Assembly: GCF_000430995.1 (NCBI RefSeq)
Contig: NZ_HF952039.1
Span: 65,407-129,406 of the forward strand
Length of the DNA: 64,000 bases
Direction of reading: 5' to 3'
From: Thermobrachium celere DSM 8682
GTDB taxonomy: Bacteria > Bacillota > Clostridia > Clostridiales > Caloramatoraceae
The notes below the pieces were generated by a model that saw only the letters and a list, made by a program, of their open reading frames with translations, made no database searches and was not told the DNA's origin. Shown here in pieces: positions 1-64,000 of this stretch; position 1 is the stretch's first letter; every line of letters starts with the position of its first letter. Made by a program: the position numbers and the translations under genes.

Positions 1-44
1 TTAGTTTTTCTATTTTTTTGCGCAAGTTTCCCATCCCGACTCAT
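1..44 (-). CDS. Possible 5' end of a gene running off the left edge
   Basis: Two overlapping minus-strand starts lie here. An ATG at 44 would read MSRDGKLAQK and an ATG at 34 would read MGNLRKKIEKL; both stay open to the window edge. A GGGG stretch after a long A run could serve as the ribosome binding site, with better spacing for the ATG at 34. TATAAT-like boxes on the minus strand near 90-115 could give a promoter. A 9-bp inverted repeat (53-76, arms TTTTTAGGA and TCCTAAAAA) lies just upstream. Too little is visible to name the product or even to be sure it is coding. Confidence 0.3.
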   Translation of the reverse strand, partial: MSRDGKLAQKNRKT

Positions 45-191
45 CCCCTTTTTTTTTAGGAGTCGGTTCCTAAAAAGTAAAATTATTATTATAAACAATT
101 ATATTGCCTTTAGTAAAGATTTGCAATACATAATGAATTATTTTAATTAGTAAATTTATTTCATGATGTTTGAAATTTATCCTTCATTTTT

Positions 192-220
192 TTGATATTA
201 TCGATAATTTATTGTATAAT
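192..220 (+). promoter_or_regulatory. Sigma-A type promoter of the oadA-like gene
   Basis: TTGATA at 192-197 and TATAAT at 215-220 are separated by 17 bp, a near-consensus vegetative promoter. The start codon of the carboxyltransferase gene is 30 bp further on, preceded by the ribosome binding site AAGGAG. Confidence 0.8.
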
Positions 221-249
221 ATTCTTAACAAACGAAAAGGAGTGGGGAT

Positions 250-1632
250 ATGAGAGTTAACATTACAGAAACTATATTAAGAGATGCAAACCAATCTTTA
301 ATTGCGACAAGACTTCCTTACAAAGAATTTGAGGCTGTACTTGAACTTTTAGATTCTGCAGGATATCATTCTTTAGAAGCATGGGGTGGTGCAACATTTG
401 ACTCATGCCTTAGATTTTTAAACGAAGACCCATGGGAAAGACTGAGAAACATAAGAAAAAGAGTTAAAAACACAAAACTTCAAATGCTTCTTAGAGGACA
501 AAATCTGTTAGGTTATAAACATTATCCAGATGATGTTGTTAGAGAATTTGTAAAAAAGGCTATACATAATGGTATAGATATTATAAGAATATTTGATGCA
601 CTAAATGATTTTAGAAATATTGAAGTTTGTGTAGATGAAGTAATAAAGCAAGGGGGACATGCCCAAGGAACCATAGCCTACACAATAAGTCCAATTCACA
701 ATATAGAAAGCTACATTAAACTTGCCAAGGAATTAGAATCAATGGGAGTTCATTCAATATGTATTAAAGACATGGCAGGAATAATGGGGCCAAAGGATGC
801 CTATGAGCTTGTTTCTGCCTTAAAAAAGACTGTTAAACTACCAATTGTACTTCATACACACAGTACAACAGGCCTTGCACCAATGACTTATCTTAAGGCC
901 GTTGAAGCTGGTGTTGACTGCATAGATACTGCAATTAGCTCCTTCTCAGGTGGAACAAGCCAACCAGCTACCGAATCAATGCACTATGCCCTAAAGGAGC
1001 TTGGATACGAAACAGGTCTAAATGAAAAAATATTAAAGGAAATAAATGACCACTTTAAAAAGGTTAAAGATAAATATGTAGAATCAGGACAACTTAACCC
1101 ATTTGTACTTGGAACTGATACAGATGCATTAGTTTACCAAGTACCTGGGGGAATGCTTTCTAATCTTATATCTCAATTAAAGGAACAGAAGGCTCTCCAC
1201 AGACTAGAAGAGGTTTTAGCTGAAGTTCCAAGAGTACGTGAAGATTTAGGTTATCCACCACTTGTTACTCCAATGAGCCAAATGGTTGGAACTCAAGCTG
1301 CTCTTAATGTGCTTCAAGGTGAAAGATACAAAATAGTATTAAAGGAAGTTAAGGCCTACATAAAGGGTGAATATGGAAAAGCACCTGGTAAGATAAGTGA
1401 AGAATTGATAAAGAAGATATTAGGAGATGAAAAACCTCTTGAAATTAGATTTGCAGATATGTTAGAACCTGTATTTGAAAAAACAAAGGAACAAATAAAG
1501 GATTTTGCAAAGACAGATGAGGATGTTTTATCATACCTTCTATTCCCTCAAGTTGCAGAAAAATTTTTAAAGGAAAAGTATTCTGATAAACCAAAGGAAA
1601 AGACAATTACATTTAAAATAGAAGCTGTATAA
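250..1632 (+). CDS. oadA: Oxaloacetate decarboxylase alpha / pyruvate carboxylase B-type carboxyltransferase
   Basis: This is the biotin-dependent carboxyltransferase that moves CO2 between carboxybiotin and pyruvate/oxaloacetate. The HMGL-like TIM barrel covers about residues 1-270. It opens with LRDANQSL, whose Asp is a metal ligand in the family, and has the metal-binding LHTHSTTG around residue 200. The conserved carboxylase (PYC_OADA) domain follows to the C-terminus. Family OadA proteins usually end in a biotinyl domain with an MKM motif; this 460-residue protein stops before it, so a separate biotin carrier must exist elsewhere. The ATG at 250 has AAGGAG at good spacing and its own promoter. 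No beta or gamma decarboxylase subunit lies next to it, so a role as the carboxyltransferase half of a two-subunit pyruvate carboxylase is equally possible. Confidence 0.9.
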   Translation: MRVNITETILRDANQSLIATRLPYKEFEAVLELLDSAGYHSLEAWGGATFDSCLRFLNEDPWERLRNIRKRVKNTKLQMLLRGQNLLGYKHYPDDVVREFVKKAIHNGIDIIRIFDALNDFRNIEVCVDEVIKQGGHAQGTIAYTISPIHNIESYIKLAKELESMGVHSICIKDMAGIMGPKDAYELVSALKKTVKLPIVLHTHSTTGLAPMTYLKAVEAGVDCIDTAISSFSGGTSQPATESMHYALKELGYETGLNEKILKEINDHFKKVKDKYVESGQLNPFVLGTDTDALVYQVPGGMLSNLISQLKEQKALHRLEEVLAEVPRVREDLGYPPLVTPMSQMVGTQAALNVLQGERYKIVLKEVKAYIKGEYGKAPGKISEELIKKILGDEKPLEIRFADMLEPVFEKTKEQIKDFAKTDEDVLSYLLFPQVAEKFLKEKYSDKPKEKTITFKIEAV

Positions 1633-1647
1633 TGTATTGTTTAAAAA

Positions 1648-1689
1648 GCCTCATGTAAGGATTTAAAATTAATAATCCTTTCATGAGGC
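1648..1689. terminator. Bidirectional terminator between the oadA-like gene and the amidase gene
   Basis: The arms GCCTCATG (1648-1655) and CATGAGGC (1682-1689), with an inner AAGGATT/AATCCTT pairing, form a strong hairpin. The T tract is best on the minus strand (GGCTTTTTAAAC), which fits termination of the convergent amidase gene ending at 1725. It also lies just after the stop of the upstream gene. Confidence 0.75.
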
Positions 1690-1724
1690 AATATTATAAA
1701 TAACATTTAAAATTAAACACCCTA

Positions 1725-2465
1725 TTAAATAAATTCAATATACCTTCCAAATACCCATCCACCATCTACCCTATACCAGCCATCTATAATCTCATATACC
1801 TTAACCACTTCTCCATATTTTAAAACTTGAACTATAGGTGATTGTAGTGTTGGACCCTTTCTTACATTGAGTCCAGATTTTGCAATAACCTTTCCCTGTT
1901 TTATATCATATATTGTTATTCCTAATGCATTTCCAATTCCCCTTGCAATACAAAGGGCAATCTTTTTCTGCATATTTTCGTTCTTTAGTATAGCTTCTTC
2001 CTTTATATTGCTTATAAATGCCACTTCAACAAGGCATGCTGGCATCTTTGTGTGTTTCAAAACATAAAAATTTCTAGTTTTAACCCCTCTATTTCTAAAT
2101 CCCATCTTATCCACAAGTTCCTTTAATATTTGTTCTGCAATACTTTTAGCAGGACTCCTTAAGCTATAACAATATACTTCACTCCCACTAGCATTTTTAT
2201 CTGCAGCACTATTACAATGTATACTTATAAAATAATCAGCACCTATAGAATTTGCAAAATCCACCCTATTTTTCAAACTCTCTCTTGAATTCCTGGCAGG
2301 GTTTTCATCCTTTTCTCTTGTTAAGACTACATCAATTCCATTAAATTTTAGTATCTCTGCTAACTTTAATGAAATTGATAAATTTACATCCTTTTCCATT
2401 AACAAAGTTGGTCCAACAGCACCTGAATCAAATCCTCCATGACCAGGGTCTATACATATCTTCAT
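1725..2465 (-). CDS. N-acetylmuramoyl-L-alanine amidase with C-terminal SH3b domain
   Basis: This is a zinc-dependent peptidoglycan amidase of the Amidase_3 (CwlD/LytC) family. The N-terminus MKICIDPGHGGFDSGA carries the first zinc ligand (His in PGHGG). ISIHCNSA near residue 80 carries the second His, and LVEVAFISN near 145 holds the catalytic Glu. Residues about 185-246 form a bacterial SH3 domain (GLNVRKGPTLQSP, then GWYRVDGGWVFG) likely to bind wall polymer. No signal peptide is visible. The protein may therefore act inside the forespore or mother cell, or be released by lysis, and a role in spore cortex or germination is an inference from this. The ATG at 2465 has a GGGGGG-type ribosome binding site. 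Confidence 0.88.
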   Translation of the reverse strand: MKICIDPGHGGFDSGAVGPTLLMEKDVNLSISLKLAEILKFNGIDVVLTREKDENPARNSRESLKNRVDFANSIGADYFISIHCNSAADKNASGSEVYCYSLRSPAKSIAEQILKELVDKMGFRNRGVKTRNFYVLKHTKMPACLVEVAFISNIKEEAILKNENMQKKIALCIARGIGNALGITIYDIKQGKVIAKSGLNVRKGPTLQSPIVQVLKYGEVVKVYEIIDGWYRVDGGWVFGRYIEFI

Positions 2466-2540
2466 TTCTATCCCCCCTTATACAGTATATTCACTTATTA
2501 AATTGTTGTTAAATAAAAAAATTACAATTGCAAACAATAA

Positions 2541-2574
2541 AAAAGGGAGCATCCGAAGATACTCCCTTTTTTTT
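2541..2574 (-). terminator. Terminator of the alpha/beta SASP gene
   Basis: Arms AAAAGGGAG and CTCCCTTTT around an 11-nt loop, followed on the minus strand by a T-rich tract. It starts 15 bp after the spore-protein stop codon and probably terminates that monocistronic transcript. Confidence 0.85.
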
Positions 2575-2588
2575 GTTAGGTTTTTAGG

Positions 2589-2801
2589 TTATTGCTTACC
2601 AGCTAGATTTCTTTCGTAAGCTTCAACCATCTTCTTAACCATGTAGCCACCTACTGTTCCACATTCCTTAGAAGTCATATTTCCCCAGTAACCTCCATCT
2701 GGAACCTTAACACCTACTTCATTAGCTACTTCATATTTGAATTGGTTAAGAGCTTTCTTTGCTTCTGGAACAACCTTTTGGTTCTTTCCTGTTGTATTCA
2801 T
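2589..2801 (-). CDS. Alpha/beta-type small acid-soluble spore protein
   Basis: Spore DNA-binding protein that coats forespore DNA and protects it from UV and heat, and is degraded by the GPR protease at germination. The 70-residue sequence has both family signatures: the KYEVANEVGVKVPDGGYWGN segment with the GPR cleavage region, and TSKECGTVGGYMVKKMVE. A GTG nine bases upstream is in frame, but it sits inside the ribosome binding site AGGAGGTG, so the ATG at 2801 is the right start (spacing 8). The upstream GAATA with a TAAATTA box 17 bp later resembles a forespore sigma-G promoter, though the -10 is imperfect. The gene stands alone with its own terminator. Confidence 0.95.
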   Translation of the reverse strand: MNTTGKNQKVVPEAKKALNQFKYEVANEVGVKVPDGGYWGNMTSKECGTVGGYMVKKMVEAYERNLAGKQ

Positions 2802-3025
2802 TCTGTTCACCTCCTGTTTTGTTCTGTTATTATTAATTTAACCAAATCAACTTTTTATATTCAGGGAATTAGGTGTAATGCTACATGTATCTATTTAAAA
2901 ATACTTTTTTTGTTAAATAAAAATAACTTTAGAAATTATGTAATATTATTTATTTTAATTTATTTTTAATACTATAATTTTAATAATAGGGTCTTGATTT
3001 AATTAATTAAATTGGAGGGGTTTAT

Positions 3026-4117
3026 ATGGCAGTTAAAAAGATTGCTATTTTAACTGGTGGTGGGGATTGTCCAGGTCTTAACGCTGTCATTCGTGCAGTT
3101 ACACGAACAGCAATTTTAAAATATGGCTATGAAGTAATAGGCTACAGATATGGATATAGGGGTCTTTATAAAAACGACTTTATTCCTTTAACTCTTGATA
3201 CTGTTTCAGGAATACTACACAAGGGCGGAACGATACTTTACAGTTCAAATAAGGACAATTTGTTTGACTATCCAATTGAGGAAAATGGAAAAATAGTAAA
3301 GAAGGATGTTTCAGATGTTGCAATAGAAAATTTAAAAAAAGAAAATGTAGATGTACTTGTTGTAATAGGTGGAGATGGAACTTTAACAAGTGCACGCGAC
3401 TTTGCAAGAAAGGGAGTTAAAGTTATAGGTATCCCAAAAACAATAGATAATGATTTATATTCAACAGATTTAACCTTTGGTTTTTATTCAGCCATAGATG
3501 TTGCAACAGATGCACTTGACAGGCTCCATACAACAGCAGAATCACACCACAGAATTATGATACTTGAGGTTATGGGAAGAAATGCTGGTTGGATTGCTCT
3601 GTACTCTGGCATTGCAGGTTCTGCTGATGTAATTTTAATACCTGAAATTCCATATAGAATTGAAAAGATTGTAGAAAAGATTGAACAAAGAAAAGCACAA
3701 GGTAAACCATTTAGTATAATAGTAATTGCAGAGGGTGCAAAACCAAAGGATGGTAATGTAGTAATTAGTAAAATTGTTGAAGACAGTCCAGATCCAATAA
3801 GACTTGGAGGAATAGGTAATAAACTTGCAAGTGACTTAGAAAAATTAATAAAGAGCAATGAAATTAGATGTGCTGTGCTTGGACATATACAAAGGGGAGG
3901 AAACACTTCAACCTTTGATAGAATTCTTTCAACAAGATATGGAGTAGCTGCAGTTGAGCTTATACATCAAGAAAAGTTTGGAAATATGGTATGTCTTAAA
4001 GGAGATACTATAACCTATGATTCGCTTGAAAATGTTATAGGTAAAACTAAAAATGTTGATCCAGAAAGTGAGCTTGTACAAGTTGCCCGTTCAATAGGAA
4101 TAAGCTTTGGAGATTAA
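3026..4117 (+). CDS. pfkA: 6-phosphofructokinase (ATP/PPi family)
   Basis: Glycolytic phosphofructokinase converting fructose 6-phosphate to the 1,6-bisphosphate in the cytoplasm. The N-terminal GGGDCPGLNAVIR loop, IGGDGTL, PKTIDNDL (catalytic Asp), the MGRNAGWIAL substrate motif and GHIQRGG are all present. At 363 residues it is longer than the about 320-residue E. coli type. The residue that separates ATP from PPi enzymes in GGD(G/D) is Gly, as in ATP enzymes, but the second marker residue before TIDND is Lys, as in PPi enzymes. The phosphoryl donor is therefore not settled by sequence. The ATG has GGAGGGG upstream, and a TATAAT box at 2973-2978 may be the -10 element. Confidence 0.93.
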   Translation: MAVKKIAILTGGGDCPGLNAVIRAVTRTAILKYGYEVIGYRYGYRGLYKNDFIPLTLDTVSGILHKGGTILYSSNKDNLFDYPIEENGKIVKKDVSDVAIENLKKENVDVLVVIGGDGTLTSARDFARKGVKVIGIPKTIDNDLYSTDLTFGFYSAIDVATDALDRLHTTAESHHRIMILEVMGRNAGWIALYSGIAGSADVILIPEIPYRIEKIVEKIEQRKAQGKPFSIIVIAEGAKPKDGNVVISKIVEDSPDPIRLGGIGNKLASDLEKLIKSNEIRCAVLGHIQRGGNTSTFDRILSTRYGVAAVELIHQEKFGNMVCLKGDTITYDSLENVIGKTKNVDPESELVQVARSIGISFGD

Positions 4118-4132
4118 ACTCCAAAGCTTATT
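4099..4132. terminator. Bidirectional terminator between pfkA and mgtE
   Basis: A perfect 14-bp inverted repeat (AATAAGCTTTGGAG and its complement, 6-nt loop) spans the pfkA stop codon and ends one base before the mgtE stop codon. It is T-rich on both exits and serves both convergent genes. Confidence 0.85.
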
Positions 4133-5467
4133 TTATATACCCAATATCATTGTAGCACAAGTGAAATATACTATTAATGCAACTGCATCCACTATTGTTG
4201 TAATAAGTGGACTTGCCATGATTGCTGGATCAAGCTTTAGTTTTCTTGCAATTATAGGAAGAACTCCTCCTACAATCTTTGCAAGCATAATTGTAATAAA
4301 TAGTGTTATCGTTACTGTAAGAGATACTTTGAAATTTATCTTTTCTATATAATAAATTCTTAAAAAGTTTATTAATGATAATACAACTCCTACTATGAAA
4401 GAAACCTTTAATTCTTTAAAAACAACTTTAAAGAAATCCTTTGTTTTAATCTCCTCAAGTGCAAGTCCTCTTATTACAAGTGTAGATGATTGAGAACCTG
4501 CATTACCACCCGTGTCCATAAGCATTGGTATAAAGGCTGCTAAAATTGCAACCGATTGGAGAACCTCTTCGTATCTTTGAATTATTCTTCCTGTAAATGT
4601 TGCAGAAATCATAAGAATTAAAAGCCATGCTATTCTATTTTTAGCTAAGGTGAACACACTTGCATCAAGATACTCTATATCAGATGGTTCCATACCTGCC
4701 ATCCTTTGAAAGTCCTCTGTATTCTCCTGTTCAATAACGTCTACAATATCGTCAATTGTAATAATTCCAACAAGTCTTTCCTCTTTATCTAAAACAGGAA
4801 TAGCAATTAAGTCATACTTTTTAAATAAACTTGCTACTACCTCTTGATCATCGTGAGTATGAACGTATATTACGTCTGTATTCATTATATCTTCAATCTT
4901 TCTATTTTCATCACATATAACAAGCTTTCTTAATGATATAATTCCCTCAAGCTTCCTACAGCTATCTATTACATAGCATGTATATATAGTTTCCTTTTCA
5001 ATGCCCGTCTCTTTTATATGCTTAATTGCTTCGCCAACAGTCATATCCTTTCTTAAATCAACATACTCTATTGTCATAAGGCTTCCTGCTGAGTTTTCTG
5101 GATAGTTTAAAAACTGATTAATTAAGGCTCTCTCTTCTTCCCTTGTGTTCTTTAATATTTTCTTTACAACATGTGCAGGCATCTCTTCAATAAAATCTAT
5201 CATATCGTCAAAATACATTTCGTTCATTATATGCTCTATTTCTTTATCTGTAATTGAATCAATTATATTTTTCTGTGCCTCATTTGAAAGATAAGCAAAA
5301 ACATCAACAGCTAAATCCTTGGGTAGAAGTCTAAATAATATAACTGCTTCACTTGTATCTACTTCTTCAATTATATCTGCTATATTTACTTCATTTAACT
5401 CTATAAGCTCACTTCTTAATTCTTTATAATTTTTGCTTTTCAAAAGCTCTAGAATTCTTTCATTCAT
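4133..5467 (-). CDS. mgtE: Magnesium transporter MgtE
   Basis: Mg2+ channel of the cytoplasmic membrane. Residues about 1-125 form the acidic MgtE N domain and about 130-250 a tandem CBS pair. About 275-444 form the five-helix membrane region, with the conserved pore motif PMLMDTGGNAGSQSST near residue 335. The 444-residue length is normal for the family. The ATG at 5467 follows a strong GGAGGGG site. Upstream on the same strand are an M-box Mg2+ riboswitch, its terminator and a short leader ORF that ends four bases before this ribosome binding site. Expression is therefore expected to fall when cytoplasmic Mg2+ is high. The gate in the CBS/N domains gives a second, protein-level control in this family. 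Confidence 0.96.
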   Translation of the reverse strand: MNERILELLKSKNYKELRSELIELNEVNIADIIEEVDTSEAVILFRLLPKDLAVDVFAYLSNEAQKNIIDSITDKEIEHIMNEMYFDDMIDFIEEMPAHVVKKILKNTREEERALINQFLNYPENSAGSLMTIEYVDLRKDMTVGEAIKHIKETGIEKETIYTCYVIDSCRKLEGIISLRKLVICDENRKIEDIMNTDVIYVHTHDDQEVVASLFKKYDLIAIPVLDKEERLVGIITIDDIVDVIEQENTEDFQRMAGMEPSDIEYLDASVFTLAKNRIAWLLILMISATFTGRIIQRYEEVLQSVAILAAFIPMLMDTGGNAGSQSSTLVIRGLALEEIKTKDFFKVVFKELKVSFIVGVVLSLINFLRIYYIEKINFKVSLTVTITLFITIMLAKIVGGVLPIIARKLKLDPAIMASPLITTIVDAVALIVYFTCATMILGI

Positions 5468-5483
5468 CCTTGACCCCTCCTTT

Positions 5484-5567
5484 TTAGAAGAGCCAATATC
5501 CTAAGTGACGGATATGGCTCTTTTTTATTAAGTTTTTATTTTCAGGAAAAGGACTACTAGAATCCAT
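5484..5567 (-). CDS. Possible leader peptide upstream of mgtE
   Basis: A 27-codon ORF lies between the M-box terminator and mgtE. Its ATG at 5567 has AGGGAG 8 nt upstream. The predicted peptide starts MDSSSPFPEN and ends HLGYWLF, and its TAA lies 4 nt before the mgtE ribosome binding site, which would allow translational coupling. The last third of the ORF lies in a hairpin (GAGCCATATCC pairing with GGATATTGGCTC, 5490-5520, one bulged T). Acidic and proline codons near the start recall the MgtL leader of enterobacterial mgtA, where such codons destabilise ribosomes at low Mg2+. That parallel is an inference. The ORF was found by reading and there is no homology support. Confidence 0.45.
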   Translation of the reverse strand: MDSSSPFPENKNLIKKSHIRHLGYWLF

Positions 5568-5593
5568 ATCCATCACTCCCTTCATTAATAAAA

Positions 5594-5622
5594 TAAAAAA
5601 ATCTCTACTCAACAGTAGAGAA
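5594..5622 (-). terminator. M-box expression platform terminator
   Basis: CTCTACT/AGTAGAG hairpin (5603-5620) followed on the minus strand by ATTTTTTTATTTT. The 3' part of the hairpin with its loop, TGTTGAG, is exactly complementary to CTCAACA in the 3' strand of the aptamer closing stem. A mutually exclusive antiterminator is therefore visible. Confidence 0.85.
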
Positions 5623-5637
5623 ATATACATTTCTTTA

Positions 5638-5782
5638 TTGTTGAGCTTTAGCACTACAAAGCGTAGACTCTTCGTCAGCTACATTAGAAATAACCTTCAC
5701 GATTATTTCTGTTAACCCATTGGAATCTCTCGATTTTTCTGGGCAGTAGCATATATCTTTGTAGGAGCCTCACCTAACAATC
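5638..5782 (-). ncRNA. M-box (ykoK leader) magnesium riboswitch
   Basis: The minus strand contains the hallmark M-box sequence GTTAGGTGAGGCTCCTACA, then ATATGCTACTGCCC, in the right order and spacing, with a closing stem TTGTT/AACAA at the two ends. In this riboswitch class Mg2+ compacts the aptamer, holds the closing stem and lets the terminator form, turning off the transporter gene. Here the stem, terminator and competing pairing are all readable, and the controlled gene is mgtE. A TATAAT box at 5806-5811 on the minus strand may be the -10 element. Confidence 0.95.
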
Positions 5783-5858
5783 GTATTTAATTTTATCCAT
5801 GTTATATTATATTAGATTTATTTCAATAATTCTAGTGTTTTATTAAAAAATTAACATT

Positions 5859-5901
5859 AAAAAAGTAAACTTAAGGCTGTATGCCTTAAGTTTACTTTTT
5901 T
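5859..5901 (-). terminator. Terminator of the NhaC-family gene
   Basis: Long near-perfect hairpin with arms AAAAGTAAACTTAAGGC and GCCTTAAGTTTACTTTT and a 5-nt loop, T-rich on both exits. It begins two bases after the transporter stop codon. Confidence 0.9.
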
Positions 5902-5902
5902 A

Positions 5903-7540
5903 TCACTCCTCTAAACTTACTTCAGCCTCTAATTCAATCTCTTCAACAGGTCTTCCAACAAACCTTACAAGCATAAAACAAGCAAATACACCAAGTAGAA
6001 GTGAAACTACAACTGGTATTCCTATTGCAACTGGTAGATATCCACAAACAACTGTTACAACACCTACTACAACTGCATAATAGAGCTGTGTTTTAACATG
6101 GTGTAGGTGGTCACACATTGAACCCATTGATGATAGAATAGTTGTATCTGATATCGGTGAGCAGTGGTCACCAAAAATGGCTCCTGTAAGTACTGCTCCT
6201 ATACTCATTGTCATAAAGTTTACATCAGGTGACATTGAGTGCGCAAGTGGAATAACAAGAGGCATAAGTATTCCCATAGTACCATAGGATGTACCTGTTG
6301 CAAAGGATATTACTGCACCTAATATAAATACTATACTTGGAAGTAAGAACTTAGGTAGCGTTCCTGATAAAACACCTGCTAAATATTTTGCTGTTCCAAG
6401 CTCTTTAATTGTTCCAGATAAGGACCAAGCAAGAAGTAAAATTGCACCTGTTATTACCAAGGACTTTACTCCCTCAAGCCATGTATCTATTGCCTCTCCT
6501 ATTGTCATTATTCTTTGTGAAACAGCCATAACTATCGCTATAATACTTGATAAAAGGGCTGATTGGAAAAGAACAACACTGGCATCTGATGCACCAAATA
6601 TTTCTCTAATTGAATTAAATGAAAATGGTGCATTTTTTATAGCCTCAATTAACTCCTTATTATCTCCTGACATTATACTTGTATATCCACTATAGTAAAA
6701 TCCTAAAAATGCAAACAATATTAGTGATCCTATCGGAACTACTGCGTTCCATATGCTTAATTTAATTCCCTCTTTAGGTTCTATATTTGAAGCCTCATTT
6801 GACACCATTGGTTTTGCATCATCTGCAATAACCTTTCCAAGTATTCTGGCTCTCCTTTCGGCCTCAAGCATTGGACCAAATTCACGTGCTAAAACTGCTG
6901 TTAGCACTATAAATGTGAGTATAAATATGTTGTAGAACCTATATGGTATAGTTGATACAAACATTCCATATGCATTGATATCTTGTCCAATTTGAGCATA
7001 TCCATCCTTTATTAAGCTTATCTCATATCCAACCCAAGTTGATATAAGTGCAATTCCTGCAATAGGGGCTGCTGTTGCATCTATTATAAATGATAATTTT
7101 TCCCTTGATATCTTCATCTTATCTGAAACAGGTCTCATTATTGGTCCTACAATTAATGAATTTGCATAGTCATCAAAGAAAACAAGTATCCCAAGAAGCC
7201 AAGTTATAAGCTGTGCACTCTTTGCTGATTTTGCCCTCTTTGACAGTGATTCTGCTATTGCCTTTGCACCACCCATTTTAGATACAACTGCAATCAAGCC
7301 TCCAATTGCAAGGCATTGAAGTATTACACCTGCGTTCCAAGTATCTGCAAGGGATGAAAGTATCTTGTCCACTAATCCTAAAAACGCATAGAAAAAGCTT
7401 AAAAGGAAACCATGGGAACTTAAACTTAAAAGAAATGTACCTGTGAACACCCCTACAAATAGGGATAAAAGAACATTTTTAGTTATAAATGCCAATACGA
7501 TGGCGACAATTGGTGGTAGAAGTGTTAGAATTTCTGGCAT
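5903..7540 (-). CDS. NhaC-family antiporter-like permease, probable lysine transporter
   Basis: Membrane transporter of 545 residues with about twelve hydrophobic segments. Family signatures include FFDDYANSLIVGP near residue 122, ATAAPIAGIALISTW near 155, SFATGTSYGTMGI near 410 and FGDHCSPISDTTIL near 455. The family is annotated as Na+/H+ antiporters. This gene, however, is preceded by a full lysine riboswitch, and NhaC-type permeases behind such elements have been proposed to be lysine transporters. Lysine uptake is therefore the better guess from context. The ATG at 7540 has GGAGGAG 7 nt upstream, and that ribosome binding site is itself the 3' arm of the riboswitch terminator hairpin. 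The acidic C-terminus (EEIELEAEVSLEE) is cytoplasmic in most models. Confidence 0.85.
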   Translation of the reverse strand: MPEILTLLPPIVAIVLAFITKNVLLSLFVGVFTGTFLLSLSSHGFLLSFFYAFLGLVDKILSSLADTWNAGVILQCLAIGGLIAVVSKMGGAKAIAESLSKRAKSAKSAQLITWLLGILVFFDDYANSLIVGPIMRPVSDKMKISREKLSFIIDATAAPIAGIALISTWVGYEISLIKDGYAQIGQDINAYGMFVSTIPYRFYNIFILTFIVLTAVLAREFGPMLEAERRARILGKVIADDAKPMVSNEASNIEPKEGIKLSIWNAVVPIGSLILFAFLGFYYSGYTSIMSGDNKELIEAIKNAPFSFNSIREIFGASDASVVLFQSALLSSIIAIVMAVSQRIMTIGEAIDTWLEGVKSLVITGAILLLAWSLSGTIKELGTAKYLAGVLSGTLPKFLLPSIVFILGAVISFATGTSYGTMGILMPLVIPLAHSMSPDVNFMTMSIGAVLTGAIFGDHCSPISDTTILSSMGSMCDHLHHVKTQLYYAVVVGVVTVVCGYLPVAIGIPVVVSLLLGVFACFMLVRFVGRPVEEIELEAEVSLEE

Positions 7541-7547
7541 AAAAAAA

Positions 7548-7578
7548 CTCCTCCTTTGTAATTATTTTTTCGGAGGAG
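7548..7578 (-). terminator. Lysine riboswitch terminator that also covers the ribosome binding site
   Basis: On the minus strand CTCCTCC pairs with GGAGGAG across a 17-nt A/T-rich loop, and the 3' arm is followed by seven T residues and then the ATG. The same GGAGGAG is the start-proximal ribosome binding site. The hairpin could therefore stop transcription and also hide the translation start. Confidence 0.75.
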
Positions 7579-7630
7579 AGTCCATCAAAGCAAAAGACAC
7601 CAAAGGTACAAAATAAGTACCCTGCCTTTG

Positions 7631-7802
7631 CATGATAGCTCTCCACAAACTATGCGTTTGTGACAGTGCTGTATATATTCTATACAGCCCCAGCCATAGA
7701 GCCTTAAAGCATCAGCTCTACGCTTCGGCGGTGGCTCCTTTCCTATACCCTCATCGTGCTTGCCTCAGATATAGTACTCTTAGACACCGCGCCTCTATCA
7801 TG
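7631..7802 (-). ncRNA. Lysine (L-box) riboswitch aptamer
   Basis: Reading the minus strand gives, in order, CATGATAGAGGCGCG, AAGAGTA, GGAAAGGAGCCACCGCCGA, GGCTGGGGCTG and GAGCTATCATG. These are the conserved L-box blocks. The closing stem is CATGATAG (7795-7802) with CTATCATG (7631-7638). Lysine binding in this class promotes termination. The downstream gene is the NhaC-like permease, which ties it to lysine homeostasis. Confidence 0.95.
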
Positions 7803-7833
7803 TCTAACGCATATTCAATTTTTATTAATATGC

Positions 7834-7862
7834 ATTTTACAGGATACTTGCCAAACTGTCAA
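7834..7862 (-). promoter_or_regulatory. Promoter of the lysine riboswitch transcript
   Basis: TTGACA (7862-7857) and TAAAAT (7839-7834) are separated by 17 bp on the minus strand. The promoter lies immediately after the psuG stop codon at 7869. No terminator separates them, so psuKG transcripts could also read into the riboswitch. Confidence 0.8.
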
Positions 7863-7868
7863 CATCTT

Positions 7869-8777
7869 TTATAAATTTTTTGCAATTTGTGCAGCAAGTT
7901 TTACATTGTTAAATACAAGTTGGATATTAGACTCAAGGCTCTTTCCACCTGTAATATCCTTAACCTTTGCAAGTAAAAATGGAGTTGATTCTTTTCCCTT
8001 TATTCCCTTCTCTTCTGCTTCCTTTAATGCATCCTCTATAGCTCTATTTATAGTATCATAATCCATTTCATATTCCTCAGGAATTGGATTTGCAACAACG
8101 ACTCCACCTTTTAAATTAAGTTCCCATTTAACCTTAAGCATTTTTGCTATCTCCTCTGGTGTATCTAGTCTGTAATCAACCTTAAATCCACTTCTTCTTG
8201 TATAGAAGGCTGGAAGCTCATCTGTTCTATATCCTACAACTGGAACTCCAAAAGTTTCAAGGTATTCAAGAGTAAGACCTAAATCAAGTATTGATTTAGC
8301 ACCTGCGCAAACCACTGCAACATTTGTATTTGCAAGCTCTTGAAGATCTGCTGAAATATCAAAGGTCTCTTGTGCACCTCTGTGTACTCCACCTATTCCA
8401 CCAGTTGCAAACACCTTAATTCCTGCAAGTGCTGCTATAATCATAGTTGATGCAACAGTTGTTGCTCCATCTAATCCCTTTGCAACTATATATGGGATGT
8501 CTCTTCTACTTACCTTTACTATTTCTCTTCCCTTTTTACCTAGGTATTCTATCTCTTCCTTGGTTAAACCTGCCTTTAGCTTTCCACCTATGATTGCTAT
8601 TGTTGCTGGAACTGCTCCATTTTGTCTTACTATCTCCTCAACCTTAAGTGCTGTTTCAACATTTTGTGGATATGGCATACCATGAGATATTATTGTAGAT
8701 TCAAGTGCTACAACAGGCTTTCCATTTTCAAGTGCCTCTTTTACTTCATTTGAAAGAACCAAATAATCCTTTAACAT
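7869..8777 (-). CDS. psuG: Pseudouridine-5'-phosphate glycosidase
   Basis: Cleaves pseudouridine 5'-phosphate to uracil and ribose 5-phosphate, the second step of pseudouridine catabolism. The 302-residue protein shows the family motifs [17 protein letters not shown] at the N-terminus (metal and substrate site), [24 protein letters not shown] near residue 120 and [15 protein letters not shown] near 190. Length is typical. Its start overlaps the end of the upstream psuK-like kinase by 7 bp, so the two genes are translationally coupled and act in series. The ATG at 8777 follows GGAGTT within the kinase coding region. Confidence 0.95.
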
Positions 8778-9862
8778 AATCCCAACTCCTTTTGTTTATC
8801 TTTAACATTTTGTACTGTTAACCTATCTGAAATAGTATCCTTTGAAGAAAGCGTTATTGCTGCTGCCGACATAGCAAATTTAACTGTTTCTTCAATTGTA
8901 AATTCATTTAAATATCCATATACTAACCCAGCCAAAAAGGCATCTCCTGCACCAGTTGCATTAACTACCTCAACCTTTGGCATTTTTATTATGTGTATTC
9001 CTTTTTTGCTTCCATAAATCACACCTTTTTCTCCAAGGCTTATAAATACATTTCTAACTCCCTTATTTAAAAGGACTTCGCAGGCCTTTTTACCTTTATC
9101 CACACTATCAACACAAATTCCTGTTAAAACTTCTGCTTCATAAATATTTGGTTTTACTGTGTGAAAATTACCTATAATGTCCCTTACCTTCTCTGCCTTT
9201 GCTGTTGATACAGTATCTAAAAACAAAATCAAATCATCAAATTCAGTTAAAACTTCAATTGCTTCCTTTGGAATATTAGTATCTACAACACAAAGCCTTG
9301 AGCCCTCTATTATCTTCCTTTTAGCCTTAATGTAATCAACATTGATTTTTTCACATATGTCCATACAGGATAGAGCAACTTCCATATCTCCCTTTTCATT
9401 TAAAATTGAAAGATATGTGGATGTATATTCTCCTGATAATACTAAACTGTGGGACATATCAATTCCTATATTTTTAGAATGCTCAAGTATTTTCTGACCA
9501 TACACATCTTCTCCTACGGCTGTTATCAACTTAACATTAACATTAAGCCTTGCTAAATTTTCTGCAACATTTCTTCCAACGCCACCTAAGGACATGTTCA
9601 ATTGACCTGGGTTTGAATCTTTAAACTTAAGCTTTGATTTTGGGAACCCCTGTATGTCTACATTTGCCCCACCTATAACCAAAACATATTCGTCCTCATT
9701 TACAATATATCCTTTACCTAAAATATATCCCTTTTTCATTAGATTTGTTATGTGAACTGCCACTGAAGCCCTTGCTATATTGAGCTTTGATGCTATTTCT
9801 TCTTGAGTTATAAATGGATTTTTCTTAATAAGTTCAAGTATTTCTCTCTCTCTATTCGTCAT
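8771..9862 (-). CDS. psuK: Pseudouridine kinase with N-terminal winged-helix domain
   Basis: PfkB-type kinase that phosphorylates pseudouridine for PsuG. Residues about 1-55 form a MarR/ArsR-like winged helix ([21 protein letters not shown]). Residues about 60-363 are the ribokinase fold, with [13 protein letters not shown] and [14 protein letters not shown] near the start and the anion-hole/catalytic motif [14 protein letters not shown] near residue 302. The HTH-kinase fusion suggests that the enzyme also regulates its own operon in response to substrate. An inverted repeat and a 12-bp direct repeat sit directly upstream. The ATG has AGGTG 6 nt before it. It is the first gene of a psuK-psuG operon. 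Confidence 0.9.
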
Positions 9863-9871
9863 AAAATCACC

Positions 9872-9910
9872 TAAACATTTGTTTATTTTATAATCACATG
9901 TTTATTTTAT
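9872..9910. promoter_or_regulatory. Candidate operator of the psuKG operon
   Basis: TAAACATTTGTTTA (9872-9885) is a palindrome with 6-bp arms. The 12-mer TGTTTATTTTAT occurs twice, at 9880-9891 and 9899-9910, with a 19-bp period. Both lie between the start of psuK and the stop of the upstream gene, where the HTH domain of PsuK or another repressor could bind. The region is A+T-rich, so chance contributes. Confidence 0.5.
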
Positions 9911-11835
9911 CATTTATTCTGTTTGATTTCAATAAAAATTAATAAAATTAAGTCAATTAATGATAAAATAAAAAATATTTTAGCTAAACTCTCTCTGTCT
10001 AAGCTTTTTTTAGCTTCACTAAAACTATCCTTAACCTCATAATATCTTAATCTTCCATTTTCATCTACTATACAAATTTGCCCCTTTAGTCTTGGTGTAA
10101 AGTCAAAATTACTTAAATATATGCCGATATTTTTTATGTTTTCACTCTTTACGGTTTTTAATACTGCTAAAAAAGAACCCCTATTATCAAATAGAGAAAA
10201 TGCTGACTCATTTTGCTTTAAACCCATCAACATCTCATAAACCTCTTTGTTTAAACTAGATAATTTAATATTTTCATCTGAATTTATATACATAAAATTA
10301 TTTCTATTTTCATCCAATTGACTTGATACAGTTAAATTGTCTATTACTTTAATGCTATGGCCAAGATAAGAAAATATATTACACAGATACTTTAACTCCC
10401 TTGATGTAATGTTTTTTGGCAGAACTAGGTTTAAATTATTTAAACTATATCCTTCAACAAATGGAGCAGGATAATATATTAAATCTCTTCTAGTTTTATA
10501 TTCTTTAGGTATATAAAATATTGAACTATTTAAAAGAACTGCAAATAGCCTATTGTTATAGTAATCTATGCAATTTTTTTCCCTTGGATAAAGATTATAT
10601 TTAACTTTAACTTCTATATATGAGTTGTTTTTAAATTCCTTTAGAGAAATTTTTAGGCTATCTCCTAAACTCTTTTCTGTAGATAGGGGTTTATCTAGAT
10701 ATGGTCTTCCATTTATAAACACAGTTAAATACGAACTTTTAAAATCCAACATATTAGAGTATCTATATTTTAACTCTAAATATGCATCATCCTTTAATTC
10801 ATATTCTTTAGGAATACCTATCGAAAAAACAGCCTCATTTTGATTATTTAATACAAAATCATCATACCCTAAATCCATCAATGTTAAAGTATCACTTAAA
10901 GTTGTATTGTAATCCATCTTATAACCTTCAAATAATGTTGAAGTTCCTTTTAATCCCTCTAAATATTCCTCATATCCTAACACTTTAACTGCCTCTATAA
11001 TTTTTTTAGAGCTTATGGAGGTTATTAATAAAATATATTTCCCATTAGGAGAAGGAATTAGTTTTATTAATGCTTTATTATTTAATTCTTTTTTTTCGTA
11101 TTCTGTTATGTATGCCTTAAAGCGATCATTTAATTTATTGTAATCTGAAATAACTATTATATTTTTATCTTCATTGTTAAACTCATCTATAAATTTTATA
11201 TTTATATCCAAATTAGAGTAAGGCTCATATTTACCAAATATAGATGATAAATACAAAACTGCATTTATATCATCTAAACTTCTTGAAGTTAAAATCAATG
11301 CATCAACAGGAATATCTTGTCCCTTTTTTAAAAATGGATATGGGAAATCCCTAAGGGTAATATTTTTATTTTCATCTAAATACTCCAAATGTATATACGA
11401 ATCCTCCAAAAACTCAACCCAATTTGCAGGATTTATAAAGTCCAAACAGTCCTCTTTATTTATTACTTTAAAGACCTTAAAACTTAATGTATTAAACCCC
11501 TTTTTTACCTTTTTACTAGGAATAGGAACTGCAGTCTGTATATTTTTTGTTCCAAACAAATTAATAGTTCCAATAGGTGAATTATTTAAATAGATAGTTA
11601 GGGAGGATGATGGATATTTTATCATTTCACTTATATTTATGTTCATATAAACATAGCTGTTATCACTTACAATCCAATGGTCATTTACATAAAAATTCAT
11701 ATTAAATTCATTATACACGCCCTTTATTTCCATGTTTTCTTGTAACTTGTAATTTATAACCTTAACATCTTCACAATGACATTCTGGAGTAAAAATAAAA
11801 AACAGTAATATGAAAAAGTAAATAATTTTTTTCAT
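9910..11835 (-). CDS. BcsB-like periplasmic/extracellular polysaccharide synthase subunit
   Basis: A 641-residue protein with a signal sequence (KKIIYFFILLFFIFTPECHC) and a C-terminal membrane anchor (IFFILSLIDLILLIFIEIKQNK). The body resembles cellulose synthase regulatory subunit BcsB: paired jelly-roll/flavodoxin-like modules with LTIYLNNSPIGTINL and VPIPSKKVKKGFNTLSFKV near residues 80-130, and a second copy of the pattern near 370-410 (LTVFINGRPYLDKPL). In BcsB this arrangement guides the nascent glucan outside the membrane. It is the last gene of an operon whose upstream neighbours are a GT2 synthase, a deacetylase and a GH8 hydrolase. Cellulose itself is not proven; another beta-glucan or modified polymer is possible. 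Confidence 0.75.
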   Translation of the reverse strand: MKKIIYFFILLFFIFTPECHCEDVKVINYKLQENMEIKGVYNEFNMNFYVNDHWIVSDNSYVYMNINISEMIKYPSSSLTIYLNNSPIGTINLFGTKNIQTAVPIPSKKVKKGFNTLSFKVFKVINKEDCLDFINPANWVEFLEDSYIHLEYLDENKNITLRDFPYPFLKKGQDIPVDALILTSRSLDDINAVLYLSSIFGKYEPYSNLDINIKFIDEFNNEDKNIIVISDYNKLNDRFKAYITEYEKKELNNKALIKLIPSPNGKYILLITSISSKKIIEAVKVLGYEEYLEGLKGTSTLFEGYKMDYNTTLSDTLTLMDLGYDDFVLNNQNEAVFSIGIPKEYELKDDAYLELKYRYSNMLDFKSSYLTVFINGRPYLDKPLSTEKSLGDSLKISLKEFKNNSYIEVKVKYNLYPREKNCIDYYNNRLFAVLLNSSIFYIPKEYKTRRDLIYYPAPFVEGYSLNNLNLVLPKNITSRELKYLCNIFSYLGHSIKVIDNLTVSSQLDENRNNFMYINSDENIKLSSLNKEVYEMLMGLKQNESAFSLFDNRGSFLAVLKTVKSENIKNIGIYLSNFDFTPRLKGQICIVDENGRLRYYEVKDSFSEAKKSLDRESLAKIFFILSLIDLILLIFIEIKQNK

Positions 11836-11845
11836 AAAATCCCCC

Positions 11846-13084
11846 CTAAAACCTCTCTGTTTTATACCATTTGTGCTCTCTATTTAAAACCCTATCCTTT
11901 ATAAAGGAATATAATCCTTGAGCTGAAACAATTCCCCAAAGCTTGCAGTAGGTAAAATACATTAGAAATATAAGCATTATATTGTTAAATGTAAATTCTT
12001 CCTTCTCAAGCGACAGAGAAATTGAAACCTCAAGAACAAACATTATGTATGCCAAAAACCAAATTAAAAGAAGATTACCTGTAGTATATACTTTAATATC
12101 AGTTAGGATACCTAATATAAAAACAAGATCGGATATAAAAATTGCAGCTAAAAAAATTACATAGACTAAAAAAAAGTATAAAACATCAGCATAAGCTCTA
12201 TTTTTCCTCATATCTTTGCTTAATAAATATTTATAAACAACATAAATATTTCCCTTAACCCATCTTTTCCTCTGCTTAAACCAAACCCTTAAATTCTCTG
12301 GTTCCTGCTCATAAGTTACAGCCTGAGGGACAAATTTAATTTTAAACCCCATACTATATATCCTAATACTTATTTCTGTATCCTCAGCTATAGCTTTTTC
12401 ATCCCATCCTCCTATTTTATCAAGTATGCATCTTCTCACTAAAAAATTAGTACCTGGAATTGTACACAGGTTAAATATTCTCCATCTTCCTCCCTGTGCC
12501 ATCCACTGAAAGCTTAATCCTTCGATGTTTATAAACCTAGTCAATAAATTTTTATTCTTATTTATAGTTCTAAACTTTCCTATAACAGCACCTAATGTAT
12601 CATCTTTGTTTATCTCTGCCACTAAATACATTAGTGCTCTTTTATCTGGCCTGTTATCAGCATCATATACTGCAATAAGTTCTCCAACTGCATGTTTTAA
12701 CCCTACATTTAATGCATTTGCCTTTCCTCTTCCACCATTTTCTTTATTTGTCCTTACAACCTTCATCCTTCCAGCGAATTCATCCTCAAGCTTACCTAAA
12801 ATAAAGGAGGTGTTATCCATAGATAAATCATCTATTACAATAAGCTCAAATCTATCAATAGGGTAGTTAAGCTCCATTATACTCCTCACAGTCTCCTCTA
12901 TTACCTTTTCTTCATTATGCGCTGGAACTAATATAGATACAAAGGGAAACTGGTCTATTTTAAACTTTTTTCTCCTAACCTCTAAATAATACTTATATCC
13001 AAAGAATGTTAATATACCCCCATAAAAAAGCATTATCCATATAGAATAAAGGGAGAATAAAAAAAACCTATCGTAAAAAATCAT
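11846..13084 (-). CDS. Processive family 2 glycosyltransferase (polysaccharide synthase)
   Basis: Membrane GT2 enzyme of 412 residues. A helix pair near the N-terminus is followed by the catalytic domain: PFVSILVPAHNEEKVI, VIDDLSMDNT (first Asp), AVYDADNRPDKRA (metal-binding DxD), EDTEISIRI (catalytic base) and the processivity motif QRKRW near residue 271. Three or four helices follow. The size and pattern match BcsA/PgaC-like synthases without a PilZ domain. It lies 10 bp upstream of the BcsB-like gene and overlaps the upstream deacetylase by 4 bp, so it is the synthase of this exopolysaccharide operon. The sugar donor cannot be read from sequence. Confidence 0.88.
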   Translation of the reverse strand: MIFYDRFFLFSLYSIWIMLFYGGILTFFGYKYYLEVRRKKFKIDQFPFVSILVPAHNEEKVIEETVRSIMELNYPIDRFELIVIDDLSMDNTSFILGKLEDEFAGRMKVVRTNKENGGRGKANALNVGLKHAVGELIAVYDADNRPDKRALMYLVAEINKDDTLGAVIGKFRTINKNKNLLTRFINIEGLSFQWMAQGGRWRIFNLCTIPGTNFLVRRCILDKIGGWDEKAIAEDTEISIRIYSMGFKIKFVPQAVTYEQEPENLRVWFKQRKRWVKGNIYVVYKYLLSKDMRKNRAYADVLYFFLVYVIFLAAIFISDLVFILGILTDIKVYTTGNLLLIWFLAYIMFVLEVSISLSLEKEEFTFNNIMLIFLMYFTYCKLWGIVSAQGLYSFIKDRVLNREHKWYKTERF

Positions 13085-14661
13085 ACATTCTCCCTCCTTA
13101 TAGTTATGGAATGAATTAAAATAACCACCATACCTAAACTTAAACTTAAAAATATAATGGAGACTGCCTTTTGAATATGGTTGAAGCTAAAATAAAAACT
13201 GTTTATTTTTCTATAATTACATTCAACATTACCACCTTTACTTTGTATTGTTATATCCTTTATATTTACATAGTTATCCTCCATTTTTAAATCATAAAAC
13301 TCAAAACCCTTATCCTCTATCTTTTTAACTATTTTCTTTAGATAATTAATATCCATGAATGTATGAAAATAAAAACCTCCATAGTAATCTCTAACTATAG
13401 ATGCTCTATCTAAATTTTTAAAAATATCATTTATATTATCGCTATATACATATCCTAAATTTTCTGGTATAAGCCTGTTTATAAATTCTATATTTTGGAT
13501 TTTAAAGGGATATGCTGTTGTACAAAAAGAATAGTTTGATGTTTGAATGTGTCCAACGTATGTTGAAAAATGTTTCTTTAAAAAATCATATCCTTCTTTA
13601 TTTATTGCATAATGTGGTGCTTCAAATGCAAGAGGATATATTCCATTTTTGACACACTCTAAAACTGCGCTGTATATTCTATCCTGCATATACTTTTCCA
13701 TATCATCTGAAGGTGGCCTATTATTTTTTATATCCCAAAACTCATATCCTTCCCCTGTCCTTTCATCTCTTATTTGATGAGTATAACCATGTAGTACTAT
13801 ACTTGCCCCATTACTTTGAAGATATCTTATTGTTTCAACAAATTCCCTATTATCAGACATTTTATATATTCTTCCATTCTCCTTATAGGCTGGAATTAGG
13901 GCTATCATATATGGAATTCCTTCACTTTTTAGATAATCTCCAATTCTTCGTAATCTCTTTATATCAACCCTTGCATGAACATCCTCTATTCTAACAAACA
14001 CCTTTTTTTCTTCCCTATGAGGAATTTTTAAAATCTCATGGAGTACATCACAGAGTATGTAAAATACAGGACCTTCAGAATCATATCTTGTAACAACCCA
14101 AATATTGTTATAATTAAATATATAAGGTATTTCCCTTTTTCCATCATTAAAATAAGCTATAACTTGTCCATTTCTTACATCATAAAAATCAACAGAATTC
14201 CTATCCCCTATTCCATACTTACTTCTACTAAAAGGTAACATGCTGTTTTTATAAATTACCTCAACAGCATTAAAATTTTTACCTAAAAATTTAAAGTTTC
14301 CAAACTCATCAAGGCTTAATACATCTTCAAATCCACTTCCTATAAAAGTAACTATCCCCTTATATCTTATTAAATCTTCTTTTAATCTTTCACTCACTTT
14401 TTCATCATCAAGCCCCATTACAAAAACATAATCAAACCTATTAACCAACCCTAATGAATAGTCCCTTTCACTTACCTCATAAACATCTAAATCAAAGTGA
14501 CCTAAAGCCAATTTAAATGTTAAAACCTCATCATTGTCATAACCAAATTTATGTCTTACATCATATACAATTAAAACCTTGTCCTTAACCTTATCTGCAA
14601 AAGCTCTCCCCATCATAAAGCTGAGTATTATAATTAAACTAATCAGTATTTTCTTTAACAT
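13081..14661 (-). CDS. DUF2334-type polysaccharide deacetylase, membrane-anchored
   Basis: Exported protein with an N-terminal signal segment (MLKKILISLIIILSFMMGRAFA), a central NodB-like/DUF2334 deacetylase fold and a C-terminal membrane helix near residues 500-520. Motifs fitting the family are VFVRIEDVHARVDIKRL (catalytic Asp pair), SIVLHGYTHQ (metal-binding His) and LAFEAPHYAINKEGYDFL. A TTG at 14673 is in frame but lies in the ribosome binding site GGAGGGT, so the ATG at 14661 is preferred. It overlaps the GT2 gene by 4 bp and the GH8 gene by 23 bp. In this operon it probably removes acyl groups from the polymer. Confidence 0.82.
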   Translation of the reverse strand: MLKKILISLIIILSFMMGRAFADKVKDKVLIVYDVRHKFGYDNDEVLTFKLALGHFDLDVYEVSERDYSLGLVNRFDYVFVMGLDDEKVSERLKEDLIRYKGIVTFIGSGFEDVLSLDEFGNFKFLGKNFNAVEVIYKNSMLPFSRSKYGIGDRNSVDFYDVRNGQVIAYFNDGKREIPYIFNYNNIWVVTRYDSEGPVFYILCDVLHEILKIPHREEKKVFVRIEDVHARVDIKRLRRIGDYLKSEGIPYMIALIPAYKENGRIYKMSDNREFVETIRYLQSNGASIVLHGYTHQIRDERTGEGYEFWDIKNNRPPSDDMEKYMQDRIYSAVLECVKNGIYPLAFEAPHYAINKEGYDFLKKHFSTYVGHIQTSNYSFCTTAYPFKIQNIEFINRLIPENLGYVYSDNINDIFKNLDRASIVRDYYGGFYFHTFMDINYLKKIVKKIEDKGFEFYDLKMEDNYVNIKDITIQSKGGNVECNYRKINSFYFSFNHIQKAVSIIFLSLSLGMVVILIHSITIRRENV

Positions 14662-15748
14662 AACACCCTCCAACCCTTAAGGCCAAAAGAGCATTTAAGT
14701 TATCAAAGGAATGGGCATAGTTTGTTCTTACATCTCCAAAGGCTCCATATATTTTTGATGATTTGTCTTTAACCTGAAATGCCATCATCCTACGCAATAG
14801 CATATTAAATAGATCAATATCTTTATAATAAAGTGCTATCCTTGCCAAAGTTGCATAAACTGCGGTAGATTCCATAGTGGAGGTTGGCTTTCTAGTTTTT
14901 ATATCATATTGACTATAAATTGCCCCTTTAGTATTCATTTCATTTTTTATAAACTCAATAAAATCAAGGTAGAATATATTGTCCTCTGCTAAATGTTCTA
15001 CAACTATTGCATTTTGAAGCATGTCTGCCTTTAAATCATTTGAATACCTCCTGCTTGTAAAATTATATTTATACGCAAAAAATGGAGTTCCATCAATCTT
15101 ACCATTTTCAAGTATCCACCTAGAGTTCTCATATATACTTTTAAATCTTAAATCATAGTTTCCCATTAAATTGAGGGTATATAAATCTATGTATGAAAGT
15201 GTTATAGTATTTGACTTGTTATATCCATCATAATAATCAACTAAAAAACCTTTCTTGCATTCATATCTATATACTGCAGTAGATATCTTTTTTGCCAAGT
15301 TTATATAATCTTTATTGTCAAATACGCTATAACCGATTATAAGTGCCCTTATAATCCTTAAATCATCTATACTAGCTGAAGCTGAATACTTATAATCCTC
15401 ACCAACCCTCCAAGATACCAAGTTATTTCTTAAAAGCATTCTATTACTAACAAAATCATAATGTTCTCTAAACTTTTCTTCATTTTTAGTGTAAGCATAA
15501 TAGATCATAGCAAGCCCCTCAGATTCAGATAAAACATCCTTTGACCCCTGCTCTAATTTATAATTTGTATAAATTCCCCCTAGGCTGTTTGTTAATTTAT
15601 TTTCTAAAAAGCTTCTAACAAGCCTCTCCTGCTCTGTTTCACATGAATATTCAAAGTTAAAAACAAGCTTTTCCTCCTTCATATTTACCCCCCATAGTAT
15701 AAAAAGTATTGCAATTATAACCAAAATATACCTTTTTATATATACCAC
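14639..15748 (-). CDS. Glycoside hydrolase family 8-like protein (BcsZ-type)
   Basis: Exported or lipid-side enzyme with one N-terminal hydrophobic segment (YILVIIAILFILWGV). The (alpha/alpha)6-barrel signatures of GH8 are visible: LSESEGLAMIYYAYT near residue 75, with the candidate acid Glu, and SASIDDLRIIRALIIGYSVF near 130, matching the conserved catalytic-region Asp pattern. GH8 endoglucanases of the BcsZ type accompany cellulose synthases and trim the product. It is the first gene of the operon. The start is uncertain: GTG at 15748 sits very close to GGGGGAG, and a TTG ten codons downstream has AAAGG at better spacing. Confidence 0.75.
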   Translation of the reverse strand: MVYIKRYILVIIAILFILWGVNMKEEKLVFNFEYSCETEQERLVRSFLENKLTNSLGGIYTNYKLEQGSKDVLSESEGLAMIYYAYTKNEEKFREHYDFVSNRMLLRNNLVSWRVGEDYKYSASASIDDLRIIRALIIGYSVFDNKDYINLAKKISTAVYRYECKKGFLVDYYDGYNKSNTITLSYIDLYTLNLMGNYDLRFKSIYENSRWILENGKIDGTPFFAYKYNFTSRRYSNDLKADMLQNAIVVEHLAEDNIFYLDFIEFIKNEMNTKGAIYSQYDIKTRKPTSTMESTAVYATLARIALYYKDIDLFNMLLRRMMAFQVKDKSSKIYGAFGDVRTNYAHSFDNLNALLALRVGGCYVKENTD

Positions 15749-15847
15749 TCCCCCATATCTTATAGAAATTATATTTAGTAAACCAAAATATTAGAACATA
15801 ATGGTAACACCATAAAAAATATAATTATAAAAAAACTAGTTAAATCA

Positions 15848-15876
15848 TTGACAAATTTCGATATTTGCTTTATACT
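15848..15876 (+). promoter_or_regulatory. Consensus promoter of the small gene at 15922
   Basis: TTGACA (15848-15853) and TATACT (15871-15876) with a 17-bp spacer. The remainder of the 170-bp region between this gene and the divergent GH8 gene is A+T-rich and shows nothing else that I can name. Confidence 0.8.
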
Positions 15877-15921
15877 TAATTTTGGAATTATCTGAATATT
15901 CTTGTATTGGAGGCGACTTCT

Positions 15922-16206
15922 ATGAGCTTATACCACATCGACGCAAACTTAAAAAACTCAATCGATGAAATAGTACAAGAAATAATTGAAAATAACTACG
16001 ATGTAATTGAAATAGATAATGCCTGTGAAGGCTGTGATAGTGATATAGTATTTAGTTGCTTTGACAACCACCCAGCATTTACACTTTTAAAACAACTTCA
16101 ACTTCAAGGAATAAGAGGATATAGATTTGACTGCAATGTATTAAATCTTGATAGAGAAAAAACAATAATTAGAAAATATGATATGACTAACATTAATGAC
16201 ATATAA
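15922..16206 (+). CDS. Small acidic protein of unknown function
   Basis: A 94-residue protein that I do not recognise. It begins MSLYHIDANLKNSIDEIV and is rich in Asp, Asn and Ile, with Cys at CEGC (near residue 38), FSCF and FDCN. There is no signal peptide or membrane segment. In-frame TTG at 15907 overlaps the GGAGG ribosome binding site, so the ATG at 15922 (spacing 8) is the start. It has its own strong promoter and is followed 78 bp later by a strong hairpin. The four cysteines could bind metal, but that is only a possibility. Confidence 0.7.
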   Translation: MSLYHIDANLKNSIDEIVQEIIENNYDVIEIDNACEGCDSDIVFSCFDNHPAFTLLKQLQLQGIRGYRFDCNVLNLDREKTIIRKYDMTNINDI

Positions 16207-16236
16207 TTTTAAATATTATGATTAATTGTTTATTTC

Positions 16237-16280
16237 TTGACATCAGACTTTTTATACTATATACTACAATTGTTAATTGT
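16237..16280 (+). promoter_or_regulatory. Promoter and palindromic operator of the alpha-glucoside PTS operon
   Basis: TTGACA (16237-16242) and TATACT (16260-16265) are 17 bp apart. Starting at the next base, ACAATTGTTAATTGT (16266-16280) is a perfect 6-bp inverted repeat around GTT and would overlap the transcription start. That is a normal position for a repressor such as a GntR- or RpiR-type sugar regulator; the binding protein is not known. Confidence 0.65.
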
Positions 16281-16283
16281 CTG

Positions 16284-16317
16284 AAATATTTGATGGTTTA
16301 CCATCAAATATTTTTTT
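16284..16317 (+). terminator. Strong hairpin with T run in the PTS leader (terminator or attenuator)
   Basis: AAATATTTGATGG and CCATCAAATATTT (13 bp, loop TTTA) are followed by T residues to 16317. It lies downstream of a good promoter but upstream of the PTS start codon at 16361. It therefore either terminates the small upstream gene or acts as an attenuator of the PTS operon. Confidence 0.75.
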
Positions 16318-16360
16318 ACACTTTATGCAATCGTTTGCTCATTTAGAAGGAGGTTTTACT

Positions 16361-18007
16361 ATGTCTAAAAAAATATTCACCTTTGATTTTTGGCAAAAGT
16401 TCGGGAAAGCACTTATGGTAGTAGTTGCAGTAATGCCTGCTGCAGGACTTATGATTTCACTTGGAAAGCTTATTGGAATTTTATTTGGGGACATAACACT
16501 TGCACAGACGATTGCAAGAATAGTTGAAGACTTAGGTTGGGGTATAATAGTAAATCTTCACATATTATTTGCAGTTGCAATAGGTGGTTCTTGGGCAAAG
16601 GAAAGAGCAGGTGGAGCATTTGCATCGCTTATAGCCTTCATATTAATAAACCGCGTAACAGGAGCAATATTTGGTATAAATAGCGCAATGCTACAAGATC
16701 CAAACGCAACAGTTAAAACTATATTTGGTTCAAACTTGGTTGTTAAAGACTACTTTACTTCTGTACTTGGTGCCCCTGCACTTAACATGGGAGTATTCGT
16801 TGGTATAATATCTGGTTTTTTAGGTGCTACACTTTATAATAAATATTACAACTACAACAAACTTCCAAATGCACTTTCCTTCTTTAATGGAAAAAGATTT
16901 GTTCCTTTTGTTGTTATATTAGGTTCAGTAATTACAGCAACCATACTTTCAATATTTTGGCCAATTGTACAAACAGGTATTAATACATTTGGTAAGTGGA
17001 TTGCAACATCAAGAGACAACGCTCCATTTATATCAACATTTATATATGGAACACTTGAGAGAATTCTTCTTCCTTTTGGTCTTCACCATATGATTACAAT
17101 TCCTATGAACTATACAGAACTTGGTGGGGTTTACAACATACTTACTGGTGATAAAATTGGACAGGTAGTTTATGGACAAGATCCACTATGGCTTGCATGG
17201 ATTACAGACCTTAACAACCTAAAGGCTGCTGGAGATATGGCTACATATAACAAACTTTTATCTACTGTACATCCAGCAAGATTTAAGGTAGGACAAGTTA
17301 TTACTTCTACTGCATCTCTAATAGGTATTGCACTTGCGATGTATGTAAGTGTTGATAAAGAAAAAAGACCACAGTATAAGTCAATGTTCCTATCTGCTGC
17401 ACTTGCAGTGTTCTTAACTGGTGTTACAGAACCTATTGAATTTATGTTCATGTTTACATCACCAATACTATACTTTGGATATGCAGTTTTTACAGGACTT
17501 GCCTTTGCAATGGCAGACCTTATAAACTTAAGAATACATGCCTTTGGTTTTATTGAGCTTTTAACTCGTACTCCGATGATAATAAATGCAGGACTTACAA
17601 AAGACCTATTGAACTTCATATTTTCATGCGTACTATTCTTTGCAGTAAACTTCTTTGGATTTAAATTTGCAATAAAGAAATTCAACATATTAACTCCTGG
17701 ACGTGGAGAAAACACAATTGATACATCCGAAGAGGAGGCTGCTGCAACAACTACAGGAATAAGCAACAGAGAACTTGCTCTAAAGGTAATTGAACTACTT
17801 GGAGGACGCGAAAATATAGTTGATGTAGATGCCTGCATGACAAGACTTAGAGTTACAGTAAATGACATTTCAAAGGTTGCAGAACAAAGCAAGTGGAAGG
17901 AAAACGGTGCTGTTGGACTAATCATAAAGGACAAGGGCGTTCAAGCTATATATGGACCTAAGGCAGATATATTAAAATCAGATATAAACGATATATTGGG
18001 GGCATAA
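16361..18007 (+). CDS. PTS alpha-glucoside/maltose-type EIICB
   Basis: Sugar permease and phosphotransfer protein of the glucose/maltose/glucosamine PTS family. The EIIC domain (about residues 1-430) has the typical opening FWQKFGKALMVVVAVMPAAGL, the loop LPFGLHHMITIPMNYTELGG and GVTEPIEFMF, with the substrate-binding Glu. The C-terminal EIIB domain (about 465-548) has the phosphorylated Cys in VDACMTRLRV. There is no EIIA domain, so a separate Crr-type EIIA must serve it. The ATG at 16361 follows AGGAGG at spacing 7; a longer reading frame from 16277 crosses the leader hairpin and is not credible. Next to an alpha-glucosidase, maltose or another alpha-glucoside is the likely substrate. Confidence 0.9.
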   Translation: MSKKIFTFDFWQKFGKALMVVVAVMPAAGLMISLGKLIGILFGDITLAQTIARIVEDLGWGIIVNLHILFAVAIGGSWAKERAGGAFASLIAFILINRVTGAIFGINSAMLQDPNATVKTIFGSNLVVKDYFTSVLGAPALNMGVFVGIISGFLGATLYNKYYNYNKLPNALSFFNGKRFVPFVVILGSVITATILSIFWPIVQTGINTFGKWIATSRDNAPFISTFIYGTLERILLPFGLHHMITIPMNYTELGGVYNILTGDKIGQVVYGQDPLWLAWITDLNNLKAAGDMATYNKLLSTVHPARFKVGQVITSTASLIGIALAMYVSVDKEKRPQYKSMFLSAALAVFLTGVTEPIEFMFMFTSPILYFGYAVFTGLAFAMADLINLRIHAFGFIELLTRTPMIINAGLTKDLLNFIFSCVLFFAVNFFGFKFAIKKFNILTPGRGENTIDTSEEEAAATTTGISNRELALKVIELLGGRENIVDVDACMTRLRVTVNDISKVAEQSKWKENGAVGLIIKDKGVQAIYGPKADILKSDINDILGA

Positions 18008-18009
18008 TA

Positions 18010-18795
18010 ATGAAGCTTTTAACACTAAACTGCCACTCTTGGATTGAAGAAAACCAACTAGAAAAGCTTGAAATAATTGCAAAGGACATAGCTGAAAAAG
18101 AATATGATGTTGTAGCTTTACAGGAAGTAAACCAACTAATAGAAGGCAAGATTGTGGAAGGCATTGTTAAAGAAGACAACTTTGCCTTCCTTCTCATGAA
18201 TAGAGTAAATGAACTTTCAAAGGTAAAGTATACGATGCTTTATGAAAAGAGTCATGTAGGATATGGAAAATATGAAGAGGGCGTTGCATTGTTGACTAAG
18301 CATAAAGTATTAAATACTAACTCCCTCCTTATAACAAACTCAAACAACTTTAGTTTTTGGAAGACAAGAAAGATATTAAAAGCTACTCTACTTGTAAATA
18401 ACAATGAAATAGACTTCTACTCATGCCACCTTGGATGGTGGAATGATGAAGAAGAACCATTTAAACAGCAGTTCGATAGATTATATAATACAATTGATAA
18501 TAATAAGCTTACATTCCTTATGGGAGACTTTAACAATAACGCATTTATACGAAACGAAGGATATGACTATATGCTTAAAAAAGGACTATTTGACACATAT
18601 AACCTTGCTTTAGTAAAGGATGATGGCGTTACAGTTAAGGGTAAAATAGCCGGTTGGGATAAAAATAAAAATGATTTAAGGCTTGATTTAATTCTAGTAA
18701 ATAGGCCTATCACTGTTAAATCTTCTTTTGTTATATTTAATGGAAAAAACAAAGAGGTAGTATCAGACCACTTTGGAGTATGTGTTGAAATATAA
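18010..18795 (+). CDS. Endonuclease/exonuclease/phosphatase-family hydrolase
   Basis: Cytoplasmic Mg2+-dependent phosphoesterase fold (261 residues). It shows KLLTLNCHSW at the start (Asn metal ligand), ALQEVNQ (catalytic Glu near residue 39), SCHLGWW (in place of the usual H-containing strand), LMGDFNNNA (Asp/Asn) and VSDHFGVCVEI (general-base Asp-His) at the end. All the family's key residues appear intact. The start is two bases after the PTS stop codon, so it is co-transcribed and probably translationally coupled. The substrate is unknown. The operon position suggests a phosphorylated sugar or lipid metabolite rather than DNA, which is an inference. Confidence 0.82.
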   Translation: MKLLTLNCHSWIEENQLEKLEIIAKDIAEKEYDVVALQEVNQLIEGKIVEGIVKEDNFAFLLMNRVNELSKVKYTMLYEKSHVGYGKYEEGVALLTKHKVLNTNSLLITNSNNFSFWKTRKILKATLLVNNNEIDFYSCHLGWWNDEEEPFKQQFDRLYNTIDNNKLTFLMGDFNNNAFIRNEGYDYMLKKGLFDTYNLALVKDDGVTVKGKIAGWDKNKNDLRLDLILVNRPITVKSSFVIFNGKNKEVVSDHFGVCVEI

Positions 18796-18801
18796 ATATA
18801 C

Positions 18802-18841
18802 AGGCTGTCTTAAAAATAAATTCAATAAGGCAGCCTTTAAT
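18802..18841 (+). terminator. Terminator after the PTS/phosphoesterase pair
   Basis: AGGCTGTCTTA pairs with TAAGGCAGCCT (one G-T wobble) across a 13-nt loop, followed by TTTAATTTA. It separates the pair from the alpha-glucosidase gene, which therefore has its own expression signals or depends on read-through. Confidence 0.75.
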
Positions 18842-18903
18842 TTAAAGGTGATATTTTCTTAATATTTTAAAATTTATAAATTATTGTAAAGGATGGTGTT
18901 TTT

Positions 18904-20586
18904 ATGAATAGAGTTTGGTGGAAGGAAGGAATTGCTTATCAAATATATGTTAGAAGCTTTAAGGACACAAATGGAGATGGAATAGGAGATTTAAAGGGAA
19001 TAATAGAAAAGCTTGACTATCTTAAATACTTAGGAGTTAACATCATATACTTAAACCCTATAAACAAATCTCCAAACGACGACAATGGATATGATATAAG
19101 TGACTACTACGATATAATGGATGAGTTTGGAACTATTGATGATTTTAAACTATTAATTGAAGAAATGCACAAAAGAGACATGAAACTTATTATGGACTTA
19201 GTTATAAACCACACATCCGATGAACATCCTTGGTTTGTTGAAAGCAGAAAATCAAAGGACAATCCTTATAGAGACTACTATATATGGCATCCTGGTAAAG
19301 ATGGAAATCCTCCAAACAACTGGGGTTCCTTCTTTGGAGGAAGTGCTTGGGAATATGATGAACAAACTGGCGAATACTATCTACACCTCTTCTCAAAAAA
19401 GATGCCAGATTTAAATTGGAGAAATGAAAATGTTAGAAATGAAATAATTAAAATGATTCAGTTCTGGATAGACATGGGGGTTGATGGATTTAGATTTGAT
19501 GCTATAAACCACTTAGAAAAGGACTTTAACTTCCCCGATGCTGAGGTTAAGGAAGGTCAAATATATGGAGACTTTATAAAATACGTTCAAAATCTTCCAA
19601 AGGTGCATGATTATATAAAGGAAATAAGAAGGAGAGCCTTTAACACAGGACACCATGTTTTAATTGGGGAAACAGGTGGAATAAGCTACCACAACGCATA
19701 CCTATACACAGGCGTTGACAGAGAGGAACTTGACATGACCTTCCATTTTGACATGCATTCTGTAGGTAAAGGAGAAAAGGACTGGGAGAGGAGAAAGATA
19801 GATTTAGTTAAAGAGATAAAGGAAAAGATGAGTGGATGGCAGATGAGGGATGAGAAGGAAGGCTGGTGCCCAATATTTTTCTCAAACCACGACTCAACAA
19901 GAACAGTTTCAAGACTTGGAAATGATGAAAAATACCATAGAGAGTCTGCAAAGATGCTTGCAACACTACAGCTTACCCAAAAGGGAACGCCATTTATTTA
20001 CTATGGCGATGAAATAGGTATGACAAACGCTTGGGACTTTGAACTTGAGGATTATAGAGATGTTGCTGTTTTTAATAAATATAGGGATTTTGTTGAATCT
20101 GGACTTGTGAGCCACGAAAACTATATAAAGGGACTTCACTTAACATCAAGGGACAATGCAAGAACTCCAATGCAGTGGGACGACAGTAAAAACGCTGGAT
20201 TTAGCGAAGCTACTCCTTGGATTAGGGTAAACTCAAATTATAAAGATATAAACGTTAAGGCTCAAATGCAGGATGAAAACTCCATATTAAATTACTATAG
20301 AAGGCTTATTGAACTTAGAAAAAATAATTTAACTCTTGTTTATGGAGACTTTATTGAAATAAATAGGGAACATGAAGAGATATATTCATATATTAGAAAA
20401 GGTGAAGACGATGCCTTCCTTGTAATTGTAAACTTCTTTGATGGAACACCTACGTTTAATCTTCCTGAAGATGTGAAAATTAAAGAGGCTGAGCTTGTTT
20501 TATCAAACTATAAGTGCGATGATAAAAATGTAGATGGCATAACTTTAAAGCCTTATGAAGCTAGAATTTATAAGTGTAAATTGTAA
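18904..20586 (+). CDS. GH13 alpha-glucosidase (oligo-1,6-glucosidase subgroup)
   Basis: Intracellular alpha-glucosidase of 560 residues, the usual length for this subgroup. Conserved regions are present: DLVINHTSDEHPWF (region I), GVDGFRFDAINHL (region II, nucleophile Asp), LIGETGG (region III, acid Glu) and FFSNHDSTR (region IV, stabilising Asp). The residue after the nucleophile is Ala. In characterised relatives Val there goes with alpha-1,6 specificity and Ala/Thr with alpha-1,4, so maltose-type bonds are favoured, as recalled from the literature. It follows the PTS operon by about 110 bp. Trehalose-6-phosphate hydrolase is a related alternative. The TAA stop at 20584-20586 coincides with the 3' end of the adjacent group II intron on the other strand. 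Confidence 0.9.
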   Translation: MNRVWWKEGIAYQIYVRSFKDTNGDGIGDLKGIIEKLDYLKYLGVNIIYLNPINKSPNDDNGYDISDYYDIMDEFGTIDDFKLLIEEMHKRDMKLIMDLVINHTSDEHPWFVESRKSKDNPYRDYYIWHPGKDGNPPNNWGSFFGGSAWEYDEQTGEYYLHLFSKKMPDLNWRNENVRNEIIKMIQFWIDMGVDGFRFDAINHLEKDFNFPDAEVKEGQIYGDFIKYVQNLPKVHDYIKEIRRRAFNTGHHVLIGETGGISYHNAYLYTGVDREELDMTFHFDMHSVGKGEKDWERRKIDLVKEIKEKMSGWQMRDEKEGWCPIFFSNHDSTRTVSRLGNDEKYHRESAKMLATLQLTQKGTPFIYYGDEIGMTNAWDFELEDYRDVAVFNKYRDFVESGLVSHENYIKGLHLTSRDNARTPMQWDDSKNAGFSEATPWIRVNSNYKDINVKAQMQDENSILNYYRRLIELRKNNLTLVYGDFIEINREHEEIYSYIRKGEDDAFLVIVNFFDGTPTFNLPEDVKIKEAELVLSNYKCDDKNVDGITLKPYEARIYKCKL

Positions 20587-22346
20587 TCAAGTAGGAGCTT
20601 AATATATTTTATCCAGCAACCTCTCACACCATCGTACGTACCGGTCTGGTACACGGCAGTTCATTAGTTTACATACATTTTAGAATACTGTGAAATTAGG
20701 CTTTTATATCCTTACTTATTAAAATATTCGTTAATTAGAGTTGTTGATAGAATGTAACTATTTGCTATATGTCAATATCCTTTTCGGGTATTGGCATATA
20801 TTTTTGCAAAATATGGTTTCATTCCTAATCTTATCAGATTCCTATCCCTTTTTCTGAACTTTTTCCATAGTTTCCATTCACACATTCTTTATATTCTTAT
20901 CTATTGCTCTAATTCTTTCATATGGGTCTTTGCTTTCGCAAGTCCGAAGTAATTCACCCATCCAATTATTATTTGATTAAATTTATTTATTCTCTCTTAT
21001 ATGCTTATCGGTTTCCTTCGGCTAGTTATATCTCTTATCTTGTTTTTAAATTCTTTTGTTTTCCTCTACTATTCTTATGTTTAGTTCTCCTTGGACTATA
21101 TTATAAGAAAATCCAAGAAATTTTCTTTTCCATAGTCTATCAACTACACTTTTCTCTTTGTTTACCTTTAATTTGAGATTCTTTTCTATGTAATCAGTTA
21201 CACTCTCTTAAACTCTAAGTCCTGCCCTTTCACTTTTAACAAATATATTGCAGTCATCCGAATATCTGCAGAACTTATGTCCTCTCTTTTCTAACTCTTT
21301 GTCTAAATCGTCTAGGATTATATTTACTAAACTCATCAGGATATCGTAATTTACTTTGTCAAAGAATTTCTCTAGGTCTAATCTACCACCCATATATATC
21401 CTTCATTTATGTACTCATTTGCTTTCTTTACAGCATCTTTTGCACTCCTATTTGGTCTGAAACCATAACTGTTTTCTGAAAAGCCTTTATCAAATATTAA
21501 TGTTAATTCTTAAGCTATCGCTTGTTGAATTAACCTATCAAGAACAGTTGGTATCCCAAGTAGTCAAACTCCACTATTGTGTTTTGGTATCTCAACTCTT
21601 ATAACTGGCTGTAGTTTGTATTTACCTTGCAATATTGCTAATTTTATTTCTGGCCACTCTTGTATTAGAAATCCCCGACGTTCATAGGTTGTCATTCTAT
21701 CTATTCAATGGCTACCTTTATTAGCAATTACCCTCTTGTACGCTCTTTGTATATTTTCTCTTGAGAGTAGTCTTTCTAAGGTTCCATATTCCTCTGCACA
21801 GGTTTCTCCTTCTAAGACTGCCGGAGATACTCTATACACTCCTTGTTTATCTTCATGTTCCACATTATTCTCAGCAAGATAACCTGTATATTCAGTTTTC
21901 TGCAATCTTTGCATATCTCTCGAAGTCTTCAAAATTTAAAACCTCCTAATATTCAGTCCTTCCTATGATAAAGCGTATCTCATGGTACTATGACCTCTGC
22001 TGACTTCTAATAGTTCAACTGTCCAACATTTAATAGGTTACCACTTTGAAAGTTCATTCTTTTAGTGATGTATCTGTTAGACCTCCCCAGGTAAGAGCAA
22101 CCACCTTCGTCCAATATACTCGCCACATTTACTGCATGAAGTTCGGGTAATATTGGACTTTGTTTTGTAAACTCATCCACCTCAAAACAGTCTCGTATGT
22201 AGTTCTTGTTCATCGAGCCGGGACTTTGCCTCCGGCTTCCTTCAGATTCCACCTTACGATAGGCACCCTTGCCATTTAACTAGTAGTTACCACACCAAAC
22301 CTATAGGGGGCTTTCACCGCCAAGCTGTCGACCATGCCGGGCACAC
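20586..22346 (-). mobile_element. Degenerate group IIC intron
   Basis: On the minus strand the element begins GTGTGCCCGGCATGG and later reads GGAATCTGAAGGAAGC. It ends with a domain V-like GTACGTACGATGGTGTGAGAGG, then a domain VI-like stem and CCTACTTGAT at 20586. These are the landmarks of Oceanobacillus-type group IIC introns. As is typical of class C, the 5' junction lies two bases after the T tract of a Rho-independent terminator (that of the sspH gene). The element is about 1.76 kb. Its reverse transcriptase ORF is broken, and two substitutions fall in or beside the domain V catalytic triad region, so it is probably inactive. Confidence 0.9.
20740..21932 (-). pseudogene. Broken group II intron reverse transcriptase/maturase
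   Basis: Reading on from TTGAAGACTTCGAGAG at 21932, RT sequence is recognisable in pieces: the N-terminal LERLLSRENIQRAYKRVIANKGSH, then MTTYERRGFLIQEWPEIK, YGFRPNRSAKDA, DLEKFFDKVNYDILMS and RYSDDCNIFVKSERAG. Maturase-like LWKRKFLGFS follows, then ever more stops. The frame is interrupted by stops after KGSH, HNSGV and QQAIA and by a one-base deletion just before DLEKFF. About 60 codons between DILMSLV and NIILDDLDKEL, including the TPQGGPLSPLL block, are missing. YSDD replaces the common YADD. The right-hand limit given is approximate. Confidence 0.9.
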
Positions 22347-22348
22347 AT

Positions 22349-22385
22349 AAAAATACTCTAGGTGCTAGGCACCTAAAGTATTTTT
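22349..22385 (-). terminator. Terminator of the sspH gene and intron target site
   Basis: The arms AAAAATACTCTAGGTGC and GCACCTAAAGTATTTTT (one mismatch, loop of 3) give a long hairpin ending in a T run on the minus strand. The group IIC intron begins two bases after it, the preferred insertion position of that class. Confidence 0.9.
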
Positions 22386-22386
22386 A

Positions 22387-22563
22387 TTATCCTTCCTGTA
22401 ATTTTGATACTGGTACTTCAAACACCTTGTTGGTTTCAAGATCCTTTACTACTGCTGATTTAGTAGATTTATGTACCTCCTCAATCCAAACGCTGTGTCC
22501 GTTATACTTTACATCAATTACTCCAAGTGAATCTTGGATTTCCAGAGCCCTTTCAAGTCTCAT
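22387..22563 (-). CDS. sspH: H-type small acid-soluble spore protein
   Basis: A 58-residue protein reading MRLERALEIQDS, then VIDVKYNGHSVWIEEV, and ending FEVPVSKLQEG. This matches the SspH family pattern (RA.EI, V.Y.G..VWI, V..L). It is a minor spore-core protein made in the forespore; its exact job in the spore is not well known. The ATG at 22563 has a GGGGTGA site 6 nt before it. The upstream sequence carries a good forespore sigma-G promoter, and the transcript ends at the strong terminator used by the group II intron as its target. Confidence 0.9.
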   Translation of the reverse strand: MRLERALEIQDSLGVIDVKYNGHSVWIEEVHKSTKSAVVKDLETNKVFEVPVSKLQEG

Positions 22564-22579
22564 ATCTTCACCCCTTTTT

Positions 22580-22608
22580 TATTATGTTGTGTAAAATTAA
22601 AAATATTA
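22580..22608 (-). promoter_or_regulatory. Predicted sigma-G promoter of sspH
   Basis: On the minus strand TAATA (22608-22604) and CATAATA (22586-22580) are 17 bp apart. This matches the sigma-G pattern (gHATR, 17-18 bp, CATWHTA) with a perfect -10. Confidence 0.65.
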
Positions 22609-22863
22609 TTCACAATTTTTTACATATTATTTTTTAGACTTTTTGCCCTACCTACAGTTCCACCTAATTTTCTCCAAACATAATAAAAGCACTTAAAAAT
22701 AAAACAAAAAGTATAATTACAGTTCTCCTATTCGGTGTCAAATTAAAACCTTTTTTATTAATAAATTATTTAAGAAAACAAATACATCTATTTAAAATTT
22801 TAATTTTTTTATTAAATATTTTTATATTTCATGTGTTATATATTAATATTTTTAATTTTTATA

Positions 22864-22891
22864 TTTACATTTTTAATATTAGAGTTATAAT
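22864..22891 (+). promoter_or_regulatory. Promoter of the DUF2089 gene
   Basis: TTTACA (22864-22869) and TATAAT (22886-22891) with a 16-bp spacer, 24 bp before the start codon. Between 22609 and 22863 the sequence is very A+T-rich and I see no gene or named element. Confidence 0.6.
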
Positions 22892-22914
22892 ATAATTAAG
22901 AGAGGTGAAAAAGT

Positions 22915-23283
22915 ATGACATTTAAAATTATATCCAAATGTCCTGTGTGCAATTCAAAATTAATTGCAACTAAACTTAAATGCAAAAAATGTGAAACTGT
23001 TATTGAAAATGAATTTGAGCTTTCAAGATTTTCAAATTTAACAACAGAACAACTAAACTTCATTGAAGTTTTTATAAAATGCAGGGGAAATATAAAGGAC
23101 GTTGAAAAGGAACTTGGAGTATCCTACCCTACAGTAAGAAGCAAACTTGATGATGTAATATCTGCACTTGGTTACATACCAACAAAAACAAAAGATGAAA
23201 ATAATACTCTTGATATACTAACAAAGCTTGAAAATGGTGAAATAACAGCCGATGATGCAATTAATTTATTAAAAAATAAATAA
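22915..23283 (+). CDS. DUF2089-family protein: zinc ribbon plus HTH
   Basis: A 122-residue protein with an N-terminal zinc ribbon (CPVCNSKL, then CKKCET, near residues 9-28) and a helix-turn-helix-like middle (NIKDVEKELGVSYPTVRSKLDDVISALGY, about 62-90). Its acidic tail, LEKLENGEITADDAINLLKN-like, resembles a SHOCT/YvlB helix pair. It is the DUF2089 family, usually taken as a transcriptional regulator. It heads a three-gene operon with two YvlB-like genes (gaps of 11 bp and then an overlap) and probably regulates them. The ATG is preceded by GAGAGGTG. Confidence 0.85.
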   Translation: MTFKIISKCPVCNSKLIATKLKCKKCETVIENEFELSRFSNLTTEQLNFIEVFIKCRGNIKDVEKELGVSYPTVRSKLDDVISALGYIPTKTKDENNTLDILTKLENGEITADDAINLLKNK

Positions 23284-23294
23284 GGGGGATTAAA

Positions 23295-23660
23295 ATGAAC
23301 GAAGAAGTAATGAAGGTATTAAAAATGGTTGAGGAGGGCAAAATTGACTCACAAAAAGCAGCTGAACTCATTTCACTTTTTAATTCAAAAGAACAAGAAA
23401 AAATAAATGAAACTAAAGAAAAAATGTTTAAAATTATAGTAAAGTCATCAAAGGGAGACAATGTAAACATTAATGTTCCTGTTAAATTTATTAGTACACT
23501 TGGTACAGCTATTAAAAAGCTACCAAAAGTCGAAGGCGTTGAGGGACTCGAAGAAATTGATATGCAGGCTATTTTAAAGGCAGTAAGTGAAGGCCTCGAA
23601 GGTAAAATAGTAGATATAAAGAGCGAAAACGGTGACATTGTTGAAGTTGTAGTTGAATAA
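23295..23660 (+). CDS. SHOCT-like/YvlB-type protein
   Basis: A 121-residue soluble protein. Residues 1-35 (MNEEVMKVLKMVEEGKIDSQ, then AAELISLF) form the SHOCT-like helix pair also seen at the N-terminus of YvlB/LiaX-type envelope-stress proteins. The rest (about 45-121) is a small alpha/beta segment with VNINVPVKFISTLGTAI and the ending IVDIKSENGDIVEVVVE. The same domain, without the helix pair, recurs in the next gene. Its function is unknown. Its position behind a DUF2089 regulator is a common arrangement in Firmicutes. Confidence 0.75.
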   Translation: MNEEVMKVLKMVEEGKIDSQKAAELISLFNSKEQEKINETKEKMFKIIVKSSKGDNVNINVPVKFISTLGTAIKKLPKVEGVEGLEEIDMQAILKAVSEGLEGKIVDIKSENGDIVEVVVE

Positions 23661-23932
23661 TGGTGAGAAAGATGAGAATATACATCAAGCAAAATAATGG
23701 TAAAAAAATAGATATATTCATCCCAAATTTTCTATTAAATACTGCAATTAATATATTTAATGCTACTATTTTTTTCGGAAAGCCTTGGCTTCATAAGGAG
23801 TTTAAAGAAACTATAGATTGCATAGATTTAAGAGCTTTAAAGAAATGTTTTAAGGAATTAAGAAAATATAAGGGATTAAAATTAGTATCTGTAAGATCAC
23901 AAAATGGTGAGGAAGTTGAAATAATAGTATAG
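23660..23932 (+). CDS. Paralogue of the C-terminal domain of the preceding protein
   Basis: A 90-residue protein. Its pattern KKIDIFIPNFLLNTAINI and ending LVSVRSQNGEEVEIIV parallel the VNINVPVKFISTLGTAI and IVDIKSENGDIVEVVVE of its upstream neighbour, so the two share a domain by duplication. The ATG at 23660 overlaps the previous stop (TAATG); a second ATG at 23672 with GGTGAG upstream is possible. Its function is unknown. Expression is coupled to the DUF2089 operon. Confidence 0.65.
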   Translation: MVRKMRIYIKQNNGKKIDIFIPNFLLNTAINIFNATIFFGKPWLHKEFKETIDCIDLRALKKCFKELRKYKGLKLVSVRSQNGEEVEIIV

Positions 23933-23951
23933 GGCTGTGTTTTACAGCCCT
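23931..23951. terminator. Bidirectional terminator at 23.9 kb
   Basis: AGGGCTGT and ACAGCCCT around a GTTTT loop, with T-rich exits on both sides. It overlaps the stop codons of the two convergent genes. Confidence 0.8.
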
Positions 23952-24427
23952 AATTTATTTATCACCCATCCTATGAATTTTGTAAATACAACATCATATA
24001 TATAGAAAAATAGTTGTGCTGCTATTAAGAATAAATAATAATAACCTATTACAATGTCCTTTGAAATAAAAAACTTATACACATTATACACAGCTATTAT
24101 AGAAAGGTTAAAATAAATGTACTTAAACACCCAATTGAATTTTATTCTGCTCTCTAAATATGCCTTAACAGAAGGATAAAAGGACATAGGGATAAAAACT
24201 AACACATACACCTTATTTGGTATTAAATAAAAGGCTAATATATCTGAGGCTAATGCCACCAAAAGCCCAGTGTATATATTAGAAACAATAATTGGTATTG
24301 CAAGGATATAGCTTGAAAGGGATAAAAAAGTTATCTTACCCTTGACACTTATAAGCCCTAAATAAAGCGATATTATAGTAAGTGCTGCGGCTATGCCACT
24401 GTAGGCAATCCTTTTGGATTTATCCAC
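23942..24427 (-). CDS. Small integral membrane protein, ECF S-component-like
   Basis: A 161-residue protein with five or six hydrophobic segments, starting RIAYSGIAAALTIISLYLGL and with FLSLSSYILAIPIIVSNIYTGLLVALASDILAF. The first-helix pattern (GI.AAL), followed by a P/G-rich second and third helix, resembles S components of energy-coupling-factor vitamin transporters. The usual binding motifs are not clear, so the substrate, and even the family, are open. It lies 14 bp after the J-domain gene on the same strand, with which it may be co-transcribed. Confidence 0.5.
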   Translation of the reverse strand: MDKSKRIAYSGIAAALTIISLYLGLISVKGKITFLSLSSYILAIPIIVSNIYTGLLVALASDILAFYLIPNKVYVLVFIPMSFYPSVKAYLESRIKFNWVFKYIYFNLSIIAVYNVYKFFISKDIVIGYYYLFLIAAQLFFYIYDVVFTKFIGWVINKLGL

Positions 24428-24440
24428 ATTATCCCCCCTC

Positions 24441-25055
24441 TTAACAGCAGGAAATCAAATCTCCTCCTAAACATTCACAACAGCAATCTGCACAGTATAA
24501 ATATGTACATATAGTACAGCAGTCATCGTTTGATCTTCTTGGGGTGTTATAGTAATGAGTATTGTAACTTCTATAGCTGTTATTCATCCTATAAAGTGCA
24601 TCCCTATACTCCGTATTATATGGGTTCATTTCTGATGCTCTTTTTATGTAGTCATACCCAACAGAATAATTACCTCTGTTTATATATATAAGCCCCATAA
24701 GATAGAACCATTCATCATTTCTAATATTTATTCTATTCAACTCTCTTTCTGCACTAAAATAGTCTCCTCTATTTATATACTCCCTAACCCTTTGAAAATC
24801 TGAGAAACTATTTTGGCCATAGTAACCACCTGATGAATAGCTACTTGAGTAACCTCCTTGTTGTTTTTCATGGTTATTTAAAAGATATTCATAGGCCTCA
24901 TTTATTTCTCTCAGCTTTTCCTCTGCAAGTTCCTTTAAAGGATTGTCATGATATCTATCTGGATGATATTTCTTCACAAGCTCCCTATAGGCTCTCTTTA
25001 TATCCTCCATTGAAGCGTTCTTGTCTACACCTAATAGCTCGTATGGATTTTTCAT
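24441..25055 (-). CDS. J-domain protein with TPR-like segment and cysteine-rich tail
   Basis: The N-terminal 65 residues are a J domain ([20 protein letters not shown], then HPDRY with the HPD motif) that should stimulate an Hsp70 ATPase. A Gly/Ser/Tyr-rich linker follows, then a TPR-like helical region (about 95-160, with [20 protein letters not shown]). The tail has ten cysteines in about 30 residues, including [18 protein letters not shown] and a terminal SCC, which could bind metal or be lipid-modified. Its first 71 bp overlap the end of the DUF5685 gene in another frame. GGGGG upstream of the ATG supports the start. Confidence 0.85.
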
Positions 25056-25884
25056 TTATCTTTTCCCCCTTTAGTATTCTTTCTGTCTTGTCTGCAAGGG
25101 ATAGATAAATTATATTATCTAGTATCCCCTTATTCTTTTTTATATCAATAAGTTCATATGCCTTAGTTATGTTTTCAAGGTAGCTATATAAAACAAACCT
25201 CATATTTTCAACTACCCTTTCTCTAAAGTTTTCTTCTTCATTGTAGTTAAAGGCATAAATCAATGGATTGTACTTCTTTTCCTTTATGTCCCTTTCTAAA
25301 TCATCTAAAGCATCTATTACATATATCCATCTTCCAAGATTATACCCAAAATACTTTAAAACTTCACCTACTTTACCCTCTAAAACATCAAATATTTCCT
25401 TTGTTATTTCTCCAAATAGGTGGCTTAATCTGTCTATATCAGGTGAGTTTTGCTTTTCTAAATAGGACATCTCATTAAGATTTTTGTCTATCACTTCAAT
25501 TTTATCCCTAAACTTTTCATTATTTTTCACATTAAAAATCTTTGAAAGTAAAAATGAAATATAGTTTTTGTCGTCATTGTAATCATCCAAAAGTTTTCTA
25601 TTGGTTAAAATTATATTCATCATAGCTGCATAATCTATATATTCATTGGTAAAATAGTTTACTTTATTTACCTTATACCCACAAAACCTTCTCTTTGGCC
25701 TATCCATATCATACTTTATAGAGGATAAAAATAGAGCGAGGAAGGTCATATCGTAATTTAAAATGTACTTTGTTGGGTAGTTTATCTTTCCAAGGGATGT
25801 GCAAACTCCACAATAGTAACCCTTGAAAACATCAAGCTCCCTAACCTTAAGCTCTGACTTTAACGGTGTAACATAACCGAATAT
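24985..25884 (-). CDS. DUF5685-family protein, apparent AUA start
   Basis: A 299-residue protein of the DUF5685 family. Members usually begin MFGYV..LK.EL with a CGVC motif. Here the reading frame gives [20 protein letters not shown], then [19 protein letters not shown] before the first ATG at 25749. The expected initiator position is an ATA codon (25884-25882) with AAGGA 9 nt upstream. No ATG, GTG or TTG exists between it and the upstream stop. The middle has [15 protein letters not shown] and [27 protein letters not shown], with conserved Asp residues reminiscent of all-alpha prenyl-transferase-like folds. Function is unknown. The 3' end overlaps the J-domain gene by 71 bp. The start codon call is an inference. 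Confidence 0.7.
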
Positions 25885-25967
25885 ACCACCACATCCTTCT
25901 TTATAAGTATATTTTAATTTTACTGCAAATATATTAAAAATTCCAGATATGGTTAATTTAAAAAGAA

Positions 25968-25995
25968 AAAGAATTCATCCGAAGATGAATTCTTT
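25968..25995 (-). terminator. Terminator with a UUCG loop
   Basis: On the minus strand AAAGAATTCATC, TTCG, GATGAATTCTTT is followed by TTCTTTTT. It covers the stop codon of the gene at 25994 and precedes the DUF5685 gene. Confidence 0.9.
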
Positions 25996-26332
25996 ATAAG
26001 TTATAAGTTATATTGTTGCCATTTAAAAACTGTTCAAGTATCAAATGCTTATTTTGTCGTGTCAATAAAACTACTTCATAGTTTTGTTTTACAAAGTCTA
26101 TAAAACACTTTATTATCTTATATTCTTCTCTATTTATAACTTCTATGTATGCCTTGGCTAATTCACCCTTTAACTCCCTATCTCTCAAAAGTAAATCCCT
26201 AAGTGTCCTTATAAGCTCAAATCCCAAAGCAAGTTCTTGTAGAGAGTAATCCTTAAAACCTCCCCCCACTTCCTCAAAAGGATTAAACATAATATTTTCT
26301 AAAATACCAACAGCCCGATTAAAATCCCCCAT
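25994..26332 (-). CDS. Hypothetical helical protein downstream of the CRISPR array
   Basis: A 112-residue protein that I do not recognise. It begins MGDFNRAVGILENIMFNPFE and is mostly helical (LQELALGFELIRTLRDLLLRDRELKGELAKAY). No signal, membrane or metal motif is visible. GGGAGG precedes the ATG at good spacing. It is single, with hairpin terminators on both sides. One of these (26359-26380) lies between the CRISPR array and this gene. Nothing ties it functionally to CRISPR beyond position. Confidence 0.65.
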   Translation of the reverse strand: MGDFNRAVGILENIMFNPFEEVGGGFKDYSLQELALGFELIRTLRDLLLRDRELKGELAKAYIEVINREEYKIIKCFIDFVKQNYEVVLLTRQNKHLILEQFLNGNNITYNL

Positions 26333-26358
26333 AAATATCCTCCCTGTTTAATAAAAAA

Positions 26359-26380
26359 ATACTATTTTTAGAAATAGTAT
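26359..26380 (-). terminator. Second terminator hairpin downstream of the CRISPR array
   Basis: ATACTATTT and AAATAGTAT with a 4-nt loop, followed on the minus strand by TTTTTTATT. It lies in front of the ribosome binding site of the gene at 25994. It either insulates that gene from the array transcript or attenuates it. Confidence 0.7.
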
Positions 26381-26402
26381 GTTTACAAAAACAAAATTAT
26401 TA

Positions 26403-26438
26403 CTAAAAAAGAGTGCTATAAAAATTACTCTATAGCAC
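26403..26438 (-). terminator. CRISPR array terminator
   Basis: GTGCTATA and TATAGCAC, followed on the minus strand by TCTTTTTTAG, about 80 bp beyond the last decayed repeat. Its direction supports leftward transcription of the array. Confidence 0.8.
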
Positions 26439-26517
26439 CTATTTTAAAAACAATTAAAAAGCAAATTACACACATATTAAAACTCAATTAAAAATATATT
26501 AAACAAAAATAATATCA

Positions 26518-29500
26518 TTTTAAAACCCTTTTTAGGGAAATTAATTATTACACAGTTTTAGCTTACCTTTAAGGAATTGACTTTTAATCCCTCTTTAGGG
26601 AAGTAGAATTGCATATCATACCTTAGCATTAATGAATGATGGAACTGTTAACTTTTAATCCCTTTCTAGGGAAATAGAATTCTAACTTCAAGTGTTGTAA
26701 AGCAACTTTTAGATATACTACCTTTTAATCCCTTTCTAGGGAAATAGAATTCTAACGCCTAGGCGAAATGTTCGCCCTCAGCCTAACCTCAAACCTCTTT
26801 TAATCCCTTTCTAGGGAAATAGAATTCTAACAGATAAAGGTTTCAACTCCCTTTGCCTTCTCTGGGTTTTAATCCCTTTCTAGGGAAATAGAATTCTAAC
26901 TAAAGGTTCAACAAGGAAAATTGACATTAAAAATAGGTTTTAATCCCTTTCTAGGGAAATAGAATTCTAACTAGGTGAATTACAAAGGTTTCATCAACCA
27001 TTATAGATTGTTTTAATCCCTTTCTAGGGAAATAGAATTCTAACGAAAAGAATATTCTTTTTGCATATCTAAACCCTAAAAAAATTGTTTTAATCCCTTT
27101 CTAGGGAAATAGAATTCTAACTTTTTTATTAAATTTCATTTTATCCCCTCCCCTCTATTAGTTTTAATCCCTTTCTAGGGAAATAGAATTCTAACATATA
27201 TGCAATTTGTTTGTTATAAGCCATATCTTTAGTTTTAATCCCTTTCTAGGGAAATAGAATTCTAACAGGTCGACAGCAAAAATGATGTGTAATACATATA
27301 GCAAGTTTTAATCCCTTTCTAGGGAAATAGAATTCTAACTTATTGCTGTCGCATAAATCCTTAAATAATTGCGAGTTTTAATCCCTTTCTAGGGAAATAG
27401 AATTCTAACCCATATTGACTTTGTGTCGCCTTCCATAAGATTTTTGTTTTAATCCCTTTCTAGGGAAATAGAATTCTAACCTCTCCAGTCCAATCTCCTG
27501 TTTGTTTGCTTTATGAGTTTTAATCCCTTTCTAGGGAAATAGAATTCTAACATCCTGGCTACTACAATGCATCCGTTGAATTCATAGATGTTTTAATCCC
27601 TTTCTAGGGAAATAGAATTCTAACTAAAATATGATACCTCTAATACAATGAAAGCAGATATGTTTTAATCCCTTTCTAGGGAAATAGAATTCTAACCCTG
27701 CCCCTTAATTTTCTTCTTGACATTTTAAATAATTGGTGTTTTAATCCCTTTCTAGGGAAATAGAATTCTAACTCAATTACATGATAAAGACTCTATAACA
27801 GGTTTATTGTTTTAATCCCTTTCTAGGGAAATAGAATTCTAACCTTTATAAAGCCCCAACGCATGTGTTTTTGTGAATTTTGGTTTTAATCCCTTTCTAG
27901 GGAAATAGAATTCTAACGGATAAGGCTAATTTCCAAACTGCAAAGATTCAAGGGTTTTAATCCCTTTCTAGGGAAATAGAATTCTAACGGATAGAGAGCT
28001 TGCCGGAGAAGTTAAAAAAGCAATGGGTTTTAATCCCTTTCTAGGGAAATAGAATTCTAACCTGCTTCTTCTATTGCTTTGATTATTACTTCATATTCGT
28101 TTTAATCCCTTTCTAGGGAAATAGAATTCTAACACCACCCTGTTGCAGTAAATCCTGATTCGTCTTCATCTCCGTTTTAATCCCTTTCTAGGGAAATAGA
28201 ATTCTAACATTTTAGCTTTTAGCGTCTTAATTTCTTCTGTTTTTGGTTTTAATCCCTTTCTAGGGAAATAGAATTCTAACTAAAATTTATCAAGAAAACG
28301 AAGGAATAAGAAAAGCAAAGGTTTTAATCCCTTTCTAGGGAAATAGAATTCTAACTAGATATAGCATTTGAGCTTCCTGCTGTTGTATTATCAGTTTTAA
28401 TCCCTTTCTAGGGAAATAGAATTCTAACGGTGAATGGGAGTTGGGAACTCCCTTCACCCTCATTATGTTTTAATCCCTTTCTAGGGAAATAGAATTCTAA
28501 CATCGGATAATCTTGTTGCCCCCTCCACCCTGAGTCGGGTGTTTTAATCCCTTTCTAGGGAAATAGAATTCTAACTTTGCAGTCATTCATGTTGCACCTC
28601 CGGTTATAAGTTTTAATCCCTTTCTAGGGAAATAGAATTCTAACAAATAGCAGATACATTCAAATTTCAAGAACAGGAACATAGTTTTAATCCCTTTCTA
28701 GGGAAATAGAATTCTAACAATCTAACAAATATACCATTCCGATTTTCAAGTAATTCGTTTTAATCCCTTTCTAGGGAAATAGAATTCTAACCTTTAACAT
28801 ACCTGTTCCCCCTTTTGTTTTTCTATGTGTTTTAATCCCTTTCTAGGGAAATAGAATTCTAACGCATACCAATTAACGTCTAATGTCGGCACCCTCGGAG
28901 GGTTTTAATCCCTTTCTAGGGAAATAGAATTCTAACGTAGTCTTTGTTTTTGCCATTTTTCAAGTTCTTTGTTGTTTTAATCCCTTTCTAGGGAAATAGA
29001 ATTCTAACATAATAACATAAAGGAGTGATATTATGTTACCAATGTTTTAATCCCTTTCTAGGGAAATAGAATTCTAACTTTTTTCGGAGTAAAGAAGGTA
29101 ATTACATCTATGGGTTTTAATCCCTTTCTAGGGAAATAGAATTCTAACGAATAACCATAATCTACTTGTCCACCTGGAGTATACATGTTTTAATCCCTTT
29201 CTAGGGAAATAGAATTCTAACTTAAACCTAACACTAAATATTGTTATAGTTTTTATGCAAAGTTTTAATCCCTTTCTAGGGAAATAGAATTCTAACCATT
29301 TTCTTTCCTTCTTTGAGCAATCTTGTTCAAGTCCCGTTTTAATCCCTTTCTAGGGAAATAGAATTCTAACCTCTTTAGTAACGGCTAAAGCCTCCTGCAT
29401 TTTCTTTCTGTTTTAATCCCTTTCTAGGGAAATAGAATTCTAACATATGTCAACGGGATTCCTGTAAAGTATCCGTTACGAATATCGTTTTAATCCCTTT

Positions 29501-31914
29501 CTAGGGAAATAGAATTCTAACAGTATATGGGGATGCAAAAGAATGATTTATTTTATGTTTTAATCCCTTTCTAGGGAAATAGAATTCTAACTTATTATAC
29601 ATTTTGTTTCAAGTCCAAACAATTTAGTTTTAATCCCTTTCTAGGGAAATAGAATTCTAACAGCACCATATAATGGAGAATTCACATACAAAATAACTCG
29701 TTTTAATCCCTTTCTAGGGAAATAGAATTCTAACATCTTTTCCTTTATTTCATCCCATTTTTTATTGACTTGTTTTAATCCCTTTCTAGGGAAATAGAAT
29801 TCTAACATATACCTTGTGGACGAGCAGAAATATATTGAGTTTGTTTTAATCCCTTTCTAGGGAAATAGAATTCTAACAAGATAAAGAATGGACTTTATAT
29901 TTCAAAGTTGAGGAGTTTTAATCCCTTTCTAGGGAAATAGAATTCTAACGAAATAAAACAGAGGGATTTATTCCACATACCTAATGTTTTAATCCCTTTC
30001 TAGGGAAATAGAATTCTAACATAGGTTGGCAAGAAAGGTTAAAATCCGCTTTGGAAGAGTTTTAATCCCTTTCTAGGGAAATAGAATTCTAACATCCAAA
30101 GGCAACCTAACATCCCATGCACATGATGTTGGTTTTAATCCCTTTCTAGGGAAATAGAATTCTAACAAAAGGGGTAGTTGCGTAATTGTTAAAACAAGAA
30201 TTTATGTTTTAATCCCTTTCTAGGGAAATAGAATTCTAACGTTTTGCTTCCTCTAAGCTCACTATCATCAAATCACGTTTTAATCCCTTTCTAGGGAAAT
30301 AGAATTCTAACCAGCAGTATAGTCAGTTGATTCGTCGTCAAGAACATAGTTTTAATCCCTTTCTAGGGAAATAGAATTCTAACTGATATAAAGGTGCTTG
30401 ATGAATATACAAAGAAAAGTTTTAATCCCTTTCTAGGGAAATAGAATTCTAACCTCTTGTGTTGCAAGCTCCTAAACCTTCTGTGATAAGGTTTTAATCC
30501 CTTTCTAGGGAAATAGAATTCTAACACCTGCTTCGTTTACGATATAAGCCTGTTGTTTTCTCCCTAGTTTTAATCCCTTTCTAGGGAAATAGAATTCTAA
30601 CCTATATCACGAGATGACCACGAACTAAAACCAATTAACTATGTTTTAATCCCTTTCTAGGGAAATAGAATTCTAACCATGTTGTCATTCATGAGCTTTA
30701 TAAACCTTGAAGTGTTTTAATCCCTTTCTAGGGAAATAGAATTCTAACAAATTTGTGGGGGCTAAGGGAATACCTCCTAATTTAGACGTTTTAATCCCTT
30801 TCTAGGGAAATAGAATTCTAACGATAATAGCATGAGAATTAAATTTAGAGACAAGCTCTATGTTTTAATCCCTTTCTAGGGAAATAGAATTCTAACCTAT
30901 GTGTAATTTTTACACATACCTATGTGTAATTTTTAGTTTTAATCCCTTTCTAGGGAAATAGAATTCTAACTCATAGTACACCTCACCCTTTAGAATTTAT
31001 AATTTATGTTTTAATCCCTTTCTAGGGAAATAGAATTCTAACAGAATATTGCTGCTAATACTCACAAACCTTATAAGTTTTAATCCCTTTCTAGGGAAAT
31101 AGAATTCTAACCGCTGGTATAAAAGCCGATGTATCGTCTGTTATACAGTTTTAATCCCTTTCTAGGGAAATAGAATTCTAACATAGACACTGACAAGCCT
31201 GGTATAACTTTATTTTGTTTTAATCCCTTTCTAGGGAAATAGAATTCTAACATTATATTCATTTCATCAAAACCTTCACTTATTTTAGTTTTAATCCCTT
31301 TCTAGGGAAATAGAATTCTAACAGGTAATGTAATTTTTAAATCAAAAGTGGAAATTGGGTTTTAATCCCTTTCTAGGGAAATAGAATTCTAACAAAGAAA
31401 TTGCGGATAAAGAAGGTTTAGAATTTAGTTTTAATCCCTTTCTAGGGAAATAGAATTCTAACAGCATAAATTTCATTTAATTCACCACTTCGAACACTCA
31501 TGTTTTAATCCCTTTCTAGGGAAATAGAATTCTAACTCATTCCAACTCAATCATGGCAAAGATTAGTTGTTACTGGGTTTTAATCCCTTTCTAGGGAAAT
31601 AGAATTCTAACTTTTGAATGTCAGAATACCTTTCCCCATCAATTGCCCTGGTTTTAATCCCTTTCTAGGGAAATAGAATTCTAACATGGATTCCATAGAC
31701 ATAGGGTAGGAAAAGAATATCAAGATATGTTTTAATCCCTTTCTAGGGAAATAGAATTCTAACGAGAGTATGCATCACAATAAGTCGCAAGCATATCAAT
31801 ATCGTTTTAATCCCTTTCTAGGGAAATAGAATTCTAACTCCAATTCTTGCCCTCTTCCCAGCATATCCATTCTGGTTCAGTTTTAATCCCTTTCTAGGGA
31901 AATAGAATTCTAAC
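26518..31914 (-). CRISPR. Type I-D CRISPR array, 73 conserved repeats plus two decayed ones
   Basis: The 35-bp repeat reads on the plus strand GTTTTAATCCC..., CTAGGGAAATAG, ...AATTCTAAC, with unit spacing about 69-75 bp, so spacers are about 34-40 bp. I count 73 well-conserved copies from 26652 to 31880-31914, with two degenerate copies at 26581 and about 26518. The first three conserved copies have C instead of G at position 1. Decay at the left end, a leftward terminator beyond it and the cas genes beyond the right end place the leader on the right, with transcription on the minus strand. The crRNA-sense repeat therefore ends ATTAAAAC, a normal 8-nt handle. The inner CCCT/AGGG gives the short hairpin cut by Cas6. 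Confidence 0.98.
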
Positions 31915-32146
31915 TCTGTCTTCAAGACGTCTTGAAATTAAAGGATTCTTTATATATTTTACGAATACATTGAAAATTAAAGTAATATTTCTACAAAATT
32001 ATCTCAAAAATTCTTTTATAAAATCTGAAAATACTCATGCGAATAATATTTCTAAGGTTTAACATCATAGAACAATTATAAATACTTAATTCATATAAAT
32101 TTAATTTTGATTTATTTTTCAGTTGAAAATCTTTTCGCAACCTATG
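31915..32146 (-). promoter_or_regulatory. CRISPR leader with a 16-bp palindrome
   Basis: The 232-bp region between the newest repeat and cas2 is very A+T-rich. Six bases from the repeat is a perfect 16-bp palindrome, TTCAAGACGTCTTGAA (31921-31936), the only G+C-containing block nearby. Possible minus-strand promoter boxes (TTGAGA, then TACTTT 17 bp later) lie farther upstream. No gene is visible here. Confidence 0.8.
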
Positions 32147-32434
32147 TTATACGTAAAAAATATCTTCATCAAAATGTTTCTTTAAACCAATATATTCAAC
32201 AAATCTTTGTGCCTCTGGAGTTAATCTGTAAATTATTATACTATCTTCATTATTATTTATCAATTTCATTAACTTCACTTTCAACATCTGTAGTTGGGTA
32301 TTATTTAATCTGCACTCAAATAAAGAATACTGTACTCTTTGACCAAACCCCTCTAAAACCTTTGAGACCCTATTCCTTGTTCTATCTTTTGGAATATCGT
32401 AACTTATCACATATAAATTTTTATACTCATTCAA
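32147..32434 (-). CDS. cas2: CRISPR-associated endoribonuclease-fold protein Cas2
   Basis: Adaptation subunit that bridges Cas1 dimers in the spacer integration complex. The ferredoxin-like fold is clear: LYVISYDIPKDRTRNRVSKVL with the conserved Asp, FGQRVQYSLFEC and the DSIIIYRLT strand. The 95-residue length is normal. An in-frame ATG at 32440 touches the ribosome binding site AGGAGGG, so the TTG at 32434 (spacing 7) is the better start. The gene follows cas1 by 5-11 bp and is the last cas gene before the leader and array. Confidence 0.95.
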   Translation of the reverse strand: MNEYKNLYVISYDIPKDRTRNRVSKVLEGFGQRVQYSLFECRLNNTQLQMLKVKLMKLINNNEDSIIIYRLTPEAQRFVEYIGLKKHFDEDIFYV

Positions 32435-32445
32435 TAACATCCCTC

Positions 32446-33420
32446 CTACTTAAAAGTATAAGGTATATACTCATCAAAATCACCAATTAAATATTTAACA
32501 AGCATCCTTGATTGTAATAAAATAACTTTTTGAAAAGGTATTTTTTCTTTTGCTAATACATGTGATGTTTGCCTTTCAAATCTTTCTTTTATTCTTTTAA
32601 AATATTTTAATCTTGCATCACTATTTAAGTAATAAGCTCCTAACTTTTCTTCAAAATCACCCTTTTCTATTTCACCATTTCTAATTAAATTCAATACAAA
32701 AGCATCAGCAATGGGTCTTATTTCCTCAAGCATATCTAAAGCAAGTGCAGGTCTTCCATATACACAGGAATGTAAAAAACCTAAATAAGGGTCTAACCCT
32801 GCCGTAATTAAACTACTTATACATTTTGTAAGAAATATTGTATATGTATAAGATAACAATGCATTTATCTCATCTTTTGGAGGTCTTCTACTTCTCGAAT
32901 TAAAAGTAAATTCCTCTGGAATAACCTTTCTAAATGCTTCAAAATATATTCTACTAATTATCCCTTCATATCCCATAAGTTCTTCTATATTATCTGCCTC
33001 TAAAATTTTTGCCTTAATTGACTTTATCTCATCTATTTCAGTTTGCAAAAACTTATTATATATCTTCTGCCATCTATATAGCATAGTAATTTGATTTTTA
33101 ACTTTACCAAAAATAAACCTCTTAGCTAAATATAATCTGTTACTATCATATGCTTTATATTGTATAACTCGTAGATTTATGTTTTTGCCTAAAGGTGGTA
33201 TTATACTACCTTTATACTTGGCATCTTGTGTTAAAAAATGTACATATATTTTTTTATCCATAAGAAAATGTACTGCAGGAGTTGTTAAAGTGGCTCTACT
33301 TAAAATAACGATATCATCTACATCTAATAATTTTATTTCAGTATTAATATCTTTTAAAAACAAAACTTCTCCACTTTTTGATATTTGGCCATTATATTGG
33401 TCTATAAATAAAGTATTCAA
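32446..33420 (-). CDS. cas1: CRISPR-associated integrase Cas1
   Basis: Metal-dependent integrase that inserts new spacers at the leader end. The N-terminal beta domain covers about residues 1-80 and the helical catalytic domain the rest. Catalytic residues fit EGIISRIYFEAF (Glu near 150), LHSCVYGRPALALDMLEE (His near 218) and IRPIADAFVLNLI (Asp near 235). The 324-residue length is normal. The start is TTG at 33420 with GGAGG 6 nt upstream. It sits one base after the cas4 stop, so cas4-cas1-cas2 form a coupled adaptation module. Confidence 0.97.
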   Translation of the reverse strand: MNTLFIDQYNGQISKSGEVLFLKDINTEIKLLDVDDIVILSRATLTTPAVHFLMDKKIYVHFLTQDAKYKGSIIPPLGKNINLRVIQYKAYDSNRLYLAKRFIFGKVKNQITMLYRWQKIYNKFLQTEIDEIKSIKAKILEADNIEELMGYEGIISRIYFEAFRKVIPEEFTFNSRSRRPPKDEINALLSYTYTIFLTKCISSLITAGLDPYLGFLHSCVYGRPALALDMLEEIRPIADAFVLNLIRNGEIEKGDFEEKLGAYYLNSDARLKYFKRIKERFERQTSHVLAKEKIPFQKVILLQSRMLVKYLIGDFDEYIPYTFK

Positions 33421-33421
33421 C

Positions 33422-33994
33422 TCAATCCTCCTCTTTAATCAATGTAAATTCAGGTAAACATACTTCTTTTTCAGAACAACCTTCACATCTATTTGTATAT
33501 TCAAACTTAGGTACTAAACCAGATGTTATTATGCTTTTCATATTTTCTATAATCTCTTTTAATTTTTTAATTTCATCTTCAGTTTTTTCTATATATCTTC
33601 TTCTATTTGAGAATTCATAATAGATACTTATCTCATCAACTTTTTTATTATATGTCTCCTCAAAAGCTATAGCTTGTGCCAATACTTGAAATTTATCATT
33701 TTCCCATTCTGCCCTTCTCCCCCTCTTTTCTTCAATAATAGTTATCTTTCCGTCTTTAATTAAAACAATATCAATTATCCCTTCAACACCTAAATTTTCA
33801 CTGTATACATATATATTTTTGTAATATTTTCCACCATCCGTCCAATGTTCCAAATCAGAATGTTTCTCTTTGCCTTCTAATGTATAAAAATTGTCTGTTC
33901 TAAACCCCAAAAAATACTCTAAATAAAATCTTCTTTTACAATATACAAAAGTATTTATAGAAGAAATTGGTATATAATTTTCCAATATAATCAT
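33422..33994 (-). CDS. cas4: CRISPR-associated exonuclease Cas4
   Basis: RecB-like nuclease that trims prespacers and helps choose the PAM. The single Cys in FVYCKRRFYLEY near residue 19 and the cluster CEGCSEKEVC near 170 give the four Cys of the Fe-S cluster. The nuclease core is GVEGIIDIVLIKDGKITIIEEKRGR (Asp and Glu-x-Lys), with QVLAQAIAFEE as the downstream helix. The 190-residue length is normal. Its ATG overlaps the cas6 stop by 4 bp. Confidence 0.96.
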   Translation of the reverse strand: MIILENYIPISSINTFVYCKRRFYLEYFLGFRTDNFYTLEGKEKHSDLEHWTDGGKYYKNIYVYSENLGVEGIIDIVLIKDGKITIIEEKRGRRAEWENDKFQVLAQAIAFEETYNKKVDEISIYYEFSNRRRYIEKTEDEIKKLKEIIENMKSIITSGLVPKFEYTNRCEGCSEKEVCLPEFTLIKEED

Positions 33995-34776
33995 CCCCTT
34001 GTGATTTCACGTACACTCTTCCCATCTATTTTTATATTAATATTTCCAAAGCCATGAGCATTTTTAGCTCCAATTCCTATATATGTTGAATACACAAGTT
34101 GTTTTATAAATACCTCTCTATCTTTTAAAGATAATCCAGTTATATCGATTTTTATATAACCTACACAACCATACATATCTAATCCACAATACCTAACCTT
34201 TATGTTTTTAAAATAAAAACTTGTTGGAAATAAATTTTTTATGTCTATTTCATCAGAGTTACCCTCTATTTTAAATTGATTTTTCTTTAAACAATTACAA
34301 ATTATATCGATATCTGGATAACAATAATTTTTGTTCACAAGCTTTATAAAAAAAGGTGTATTTATAAATAATTCAACATCTTTAATTTCTGAAAAAGGAA
34401 TATTATTTATATCTTTCATTCTTAATCCAAAACAATCATTACTGCATTCTTGATATGAATTAAATTTAAATTCTATACATTCACCATTTAAATCAAAATT
34501 AAATACCATATTTTCAAAAACCAATCTATCTCTTATATCATTTAAAAGTTTTATCCCTTCCTCATTCCAAGTAGCAACATACATCTCTGCTCGATTTTCA
34601 TTAAAATTTAAATATAAAGGCGATAATGAAAAAATACTACTTCCATGTATTTTTTCCGCTTCTTCTCTATCAAGTAGTTTATCAAGCAAAATATTATAGC
34701 TTGCACCATATAAAATTAACTTTTTCTCACAGTTATTATGATGTAAGCTAAATTTAAATTTTACTTTTTTAAGCAC
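33991..34776 (-). CDS. cas6: CRISPR RNA endoribonuclease Cas6
   Basis: Cuts the array transcript at the base of the repeat hairpin. The C-terminal glycine-rich loop, YIGIGAKNAHGFGNINI, is the family hallmark. FPTSFYFKNIKVRYCGLDMYGCVGYIKI forms part of the second ferredoxin-like domain. An upstream in-frame ATG at 34812 exists, but the GTG at 34776 has AGGGGG at spacing 8 and overlaps the cas3 stop as TAGTG. I therefore take GTG as the start (261 residues). Active-site His cannot be assigned with confidence. Confidence 0.93.
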   Translation of the reverse strand: MLKKVKFKFSLHHNNCEKKLILYGASYNILLDKLLDREEAEKIHGSSIFSLSPLYLNFNENRAEMYVATWNEEGIKLLNDIRDRLVFENMVFNFDLNGECIEFKFNSYQECSNDCFGLRMKDINNIPFSEIKDVELFINTPFFIKLVNKNYCYPDIDIICNCLKKNQFKIEGNSDEIDIKNLFPTSFYFKNIKVRYCGLDMYGCVGYIKIDITGLSLKDREVFIKQLVYSTYIGIGAKNAHGFGNINIKIDGKSVREITRG

Positions 34777-36770
34777 TAATATATCCCCCTTCTTTTCTGA
34801 AGTATGCTCCACATCAAAAGTGCATTTCTTCCAATAAATATTTTTTTATTATCTTGAAAATCAAATGTTTTAAATAAAGGTGGTAAATTCATTTGAATAC
34901 CATCTTGAATAACAACTGGATAAATTATATTTTCAAGTTTATCATTAATATGATTTAATGCATTCTTATTTATATCACTCTTATATCTCACCTCAAGTAC
35001 AGCAAACTTTAAACCATTATAGGTAAGCTCATCAAAATCTAAATCATCATCCTCTTCGTAAAGTGCAAAATAAAATCCACCTTGTTTTTTTTCACTTTGT
35101 TTTCCTACCAAGACTGCTATAGAACTTCTATCCTTTCTTATCTTTTTCCTCAAACCATTTGCTTTTTCTTTATCTAAATACTTATTAATTTCCTCTTCTT
35201 CCTTAATCACTTCTAAATCTGTAAATCTACTTAATGCGGTAATTATATCTACATTTACATAATCATTTCTTTTTTTATCTACTATATAACACGTGGGTAC
35301 AAAATCTCTAAAACTAAATAGCACTTGACTAAATGTATCTTCATATTTATGTTTAAACTTATCAATTAAATTATTGATTTCATCTAATTCCTTTTTTACT
35401 TTAAATATATTTTTATAAGTTATTTTATAAAAATCATCTTCAAGCTCCTTCAAACTACAGCCAAGTATTCTCGAAACTTTTGAAAATGCATTATATATAG
35501 TAAGTGGTGCTACAACCCTAGAAGCTTCTTCAAAATCTTCAAGTTGATAATATATTTTCTCTAATTGCTCAAATAATTCCTTTCTATTTACTTCATTTCC
35601 ATCATATTTCTTTAATCTATCAAACACATATTGAGGTATGAACATAATCGCTTCAGAAATCCTATCTAATCTTTTTCCTCTTGCAATTCTTCCTATTCTT
35701 TGAATAAATTGTGCACTGCTTCTTGCCTCTGCTATTAATACATCTTTATATGTTCCATCTGCATCATTAGGGTCAACTCCAACTTCAATTGCCGCTGTTC
35801 CTATCGTTATTTTTGACTTCAAAGGTTCATTATCTTTTTTTATTCCATGAACTTCTGCAATATCTAACCCTTTTGATTTTAATTTTTCTGATAATATATT
35901 TGCTTGGAACACAGAATCCATTATTATTAAAATTGATTTATTTTCCTTCATATAATTATCTATATTTTTTTCTAAATATTCTTCAATATCTTCATTGCCT
36001 TTCCACAACCATAAATTAGAAGGATATAGCTTTAGCTTTACTTTTTCTTGTATAATTTCATCTCCATCCTCTGCATGTACATTAACAACCTTAATTCCTA
36101 TATTTCTTATTGAATCAAGCATTTTTTCCTGTGGTGTTGCAGTTAGTATAATAAATATAACTGGTTTAGATATCTTTTCCCTTAACTTATATGACTCATA
36201 AATTATAGATGTTATTTCGGCCTTTTGTTTTTCGTCATATAGGTGGAATTCATCAAATACCCAAATCATATATCTTCCTAAAAGATGTGCTAAACTATAG
36301 TTTTCTGTAATACCTTTATAAAAATCAGTAAAGGTTAAACAATATAATATATCAGGGTTAGTTAAAACAACATCTCTGCTAAATAATATTTCTATTGCTT
36401 TCAATCTATTATCTATATCATTTTCTAACATAAATTCATCTATTTTATCACTAAAAACCAACTCCACCTTTGAATCATCAAATCCACTTAAAGCCCTATA
36501 CTGATCCTTTATAAGTTCATTTGTAGAATACACTCCTATTGTTTTATACCCATATTTTAAATATGCTGAATATGCCGATAGGGTTTTCCCTGCCCCTGTC
36601 GGTGAAGTATTAAATATAACAAGCTGTTCTTTATTTTTAACTGCCTCTTCGATTGCCTTTAATGTATCTTCTTGATGTTGATAAAACTTTATATTTCTTC
36701 CCTTTATTAATTCTTCTCTACTTCCTTTTTTTATTCTTCTTTCCTTCAACATAATTTCTATACAATTCAT
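34776..36770 (-). CDS. cas3: Type I-D Cas3 helicase (no HD domain)
   Basis: Superfamily 2 helicase that unwinds target DNA. Walker A is FNTSPTGAGKTLSAY near residue 55 and the DExH box is VFDEFHLYDE. Motif III is ILTATPQEK, and the second RecA domain has TIGTAAIEVGVD and QRIGRIARG. There is no N-terminal HD nuclease; in type I-D that domain resides in Cas10d, where it is found here. Of several in-frame ATGs, the one at 36770 has GGGAG at spacing 8 and is preferred; a longer frame reaches 36815. Either way the start overlaps the csc1 coding region by about 50 bp or more. Confidence 0.95.
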   Translation of the reverse strand: MNCIEIMLKERRIKKGSREELIKGRNIKFYQHQEDTLKAIEEAVKNKEQLVIFNTSPTGAGKTLSAYSAYLKYGYKTIGVYSTNELIKDQYRALSGFDDSKVELVFSDKIDEFMLENDIDNRLKAIEILFSRDVVLTNPDILYCLTFTDFYKGITENYSLAHLLGRYMIWVFDEFHLYDEKQKAEITSIIYESYKLREKISKPVIFIILTATPQEKMLDSIRNIGIKVVNVHAEDGDEIIQEKVKLKLYPSNLWLWKGNEDIEEYLEKNIDNYMKENKSILIIMDSVFQANILSEKLKSKGLDIAEVHGIKKDNEPLKSKITIGTAAIEVGVDPNDADGTYKDVLIAEARSSAQFIQRIGRIARGKRLDRISEAIMFIPQYVFDRLKKYDGNEVNRKELFEQLEKIYYQLEDFEEASRVVAPLTIYNAFSKVSRILGCSLKELEDDFYKITYKNIFKVKKELDEINNLIDKFKHKYEDTFSQVLFSFRDFVPTCYIVDKKRNDYVNVDIITALSRFTDLEVIKEEEEINKYLDKEKANGLRKKIRKDRSSIAVLVGKQSEKKQGGFYFALYEEDDDLDFDELTYNGLKFAVLEVRYKSDINKNALNHINDKLENIIYPVVIQDGIQMNLPPLFKTFDFQDNKKIFIGRNALLMWSILQKRRGIY

Positions 36771-37422
36771 CAACATCACTCCCAAAATATTTACAAATTG
36801 GCAACACAACTCCATTTTCAGACTTTATACATTCTATCTCCTCTTCATAATAAGCATTTTGTATAAGCCTATTTGGAATTGAAAGTTCTGTAATGTCAAA
36901 TTCCTGTGGTTTTTGTAATAAATCCATATAATTATATACTCCTTCAAACATTCCATTTGCCTTAATAACTTTAGCTTGTTGCCAGTTATAACTTATTCTA
37001 CATGCAGTATCCCATTTACCTAATCTAATAATATTCTTGATTTCTATTTTTTCATTACTTAAAATGTATGTTGTTAAAACTGCTTCTGGTTCTATTGCCG
37101 ATATTACTCCATTCACAGGAAATGGTGTGTTTTTTTCCATACTAAGTGCATAACCATCCTTCATACTATTAAATCTTAAATCTACTAAATTACCATCCCA
37201 TTTAGAAGGATATATATAAATACCTACTTTATTCAAATTATTTAAATCTTCTAAGTAATATACCTTGTCATAATACACTTCATATCTATTAGGGCAAAAA
37301 CCAAATGCATAGCTCAAACTGTAATTATGTTGATATTTAGATGTTATATAGTAGTCACTAATCTCCTTTGAGGCATAGAAAAGATAATCTTGAAGCTCTA
37401 TTTTAACTTCTGCTAAATACAT
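36718..37422 (-). CDS. csc1: Type I-D Cascade subunit Csc1 (Cas5d-type RAMP)
   Basis: Cas5-group RAMP protein that caps the crRNA 5' handle in the type I-D effector. It matches the Csc1 pattern: AEVKIELQDYLFYASKEISDYY at the start, SLSYAFGFCPNRY, IYIYPSKW, and NIIRLGKWDTACRISY near residue 140. The 234-residue length is normal for the family, and the tail is lysine-rich (GKKNKKRK). It is followed by overlap with cas3 and preceded by csc2 with a 5-bp gap. Confidence 0.92.
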   Translation of the reverse strand: MYLAEVKIELQDYLFYASKEISDYYITSKYQHNYSLSYAFGFCPNRYEVYYDKVYYLEDLNNLNKVGIYIYPSKWDGNLVDLRFNSMKDGYALSMEKNTPFPVNGVISAIEPEAVLTTYILSNEKIEIKNIIRLGKWDTACRISYNWQQAKVIKANGMFEGVYNYMDLLQKPQEFDITELSIPNRLIQNAYYEEEIECIKSENGVVLPICKYFGSDVDELYRNYVEGKKNKKRK

Positions 37423-37427
37423 CTATA

Positions 37428-38435
37428 TCACTTCTTTCTTGATTTACTTTTTTCACCTTTTTCTTCAACTTTTCTTATACTATATTCCTCTATTTGTTTT
37501 TCAATATTTTGATAAATTTCCATTAGATTTGTATCATCTTTTATATAATTTCTAAATTCTTCAATAAAAGTATTTATATTGTCTACCTTTTTAACACTGG
37601 AAAAAGCATTTTTTATAATTTCATCCTCTACTCTATTGAAAGCCTCTTTAACTAAATTAAGATCTATGTCGTCGAGTTTATCTTTAAGTTCATCATATAA
37701 ATGTTTTGTTAGTTCAAGATTTGTAAATACCTCTTGATTTGATATATATATTCCAACAATATGGTTTTTAATAAGCCCTCCTCTATTTGCTTCAGCTCCA
37801 TATCTTGTAGTTAGAAGTATATTAGCTAACACATACAAAAATTCATCCTCTGTAACATCAACTAATGTTTCAACACAAGGGAATATAACCCCAGGTTTTA
37901 TATGTTCCTTGGATGATAGTGCTGTTCCTGTTGAATGTGTTTCTTCATCTACTGCATTTAATGTTATTTCTTCAACTGTTTTTTCACCATAATCTCTAAT
38001 TGAAAATGCTGTATCTGTTATTACTCTTGTTTTTCTCGACTGATTTGTATCTGCATTATCTCCACCCTGTGCTGCATACCCATACAACATACAATCTGGA
38101 CATTTCCCGCAAAGATGTTGAATAAGTGAACAATCTTCTCTTCCGCATATAGTCAACCCTTTTTCAATTAACTTTCTCCTAAGTGCCTTTCCTGTTCTTC
38201 TCTCACTTGCAACTTGCTTTCTCTTTATCATCAATACTCTTGTTACTTTTGAATTATCCTTAACCCCTGCTGTTGTTTCTGCCACATTCAATATTCTTCC
38301 TTCTGTTGTAAATATTCCATAGGATTGAAGTTCACGTAGTATTACTATTTGAATATATTTATTTTTCTTTACATCTGTTATCATTTCAGCAAAAGCATTA
38401 TTTTCTCTTAATACATTTAAAAAATCTTTACTCAT
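37428..38435 (-). CDS. csc2: Type I-D Cascade backbone Csc2 (Cas7 group)
   Basis: Cas7-family subunit that polymerises along the crRNA in the type I-D complex. Recognisable features are ITDVKKNKYIQIVILRELQS, LMIKRKQVASERRTGKALRR, a cysteine cluster (CGRED..C and CGKCPDCMLYG near residues 97-120) that probably binds zinc, NQSRKTRVITDTAFS, and RYGAEANRGGL. The 335-residue length is normal. The C-terminus is basic (EEKGEKSKSRKK). The start overlaps the cas10d stop by 8 bp with AGGAGG upstream. Confidence 0.95.
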   Translation of the reverse strand: MSKDFLNVLRENNAFAEMITDVKKNKYIQIVILRELQSYGIFTTEGRILNVAETTAGVKDNSKVTRVLMIKRKQVASERRTGKALRRKLIEKGLTICGREDCSLIQHLCGKCPDCMLYGYAAQGGDNADTNQSRKTRVITDTAFSIRDYGEKTVEEITLNAVDEETHSTGTALSSKEHIKPGVIFPCVETLVDVTEDEFLYVLANILLTTRYGAEANRGGLIKNHIVGIYISNQEVFTNLELTKHLYDELKDKLDDIDLNLVKEAFNRVEDEIIKNAFSSVKKVDNINTFIEEFRNYIKDDTNLMEIYQNIEKQIEEYSIRKVEEKGEKSKSRKK

Positions 38436-38835
38436 TTTTTATTTCCTCCTCTTTCTTTGTATCATTTTCATATAGTTTTTTTATTATCAAAAACTCTATT
38501 GCAGAAGCAAAATAATTTTCATTTTTAGATAATTCTCCTTTTTTACATTTGCAAACCCCTTCATAATAACCATATATAAATACATCTACAAACTGTTCTA
38601 TAGCATTAATCCTGTCTACTCCATATGTCGGTGAATATACTGTATTATGTCTTTCTACTAAATCTCTTACCGAACCACACACAATCTCTTTTATCTCTTG
38701 GATATTATTTGTCTTAACTTCTTTAATCGTTTTTACAGAACGTCTAAAAGGAAGAGTAATAATATAACTTGAGTCACTCTTATTAGGTTTCCAAAATTTT
38801 AACATTTTTTCTGCAATTTCACTACATACAGTCAT
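38428..38835 (-). CDS. cas11d: Predicted Cas11d small subunit from an internal start in cas10d
   Basis: Within cas10d an in-frame ATG at 38835 is preceded by GGAGGTG with 7 nt between GGAGG and ATG, as strong as any start in the locus. It would give a 135-residue protein starting MTVCSEIAEKMLKFW and ending with the Cas10d C-terminus. Separate translation of the small subunit from the 3' part of cas10d has been shown for a cyanobacterial type I-D system, and this site has the expected location and size. Expression here is a prediction. Confidence 0.8.
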   Translation of the reverse strand: MTVCSEIAEKMLKFWKPNKSDSSYIITLPFRRSVKTIKEVKTNNIQEIKEIVCGSVRDLVERHNTVYSPTYGVDRINAIEQFVDVFIYGYYEGVCKCKKGELSKNENYFASAIEFLIIKKLYENDTKKEEEIKNE

Positions 38836-41241
38836 CTGTACACCTCCATTCAAATTTGCTATTTTGAATAAAGAATTGATAAATGGACCATTTAATTTGT
38901 TTTCATAAATAGCTTTGAAAAAAGCAGCTCTCTCACTAGAATCTTTAAACCTTAAATAATTAAATATTCCTAAAGGATGAACTGACATCTTTGTTATTAG
39001 TGGTATTAATTCCCTACTTCTTTGTCCTTTAAATCCGTTATACACATCTTCTATCAAAAATACACTATTTAATACATAGAAAGACTCTTCTAACCCTTTA
39101 TAATCTTCAATTTTCGTTAAATTATTAACCTTAACTTTATTTAAATAAATATTTTTGTAATTACCATTAAATAAAATATCATTATTATCAAAATTTAATG
39201 TTTTAGACGAAGTAATAACAGTGTTTAAACCATAATAATAAGAAAGTACAAGAGCTTGATAATACATTTTTAGAACATTTTCTGCATCTGATGAAGTAGC
39301 TACAAAAATATTAAATCTATATTCAGGTTTTAAAAAATCCTCGGCCAATTCTCTTTTATTTATTTCTATTTGCAATTCTTTTTCTTCAACCTTTATGAAT
39401 AAAGATTTATTATTAAATTTTGTTTTATATAAAGTTTTTTCATCAATTTTATCTTTGATTTCTCGTTTTATTTTTTTAAAAGAGTCTATACTTATTGGAA
39501 AATCTATATTTTTATAAGTATAAACATATATATCAGGATTTAAATAAGTATCTGACAAATCAAAATTTATTTTTTGTAACAACATATCATAAGCACATAT
39601 TTTGCATAAATACGGTTGCTGTTTTATTTCTTTAGTAAGTCTTCCATTTTTTTGATTAATAACTATTTCTTCTGGCTTTGATTTAAATGAATATTTAGTA
39701 GTTAAAAACCCCTTTTGAAATCCTAACCCTTCTGGTATTTTTCTCCCACATATTAAACAAGTAGACTTTATTTTATCGTTACTTGTTATATAATCAGTGT
39801 CATTTACTTTATTACCATATACTTCATAAAAATAATCCTTTAAATCTTGCCTTAACAAACTTACATTATTGTTATTTATACAAAATTTCTGTATGCTCTT
39901 TTCAAAACTTTCTTTGAACCTTTCTTTCATTTTATTAATAATCTCTTTGTAATCATCTCTTTGTAATATTAAGTCTGCAATGTAGGTTGATATTAAAATA
40001 TAATAAATTTTATTTCCACCATCATCTAAAACCTTTTTAAAATTTCTCATAAAATTAATATTAGAACTTATTTTTTTATCCATTTCATTTAAATTCAATA
40101 TATCTTGGTTAAATATATTCCATACTTCCTCATATACATCTTCAACTTTTTCATTTAACAAGAATGTATGATATGAATTTAAAGATATAAATATTTGTCT
40201 TACTAAATCTATAAATATATCATCTTCTTTTCTATTTAAAATGTTATTTATTATTTCAAATCTTGTATCTTCCATTAAATCCTTGTCTAAATTATTTTTG
40301 ACCTTTTCAAATCTGTTTTTTAAAGCTCTAAACAAAATATCATCATTTTTTGAAGTTAATGCTTTTCTTAAAATTTCTAATTGATTATCTGTATCTAATA
40401 TCAAAAACATATCAAAAAAATTAAAATTATATTTATTATCCCTGATATTACTTGCAACAGCATCTAAGTATTTAGTTTCTTTAGTTGGAATCAATAAAGT
40501 TTTGTTTACTATTTCATCTATTTCTTTTTCTAAATCAATTTTTTCACCTAAATAAATAATATAATTTTTAAAATAACAAAACATTCTTCTATTCGTATCA
40601 TAAATATGCTGTTCCAATGCTTTTAGCATTATATTTGTTATGGCTGGACGAATTTCTTTTATTTTTAAATAGTTTATTTTATAATTTAAATTAAGAAATA
40701 AAAACAGTTCTTTTAATTTTTTTATTACATCATCAATTTCATCCATAATTACAAGTTTATCTGCACATCTAATTATTTCCATTTCCTCTTCATTTTCATC
40801 TAATGCATATCCTATTTTATAAGTATTTTGTTGCCTACCTTTGTGTATTGATGACGATAAAATAAATTCTGCACAATCTTTAAATTCTGAATATAACCCT
40901 AAATCACTGAGTATATATTCAATATCTTCTAATTCAAAATCTGTTTCTTTTTCTTTTTTATACTTTGGTATTTTATTTATATCGTGAAACAAAGCTCCTG
41001 CTACTATCTTTTTTATATTATCATCTGTATTTTTCTCTGGGTGTTTTTGATAATATAAATTCGATATACACAATGCAAAATTTAGAGTTTTTATGGCGTG
41101 TTCAGTAAATCTTTCATTCCTTTTACAACCATAGTTTTCTTTATCTTTTGCTAATTCCATATGAAATCCATTGATGTAAAATACATCTAATATTTTTTTT
41201 GCTATGTAACTTGCTTTTTCAAAATTTATTTCATTTTTCAC
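38428..41241 (-). CDS. cas10d: Type I-D large subunit Cas10d (Csc3) with HD nuclease
   Basis: Large effector subunit of about 937 residues. The N-terminal HD nuclease shows GALFHDINKIPKY near residue 90, FILSSSIHKGRQ and EIIRCADKLVIMDEID, and is thought to cut target DNA together with the Cas3 helicase. A zinc finger (CLICGRKIPEG and LCKICAYDML) lies in the middle near residues 515-570. No GGDD cyclase motif is seen. A GTG at 41250 is in frame but lies within GAGGTG; the GTG at 41241, 6 nt after that site, is preferred. The last 136 codons contain an internal start described as cas11d. The gene has its own promoter and heads the operon. Confidence 0.95.
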   Translation of the reverse strand: MKNEINFEKASYIAKKILDVFYINGFHMELAKDKENYGCKRNERFTEHAIKTLNFALCISNLYYQKHPEKNTDDNIKKIVAGALFHDINKIPKYKKEKETDFELEDIEYILSDLGLYSEFKDCAEFILSSSIHKGRQQNTYKIGYALDENEEEMEIIRCADKLVIMDEIDDVIKKLKELFLFLNLNYKINYLKIKEIRPAITNIMLKALEQHIYDTNRRMFCYFKNYIIYLGEKIDLEKEIDEIVNKTLLIPTKETKYLDAVASNIRDNKYNFNFFDMFLILDTDNQLEILRKALTSKNDDILFRALKNRFEKVKNNLDKDLMEDTRFEIINNILNRKEDDIFIDLVRQIFISLNSYHTFLLNEKVEDVYEEVWNIFNQDILNLNEMDKKISSNINFMRNFKKVLDDGGNKIYYILISTYIADLILQRDDYKEIINKMKERFKESFEKSIQKFCINNNNVSLLRQDLKDYFYEVYGNKVNDTDYITSNDKIKSTCLICGRKIPEGLGFQKGFLTTKYSFKSKPEEIVINQKNGRLTKEIKQQPYLCKICAYDMLLQKINFDLSDTYLNPDIYVYTYKNIDFPISIDSFKKIKREIKDKIDEKTLYKTKFNNKSLFIKVEEKELQIEINKRELAEDFLKPEYRFNIFVATSSDAENVLKMYYQALVLSYYYGLNTVITSSKTLNFDNNDILFNGNYKNIYLNKVKVNNLTKIEDYKGLEESFYVLNSVFLIEDVYNGFKGQRSRELIPLITKMSVHPLGIFNYLRFKDSSERAAFFKAIYENKLNGPFINSLFKIANLNGGVQMTVCSEIAEKMLKFWKPNKSDSSYIITLPFRRSVKTIKEVKTNNIQEIKEIVCGSVRDLVERHNTVYSPTYGVDRINAIEQFVDVFIYGYYEGVCKCKKGELSKNENYFASAIEFLIIKKLYENDTKKEEEIKNE

Positions 41242-41284
41242 TTTTTTCACCTCAACTTTCTTTAATTACTATTCATAATATAAT

Positions 41285-41312
41285 TTTATATTTATTAAAA
41301 ATATTCTGTCAA
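41285..41312 (-). promoter_or_regulatory. Promoter of the cas operon
   Basis: TTGACA (41312-41307) and TATAAA (41290-41285) are separated by 16 bp on the minus strand, just after the terminator of the WYL regulator gene. The operon therefore has its own promoter rather than depending on read-through. Confidence 0.8.
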
Positions 41313-41333
41313 CTATAATTGGAGCTAAAATAA

Positions 41334-41360
41334 AAACAGCGACATTATGTGTCACTGTTT
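41334..41360 (-). terminator. Terminator of the WYL regulator gene
   Basis: On the minus strand AAACAGTGACA and TGTCGCTGTTT (one G-T pair), 5-nt loop containing the stop codon, then TTATTTT. Confidence 0.8.
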
Positions 41361-42286
41361 ATCATTATTGCATTATTTAATATATTTAAGTATTCTTGTT
41401 TTAACTCTATTGGTTCCAATATTTCAATTCCTTCTGCATATTGTAATATGAATGGTAACATTTCTTGTGGCTTTGCTACTGAAAATTCTATTACTCTATT
41501 TTTATTATCATTTATTTGAGACCTATGCCAATCAACTTCAGTTAAATAAGTCCATATTTCTTCTTTATGAACCTTTAATCTCACTTTTTTTATCTCTTCA
41601 CCACCATAAAACTCCCAAGCATTTTTAAATAAGTCCTTTACATTATCCTTGTACACATTATAGTCAATTGTACAATTTTGTTTTCTTAAATCCAATATTC
41701 TATTTACTCTAAATATTTTAGCTTTATAATTTTCAATACAATCCAGAGCTAGTACATACCAAGCTCTTCTTTTAAATACTATTTTATAAGGAACTATACA
41801 ATACTCTTTTTCTTCACCATTTGGAAGTAAGTATTTCATATTATAAATAAAATAATCCTTATCCTCTAATAAACTATCATAAAGCTTTGTCATAAAATAT
41901 TTTTGCTTACTATTTAACCTACAGATAGGTTGTTTATGTATTTCTATGTAATTATCTTTAAACTTTAAATTAAATTTAGCCTTTATCAATTCTGGTGAGT
42001 TTAAAAAAAAGTCAATATAAGATTCAGCAGCTTCAACAGACAAATTAATAAGTTGTTTTAGATCTTTAGTAATAGAAATGCTGTCCTCACTTTGTTTTTC
42101 AATATAAACTTTATTTTTATTTGATTTAATATCAATGTTTTTTACCTTCTTAGCTTTATTAACATATCTATAAAACGTCCTTACATCTATATTTAATATC
42201 TCACATATTTGATTTTTTGTATAATTACCCGATTCAACAAGCACTAAAAAATTTTCAAACCTTTCTATACTTCCCTTCAATAACAC
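41345..42286 (-). CDS. WYL-domain transcriptional regulator next to the type I-D operon
   Basis: A 313-residue regulator. The N-terminus is a winged HTH (NYTKNQICEILNIDVRTFYRYVNKA, about residues 18-45). The middle and C-terminus form a WYL domain (about 140-310) with VFKRRAWYVLALDCIENYKAKIFRVNRI, where YVL replaces the usual WYL triad, and a WCX-like extension with VKVH/LRLK strands. WYL domains bind nucleic-acid ligands and often control defence genes; a WYL protein represses a cyanobacterial type I-D locus. The gene lies upstream of cas10d on the same strand with its own terminator, so it is expressed separately and probably controls the cas promoter. Confidence 0.88.
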   Translation of the reverse strand: MLLKGSIERFENFLVLVESGNYTKNQICEILNIDVRTFYRYVNKAKKVKNIDIKSNKNKVYIEKQSEDSISITKDLKQLINLSVEAAESYIDFFLNSPELIKAKFNLKFKDNYIEIHKQPICRLNSKQKYFMTKLYDSLLEDKDYFIYNMKYLLPNGEEKEYCIVPYKIVFKRRAWYVLALDCIENYKAKIFRVNRILDLRKQNCTIDYNVYKDNVKDLFKNAWEFYGGEEIKKVRLKVHKEEIWTYLTEVDWHRSQINDNKNRVIEFSVAKPQEMLPFILQYAEGIEILEPIELKQEYLNILNNAIMINSDT

Positions 42287-42309
42287 TCCTCCCTTTTAAG
42301 ACAACATTA

Positions 42310-42678
42310 CTACTTCTTTCTTAATAGGTTTATAAATATCTCTGCAGTACCAAGGTTTGTTGCAAGAGGTACGTTGTGTACGTCGCATATTCTTAAAAGT
42401 GCTGTAACATCTGGTTCATGGGGCTGTGCTGTAAGTGGGTCCCTTAAAAAAATAACCATATCTATGTCACCTTGAGCTACCATACCGCCTATCTGCTGAT
42501 CACCACCATATGGACCTGACAAAAATCTATGAACCTTAAGCCCTGTTGCCTCTTGAATTAACCTTCCTGTTGTACCTGTTGCATAAAGTTCATCGTCCTT
42601 AAATACATCCCTATACTTTTTTACAAACTCAACCATATCATCCTTTTTCTTATCATGGGCTATGAATGCTACTCTCAT
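42310..42678 (-). CDS. mgsA: Methylglyoxal synthase
   Basis: Converts dihydroxyacetone phosphate to methylglyoxal and phosphate, a phosphate-releasing bypass of lower glycolysis. The 122-residue protein has the family pattern: [16 protein letters not shown] with the substrate His, [45 protein letters not shown] with the catalytic Asp and His. The length is shorter than the about 150-residue E. coli enzyme but usual for clostridia. It has a GGGGG site before the ATG. It sits between the CRISPR regulator and an L,D-transpeptidase, with no clear operon. Confidence 0.95.
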
Positions 42679-42728
42679 CTTTTATCCCCCTTTAATCTTT
42701 AGCACTTAAAAATATTTTGTTCAAAAAA

Positions 42729-43247
42729 CTACTTTATATATACCGTTGTCTTATTTGGAATGTTTTCATACATCCACTTAGCATCCTCAACACTCAATCT
42801 TACACATCCATGGGAACTTGGTTTGCCTAATGTATAGTCAACTATCTGCCTTTTAGTATTCATAGGTAGTGAATGAAATAGATATTTGCCTTTAAACCTT
42901 ATCCAATATACTCCACCCTGCTTATACTTTTTTGAATAAAACCAAGGTCCTCTTGCAGTTATTGTAAATATCCCCTTTGGAGTGCTTTTACCCTTTACTC
43001 CTGTAGAACATACAAGCGTTTTAGCCAAATTCCATTGGTTGTTTTCCTTCTTGTAAATTAAGGTATTTTGTGTTTTTGTATCCACAACTACAATGTAATC
43101 TGTTTTGCTTTTTATTTTCCCACTTGCTATTTCTGGAAGCACAATATTATTTGCCTGATTGCTAACTTCTGCTAAAGCTAAACTTGATTTTAATAAAAAC
43201 AATACCACAATAAGTCCAAAAATCTTTTTAAATTTCTTCATCTGCAC
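42729..43247 (-). CDS. Secreted L,D-transpeptidase (YkuD family)
   Basis: Peptidoglycan-crosslinking or wall-modifying enzyme. Residues 1-27 are a signal peptide (KKFKKIFGLIVVLFLLKSSLALAE). The catalytic domain has DYIVVVDTKTQNTLIYKK, the YWIRFKGKYLFHS His and the active-site motif SSHGCVRLSVEDAKWMY (Ser-His-Gly-Cys-Val-Arg) near residue 145. At 172 residues it is a minimal single-domain member without LysM. The ATG is preceded by GGAGAG. It stands alone; the divergent permease gene starts 136 bp away. Confidence 0.93.
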   Translation of the reverse strand: MQMKKFKKIFGLIVVLFLLKSSLALAEVSNQANNIVLPEIASGKIKSKTDYIVVVDTKTQNTLIYKKENNQWNLAKTLVCSTGVKGKSTPKGIFTITARGPWFYSKKYKQGGVYWIRFKGKYLFHSLPMNTKRQIVDYTLGKPSSHGCVRLSVEDAKWMYENIPNKTTVYIK

Positions 43248-43382
43248 TCTCCTTTCCAGTTAAATTATACATTAAAGTTTTTAAAAGTACATTAGAAAAT
43301 TTTTATAAAACATTTTGGTATTTATATATTCTAAAGAATTATATATAATTTACTTGTAACTTTTTATAAAGGAGGTTTTTAT

Positions 43383-44483
43383 TTGATTAATCAGTTTGTA
43401 AATAAAGCAAAGGAAGACGTTGTTCTGTTTTTATCCTTTTTACTTGCCGTTTTAACTTCTTTTATTTCATTCCCTAAAATCGAATATATAGATCTTAAAG
43501 TGTTAATATCTTTATTCAACCTAATGATTGTTGTTGAAGCCTTTGAAGAATACAAACTTCTAGAGGTAATATCGATACGAATATTAGATAAGTTTAGTAA
43601 TGAAAGAAAAGTTTCTCTTGTACTTATAGTTATCACATTCATTTTTTCAATGTTTGTTACAAACGACGTTGCACTTATAACCTTTGTGCCTCTTGCTCTT
43701 ATTATTGCAAAAAAGACAAATATAAACCCTGCTGAAATAATAATATTTCAAACTTTAGCTGCAAACATTGGAAGCAGTTTAACACCAATGGGAAACCCTC
43801 AAAATCTATTTTTATATTCAAAATTTAATATCAACACATTAGAATTTTTCTATATAATGCTTCCCTTTGTTGTTCTTGGACTTGTTTTCTTGTTTATCTT
43901 AAACTTTAAAATTCCTAATAAAGATATAGTTTTTCATATAGAAGAAATAGAGATAAAGGACACAAAAAAGACATCTATATTTTTAGGTCTGTTTATTTTA
44001 ATAATTCTATCTATATTTAATATAATTAATTACTATATTGCCTTTGTAATAACCATTTTAGTAACCTTTATATTAGAAAGAAAACTTTTTAAAGAAGTTG
44101 ACTTTGCTCTTTTACTAACCTTTGTGTTCTTTTTTATATTTATAGGAAACCTTTCAAACGTTGAAAGCATAAAAATCATATTTGATAAAATGTTAAATAA
44201 ACCAAAGGCAACATATGTGTCTGCTATTATATTAAGTCAATTTATAAGCAATGTACCATGTGCTATTTTACTATCAGGATTTACCAAAAACTATAGAGAG
44301 CTTCTTTTGGGAGTTGATGTTGGAGGCATGGGTACACTCATAGCTTCCCTTGCAAGTGTCATATCTTATAAATTCTATGCAAACGAGTACAAAAAACTTA
44401 AGAAAAAGTATCTTTTTACATTTACAATATATAACTTCTTTGCTCTTCTTGTATTTGCTCTATTGTTTTTATATTTGATTTAA
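43383..44483 (+). CDS. Ion transporter superfamily permease (ArsB/CitM/NhaD-like)
   Basis: A 366-residue membrane protein with about ten hydrophobic segments. FVTNDVALITFVPLALIIAKK near residue 95 and the hairpin motif GSSLTPMGNPQNLFLY near 132 are hallmarks of the IT superfamily that includes ArsB, CitMHS and NhaD; a second motif, SQFISNVPCAILLSGF, is near 290. The substrate cannot be told from sequence; organic or inorganic anions are likely. The start is TTG at 43383, 7 nt after AAAGGAGG. No partner gene adjoins. Confidence 0.8.
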   Translation: MINQFVNKAKEDVVLFLSFLLAVLTSFISFPKIEYIDLKVLISLFNLMIVVEAFEEYKLLEVISIRILDKFSNERKVSLVLIVITFIFSMFVTNDVALITFVPLALIIAKKTNINPAEIIIFQTLAANIGSSLTPMGNPQNLFLYSKFNINTLEFFYIMLPFVVLGLVFLFILNFKIPNKDIVFHIEEIEIKDTKKTSIFLGLFILIILSIFNIINYYIAFVITILVTFILERKLFKEVDFALLLTFVFFFIFIGNLSNVESIKIIFDKMLNKPKATYVSAIILSQFISNVPCAILLSGFTKNYRELLLGVDVGGMGTLIASLASVISYKFYANEYKKLKKKYLFTFTIYNFFALLVFALLFLYLI

Positions 44484-44486
44484 ATA

Positions 44487-44520
44487 AAGGCCAATGGAAT
44501 AATTTAACCATTGGCCTTTT
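44487..44520. terminator. Bidirectional terminator at 44.5 kb
   Basis: AAAGGCCAATGG and CCATTGGCCTTT around a 9-nt loop, followed by TTTT. It serves the permease and the convergent peptidase gene. Confidence 0.9.
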
Positions 44521-44533
44521 TAATTCAATATAT

Positions 44534-45457
44534 CTATCTTCTAACCGCCCTAATTATTGCCTCCTCTAGCACAGATGTTGCAATCATTCCTAAGGTGCTT
44601 ATATCCACCTCAACCTCTCCTGTTGCCATAGTAAAAATTGTATCTCCATCAAACATTGTATGGGCTGGTCTCATTGTTCTTGCAAAGGCATCATGGGTCA
44701 TTGAAGAAACCTTAGTAGCCTCTGCCTTAGTCAACCTTGCATTTGTAACAACAACTGCAATTGTAGTATTACCACTAAATAAATTTGTTCTATCATTATA
44801 TCTTGAAAGCATAACCTTTGTGCTATCTATAAAAGCTGTTTTATCTTCATTTAAAGCACCTGCTATAATCTCTCCTGTCCTTGGATCTACAACATCCCCA
44901 AGACAATTTACTGCAACCACTGCACCAACTTCAAGCTCTCCCACCTTAACAGCATAAAATCCAAGTCCACCATCTACTGCATATTCTGGCCCTAATATTT
45001 TTCCAACTGTTGCACCTGTACCTGCTCCAAATTTTCCATTTTCTATTCTTTTTATTTCATATGCATTTACACAAGCCTCATATCCCATTTTTTTATCTGG
45101 CCTTACCCTATAGTCTCCAACCATAAGATCAAATAAAACAGCACTACATACTATAGGAACCTTTGTAACTCCTACATCAAACCCAATATTTCTCTCCTCT
45201 AGAAACTGCATAACTCCACAAGAGGCATCAAGTCCAAAGGCACTTCCTCCAGATAATACAACTGCATGAACCTTGTCAACCAAATTAACAGGATTTAAAA
45301 GATCTGTCTCCCTAGTCCCTGGTGCTCCACCTCTTACATCAACACCACAGGTTGCTCCTTCTTCACATATAACTACTGTACACCCTGTCCTTGCCTCAAA
45401 GTTTTGTGCATTCCCGATTTTTATTCCCTTAATATCTGTAATATTTATCTCCTTCAT
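44534..45457 (-). CDS. P1-family (DmpA/BapA-like) aminopeptidase
   Basis: N-terminal-nucleophile hydrolase of the L-aminopeptidase/D-esterase family, 307 residues. Family features are IKGIKIGNAQNFEARTGCTVVI, GGAPGTRETDLLNP, HAVVLSGGSAFGLDA, and GKFGAGTGATVGK. The self-cleavage and nucleophile region is FSGNTTIAVVVTNARLTK near residue 238, with Thr as likely nucleophile. MTHDAFARTMRPAHTMFDGDTIF near 265 completes the fold. Cytoplasmic, substrate unknown (beta-peptides or D-amino acid esters in relatives). It is a single gene. Confidence 0.92.
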   Translation of the reverse strand: MKEINITDIKGIKIGNAQNFEARTGCTVVICEEGATCGVDVRGGAPGTRETDLLNPVNLVDKVHAVVLSGGSAFGLDASCGVMQFLEERNIGFDVGVTKVPIVCSAVLFDLMVGDYRVRPDKKMGYEACVNAYEIKRIENGKFGAGTGATVGKILGPEYAVDGGLGFYAVKVGELEVGAVVAVNCLGDVVDPRTGEIIAGALNEDKTAFIDSTKVMLSRYNDRTNLFSGNTTIAVVVTNARLTKAEATKVSSMTHDAFARTMRPAHTMFDGDTIFTMATGEVEVDISTLGMIATSVLEEAIIRAVRR

Positions 45458-45480
45458 AAATTACCCTCCAATGCTTAAAT

Positions 45481-45515
45481 AACTCAACTTTAGGCAAATT
45501 GCCTAAAGTTGAGTT
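45481..45515 (-). terminator. Hairpin after the ECF S-component gene
   Basis: Perfect 15-bp stem (AACTCAACTTTAGGC and complement, 5-nt loop) located four bases after the gene's stop codon and followed on the minus strand by ATTTAAG. The U tract is weak but the stem is strong. Confidence 0.75.
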
Positions 45516-45519
45516 ACTA

Positions 45520-46107
45520 CTACTTTCTAATCTTATTTACTCCTATTACAACAGGTACAACAATAGCTATTGAAACTAAAACCTCTGGTATTCCATTTGT
45601 AATGCCAATACCAACTATTGTTGCCCTTGCCTTTGCTATATCAACACCTAACACCTTTGCAAACCTTTCAAGATAGATTAAGTAAATTAGTCCTAATACA
45701 AGTATTGTGTTAGTTAATGTTCCAACTGCTGCAGCAAATGCATACTTTATGCTATTTAATTTTCCTGGAATTAATTTGTATGCATAATATGAAGTTATAC
45801 CAATTAGTATTCTTGGTAGAACTGCAATAATTGGGTTTAAAAATAAAAAGGATGTTGGTGTTGGATTAGTTGCTGCTTGGAACATACTAAATAATCCAAA
45901 GAATAATCCTGTTATTGCTCCAACCACAGGCCCTTCAATTATTGCACCAATTATTACAGGAAGGTGCATAATCGTTGCCTTAACTGGTGGAATAGGAATA
46001 AACCCTAAACCTGTAACTCCAAGTACGATGATTATAGCAGATAGCATTCCTACAGTTGCAATCTGCCTTACCCCAAACTTTTGGGATGACATTGTTTGTG
46101 TTTGCAT
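45520..46107 (-). CDS. ECF transporter S component (COG4684/PanT-like)
   Basis: A 195-residue substrate-binding membrane subunit of an energy-coupling-factor vitamin transporter. It shows VRQIATVGMLSAIIIVLGV in the first helix. The conserved block is VKATIMHLPVIIGAIIEGPVVGAITGLFFGLFSM, near residue 38. IAVLPRILIGITSYYAYKL and GTLTNTILVLGLIYL follow. The pattern fits the PF12822 group, which has been linked to pantothenate or other vitamins; the substrate here is not determined. No EcfA/EcfT genes adjoin, so it shares a general energising module. Its leader is about 85 nt and folds into two hairpins. Confidence 0.85.
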   Translation of the reverse strand: MQTQTMSSQKFGVRQIATVGMLSAIIIVLGVTGLGFIPIPPVKATIMHLPVIIGAIIEGPVVGAITGLFFGLFSMFQAATNPTPTSFLFLNPIIAVLPRILIGITSYYAYKLIPGKLNSIKYAFAAAVGTLTNTILVLGLIYLIYLERFAKVLGVDIAKARATIVGIGITNGIPEVLVSIAIVVPVVIGVNKIRK

Positions 46108-46229
46108 AATACTACCTCCTCGTTCTCACTCCAAAAGGATGCAAGACGATATCCTTATGAAGTTTTTATTTTTTGTTCGGTCAAAGGTACCGACAGTTTA
46201 ATTTTAACAGTTTTTAGCATTAAGTTCAA
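46108..46229 (-). promoter_or_regulatory. Promoter and structured leader of the ECF S-component gene
   Basis: TTGAAC (46229-46224) and TAAAAT (46206-46201) are 17 bp apart. The following about 90-nt leader contains CGGT/ACCG and AAGGAT/ATCCTT hairpins separated by an A-rich stretch, then the ribosome binding site AGGAGG. It may be a small riboswitch, but I could not match it to a known class. Confidence 0.55.
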
Positions 46230-46231
46230 TA

Positions 46232-46256
46232 GAAAAGCCACCCAATAGGGTGGCTC
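46232..46256 (-). terminator. Terminator after malE1
   Basis: AGCCACCC and GGGTGGCT with a 4-nt loop and T-rich exits, six bases after the malE1 stop codon. Confidence 0.85.
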
Positions 46257-46263
46257 TTTTTTA

Positions 46264-47532
46264 TTACTTTTGAGCTGCTATAGCATCCTTAACAGTTTGT
46301 ACGCACTTGTCAAGTGCTGCCTTTGGTTCCATTTGTCCGTCCCAAATAGCTGAGAATGTTGTCTTTAGTGGTTCCCATACAAGTTGCATTTGTGGAATTG
46401 ATGGCATTGGTTCTGCATTCTTAATTTGTGCTATAAATCCTGCAACTATTTCATCACCGCTTATTTCTGGCTTATCCATTAGAGCTTTAACTGGTGGAAT
46501 TTGATGTGTCATTTCATATCTCTTCATTAACATTTCATCTGATGTTGCAAATTCAGCAAATAGTTTTGCAGCATTTGGATACTTAGTGAATGAGCTTACA
46601 TATAATCCTCTAATTCCTGAGAAGCTCTTTGGTTGCTTTCCATTGAATGTTGGAAGTGGTGCTACACCAAAGTTTACTCCTGCCTTCTTGTATCCTTCTA
46701 CTGCCCATGGTCCATTTATAATCATAGCTGCCTTCTTAGCTGAGAATGAACCATCCATGAATGAATAATCAGCATCCTTTGCCTTTAATGGAATAATTGA
46801 ATTTAGGCTCTTATAGTACTTAGCACCTTCAACAGCACCATCGTTGTTTAATCCTATATCATCCTTATCTGTACCAGCCTTACCAAATACATATCCACCA
46901 TTGGCACTTAAGAAACAATATGAGAAATATGGCTCTGCTACATTCCAAAGTAAAGCATATTTCTTTTCTTTTGTATTGTTATACTTTTTTGCAAATTCAA
47001 CTATTTCTTCAAATGTTTTTGGTGCTTCCTTTACTAAATCCTTATTATAGAATAATGCATATGTTTCAATTGCTGTTGGGTAACCATAAACTGTTCCGTC
47101 CATGCTTACACCATCTACAGCTGCTTGTACAAAATCATTCTTTATTCTATCTGGCTTATGGTTTGGTTGAATTAATCCTGCAGCAACCATCTTACCTACA
47201 TGGTCATGTGGTGCTGAAATTACATCTGCCCCAACGCCAGCTGGTCCATCTTGTTGTAGTTTTCCTGATGTTGCAGTATGATCTACTGGTTCATACTTAA
47301 CAGGAACGCCATACTTCTTTTCAAACTCAGCAGCAACATACTTTATGTATTCTCCTTCTGGTCCTTCGCTTTCCCAAACTACAAGCTTTGCACCTTCTTC
47401 TGGTTTTAATTCTGTTACAGCTGGCTTGTCATTATTATTGTTATTATTATTTTCTGCAGGCTTCTTTGAGCATCCAGCAAGTAGTGATGCTACTAAAAGC
47501 CCTGAAAGAATTAGAGCAAGTGGCCTTTTCAT
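46264..47532 (-). CDS. malE: Maltodextrin-binding lipoprotein MalE, copy 1
   Basis: Extracytoplasmic sugar-binding protein of an ABC importer. The signal peptide ends with the lipobox LLAGC (Cys at residue 21), followed by an Asn-rich linker. The mature protein shows LVVWESEGPEGEYIKYVAAEFEKK, VISAPHDHVGKMVAAGLIQP and NGPWAVEGYKKAGVNFGVAPLP, as in MalE/CymE proteins. It is nearly identical over most of its length to the malE copy at 53552-54817. It is monocistronic, with a terminator right behind it and a LacI-type operator sequence about 30 bp upstream of the start. The ATG follows AGGGGG. Confidence 0.95.
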   Translation of the reverse strand: MKRPLALILSGLLVASLLAGCSKKPAENNNNNNNDKPAVTELKPEEGAKLVVWESEGPEGEYIKYVAAEFEKKYGVPVKYEPVDHTATSGKLQQDGPAGVGADVISAPHDHVGKMVAAGLIQPNHKPDRIKNDFVQAAVDGVSMDGTVYGYPTAIETYALFYNKDLVKEAPKTFEEIVEFAKKYNNTKEKKYALLWNVAEPYFSYCFLSANGGYVFGKAGTDKDDIGLNNDGAVEGAKYYKSLNSIIPLKAKDADYSFMDGSFSAKKAAMIINGPWAVEGYKKAGVNFGVAPLPTFNGKQPKSFSGIRGLYVSSFTKYPNAAKLFAEFATSDEMLMKRYEMTHQIPPVKALMDKPEISGDEIVAGFIAQIKNAEPMPSIPQMQLVWEPLKTTFSAIWDGQMEPKAALDKCVQTVKDAIAAQK

Positions 47533-47559
47533 AAAAATCCCCCTTCTTTTTATTTTTTA

Positions 47560-47579
47560 GGCAAGCGTTTGTACTTGCC
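47560..47579. promoter_or_regulatory. LacI-type operator upstream of malE1
   Basis: GGCAAGCGTTTGTACTTGCC contains CAAGCGTTTG, one base from the CAAACGTTTG core seen before malE2. It also has an outer perfect inverted repeat, GGCAAG/CTTGCC. It lies 28 bp before the start codon. A possible minus-strand promoter (TTGTAA, 17 bp, TAATAC) lies upstream near 47610-47640. Confidence 0.6.
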
Positions 47580-47652
47580 CACATCCGCCCCCTACAATAA
47601 ATATGTATTAATGCATTTGAAATTTTATTACAATTTTATTTATTAAATAAAA

Positions 47653-47682
47653 GAAAAAATCACCCATGCAATGCATAGGTGA
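47653..47682 (-). terminator. Terminator after the esterase gene
   Basis: On the minus strand TCACCTATGC and GCATGGGTGA (one G-T pair, 3-nt loop) followed by TTTTTTC. Confidence 0.8.
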
Positions 47683-47720
47683 AATATAAATAAATTTAAG
47701 TTTGAAGGGGGATAGTATAG

Positions 47721-48533
47721 CTACTTAATGAAGTTTATAAACTCTGGAAATCTTTTTGCCCAATATATTTCGCTATGTTTTGCTCCTTCGTCTATAATTA
47801 ACTTTATTCTCTCCTTGGGCATAAATTCACTTAGTGTTTCATAGATCCTAATTGTTCCATTTATATAATAGTCCTTAAAGTTTGGATCATCATCATTGCT
47901 TGTTTCCTCTGTTCCAATATCAAGGTATACCCTCATTGGAATTCTTTCTCCCTCATCTCTTAAAAACTCAATAAGCTCTCCCTCTTTAAACCAAGCTGCA
48001 GTTGAAAAGGCTCCTATTTTAGAGAATATTTCTTGATATTTAAAGCCTATATATAGGGATATAAATGCTCCCATTGAGCTTCCTGCAACTATTGTATTAT
48101 CTCTATCCTGTAGAGTTCTATAGTGTTCATCTATATATGGTTTTAGTGTATTTACAATAAACTGTGCATATTTATCTCCTTCTCCACCTGCACCATCCTT
48201 TATTCCTCTTTTTAGAAGACTTTCTATCTCTTCGTTTTTCCAAGGTGAGTATTCATCAAGCCTTTTAAATCCTTCTTGATTGTTATCTATTCCAACTACT
48301 ATAAAGCCTTCTATCTTGCCATCTTGCTGCATCCTATCTAATGTTTCTTTTACTTCCCACGAATGTCCTGAATAGGATAATTTGTGATCAAATAAGTTTT
48401 GTCCATCATGCATATATATAACTGGGTATCTTTTGTTTTTGTTATCATAGTAATCTATAGGAAGGTACACCCTTATATTTCTTTTTCTATCAAGCTCCTT
48501 CATATATATTTCTCTAATTTCAATTCGCTCCAT
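47721..48533 (-). CDS. Alpha/beta-hydrolase esterase (Fes/EstD-like)
   Basis: Cytoplasmic serine hydrolase of the putative esterase family (270 residues). KRYPVIYMHDGQNLFD is the oxyanion-side strand, IVAGSSMGAFISLYIGF carries the nucleophile Ser, and EGAKHSEIYWAKRFPEF holds the catalytic His. Asp is probably in YLDIGTEET. It is the last gene after the neopullulanase-type enzyme, with a 13-bp gap, in the maltodextrin regulon. It might remove acyl groups from sugars entering the cell; the true substrate is unknown. Confidence 0.82.
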   Translation of the reverse strand: MERIEIREIYMKELDRKRNIRVYLPIDYYDNKNKRYPVIYMHDGQNLFDHKLSYSGHSWEVKETLDRMQQDGKIEGFIVVGIDNNQEGFKRLDEYSPWKNEEIESLLKRGIKDGAGGEGDKYAQFIVNTLKPYIDEHYRTLQDRDNTIVAGSSMGAFISLYIGFKYQEIFSKIGAFSTAAWFKEGELIEFLRDEGERIPMRVYLDIGTEETSNDDDPNFKDYYINGTIRIYETLSEFMPKERIKLIIDEGAKHSEIYWAKRFPEFINFIK

Positions 48534-48546
48534 ATTCCCACCTACC

Positions 48547-50229
48547 CTATTTTATTTTTAAAACCATCTTCGCATGTGGAACAAGTTCTATCTTTTTATT
48601 TATTTTAACTATTTTATTAGATAATATATCCATATATTCTCCATCCAAGTAGGCAGGTATTTCCCTTACTTTATCTGAAAGATTTAAAATACATAAAACT
48701 TCTTCATCGTCTGTAAATCTTCTAAAGGCATAAACTTCATCATCTACAAAATACTTTGCATATTCTCCTATCTTTAGGGCCTTTGATGATCTTCTTATTC
48801 TTGTTAGATTTTTATAGAAGGTAAACAGTTCATTGTCTATGTTATCAAAGTCCATAGTTATTCTACAGTGTGGATCTGTTGCACCAGATAAACCTGCTTC
48901 GTCTCCATAGAAAATCATAGGAATACCTATTGTAGTAAACATATAGAAGGCAGCAGACTTTAATTTTTCTTTATCATTAGAACATTCATATAAAAATCTA
49001 GCAGTATCGTGGCTATCTAGTAGGTTTAATAGGTTATATCTAATATCCCTCCTATATCTTGCATATAGGTTTTGCATGTATGAATCAAGTTCTTTTAGGT
49101 TCATTGTTCCCTTCGCAAAAACCTCAAGAGCCACATGCATAAATGGATAGTTCATGGATGAATCATATTGGTCTCCTCTTAGGTAACTCTCAGCACCATC
49201 CCATACTTCACCTATTATCATTGCATCTTCCTTTGCTGCCTTTACAGTTTCTCTAAACTCCCTCCAGAACTTATGATCAATTTCATTTGCAACATCAAGT
49301 CTCCAACCATCTATGTCAAACTCCTCTATCCAATACTTTGCTATATTAAGTAGATATTTTTTAACTTCCTTATTTGTTGTATTTAGCTTTGGCATGTTTT
49401 TAGAGTGCCCAAACATCTCATAAGTACCATCTTCGTTTATAAAGTACCAGTCAAAGTATTTTGATTTTCTCCCCTTCTTCATGGCATCCTTAAATGCAAA
49501 AAATTCTGAACTTGTATGATTAAATACCGCATCAAGTATAACCTTTATTCCTCTTTTGTGGCACTCTTCAACTAGTTCTTTAAAGATCTTCTTATTTCCA
49601 AAGGACTTATCTATATCATAGTAGTCTATTGTATCGTATTTATGGCAGCTTGGAGATTCAAATATAGGGGTAAGGTAGATTGCATTTATCCCAAGCTCCT
49701 CTAAATAATCAAGCTTGTTTATAATTCCCTTTAGGTTCCCTCCAAACATCCTTTCATTTGTAGGCTTATCAAACCAAGCTTCATCAAGTTCTTCCTTGTT
49801 AAACCTATCAACAAATATCTGATAAAATATTGAATCCCTCCACCAATCATATGCCTTATATAAATCACCTTTACATATGTAGGAGAAAAGAAAATATCTA
49901 TTTCTATCCTCTGGAGGTTCTCTATAGAACCTCTGCTGTGAATAGTATAGTGTTTCTTCTTCATCCTCAAGCTTAAAGTAGTAACAAATTCTATTAAAAC
50001 TTGGTGAAATAATTATTTCATAGTAGTCAAACATATCATCTGTAAAAACCTTTTTCATTTCCTCTTCAAACATTGTAACAACTCTTACAGGTTCATATCT
50101 ATCTCCATAACAGAGTGTAACTCTTTTTAAACCATCCCTTTTAGTTCTAAGCTTAATACATAGTGTCTTTTCATCTAGTGCATAAGCATATGTACTATCG
50201 CTTTGGTGATAAATGGCTTCCTTTAGCAT
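48547..50229 (-). CDS. GH13 neopullulanase/cyclomaltodextrinase-type enzyme
   Basis: Intracellular maltodextrin hydrolase of 560 residues. Residues 1-about 120 form the CBM34-type N domain found in this subgroup. Catalytic regions are DAVFNHTSSEF (I), DGWRLDVANEID (II, nucleophile), IIGEVWDGAESYLRGDQYDSSMNY (III, acid Glu plus the dimer-type signature) and LLDSHDTAR (IV). It should cut cyclodextrins and linear maltodextrins imported by MalEFG. The gene lies between the LacI regulator and the esterase and has a perfect-core LacI-type operator just before its ribosome binding site CAGGAGG. Confidence 0.92.
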   Translation of the reverse strand: MLKEAIYHQSDSTYAYALDEKTLCIKLRTKRDGLKRVTLCYGDRYEPVRVVTMFEEEMKKVFTDDMFDYYEIIISPSFNRICYYFKLEDEEETLYYSQQRFYREPPEDRNRYFLFSYICKGDLYKAYDWWRDSIFYQIFVDRFNKEELDEAWFDKPTNERMFGGNLKGIINKLDYLEELGINAIYLTPIFESPSCHKYDTIDYYDIDKSFGNKKIFKELVEECHKRGIKVILDAVFNHTSSEFFAFKDAMKKGRKSKYFDWYFINEDGTYEMFGHSKNMPKLNTTNKEVKKYLLNIAKYWIEEFDIDGWRLDVANEIDHKFWREFRETVKAAKEDAMIIGEVWDGAESYLRGDQYDSSMNYPFMHVALEVFAKGTMNLKELDSYMQNLYARYRRDIRYNLLNLLDSHDTARFLYECSNDKEKLKSAAFYMFTTIGIPMIFYGDEAGLSGATDPHCRITMDFDNIDNELFTFYKNLTRIRRSSKALKIGEYAKYFVDDEVYAFRRFTDDEEVLCILNLSDKVREIPAYLDGEYMDILSNKIVKINKKIELVPHAKMVLKIK

Positions 50230-50243
50230 ACTTGTACCTCCTG

Positions 50244-50257
50244 GTTTAAACGTTTAA
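50244..50257. promoter_or_regulatory. LacI-type operator in front of the neopullulanase gene
   Basis: TTTAAACGTTTAAG is palindromic around CG and lies 15 bp before the start codon, between the regulator gene and the enzyme gene. Confidence 0.7.
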
Positions 50258-50280
50258 GTTTGGGAATTTTAAGGCAGATT

Positions 50281-51180
50281 TTACTCTGCCTCTATAACTG
50301 TATACTGTACGTACTTATAGTCCTTATCTATATATCTTAAAAGCAAATCTGAAATAAGCTTTGCTTTCTCTTCAATGTCAACCTTTATTCTTTGTACTTC
50401 TTCATCTAATAGGTACTCTTCATTATTTATGCATATTACAGATATTCTATTCTTATCTATATATCTTGAAACAACACTTCCTAATTCTTCTGAAACTACT
50501 ACTATCTTTTCGTTAGGATGTTTACTTAACACTCTCTTTAGGTTTTCTATTGAGTCTATGAAGTATACCTCTTCATTTTCATTTGAATCTTGCTTAATCT
50601 TCTCCATTAAGTGTTCATTATTTAACTTTGGAATTAATACTATATATTTTTTATCAACATTCAATTTTCTTGCATAGCTTAAGTAATCTACTATTATTTT
50701 ATGGAATAATATATCATCTAAGTATGCGTCAATAAGAAGGATGGGTACTGTAAACTTTATTGATATATCATAAAATATCTTGTTATCTACATTAAAAATA
50801 AGTACTCCATCTAAATCCCTCTGTTTTATTATATCTAAATTAGGTTCATCTAAATTTATGTTTGAAGATAAAACATGATATCCCTTCGTAGCCAAATATT
50901 CCTCTATCTTTTCAAGAAGCCTATAGTTATGGTTTGTAAATATAGGCATTTTGTTTTGCTTCTGCTTTACAATTAAAACTCCAACAAGTCCTGACTTTCT
51001 TTTAACCAGTGATCTTGCTGCAAGATTTGGTACATAATTCAATCTGTTTGCTGCCTGAATTATTTTATCCCTTGTTTCTTCAGATATACTCTGCTTTGTA
51101 TTTCCATTTAATACATAGGAGACAGTCGCAACAGATACGCCTACCTCCTTTGCAATATCCTTAAGTGTTGGCCTTTTCAT
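50281..51180 (-). CDS. LacI-family regulator of maltodextrin use (MalR-like)
   Basis: A 299-residue repressor. The N-terminal LacI HTH is textbook (TLKDIAKEVGVSVATVSYVLNG, about residues 4-25, then ETRDKIIQAANRLNYVPN and the hinge helix AARSLVKRKSG). The effector domain is somewhat shorter than the usual 330 residues and weakly conserved in its last third, so the ligand pocket may be divergent. It sits between malG and the neopullulanase gene. Operators of LacI type (core AAACGTTT) lie before malE1, malE2 and the neopullulanase gene, so these are its likely targets. Confidence 0.9.
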   Translation of the reverse strand: MKRPTLKDIAKEVGVSVATVSYVLNGNTKQSISEETRDKIIQAANRLNYVPNLAARSLVKRKSGLVGVLIVKQKQNKMPIFTNHNYRLLEKIEEYLATKGYHVLSSNINLDEPNLDIIKQRDLDGVLIFNVDNKIFYDISIKFTVPILLIDAYLDDILFHKIIVDYLSYARKLNVDKKYIVLIPKLNNEHLMEKIKQDSNENEEVYFIDSIENLKRVLSKHPNEKIVVVSEELGSVVSRYIDKNRISVICINNEEYLLDEEVQRIKVDIEEKAKLISDLLLRYIDKDYKYVQYTVIEAE

Positions 51181-51197
51181 AGTTTACCCCCTTGTAA

Positions 51198-51216
51198 TGT
51201 GGATACTTTTCCACAT
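51198..51216. promoter_or_regulatory. Inverted repeat in the regulator leader
   Basis: ATGTGG and CCACAT arms (extended TGTGGA/TCCACA) lie 20-35 bp upstream of the regulator start. It could be an autoregulatory site or a leader hairpin; it does not share the AAACGTTT core. Confidence 0.4.
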
Positions 51217-51238
51217 CAACACTTAATTTATTTGAAAA

Positions 51239-51268
51239 ATTCCCAATGGCACATATGCCATTGGGAAT
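51239..51268 (-). terminator. Terminator after malG
   Basis: A 13-bp perfect stem (ATTCCCAATGGCA and complement, 4-nt loop) followed on the minus strand by TTTTTC. It separates malEFG from the regulator gene. Confidence 0.88.
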
Positions 51269-51321
51269 AGTATATATCAATTTTCCCCCCAAAACAACTA
51301 TTTAATAATTCCCCTCTTTAA

Positions 51322-52209
51322 TTAGCTCTTAACAGCTCCAGATGATAATCCTTCTACTATATACTTTTGTAGGAATGCATAAAGTATTGTTATTGGAACT
51401 GCAACTAATATAGCACCTGCTGCAAATAGTGTGAACTTAGTATTTGTTTGTCCTGTAACCATTTCCATAAGACCCATTGCTAGAGTCTTCTTATCTGCAG
51501 TTCTTAAAACTAAGCTTTGGAATATAAAATCCATCCATGGTCCTATAAAGCTTGTTAATGCAAGGAATACTATTATTGGAACTGCAAGTGGCATTATTAT
51601 CTTTGTAAATGTTGTAAAGTTTGTAGCACCATCAACCCTTGCCGCCTCATCCAAGCTCTTTGGTATTTGGTCAAAATATCCCTTTATAAGCCATGTATTT
51701 GCAGGTATTTGTGCACCTGAATAGAAGAGCACAAGTCCAATGTGTGTATTTAATAGGTTAAGTTGCATAAGTAGTGTATATATAGCTGTAAGAGTTAGGA
51801 AGCTTGGGAATACTTGAAGAACAAGTATTGTAACAAGTCCTGCCTTTCTTCCCTTAAATCTAAATCTTGAGAAAACATAGGCATTGAAAGTAGTAAGTAT
51901 TGTTGAGAATATCATATTTAAAAATGCTACTTTTAATGTATTTTTATACCAAATTGGATAGTCTGTCTTTGTAAATAGTTCTTTATAGTGAATAAATGTT
52001 GGGTTCTTTGGTATCATACTTGAAGAGTACAAGCTATCCCCAGGGTTTAGTGAGGAACCTATAATCCAAAGTATTGGAAATAGGATAAATATTGTGTTTG
52101 TTATAAGGAATGTATATACTAAAACTTTTAAGGCAATTGCCTTAGGAGTTAATTTCTTTTTAGGCTTAACAAACTTTATTTCAGGTACTGGAGTTGGTGT
52201 CCCTTTCAT
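51322..52209 (-). CDS. malG: Maltodextrin ABC permease MalG
   Basis: Inner-membrane permease of 295 residues with six helices. The EAA loop reads LDEAARVDGATNFTTFTKIIMPLAVP, the contact site for the ATPase. The ending VEGLSSGAVKS is typical of MalG. It follows malF with one shared base and forms the channel with it. No ATPase (MsmX/MalK) gene is present, so a shared ATPase from elsewhere must energise the importer. Confidence 0.96.
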   Translation of the reverse strand: MKGTPTPVPEIKFVKPKKKLTPKAIALKVLVYTFLITNTIFILFPILWIIGSSLNPGDSLYSSSMIPKNPTFIHYKELFTKTDYPIWYKNTLKVAFLNMIFSTILTTFNAYVFSRFRFKGRKAGLVTILVLQVFPSFLTLTAIYTLLMQLNLLNTHIGLVLFYSGAQIPANTWLIKGYFDQIPKSLDEAARVDGATNFTTFTKIIMPLAVPIIVFLALTSFIGPWMDFIFQSLVLRTADKKTLAMGLMEMVTGQTNTKFTLFAAGAILVAVPITILYAFLQKYIVEGLSSGAVKS

Positions 52210-53474
52210 TAGATTAAATCCTCCTCTCTAAAGGACTTGGACCTTGTAAATGTGTATGCCACAATTGGTGCAATCATTAGGAATATAAGTATTGTTACAA
52301 CTGATGCCATGTGGTATTGTTGTTGATTTAGTGTCATCTTATAAATCCATGAAATTAGTATGTCTGTATGTCCAGCATAGCGGTAATTTGGATTTACAGG
52401 TCCACCATCAGTTACAGCATAGATTAACATGAAGTTGTTGAAGTTATATGCAAAACTTGATATTAATAGTGGCATTGTTGAATATAAAACCATTGGTAGT
52501 GTTATATGTCTTAACTTTTGAAAAGCTGTTGCACCATCTATGTCAGATGATTCATATAGGTCCCTTGGTATGTTTGTTAATATACTTGTCATAAGAGCCA
52601 TGAAGTATGGTGCTCCAAGCCACATGTTTATAAGTACAAGAGTAATCTTTGCTATATGTGGATCAGTTAGCCAGCCTATTCTTTGTAATCCTAAATGTTC
52701 TAAGAAGTCATTTATAGGTCCTGGTCCACTGAATAAGAGTCTCATAATAAGCATTGATATAAGTCCTGGAACTGCATATGGAATTATAAATATAGTTCTC
52801 CAAAGCTTCTTTATCTTAACACCTGCTGAATTTACGATTAAAGCCCACATAAGTCCAACGAAAAAGCTTGTTACAGTTGCTAATATTGCCCAAGTAACTG
52901 TCCAAACAAATACCCCAGATAGAGTTTCATTCCATATCTTAAGTCCAAATAGTTCTTTAAAGTTTCTAAATCCAACCCAGTTCACTAAGTTTCTTGGTGG
53001 TAAATGGTATGGTGAAGAATAATCAGTAAATGCTATAAGTACTGTAAATATAATTGGTAATAATATAAAGAATAATAGTGCTAATATACCAGGTGTCATG
53101 AAAATATAATGGAAGTTTCTGTCTATCTTATCCCTAAGGGTTATTTTCTTCTCCTCTTTAGCTTTATAAGCATCTTTAACATTATAGATATATATTCCTA
53201 TTATAATTAGAATAAGTAGAATTGATATAATACCCTGTAACATTAAGAAAATTGAGTGGTCAAAAACCGCAATCCCCTTTTCATTGTAATGGAACTTTGT
53301 TTCTCCTAGTGTTACTATACCCCAAAGACCATGTGCAAAGTATGGAATACCAAATATTATAGTTAATACTTCAACAAGTAACAAGAAGATACCTTTAATA
53401 TATTCTCCCTTCATTATCTGAGCTGAACCCATTATAATGTAGGAAAGCCATGCATATTTTTTCTTATCTTCCAT
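52209..53474 (-). CDS. malF: Maltodextrin ABC permease MalF
   Basis: Inner-membrane permease, about 421 residues. The N-terminal third has additional helices (LSYIIMGSAQIMKGEYIKG and ILLILIIIGIYIYNV), as in Gram-positive MalF proteins. The core has the EAA loop YESSDIDGATAFQKLRHITLPMV. An in-frame TTG at 53492 lies upstream of the GAGGTG site; the ATG at 53474 (MEDKKKYAW) is preferred. It sits between malE2 and malG; a hairpin in the malE2-malF gap may lower its level relative to malE. Confidence 0.95.
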   Translation of the reverse strand: MEDKKKYAWLSYIIMGSAQIMKGEYIKGIFLLLVEVLTIIFGIPYFAHGLWGIVTLGETKFHYNEKGIAVFDHSIFLMLQGIISILLILIIIGIYIYNVKDAYKAKEEKKITLRDKIDRNFHYIFMTPGILALLFFILLPIIFTVLIAFTDYSSPYHLPPRNLVNWVGFRNFKELFGLKIWNETLSGVFVWTVTWAILATVTSFFVGLMWALIVNSAGVKIKKLWRTIFIIPYAVPGLISMLIMRLLFSGPGPINDFLEHLGLQRIGWLTDPHIAKITLVLINMWLGAPYFMALMTSILTNIPRDLYESSDIDGATAFQKLRHITLPMVLYSTMPLLISSFAYNFNNFMLIYAVTDGGPVNPNYRYAGHTDILISWIYKMTLNQQQYHMASVVTILIFLMIAPIVAYTFTRSKSFREEDLI

Positions 53475-53502
53475 CTTTTCACCTCTTTTCAAGATTAATT
53501 AT

Positions 53503-53533
53503 TATAGGTATGTGCACAAGGCACATACCTATA
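53503..53533 (-). other. Intercistronic hairpin between malE2 and malF
   Basis: Perfect 13-bp stem (TATAGGTATGTGC and complement, 5-nt loop) without a strong T tract. In maltose operons such structures protect the malE message or cause partial termination, giving more binding protein than permease. Confidence 0.7.
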
Positions 53534-53551
53534 ACTATTTAATTACTTATA

Positions 53552-54817
53552 TTACTTTTGAGCTGCTATAGCATCCTTAACAGTTTGTACGCACTTGTCA
53601 AGTGCTGCCTTTGGTTCCATTTGTCCGTCCCAGATAGCTGAAAATGCGTTAGCAAGTGGTTCCCATACAAGTTGCATTTGTGGAATTGATGGCATTGGTT
53701 CTGCATTCTTAATTTGTGCTATAAATCCTGCAACTATTTCATCACCGTTTATCTCTGGCTTATCCATTAGAGCCTTAACTGGTGGAATTTGATGTGTCAT
53801 TTCATATCTCTTCATTAACATTTCATCTGATGTTGCAAATTCAGCAAATAGTTTTGCAGCATTTGGATACTTAGTAAATGAGCTTACATATAATCCTCTA
53901 ATTCCTGAAAAGCTCTTTGGTTGCTTTCCATTGAATGTTGGAAGTGGTGCAACACCAAAGTTTACTCCTGCCTTTTTGTATCCTTCTACTGCCCATGGTC
54001 CATTAATAATCATAGCTGCCTTCTTAGCTGAGAATGAACCATCCATAAATTGATAGTTAGCATCCTTTGCCTTTAATGGAATAATTGAATTTAAACTCTT
54101 GTAGAACTTAGCACCTTCAACAGCACCATCGTTGTTTAATCCTATATCATCCTTATCTGTACCAGCCTTACCAAATACATAGCCACCATTTGCAGTTAAG
54201 AAGCTGTATGAGAAGTATGCATTACCAACGTCCCAAAGAAGTGCGTACTTCTTTTCCTTTTTATTATTGAATGTCTTAGCAAATTCAATGATTTCTTCAT
54301 AAGTCTTTGGTGCTTCCTTAACTAAATCTTTATTATAGAATAATGCATATGTTTCAATTGCTGTTGGGTAACCATAAACTGTTCCGTCCATGCTTACACC
54401 ATCTACAGCAGCTTGTACAAAATCATTCTTTATTCTATCTGGCTTATGGTTTGGTTGAATTAATCCTGCAGCAACCATCTTACCTACATGGTCATGTGGT
54501 GCTGAAATTATATCTGCTCCAACACCAGCTGGTCCATCTTGTTGAAGTTTTCCTGATGTTTGAGTATGGTCTACTGGTTCATACTTTACCTTTACTCCAT
54601 ACTTCTTTTCAAATTCTTGTGCTACATACTTTATGTATTCTCCTTCTGGTCCTTCACTTTCCCAAACTACAAGTGAAGCTCCCTCTTCTGGTTTTAATTC
54701 AGCTGTTTGTGCTGGTTGATTGTTGTTTTGTTCTTCTGCTGGTTTCTTTGATCCGCAACCAGCCATTAATGAAGCCACTAAAAGTGCTGAAAGCATAATT
54801 GACAATGGCTTTTTCAC
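53552..54817 (-). CDS. malE: Maltodextrin-binding lipoprotein MalE, copy 2
   Basis: A 421-residue binding protein with lipobox LMAGC and the same domain pattern as copy 1. The mature proteins differ in only a small number of residues (for example YFSYSFLTANGG versus YFSYCFLSANGG, and LANAFSAIWDG versus LKTTFSAIWDG). The start is GTG at 54817 after GGGGGA. It is the first gene of malE-malF-malG and has a promoter with two operator sequences. Near-identical DNA over about 1.2 kb, 6 kb from copy 1, points to recent duplication or gene conversion. Confidence 0.96.
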   Translation of the reverse strand: MKKPLSIMLSALLVASLMAGCGSKKPAEEQNNNQPAQTAELKPEEGASLVVWESEGPEGEYIKYVAQEFEKKYGVKVKYEPVDHTQTSGKLQQDGPAGVGADIISAPHDHVGKMVAAGLIQPNHKPDRIKNDFVQAAVDGVSMDGTVYGYPTAIETYALFYNKDLVKEAPKTYEEIIEFAKTFNNKKEKKYALLWDVGNAYFSYSFLTANGGYVFGKAGTDKDDIGLNNDGAVEGAKFYKSLNSIIPLKAKDANYQFMDGSFSAKKAAMIINGPWAVEGYKKAGVNFGVAPLPTFNGKQPKSFSGIRGLYVSSFTKYPNAAKLFAEFATSDEMLMKRYEMTHQIPPVKALMDKPEINGDEIVAGFIAQIKNAEPMPSIPQMQLVWEPLANAFSAIWDGQMEPKAALDKCVQTVKDAIAAQK

Positions 54818-54854
54818 AGAAATTCCCCCTTCTTTAGTTTTTTAAATTAATTAA

Positions 54855-54906
54855 CTTAAATGTTTAAGTACAATTATATTATACCTCTTTTGCAAACGTT
54901 TGTCCA
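54855..54906 (-). promoter_or_regulatory. malEFG promoter with two LacI-type operators
   Basis: TGGACA (54906-54901) and TATAAT (54883-54878) are 17 bp apart on the minus strand. The spacer contains GCAAACGTTTGT (54892-54903). A second palindrome, CTTAAATGTTTAAG (54855-54868), lies just past the start point. A repressor bound at both would block RNA polymerase. Confidence 0.85.
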
Positions 54907-55096
54907 TACTTTTTCTGAAAATTTTAAAATATAATTTATTACAAAATATTTAATTTCATTGTTGTATTTGTTTCAATTTTGTATAAACCTGAATCTATTT
55001 ATCATAAAAATATAATTTTTACCTTTTTATAGTTTTTAATGAACTATTTATATAGTATAATCATCATTGTTAATTTATTATTGAAAGGGGAATTTT

Positions 55097-56503
55097 ATGA
55101 ATTGGTTTTCTAGATTTTTAAATGTTGCTTTAAAAATTTTGTTTTTACCTATAATTTTTTCTAACCTTAAGTATACATATAGGCATTTAAGATACTTTAA
55201 AAGCCTTGATATATATCTAGTTTTGTTCTTCATTACAGCTTTATTAATGTTTACATATCTGTTAAAAAGGAATATTAATGAGAAGATACTGTTAATTATA
55301 ATAATTCTATTTGGTGCTGCATTAAGACTATTTTGGGTTATAACACTTGATAACAGGCCTGTTTCTGATTTTGCTGGAATGTTCATAAGAAGTAGACTTT
55401 TTCTTAATGGTGTCTACTACATGTTTCAAAATAAAAACTACTATGCACGCTATCCCCATATGACTATGACGGTTTTATACTTTGCACTAATTAGAAGCCT
55501 ATTTGCAAATTCTCTCCTTGCTATAAAGGTTATTAATGCAATTTTATCTACACTTAATATATTCTTTGTTTACCTTATTTCAAAGGAAACATTTAACTCT
55601 AAAAAAACTGCCCTCTACAGTTCATTTATAACAGCTACTTATCCAGCCTTTATTGGATATTCTGCTGTTTACTGCTCTGAAAATATTGCTATGCCCTTTT
55701 ATCTATTTAGCATATATTTATTTATTCTTGTCATGAAAAATAAATCTAGTATAAACATTTTAATTTTAAGTGGGCTTGTACTTGGAATAGGACATATTTT
55801 TAGAATGGTTGCGGATGTTGTTATAATAGCTTATATAATGTATATTATTATTTACTTTAATAAAAATATCTTTACAAAATCAAAATCAATAATTTTTATA
55901 GTATTAGCATTTTTAATCCCTATGGTTACTGCAAATACCATACTAAAAAAACTAGGAATTCTTCAATACAACCTATGGAGAGGATGTGAAACTAAATGGA
56001 CAAGTGTTTTAAGGGGATCAAACCTTGAAACCTATGGAAGATGGAATTTAGAGGATGCAAAATTTATAGCCTCCTTTGATGATGATAAAAAACTAGAAGA
56101 GGCAATAAAGCAAAAGGTTAAAGAAAGATATACAAAAACTCCTCTGCCTAAACTTTTAAATTTCTTCTATAACAAATATTCAAATCAATGGTCCTATGGA
56201 GACTTTGGTGGATTTTATTGGGCACAGGCAGATACTAAATCTTTAATAGTTGATGTTTATCATAAGGGTATGTTGTATGTAAATCTGTATTATTTTATAA
56301 TACTTTTATTAAGCTACGTAGGACTATTTAATAAGAAACAATATTTAGACAATCCATATATTAATCTTTTTTATATAATATTTTGTGGATATGGACTGCT
56401 TTATTTAATAACAGAATCCCAAAGTAGATATTCATATATTGTCTGCTGGTTATTTATATTTTTCGCATTAACTGTATTTAGAAGGGATGAAGTGTATGAA
56501 TAA
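55097..56503 (+). CDS. GT-C superfamily (PMT/GT39-like) membrane glycosyltransferase
   Basis: A 468-residue integral membrane protein with about ten helices. After two helices, DNRPVSDFAGMFIRSRLFL has the Asp of the first luminal loop, which is catalytic in polyprenyl-phosphate-sugar-dependent GT-C enzymes. ARYPHMTMTVLYFALIRSLF and TATYPAFIGYSAVYCSENIAMPFYL follow the PMT_2 pattern. It should transfer a sugar from a polyprenyl-phosphate donor to an acceptor on the outer face of the membrane. It heads a five-gene operon whose other members could make and flip such a donor. Confidence 0.82.
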   Translation: MNWFSRFLNVALKILFLPIIFSNLKYTYRHLRYFKSLDIYLVLFFITALLMFTYLLKRNINEKILLIIIILFGAALRLFWVITLDNRPVSDFAGMFIRSRLFLNGVYYMFQNKNYYARYPHMTMTVLYFALIRSLFANSLLAIKVINAILSTLNIFFVYLISKETFNSKKTALYSSFITATYPAFIGYSAVYCSENIAMPFYLFSIYLFILVMKNKSSINILILSGLVLGIGHIFRMVADVVIIAYIMYIIIYFNKNIFTKSKSIIFIVLAFLIPMVTANTILKKLGILQYNLWRGCETKWTSVLRGSNLETYGRWNLEDAKFIASFDDDKKLEEAIKQKVKERYTKTPLPKLLNFFYNKYSNQWSYGDFGGFYWAQADTKSLIVDVYHKGMLYVNLYYFIILLLSYVGLFNKKQYLDNPYINLFYIIFCGYGLLYLITESQSRYSYIVCWLFIFFALTVFRRDEVYE

Positions 56504-57353
56504 ATACATAGAACTTATGCGTCCAAAACAATGGATAAAAAACTTCTTTGTATTTGGTGCTATTATTTTCTCTAAAAAGTTTTTAGAAATAGAAAGTTTA
56601 ACAAAGGTTATTTTAGCCTTCTTATCTTTCTGTCTTATATCTTCAGCTGTGTATATTATGAATGATATAAAGGATTTAGAACAGGACAAGGTGCATCCTA
56701 AAAAGAAACACAGACCTATTGCAAGTGGAAAAGTTTCAATTAGAAATGCAATAATTGAGATGATTTTATTAATTATAATCTCTCTATCTACAGCCTTCTA
56801 TTTAAATAAATTTCTACTTATTATATTACTTATATACTTTATCAATAATGTAATCTATACATTTAAAGTAAAACACATTGTTCTTCTAGATGTTATATCT
56901 ATTGCAATAGGATTTATATTAAGGGTTATTGCAGGTGGAGTTGTTATAAATGTTGAGCTGTCTGTTTGGATAATACTTTGTACTCTGTTTATTTCTCTAT
57001 TCTTAGGTTTTGAAAAAAGAAAAAATGAACTTAAATGCTTAGAGAATGATGCAACAAAACACAGAAGAATATTAGATGACTATTCAATCAAGTTCTTAGA
57101 CGATATTTCAAACATTGTATGTGGATGTACTATAATCTTTTATTCTCTATATACATTCTTTGCATACAGCCACAAGTATATGATGATAACTAATATATTT
57201 GTAATATATGGACTTTTTAGATATAAATACCTAACAGAAATAAAGGACTTAGGAGGAAGTCCAACTGAAGCTGTTCTTACAGATAAGGGAATTATAATAG
57301 ATGTTATATTATGGGGAATTTGTAGTAGCATAATAATTTTGCTTACTAAATAA
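56496..57353 (+). CDS. UbiA-family phosphoribosyl-polyprenyl synthase-like enzyme
   Basis: A 285-residue membrane prenyltransferase with eight or nine helices. The first motif, MNDIKDLEQDKVHPKKKHRPIASG, matches the NDxxDxxxD site. MRPKQWIKNFFVFGAIIFS at the N-terminus and FEKRKNELKCLENDATKHRRILDDYS near residue 180 match decaprenyl-phosphate phosphoribosyltransferase relatives (5-phosphoribosyl diphosphate plus polyprenyl phosphate). The ATG at 56487 is close to the ribosome binding site AAGGG; the ATG at 56496 (MNKYIELM) is preferred and overlaps the previous stop. It probably makes a lipid-linked phosphoribose. Confidence 0.85.
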   Translation: MNKYIELMRPKQWIKNFFVFGAIIFSKKFLEIESLTKVILAFLSFCLISSAVYIMNDIKDLEQDKVHPKKKHRPIASGKVSIRNAIIEMILLIIISLSTAFYLNKFLLIILLIYFINNVIYTFKVKHIVLLDVISIAIGFILRVIAGGVVINVELSVWIILCTLFISLFLGFEKRKNELKCLENDATKHRRILDDYSIKFLDDISNIVCGCTIIFYSLYTFFAYSHKYMMITNIFVIYGLFRYKYLTEIKDLGGSPTEAVLTDKGIIIDVILWGICSSIIILLTK

Positions 57354-57366
57354 AGGAGGTTATCTA

Positions 57367-57999
57367 TTGATTAAGAAAGTTGCAATATTTGATGTGGATA
57401 AAACAATAATAAACGGAGACTCTATGTTTATGCTACTTTTTTATACAATAAAGAAAAAGCCTAAAGCTATAATTGGACTCCCAAGGCTATTTATTATGCT
57501 TGTACTTTATGCTCTAAATATAATAGATACTAAAAAGGCAAAGGAAGAGATGTTCTACGTAATAAATTATCTTAATGAGAAGGATCTTGAGGACTTTTTT
57601 AAAGAAAAAATATTAAAGCACACCTTTTTTGATGCTAAAGAGGAAATTATAAAAAGAAAAAAAGAAGGATACACAGTAATACTAGTCTCAGCCTCTCCCG
57701 AATGTTATATTAAATACTTTAAAAAATACTTTGATGTTGACTTCGTGCTAGGGACAATTTTAAGAAAAACTCAAGAAGGATATACAAATATAATAGATGG
57801 TGAAAACTGCAAGGGAGAAGAAAAGGTTTTAAGGCTTAAAAAACTTTTAGAGATAGAAAATATAAATATAGATAGGGAAAATAGCCTATGCTTTTCTGAT
57901 TCACTTTCAGACATGCCTTTATTTAATCTTGTGGAAAATAGGTTTTTGATAAACAATAATAAAAAACTCAATGGATTTAAAAATTTGAGGTGGAAGTAA
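57367..57999 (+). CDS. HAD-IB family phosphatase
   Basis: A 210-residue soluble HAD hydrolase with AIFDVDKTIINGDSM (nucleophile Asp and acid/base Asp), VILVSASPECYI (motif II Ser) and ENSLCFSDSLSDMPLF (motif IV Asp pair). The helical cap falls between residues 20 and 95. The start is TTG at 57367, 7 nt after AAAGGAGG. Placed after the UbiA-type synthase, it is a good candidate for removing the 5-phosphate from the lipid-linked phosphoribose; UbiA-HAD pairings and fusions are known. That substrate assignment is an inference. Confidence 0.85.
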   Translation: MIKKVAIFDVDKTIINGDSMFMLLFYTIKKKPKAIIGLPRLFIMLVLYALNIIDTKKAKEEMFYVINYLNEKDLEDFFKEKILKHTFFDAKEEIIKRKKEGYTVILVSASPECYIKYFKKYFDVDFVLGTILRKTQEGYTNIIDGENCKGEEKVLRLKKLLEIENINIDRENSLCFSDSLSDMPLFNLVENRFLINNNKKLNGFKNLRWK

Positions 58000-58334
58000 T
58001 GAAAAAGACTTTTAACAAAGGAATAATACTTATGATTGTATCTGCCTTTTTAACTGCAAATGGACAGCTCTTTTGGAAGTTTTCTCAAACTAATGGCAAA
58101 CTTATGAACATTTTTATTGGATTTTTACTATATGGATTTGGTGCTCTTTTTATGATTTTTGCCTTTAAAAATGGAGAGCTTTCTGTCCTATACCCTCTAA
58201 TGTGCATCTCTTATATTTTTGCCTTAATTAATGGATATGTTTTTTTAGGGGAAACAATATCTATTTATAACTTAATAGGTATTTTAATTATTATTTTAGG
58301 AGTTACACTACTTGGAAAGGAAAGTAAGTTATGA
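57999..58334 (+). CDS. SMR/EamA-type four-helix half-transporter, first of a pair
   Basis: A 111-residue protein with four helices: ILMIVSAFLTANGQLFWKFS, IFIGFLLYGFGALFMIFAF, YPLMCISYIFALINGYVFLGE and NLIGILIIILGVTLLG. The YPLM...Y.F......LGE pattern fits the DMT superfamily, and small paired members such as ArnE/ArnF flip lipid-linked sugars. An in-frame GTG at 57990 sits in the ribosome binding site GAGG, so the ATG at 57999, overlapping the HAD stop (TAATG), is the start. It overlaps its partner by 4 bp. Confidence 0.82.
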   Translation: MKKTFNKGIILMIVSAFLTANGQLFWKFSQTNGKLMNIFIGFLLYGFGALFMIFAFKNGELSVLYPLMCISYIFALINGYVFLGETISIYNLIGILIIILGVTLLGKESKL

Positions 58335-58666
58335 GTTTAAAGACATTTTCTATTCTTATTCTTATGACGCTTTGTGGTTCACTTGGAGGATATTTTTTAA
58401 AAAGAGCCTCTTCTAATTTAGACTCTTTTAGAACTCTAATTTTAAATAAATTTATATACATAGGCGGACTTTTCTACTGCCTTGGTGCAATTTTAAATAT
58501 AATCCTTTTAAAATACATACCATATAGCCTTGTACTTCCATTAAATTCAATAACATATATATGGACTCTACTTCTTGGATATTTTCTTTTAGGAGAGAGG
58601 ATAGGAAAATATAAGCTACTTGGGATATTATGTATTATTATTGGAGTTGTATTCTTAACAAAATAA
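58331..58666 (+). CDS. SMR/EamA-type four-helix half-transporter, second of a pair
   Basis: A 111-residue four-helix protein: TFSILILMTLCGSLGGYFLKRA, YIGGLFYCLGAILNIILLKY, YSLVLPLNSITYIWTLLLGYFLLGE and LLGILCIIIGVVFL. It is paralogous to the preceding protein, and the 4-bp overlap of the genes suggests a heterodimer. By analogy with ArnE/ArnF it could move the lipid-linked pentose made by the UbiA and HAD enzymes to the outside, for use by the GT-C transferase at the head of the operon. The flipped substrate is inferred from context only. Confidence 0.82.
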   Translation: MSLKTFSILILMTLCGSLGGYFLKRASSNLDSFRTLILNKFIYIGGLFYCLGAILNIILLKYIPYSLVLPLNSITYIWTLLLGYFLLGERIGKYKLLGILCIIIGVVFLTK

Positions 58667-58697
58667 GGCTACAGAATTATTCTCTGCAGCCTTATTT
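58661..58697. terminator. Bidirectional terminator at 58.7 kb
   Basis: AAATAAGGCT and AGCCTTATTT with an inner CAGA/TCTG pairing. It covers the stop codons of the convergent SMR and GT2 genes. Confidence 0.88.
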
Positions 58698-60116
58698 TTG
58701 ACTCTGAAAGCTCCTTCTTTTTATCTTGCCCCAGCTGTGTTTCATCTTCCTAAATTTAACAATACCTTCAATTCTATAGAGAGTTGTAAGCTGTCTGTAT
58801 CCAAAGTTTTCAAGTATTCCATATATACTTAGTTTAATTAGCTGTTTTAAAGTAGGATACTTGTTAAAAGTATATTCCTCAAGCAGTATTGCACCTAATG
58901 AAAGTAGTATTCCGTAAAGAATGGATGCTGCAAAGAATAGAATGAAATACTTTAAGTTTAAAAGTCCAAACATATATGCAAGGGGTATCATTATATATCC
59001 TAATATCTCAATTATTGGACCTATCATCTCAAACAGCCAAAAGTAAGGAACTGCAATAAGACCAATCTGCTTATACCTTGGATTAAAGAACATCCTTTTA
59101 TGTTTAAAAAGGCTGTCCATAAGGCCTATTTGCCATCTTCTTCTTTGGGACCTTAAATCCTTTAATGTCTCTGGTGCCTGTGTCCAGCATACAGGGTCTG
59201 GAACAAACTTAATTCTATAGGGCCTTTTATTTCTCAGGAAATATTCATGCATCTTAACTACAAGCTCCATATCTTCTCCAATTGTATTTTTTGCATATCC
59301 ACCAACCTCTATTGCTGCATCCTTTTTAAAGGCTCCAAAGGCTCCTGATACTATAAGTAGGGAATTTAGTGCATCCCATCCTACCCTTCCTGTTAAAAAG
59401 GCCCTTAGATACTCTACAATTTGAAACATAGCTATCCTACTTTTTGGAAGGCCAATATTAACAACCCTTCCTCTTTTAATAACTGAACCATTTGCTATTC
59501 TAACTATTCCACCAACTGCAACCGTCTTTTTGTTTTCTATAAAGGGCATAACTACTCTAACTAAAGAATCGCTCTCAAGTATAGAGTCTGCATCTATTGA
59601 TGTTATTATAGGGTAGTTTGACACATTTATCCCTGCATTTAATGCGTCGGCTTTTCCTCCATTTTCTTTGTCTACTAAAATAAGGTTTGGAATATCTATA
59701 TTTTTGTAAATACCCTTTATTTTATTTGTTTTAAGTCTATACCTTACTGGCTGATTTACCTCCTTTAATTCAAATTCCTCTATAACCTTATTTAATGTAT
59801 TATCCTTTGAACCATCATTTATAACTATAACTTCAAACTTAGGGTAATTAAGTGAAATAAGTGACTTTATATTATCAACTATAGTTTCTTCTTCGTTATA
59901 GGCTGGAACTAAAATGGATATAGGAATCATATTATCTGAGGTTATATATTTTTTATAATCTGAATACCTAATCTTTCTTATATAATCACTTAAATTAAAT
60001 GCCGCAAGTATAAGCTGCAGAAAATATATGAAATTTATTAATAATACATAATAGATTATAAAATAGTTAAACTTTATAACAATTTCCTTCAATAGCGGTG
60101 TATTCATAACTCTCAC
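58692..60116 (-). CDS. Processive family 2 glycosyltransferase, second polysaccharide operon
   Basis: A 474-residue membrane GT2 enzyme: one N-terminal helix, then MIPISILVPAYNEEETI, VINDGSKDNT, ITSIDADSILESDSL (DxD), GEDMELVVKMHEYF (catalytic base) and SQRRRWQIGLMD (Q..RW), followed by three C-terminal helices. The layout resembles PgaC/IcaA and hyaluronan-type synthases, so a beta-linked polymer is expected. The N-terminus overlaps the HEAT-repeat gene by 4 bp. It is the last gene of an operon with a GGDEF response regulator, suggesting control by cyclic di-GMP. Confidence 0.88.
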   Translation of the reverse strand: MRVMNTPLLKEIVIKFNYFIIYYVLLINFIYFLQLILAAFNLSDYIRKIRYSDYKKYITSDNMIPISILVPAYNEEETIVDNIKSLISLNYPKFEVIVINDGSKDNTLNKVIEEFELKEVNQPVRYRLKTNKIKGIYKNIDIPNLILVDKENGGKADALNAGINVSNYPIITSIDADSILESDSLVRVVMPFIENKKTVAVGGIVRIANGSVIKRGRVVNIGLPKSRIAMFQIVEYLRAFLTGRVGWDALNSLLIVSGAFGAFKKDAAIEVGGYAKNTIGEDMELVVKMHEYFLRNKRPYRIKFVPDPVCWTQAPETLKDLRSQRRRWQIGLMDSLFKHKRMFFNPRYKQIGLIAVPYFWLFEMIGPIIEILGYIMIPLAYMFGLLNLKYFILFFAASILYGILLSLGAILLEEYTFNKYPTLKQLIKLSIYGILENFGYRQLTTLYRIEGIVKFRKMKHSWGKIKRRSFQSQK

Positions 60117-61270
60117 CTATCTTTTTCTTCAATATATTTTTTAATAACTTCGCTCAGCTTAGGTGTTCTTTTATTATTCATATCATACTTTAAAACCTTA
60201 TCCCAACCATAGCTTGTCTCTAAGACTGATACAACTATATCCTTCGCAAATCTATCTTCACCTTCTAATACATCATATACAAGCTCAATTCCGCCTTCAA
60301 TTGAGATAAGTGAGTTTGCTGCATTATATCTAACATACCATTCTCTATCAGACAAGGCCTTAACAAGTGGTATTAGTGCTCTATTATCCTGCAGCTGTCC
60401 TAATACCTTTGATGCAATTGCCCTAACTTCCCAAGATTCATCATTTAAAAGTTCTATTATCTGAGCTACATATCTATTGTCCCCCATGTTACCTAAAGCC
60501 TTTAATGCAGCTATTTTCTTTTCCTTATTTTCATCTGCTAAAAATATTGCAATTTCATCTGCTAAAAGTATGTTTTTATAATTGCCAGCTGATTTTATAA
60601 ATATAGATGAAATAAACTCATCCTCTAAATACATTAAATTTCTATATACATATATTTTATCTCCCTCAAAACTATCTGCTATCTCAATCAAACTTCTCTC
60701 ACTTAATGGAATGGTTTTTGAAAGCTTTTTAAAGGCTTCAACAAATGCCTCTTCATCTCCAATTTTTGATAGAGCCATTAAAACGTTGTATTTAACCTCA
60801 ACAACCTCAATATCTATAAGCTCTAATAGTTTATCTAGTGCCTTTTTACTTCTAATTTCACCTAAATTTTTGCAGGATAATGCCACTTTATGCATATCTT
60901 TACTATTTAGTTTTTCTAGTTCATAATCAACAAGACCTATATCCTCTGCAAGTTTTGTAAGCTTATCTGAAATGCTTCCTTTTAGATTTTCAAAGTAGAA
61001 TAAAAATCTCTCTTCTACTATCTCCCTCTTTATTTTATCCTTCATAAAACTCTTTAAAACCTTAAGCTGAACATGTGTAACCTCATACTCGTCAAGTCTT
61101 GAGGCTATATCATCAAGATATCCTGAAACCTCTTTATACACCTTCTGCTTTTTTCTATTTTTATAGCCTTCATATAGCTTTTCTGCGATAAGATAAAAAT
61201 AAAGAAGTATAATAATTATTGAAAATATTAATATTGAGTATAAAACAATTAACTCCATACAAATCACCAC
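60113..61270 (-). CDS. Membrane-anchored HEAT-repeat protein
   Basis: A 385-residue protein with one N-terminal membrane helix (LIVLYSILIFSIIIILLYFYLI) and a cytoplasmic body of HEAT/PBS-lyase-type repeats. Examples are EVKYNVLMALSKIGDEEAF near residue 155, KIAALKALGNMGDNRYVAQI near 250 and WEVRAIASKVLGQLQDNRALI near 280. Such proteins act as scaffolds. The start may be GTG at 61270 (TAGTG overlap with the preceding gene) or the ATG at 61258. It lies between the GGDEF regulator and the GT2 synthase and might link them at the membrane. Confidence 0.8.
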   Translation of the reverse strand: MVICMELIVLYSILIFSIIIILLYFYLIAEKLYEGYKNRKKQKVYKEVSGYLDDIASRLDEYEVTHVQLKVLKSFMKDKIKREIVEERFLFYFENLKGSISDKLTKLAEDIGLVDYELEKLNSKDMHKVALSCKNLGEIRSKKALDKLLELIDIEVVEVKYNVLMALSKIGDEEAFVEAFKKLSKTIPLSERSLIEIADSFEGDKIYVYRNLMYLEDEFISSIFIKSAGNYKNILLADEIAIFLADENKEKKIAALKALGNMGDNRYVAQIIELLNDESWEVRAIASKVLGQLQDNRALIPLVKALSDREWYVRYNAANSLISIEGGIELVYDVLEGEDRFAKDIVVSVLETSYGWDKVLKYDMNNKRTPKLSEVIKKYIEEKDR

Positions 61271-62763
61271 TAATCTAATAACTTTTTAATTCTGCTGTCT
61301 AGTTCAACCGGTGAAAATGGTTTAACAACATAATCATCTGCCCCAAGATCAAGTGTCCTTTTTATATATTCTTCATTCTTTTGAGATGATAAAACTATTA
61401 TTGGGATATCATCATTCTTCTCTCTTATTTTCCTTATAAGCTCATCTCCATTCATAAGTTTTAGGTAGTAGTCGGTCACTACTAGATCTATTTTATTATC
61501 CTTTAATATCTCTAGTGCCTCTAATCCATCGGATGCAGTAAATACATTGTAGCCTTTGTTTTTGTACCTTGATTTTAATATAGATAGAATTATTCTATCA
61601 TCATCAACAAATAGAATATTTATGGTGTTATTTTTCTTAACTGAATCTACATCAACAACTACTCTTCCTCTACCTTCCATTTTAGCTACTGCAAGGGCTC
61701 CCCTTGCCCTTACTAAAATGTCCTTATACTCTGCGTTTTCCTTTGATATAGAAGATATTCCTGCTGAAAAGCTTATTTTTTGCCCCATCTCCTCTCCATA
61801 CTTCTCTGCAAATATAAGTACCTGCTCTGCTACATTCTTAACCCATTTAACATCTCTATCGTAGAATATAAATGCAAATTCATCTCCTGACATTCTGTAG
61901 GCTATATCAACCTTTGTTGTATATTTCTTAAACTCCGATACCACCTTGTTTATTATTCTATTGCCAAAGGATATACCTAGCCTTTTGTTAACCTCTCCCA
62001 TAAAATCAAAGTCTATTAAAAGCAATGTGCCCTCTTTTTCTTCCTTCTGTGCCTTAATTAAAAGCGAAGATGCAAGTGCTTCCCCCTGTTTTCTTGTATA
62101 AAGCCCTGTTGCAATATCGTATACTGTATTCTTTAGGCATTTTGAACTTAAGTTTATTAAATTTAAAAGTTTTAGATATACCTCTTCTACATCAAAATCA
62201 TAGTTTATATAGTCTATAACACCTAATTTTAAGCATTCAATCTTTGCATTATAATCGGCATCTGAAATGACTACTATTGGCATTTGATCTAGTATTTTTT
62301 CTTCTCTTATACTATTTAAGATAGTTACTGCATTTATGTTTTTGTTATTTTGAATTATAACGGCATTAGGATTATATGATAGTATAGCATCAACTGCATC
62401 TCCCTTAGAAACAATAACCTCAACATTGTTTTCTTTTAGCTTTTTAATTAACCCATTTAAAACATCATCGCTGTCTGGGAATATTAAAACCCTATTTTTT
62501 TCAACAATTTTCTGTTCAATAATATTTTTAACTTTGATTAGCTTTTCTATATACTTTTCATCTTCATTATCCTTTTCAAAGCTGTCCTCAATATCCTTTA
62601 ACTCAAGAACTACATCCTCTATATTGTTTTCCTTTGATATAGTATATAACTTCTTTAATACACCCTTTACAATACTCATGTACGCTTTATCTTTATTTTT
62701 AACTTCAATTAGATCATTTATGGTGTTTAGTATTTCTTGTATTACTAAATCCATATGAGCCAT
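61270..62763 (-). CDS. GGDEF-domain response regulator (REC-like, GGDEF, REC)
   Basis: A 497-residue signalling protein. After a helical N-terminus (about 1-95) comes a receiver-like fold without the phosphoacceptor Asp (VLIFPDSDDVLNGLI and PIVVISDADYN). Next is a GGDEF domain (about 220-375), with the active-site loop reading SGDEF rather than GGDEF. A C-terminal true receiver has LFVDDDRI, LVVTDYYLKLMNGDE (phospho-Asp) and DDYVVKPFSP. SGDEF variants can be active, so diguanylate cyclase activity is plausible. The ATG at 62763 follows AGGAGG at spacing 8 and is preferred to the GTG at 62772 inside that site. Confidence 0.88.
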   Translation of the reverse strand: MAHMDLVIQEILNTINDLIEVKNKDKAYMSIVKGVLKKLYTISKENNIEDVVLELKDIEDSFEKDNEDEKYIEKLIKVKNIIEQKIVEKNRVLIFPDSDDVLNGLIKKLKENNVEVIVSKGDAVDAILSYNPNAVIIQNNKNINAVTILNSIREEKILDQMPIVVISDADYNAKIECLKLGVIDYINYDFDVEEVYLKLLNLINLSSKCLKNTVYDIATGLYTRKQGEALASSLLIKAQKEEKEGTLLLIDFDFMGEVNKRLGISFGNRIINKVVSEFKKYTTKVDIAYRMSGDEFAFIFYDRDVKWVKNVAEQVLIFAEKYGEEMGQKISFSAGISSISKENAEYKDILVRARGALAVAKMEGRGRVVVDVDSVKKNNTINILFVDDDRIILSILKSRYKNKGYNVFTASDGLEALEILKDNKIDLVVTDYYLKLMNGDELIRKIREKNDDIPIIVLSSQKNEEYIKRTLDLGADDYVVKPFSPVELDSRIKKLLD

Positions 62764-62764
62764 A

Positions 62765-64000
62765 TTACTCACCTCCTATAGATTTGAAGGCCTCCTTTAA
62801 AATGTAGTAGGATTTTTTAAGCCTTTCATGATATTTAGGCATATCCCAAGAATTCCAAATATATTGCTTCATTGATGTATATATTACCTCATCATGTTTC
62901 TTTAAAATTGCACCCACATAAAATCCTTCTGTCTTTATCGGTTTTATTCCATTGTTTAAATACAAATCATCCATTATCATTTTAGTTGATGGGTCCATTA
63001 CATTTAAAAGCTGCCAAGGTATTCTTATTTCAACTACATCCCCCTTTATATAGTAATCAGCTAAAGAATTAAAATCCTCTCTGTTTGGATTTGAAACTCC
63101 AAACATAAGCTTTCCTGTTTCGTATTTTTGAAGAGGAAGTTCTATTTTATCCTCAGGAAGTATAAAAGGTCTATTTAAGCAGAGATAAATGTTATTGAAA
63201 ATACCACTATCCTTGATTTCATAACTTGTATTTTCCTTATCCATCTTTAATCTTTTACTGTATTCATAGTAAAAATGATCATAATATGCATCTACCATAA
63301 TTCTTGAGTCTTCTTTTCCCCTTATCTTAATAACAAAATCCACAGGTCTTTCAAAAATTAATCCTTCATCTATAAATTTAGTATTGCCTTGATTTTCTTT
63401 TATATCTATAGATATATATAATGTATCTTTATCTATATTAAAGTCCTTTACTTTTAGCTTGAAATACACATATCCCTCATCATAATTTACACTTAGATTT
63501 ATATTTTTTTCCTGTATCAAAGGATCATTATTCCACTCCGATTCATCTCCATCAACATAACATACACTCTTTACTTCCCCAGGTTCAAATGTTAAAAGTC
63601 CAAACATCTGCTCATTTGTCTGTACGTTTTTCCAATATGGCCTTCTATCTGGCAAATCTAAATCCATAGTGTTCCAAGTTCTTTTAAACCACTCATCCTG
63701 CCAAGTAAAAACAAGCCCTCCAGCATATCCTTCTCTGTATATATCTTCAAGCATGCTTACAAGATATTCTCCCTGTTTCTTCTCCTCTACAAAACCCTGA
63801 TTAAAGCCTGTGTGGATATTTACATGTGCCATTCCTCTTGATGATGGTATCCCAAACTCAGCAACCAAAACAGGCATTGTATGTTCCTTCCTCAAATCCT
63901 TTAGATATGCCCTATATGGATTTACCTTCCCATTTTCATCTATATATGATGAATACCTTTTATCATAGCTCATAAAATCAGGATAGTATGGATATATATG
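62765..64000 (-). CDS. Glycosidase-like protein, 5' end beyond the window
   Basis: The frame is open to the right edge (HIYPYYPDFMSYDKRY at the edge), so at least 412 C-terminal residues are seen and the start is missing. The visible part begins inside a TIM-barrel-like glycosidase domain: PVLVAEFGIPSSRG carries a Glu in the place of the GH2/GH5-type nucleophile, and GGLVFTWQDEWFKRTW follows. From about residue 135 on, a beta-rich region (SVNYDEGYVYFKLKVKD, and KGDVVEIRIPWQLLNV) looks like a carbohydrate-binding DOMON/CBM9-type module. Its stop codon overlaps the start of the GGDEF gene, so it belongs to the second polysaccharide operon. Confidence 0.7.
   Translation of the reverse strand, partial: HIYPYYPDFMSYDKRYSSYIDENGKVNPYRAYLKDLRKEHTMPVLVAEFGIPSSRGMAHVNIHTGFNQGFVEEKKQGEYLVSMLEDIYREGYAGGLVFTWQDEWFKRTWNTMDLDLPDRRPYWKNVQTNEQMFGLLTFEPGEVKSVCYVDGDESEWNNDPLIQEKNINLSVNYDEGYVYFKLKVKDFNIDKDTLYISIDIKENQGNTKFIDEGLIFERPVDFVIKIRGKEDSRIMVDAYYDHFYYEYSKRLKMDKENTSYEIKDSGIFNNIYLCLNRPFILPEDKIELPLQKYETGKLMFGVSNPNREDFNSLADYYIKGDVVEIRIPWQLLNVMDPSTKMIMDDLYLNNGIKPIKTEGFYVGAILKKHDEVIYTSMKQYIWNSWDMPKYHERLKKSYYILKEAFKSIGGE

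Follow-up and report, generated by a model that had tools for sequence, protein, structure and literature searches.

Translational attenuators of the ermC type are built from four pairing segments, with the Shine-Dalgarno (SD) sequence of the target gene in segment 4. For mgtQ of Salmonella, the part played by Asp2 and Glu5 and the logic by which helices 1:2 and 3:4 alternate with helix 2:3 were tested by mutation (PMC8092293), and intrinsic ribosome destabilisation by acidic N-termini was reported in E. coli and yeast (PMC9718836). The enterobacterial leader ORFs MgtL (mgtA) and CorL (corA) also lie before Mg2+ transporter genes, with a stem over the SD of the leader ORF (PMC11552253). We analysed a window of 64,000 nucleotides of the genome of Thermobrachium celere DSM 8682, in which an upstream ORF (uORF) between an M-box and mgtE had been proposed to act as an MgtL-like Mg2+ sensor.

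The transporter gene mgtE (4133..5467, minus strand) codes for an Mg2+ transporter of 444 aa with PF03448, CBS and PF01769 domains over cut-off, whose nearest relatives come from Caloramator (93-94%). The uORF is located on the same strand (5484..5567) and comprises 27 codons and a TAA (MDSSSPFPENKNLIKKSHIRHLGYWLF). Its length, its good ribosome binding site and its start MDSSSPFPEN agreed with the original prediction, the SD being AAGGGAG (5576..5582, minus strand; conserved in relatives) with 8 nt between its end and the ATG. The distance from the end of the ORF to the mgtE ribosome binding site, given earlier as 4 nt, was corrected to 2 nt (stop at 5486-5484, SD AGGAGG at 5481-5476). An in-frame second ATG at 5573 was inconsistently kept among relatives and was rejected as the start for this reason, so that 5567 is the likely one. 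The beginning of the window peptide, MDSSSPFPE, has an acidic codon 2 with proline and acidic residues soon after (D2, P6, P8, E9), as in mgtQ-type leaders; it is only mildly acidic, which counts against its reading as an Mg2+ attenuator. No known Rfam family at gathering score covered the uORF region, either in the window or in the loci tested. Upstream of the uORF, the M-box (ykoK) Mg2+ riboswitch aptamer named in the original prediction was recovered at full length (5626..5788, minus strand; RF00380, 140.8 bits vs. a gathering score of 44), and a consensus scan placed a terminator-like hairpin with a T-run on its 3' side (5602..5621, minus strand), a position that would be typical of an M-box expression platform.

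Other features were seen elsewhere on the minus strand of the window. A lysine riboswitch (RF00168, 130.1 bits; 7628-7805) precedes the gene of a 545-aa antiporter-like membrane protein (7540-5903), which we take from the look of its sequence to belong to the NhaC family. Two adjacent genes (7869-9862), which by eye we presume to code for a pseudouridine-5'-phosphate glycosidase and an HTH/PfkB sugar kinase, are likely a pseudouridine breakdown pair. Matches to two group II intron domains (RF02001 and RF01998) at 21956-22263 indicated a group II intron or a remnant of one.

Conservation of the uORF was examined in 80 loci with related mgtE genes obtained from one scan of bacterial genomes, 76 of which had enough upstream DNA. 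An SD-preceded ORF starting M[DE]..P within 350 nt upstream of mgtE was present in 51 of the 76 clostridial leaders vs. 0.86 ± 0.97 in dinucleotide shuffles, a ratio whose exact value is optimistic, the criterion having been chosen after examples had been seen; the excess is nevertheless far beyond what such a post-hoc choice could explain. The same search of the antisense strand (0/76) and of control windows (0/71) found no such ORF. Among 100 non-redundant uORFs the consensus start was M-D-x-x-P-x-P. Asp (94%) or Glu (6%) occupied position 2, where GA at the codon was itself a selection criterion for the start, and Pro5 (89%) was the most conserved unselected residue, encoded by all four proline codons; Pro7 reached 48%, Ser, Pro or Thr prevailed at position 3, and Gly, Ser, Val or Asp at position 4. 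Since codons 3-8 lie outside all the helices described below, RNA pairing is not the cause of the conserved peptide start, and the comparison of relatives indicates that this start is under selection. The reading frame was open into region 2 of the leader RNA in 25 of 26 aligned leaders, picked for having the uORF (7 and 2 for the other frames), the exception being L042, where the stop precedes region 2. Start, frame and stop zone are thus kept over much of Clostridia, which is the conservation in relatives that the original prediction had named as its check. The uORF is not universal, because only 4 of 29 phylum-wide mgtE leaders presented a candidate (0.39 in shuffles). A distant version with MDTVPG or MDAVPG uORFs was observed upstream of mgtE at eight loci (L069, L071, L074, L075, L078, L079, L081, and L084); these leaders carry the repeated motifs GTTCCC, GGGAAC, CGTTCCC, and GGAACGC in a very regular 1-2-3-4 arrangement, the last of them at the mgtE start.

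The conserved N-terminus could also be that of a functional small protein, with the RNA structures as incidental features. Beyond position 7 no residue dominated in the 100 uORFs, and the 3' part of the ORF follows covarying RNA helices, so that we consider this explanation highly improbable. Region 1 of the leader (5564..5576; GTGATGGATATGG; all segments on the minus strand) contains the end of the uORF SD and the start codon, and pairs with region 2 (5505..5517; CCATATCCGTCAC), the latter assigned from duplex z score, covariation and folding. The 5' arm of hairpin 2:3 (5510..5522) overlaps region 2, and its 3' arm constitutes region 3 (5488..5501; covariation and folding). The anti-SD part of region 3 (5486..5496; TTGGCTCTTCT) pairs in helix 3:4 with region 4 (5470..5480; GGAGGGGTCAA), made up of the mgtE SD and the following bases and assigned from pairing, a swap test and folding. 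Helix 1:2 therefore covers the SD and AUG of the uORF and helix 3:4 covers the mgtE SD; the helices are mutually exclusive and the target SD lies in segment 4, as in an attenuator of the mgtQ type. The strong hairpin that had been noticed in the 3' part of the ORF corresponds to 2:3 (arms 5522-5510 and 5501-5488), and the pairing of the uORF start and the anti-SD helix had been overlooked.

Covariation was analysed in a MAFFT alignment of 26 leaders. With sequence relatedness not fully removed by the covariation, swap and z controls, helix 1:2 had 91.3% of its cells paired (56% or less in slid versions) and 35 cells with double changes vs. 10.9 ± 2.5 in shuffles, and helix 2:3 showed double changes in 11 of its 12 pairs (36 cells vs. 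15.2 ± 2.7). The mean z score of the 1:2 duplex against shuffles was -3.0 over 57 leaders and reached -7.2 in the window. The register of helix 3:4 shifts by one base, and region 3 was tested with its own vs. swapped region 4: the own partner gave a mean of -13.1 kcal/mol vs. -10.07 ± 0.41 for permuted partners, a value that none of the 5000 permutations matched, and a set with less redundancy (n = 23) agreed. Pairing of 3:4 or 1:2 was poor in a few members (L018, L022, and L019), which, like the early stop in L042, counts against an attenuator of this type. The free window RNA was predicted to fold as 1:2 plus 3:4 (-40.0 kcal/mol) with both SDs hidden, and forcing 2:3 gave a predicted -38.2 kcal/mol. 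When region 1 was masked, mimicking an initiating or early ribosome, the predicted fold switched to 2:3, with the mgtE SD still weakly paired with early mgtE codons, and for this reason the energies alone are no proof of SD release. Taken together, the comparisons strongly support the anatomy of the element as a uORF with competing helices.

The stop of the uORF falls within about 15 nt of mgtE in the window and in many relatives, as would be expected if ribosomes ending the uORF beside the mgtE SD re-initiated on mgtE and uORF translation thereby turned the gene on. The stop is 60-210 nt away in other members, and such coupling would need neither the covarying helix 1:2 nor the conserved Asp/Pro start, which makes it a quite improbable account. 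The reading we prefer, an attenuator in which helix 3:4 controls access to the mgtE SD, uses both, and the conservation of that helix points to an output at the level of translation.

A covariance model built from helices 1:2 and 3:4 recovered this leader and no other within its own genome (103.8 bits; the next match had 18) and matched 49 of 391 Clostridia genomes. The next gene at the 49 sites examined coded for MgtE in 47 cases and for CorA in two (by PF01544). Phylum-wide matches at E ≤0.001 were located beside MgtE or probable CorA (L147 and L150, weak 20% tblastn matches), and those weaker than E 0.001 are in part due to chance. For an ORF that had arisen by chance within the M-box leader, nothing speaks beyond its shortness, and conservation, covariation and transporter specificity speak against it; with 51 of 76 leaders vs. 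0.86 in shuffles and 49 of 49 model sites before Mg2+ transporter genes, we rejected this explanation as having a negligible probability, and the ORF is confirmed as real.

Links to corA also appeared in material collected separately from the model. MD.DP uORFs were present at 6 of 30 independently collected clostridial corA loci, and the region 1 duplex was found in most corA uORFs. The acidic/proline uORFs observed upstream of clostridial corA, mostly MD.DP, belong to loci L134 (1473-1879, minus strand), L137, L170, L175, L178, L181, L182, and L185, four of which (L134, L170, L182, and L185) have an M-box too. Among seven true MgtA loci (P-type ATPases) of Clostridia there was one weak uORF candidate (L190). 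In the L144 group, the reading frame immediately downstream of the uORF runs into an MgtE-like protein. Locus L093 contains two copies of the uORF module on the minus strand (1501-1642 and 3002-3142), about 1.5 kb apart and each beside an MgtE match.

The element was read as an Mg2+ device mainly because MgtE and CorA have Mg2+ transport in common without being related as proteins, and a conserved uORF with three helices before two unrelated kinds of importer is probably a ribosome-based switch for low Mg2+. The same attenuator might instead respond to charged tRNA-Pro, EF-P activity or a general slowdown of translation through the conserved prolines, of which Pro5 is so well kept; in Salmonella, leader-ORF proline codons do respond to charged tRNA-Pro (PMC8092293). 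Such a signal would leave unexplained why the module occurs only before Mg2+ transporter genes, which belong to two families with no relationship; Asp or Glu at codon 2 plays no part in tRNA-Pro sensing, and the prolines are mostly single (P-x-P) rather than consecutive; accordingly we hold it unlikely, though less so than the other alternatives considered.

The distribution of the M-box differed among members of the family. It was over the gathering score at 18 of 47 class-wide uORF-module sites tested (about 40%) and also at most phylum-level mgtE matches tested, and uORF-positive loci without an M-box within 1.5 kb included Geosporobacter L014 and Clostridium L017, L018, and L023. The uORF switch therefore stands by itself in some members and forms a second layer in others. 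The two-layer Mg2+ switch put forward in the original prediction holds for part of the family and fits only that part, because the M-box is absent from the majority of modules tested. In two further loci (L020, ~1187-1300, and L024, ~479-590) the M-box precedes a uORF that begins MEPDG or MEPEG. The SD/AUG region of this uORF and a downstream arm with TTTTTT at its end are complementary over ~17 bases; this looks like the same switch idea with a transcription terminator as a possible output.

We regard it as likely that leader ORF and RNA together act as a translational attenuator with four segments, which controls an Mg2+ importer and works like mgtQ and formally like ermC. From the arrangement of the segments we infer that ribosomes translate the uORF, that Mg2+ is what is sensed, and which way mgtE expression would change. 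With sufficient Mg2+, the ribosome would pass the M-D-x-x-P-x-P start and read the entire uORF, region 1 would be cleared, helices 1:2 and 3:4 would re-form, and translation of mgtE would be low. At low Mg2+, the ribosome would be destabilised or stalled on the first 5-8 codons, so that region 1 would stay covered and region 2 untraversed, 2:3 would form, and the mgtE SD would become free. In the window, where the module lies behind an M-box with its own terminator, transcription elongation would be the first step affected by Mg2+ and translation the second.

If this is true, sensing of Mg2+ through failure of the translating ribosome would be recurrent rather than an enterobacterial peculiarity, occurring in Gram-positive anaerobes before two other transporter families. 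A single gene would also be served by two physically different Mg2+ sensors, an Mg2+-binding RNA and the Mg2+-needing ribosome, and species with and without the M-box would provide a natural series for what each layer adds. Unannotated leader ORFs of this kind are probably present in many clostridial genomes.

The full-text literature searched, which covered few subscription journals and no preprints, so that absence is no proof, did not describe any uORF before mgtE or corA in Clostridia, and the original prediction likewise knew of no Firmicute M-box followed by such an ORF; a Ribo-seq paper on S. aureus does not mention mgtE (PMC13009471). The "small ORF" of PMC4072509 was rejected as the same element, since it concerns a different, Nramp-linked gene. 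The mgtE motif SRC-65-1 is likewise a structured mgtE leader, but it was reported from Thioalkalivibrio only, and as a riboswitch candidate rather than a uORF (PMC11109978). The nearest M-box precedent is pe20 of M. tuberculosis, where an M-box also precedes a conserved small upstream ORF. It works differently: there the M-box controls the uORF via a translational platform with Rho termination (PMC12810186), whereas in the present leader a terminator-like hairpin comes after the M-box, and the uORF is equipped with a separate attenuator that is also found where there is no M-box.

As a whole, the original interpretation is supported, uORF translation and the response to Mg2+ standing as predictions from the sequence. 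The part concerning an MgtL-like Mg2+ sensor holds in that the ORF is conserved and tied to two Mg2+ transporter families, and mgtQ proved to be the closer model. Like MgtL and CorL, the element is a leader ORF before an Mg2+ transporter gene with a stem (helix 1:2) over the uORF SD, and mgtL shares its acidic/proline-containing peptide; the output of MgtL and CorL is mainly Rho-dependent termination (PMC11552253), in contrast with the conserved output helix on the transporter SD found here. On balance we favour the view that this is an undescribed attenuator class spread across Clostridia and independent of MgtL and MgtQ, often behind an M-box, in which the Mg2+ dependence of the ribosome on M-D-x-x-P-x-P would control translation of MgtE or CorA. 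With ermC-type leaders it has in common the four segments and the target SD in segment 4, the ermC leader peptide being stalled by antibiotic and the start here presumably being sensitive to Mg2+. With mgtQ, located between mgtC and mgtB of Salmonella, it shares a short ORF in which Asp2 has a proline and an acidic residue close to it, and the exclusive choice between 1:2 plus 3:4 and 2:3, with 3:4 hiding the SD of an Mg2+ transporter gene (PMC8092293). The mgtQ ORF has 8 codons, lies between two genes of an operon and serves the P-type ATPase MgtB in enterobacteria (PMC8092293), whereas the present element has about 27 codons, precedes MgtE or CorA in Clostridia and often stands behind an M-box; 8 codons being too short for a homology test, the likeness we propose is one of working and not of common descent.
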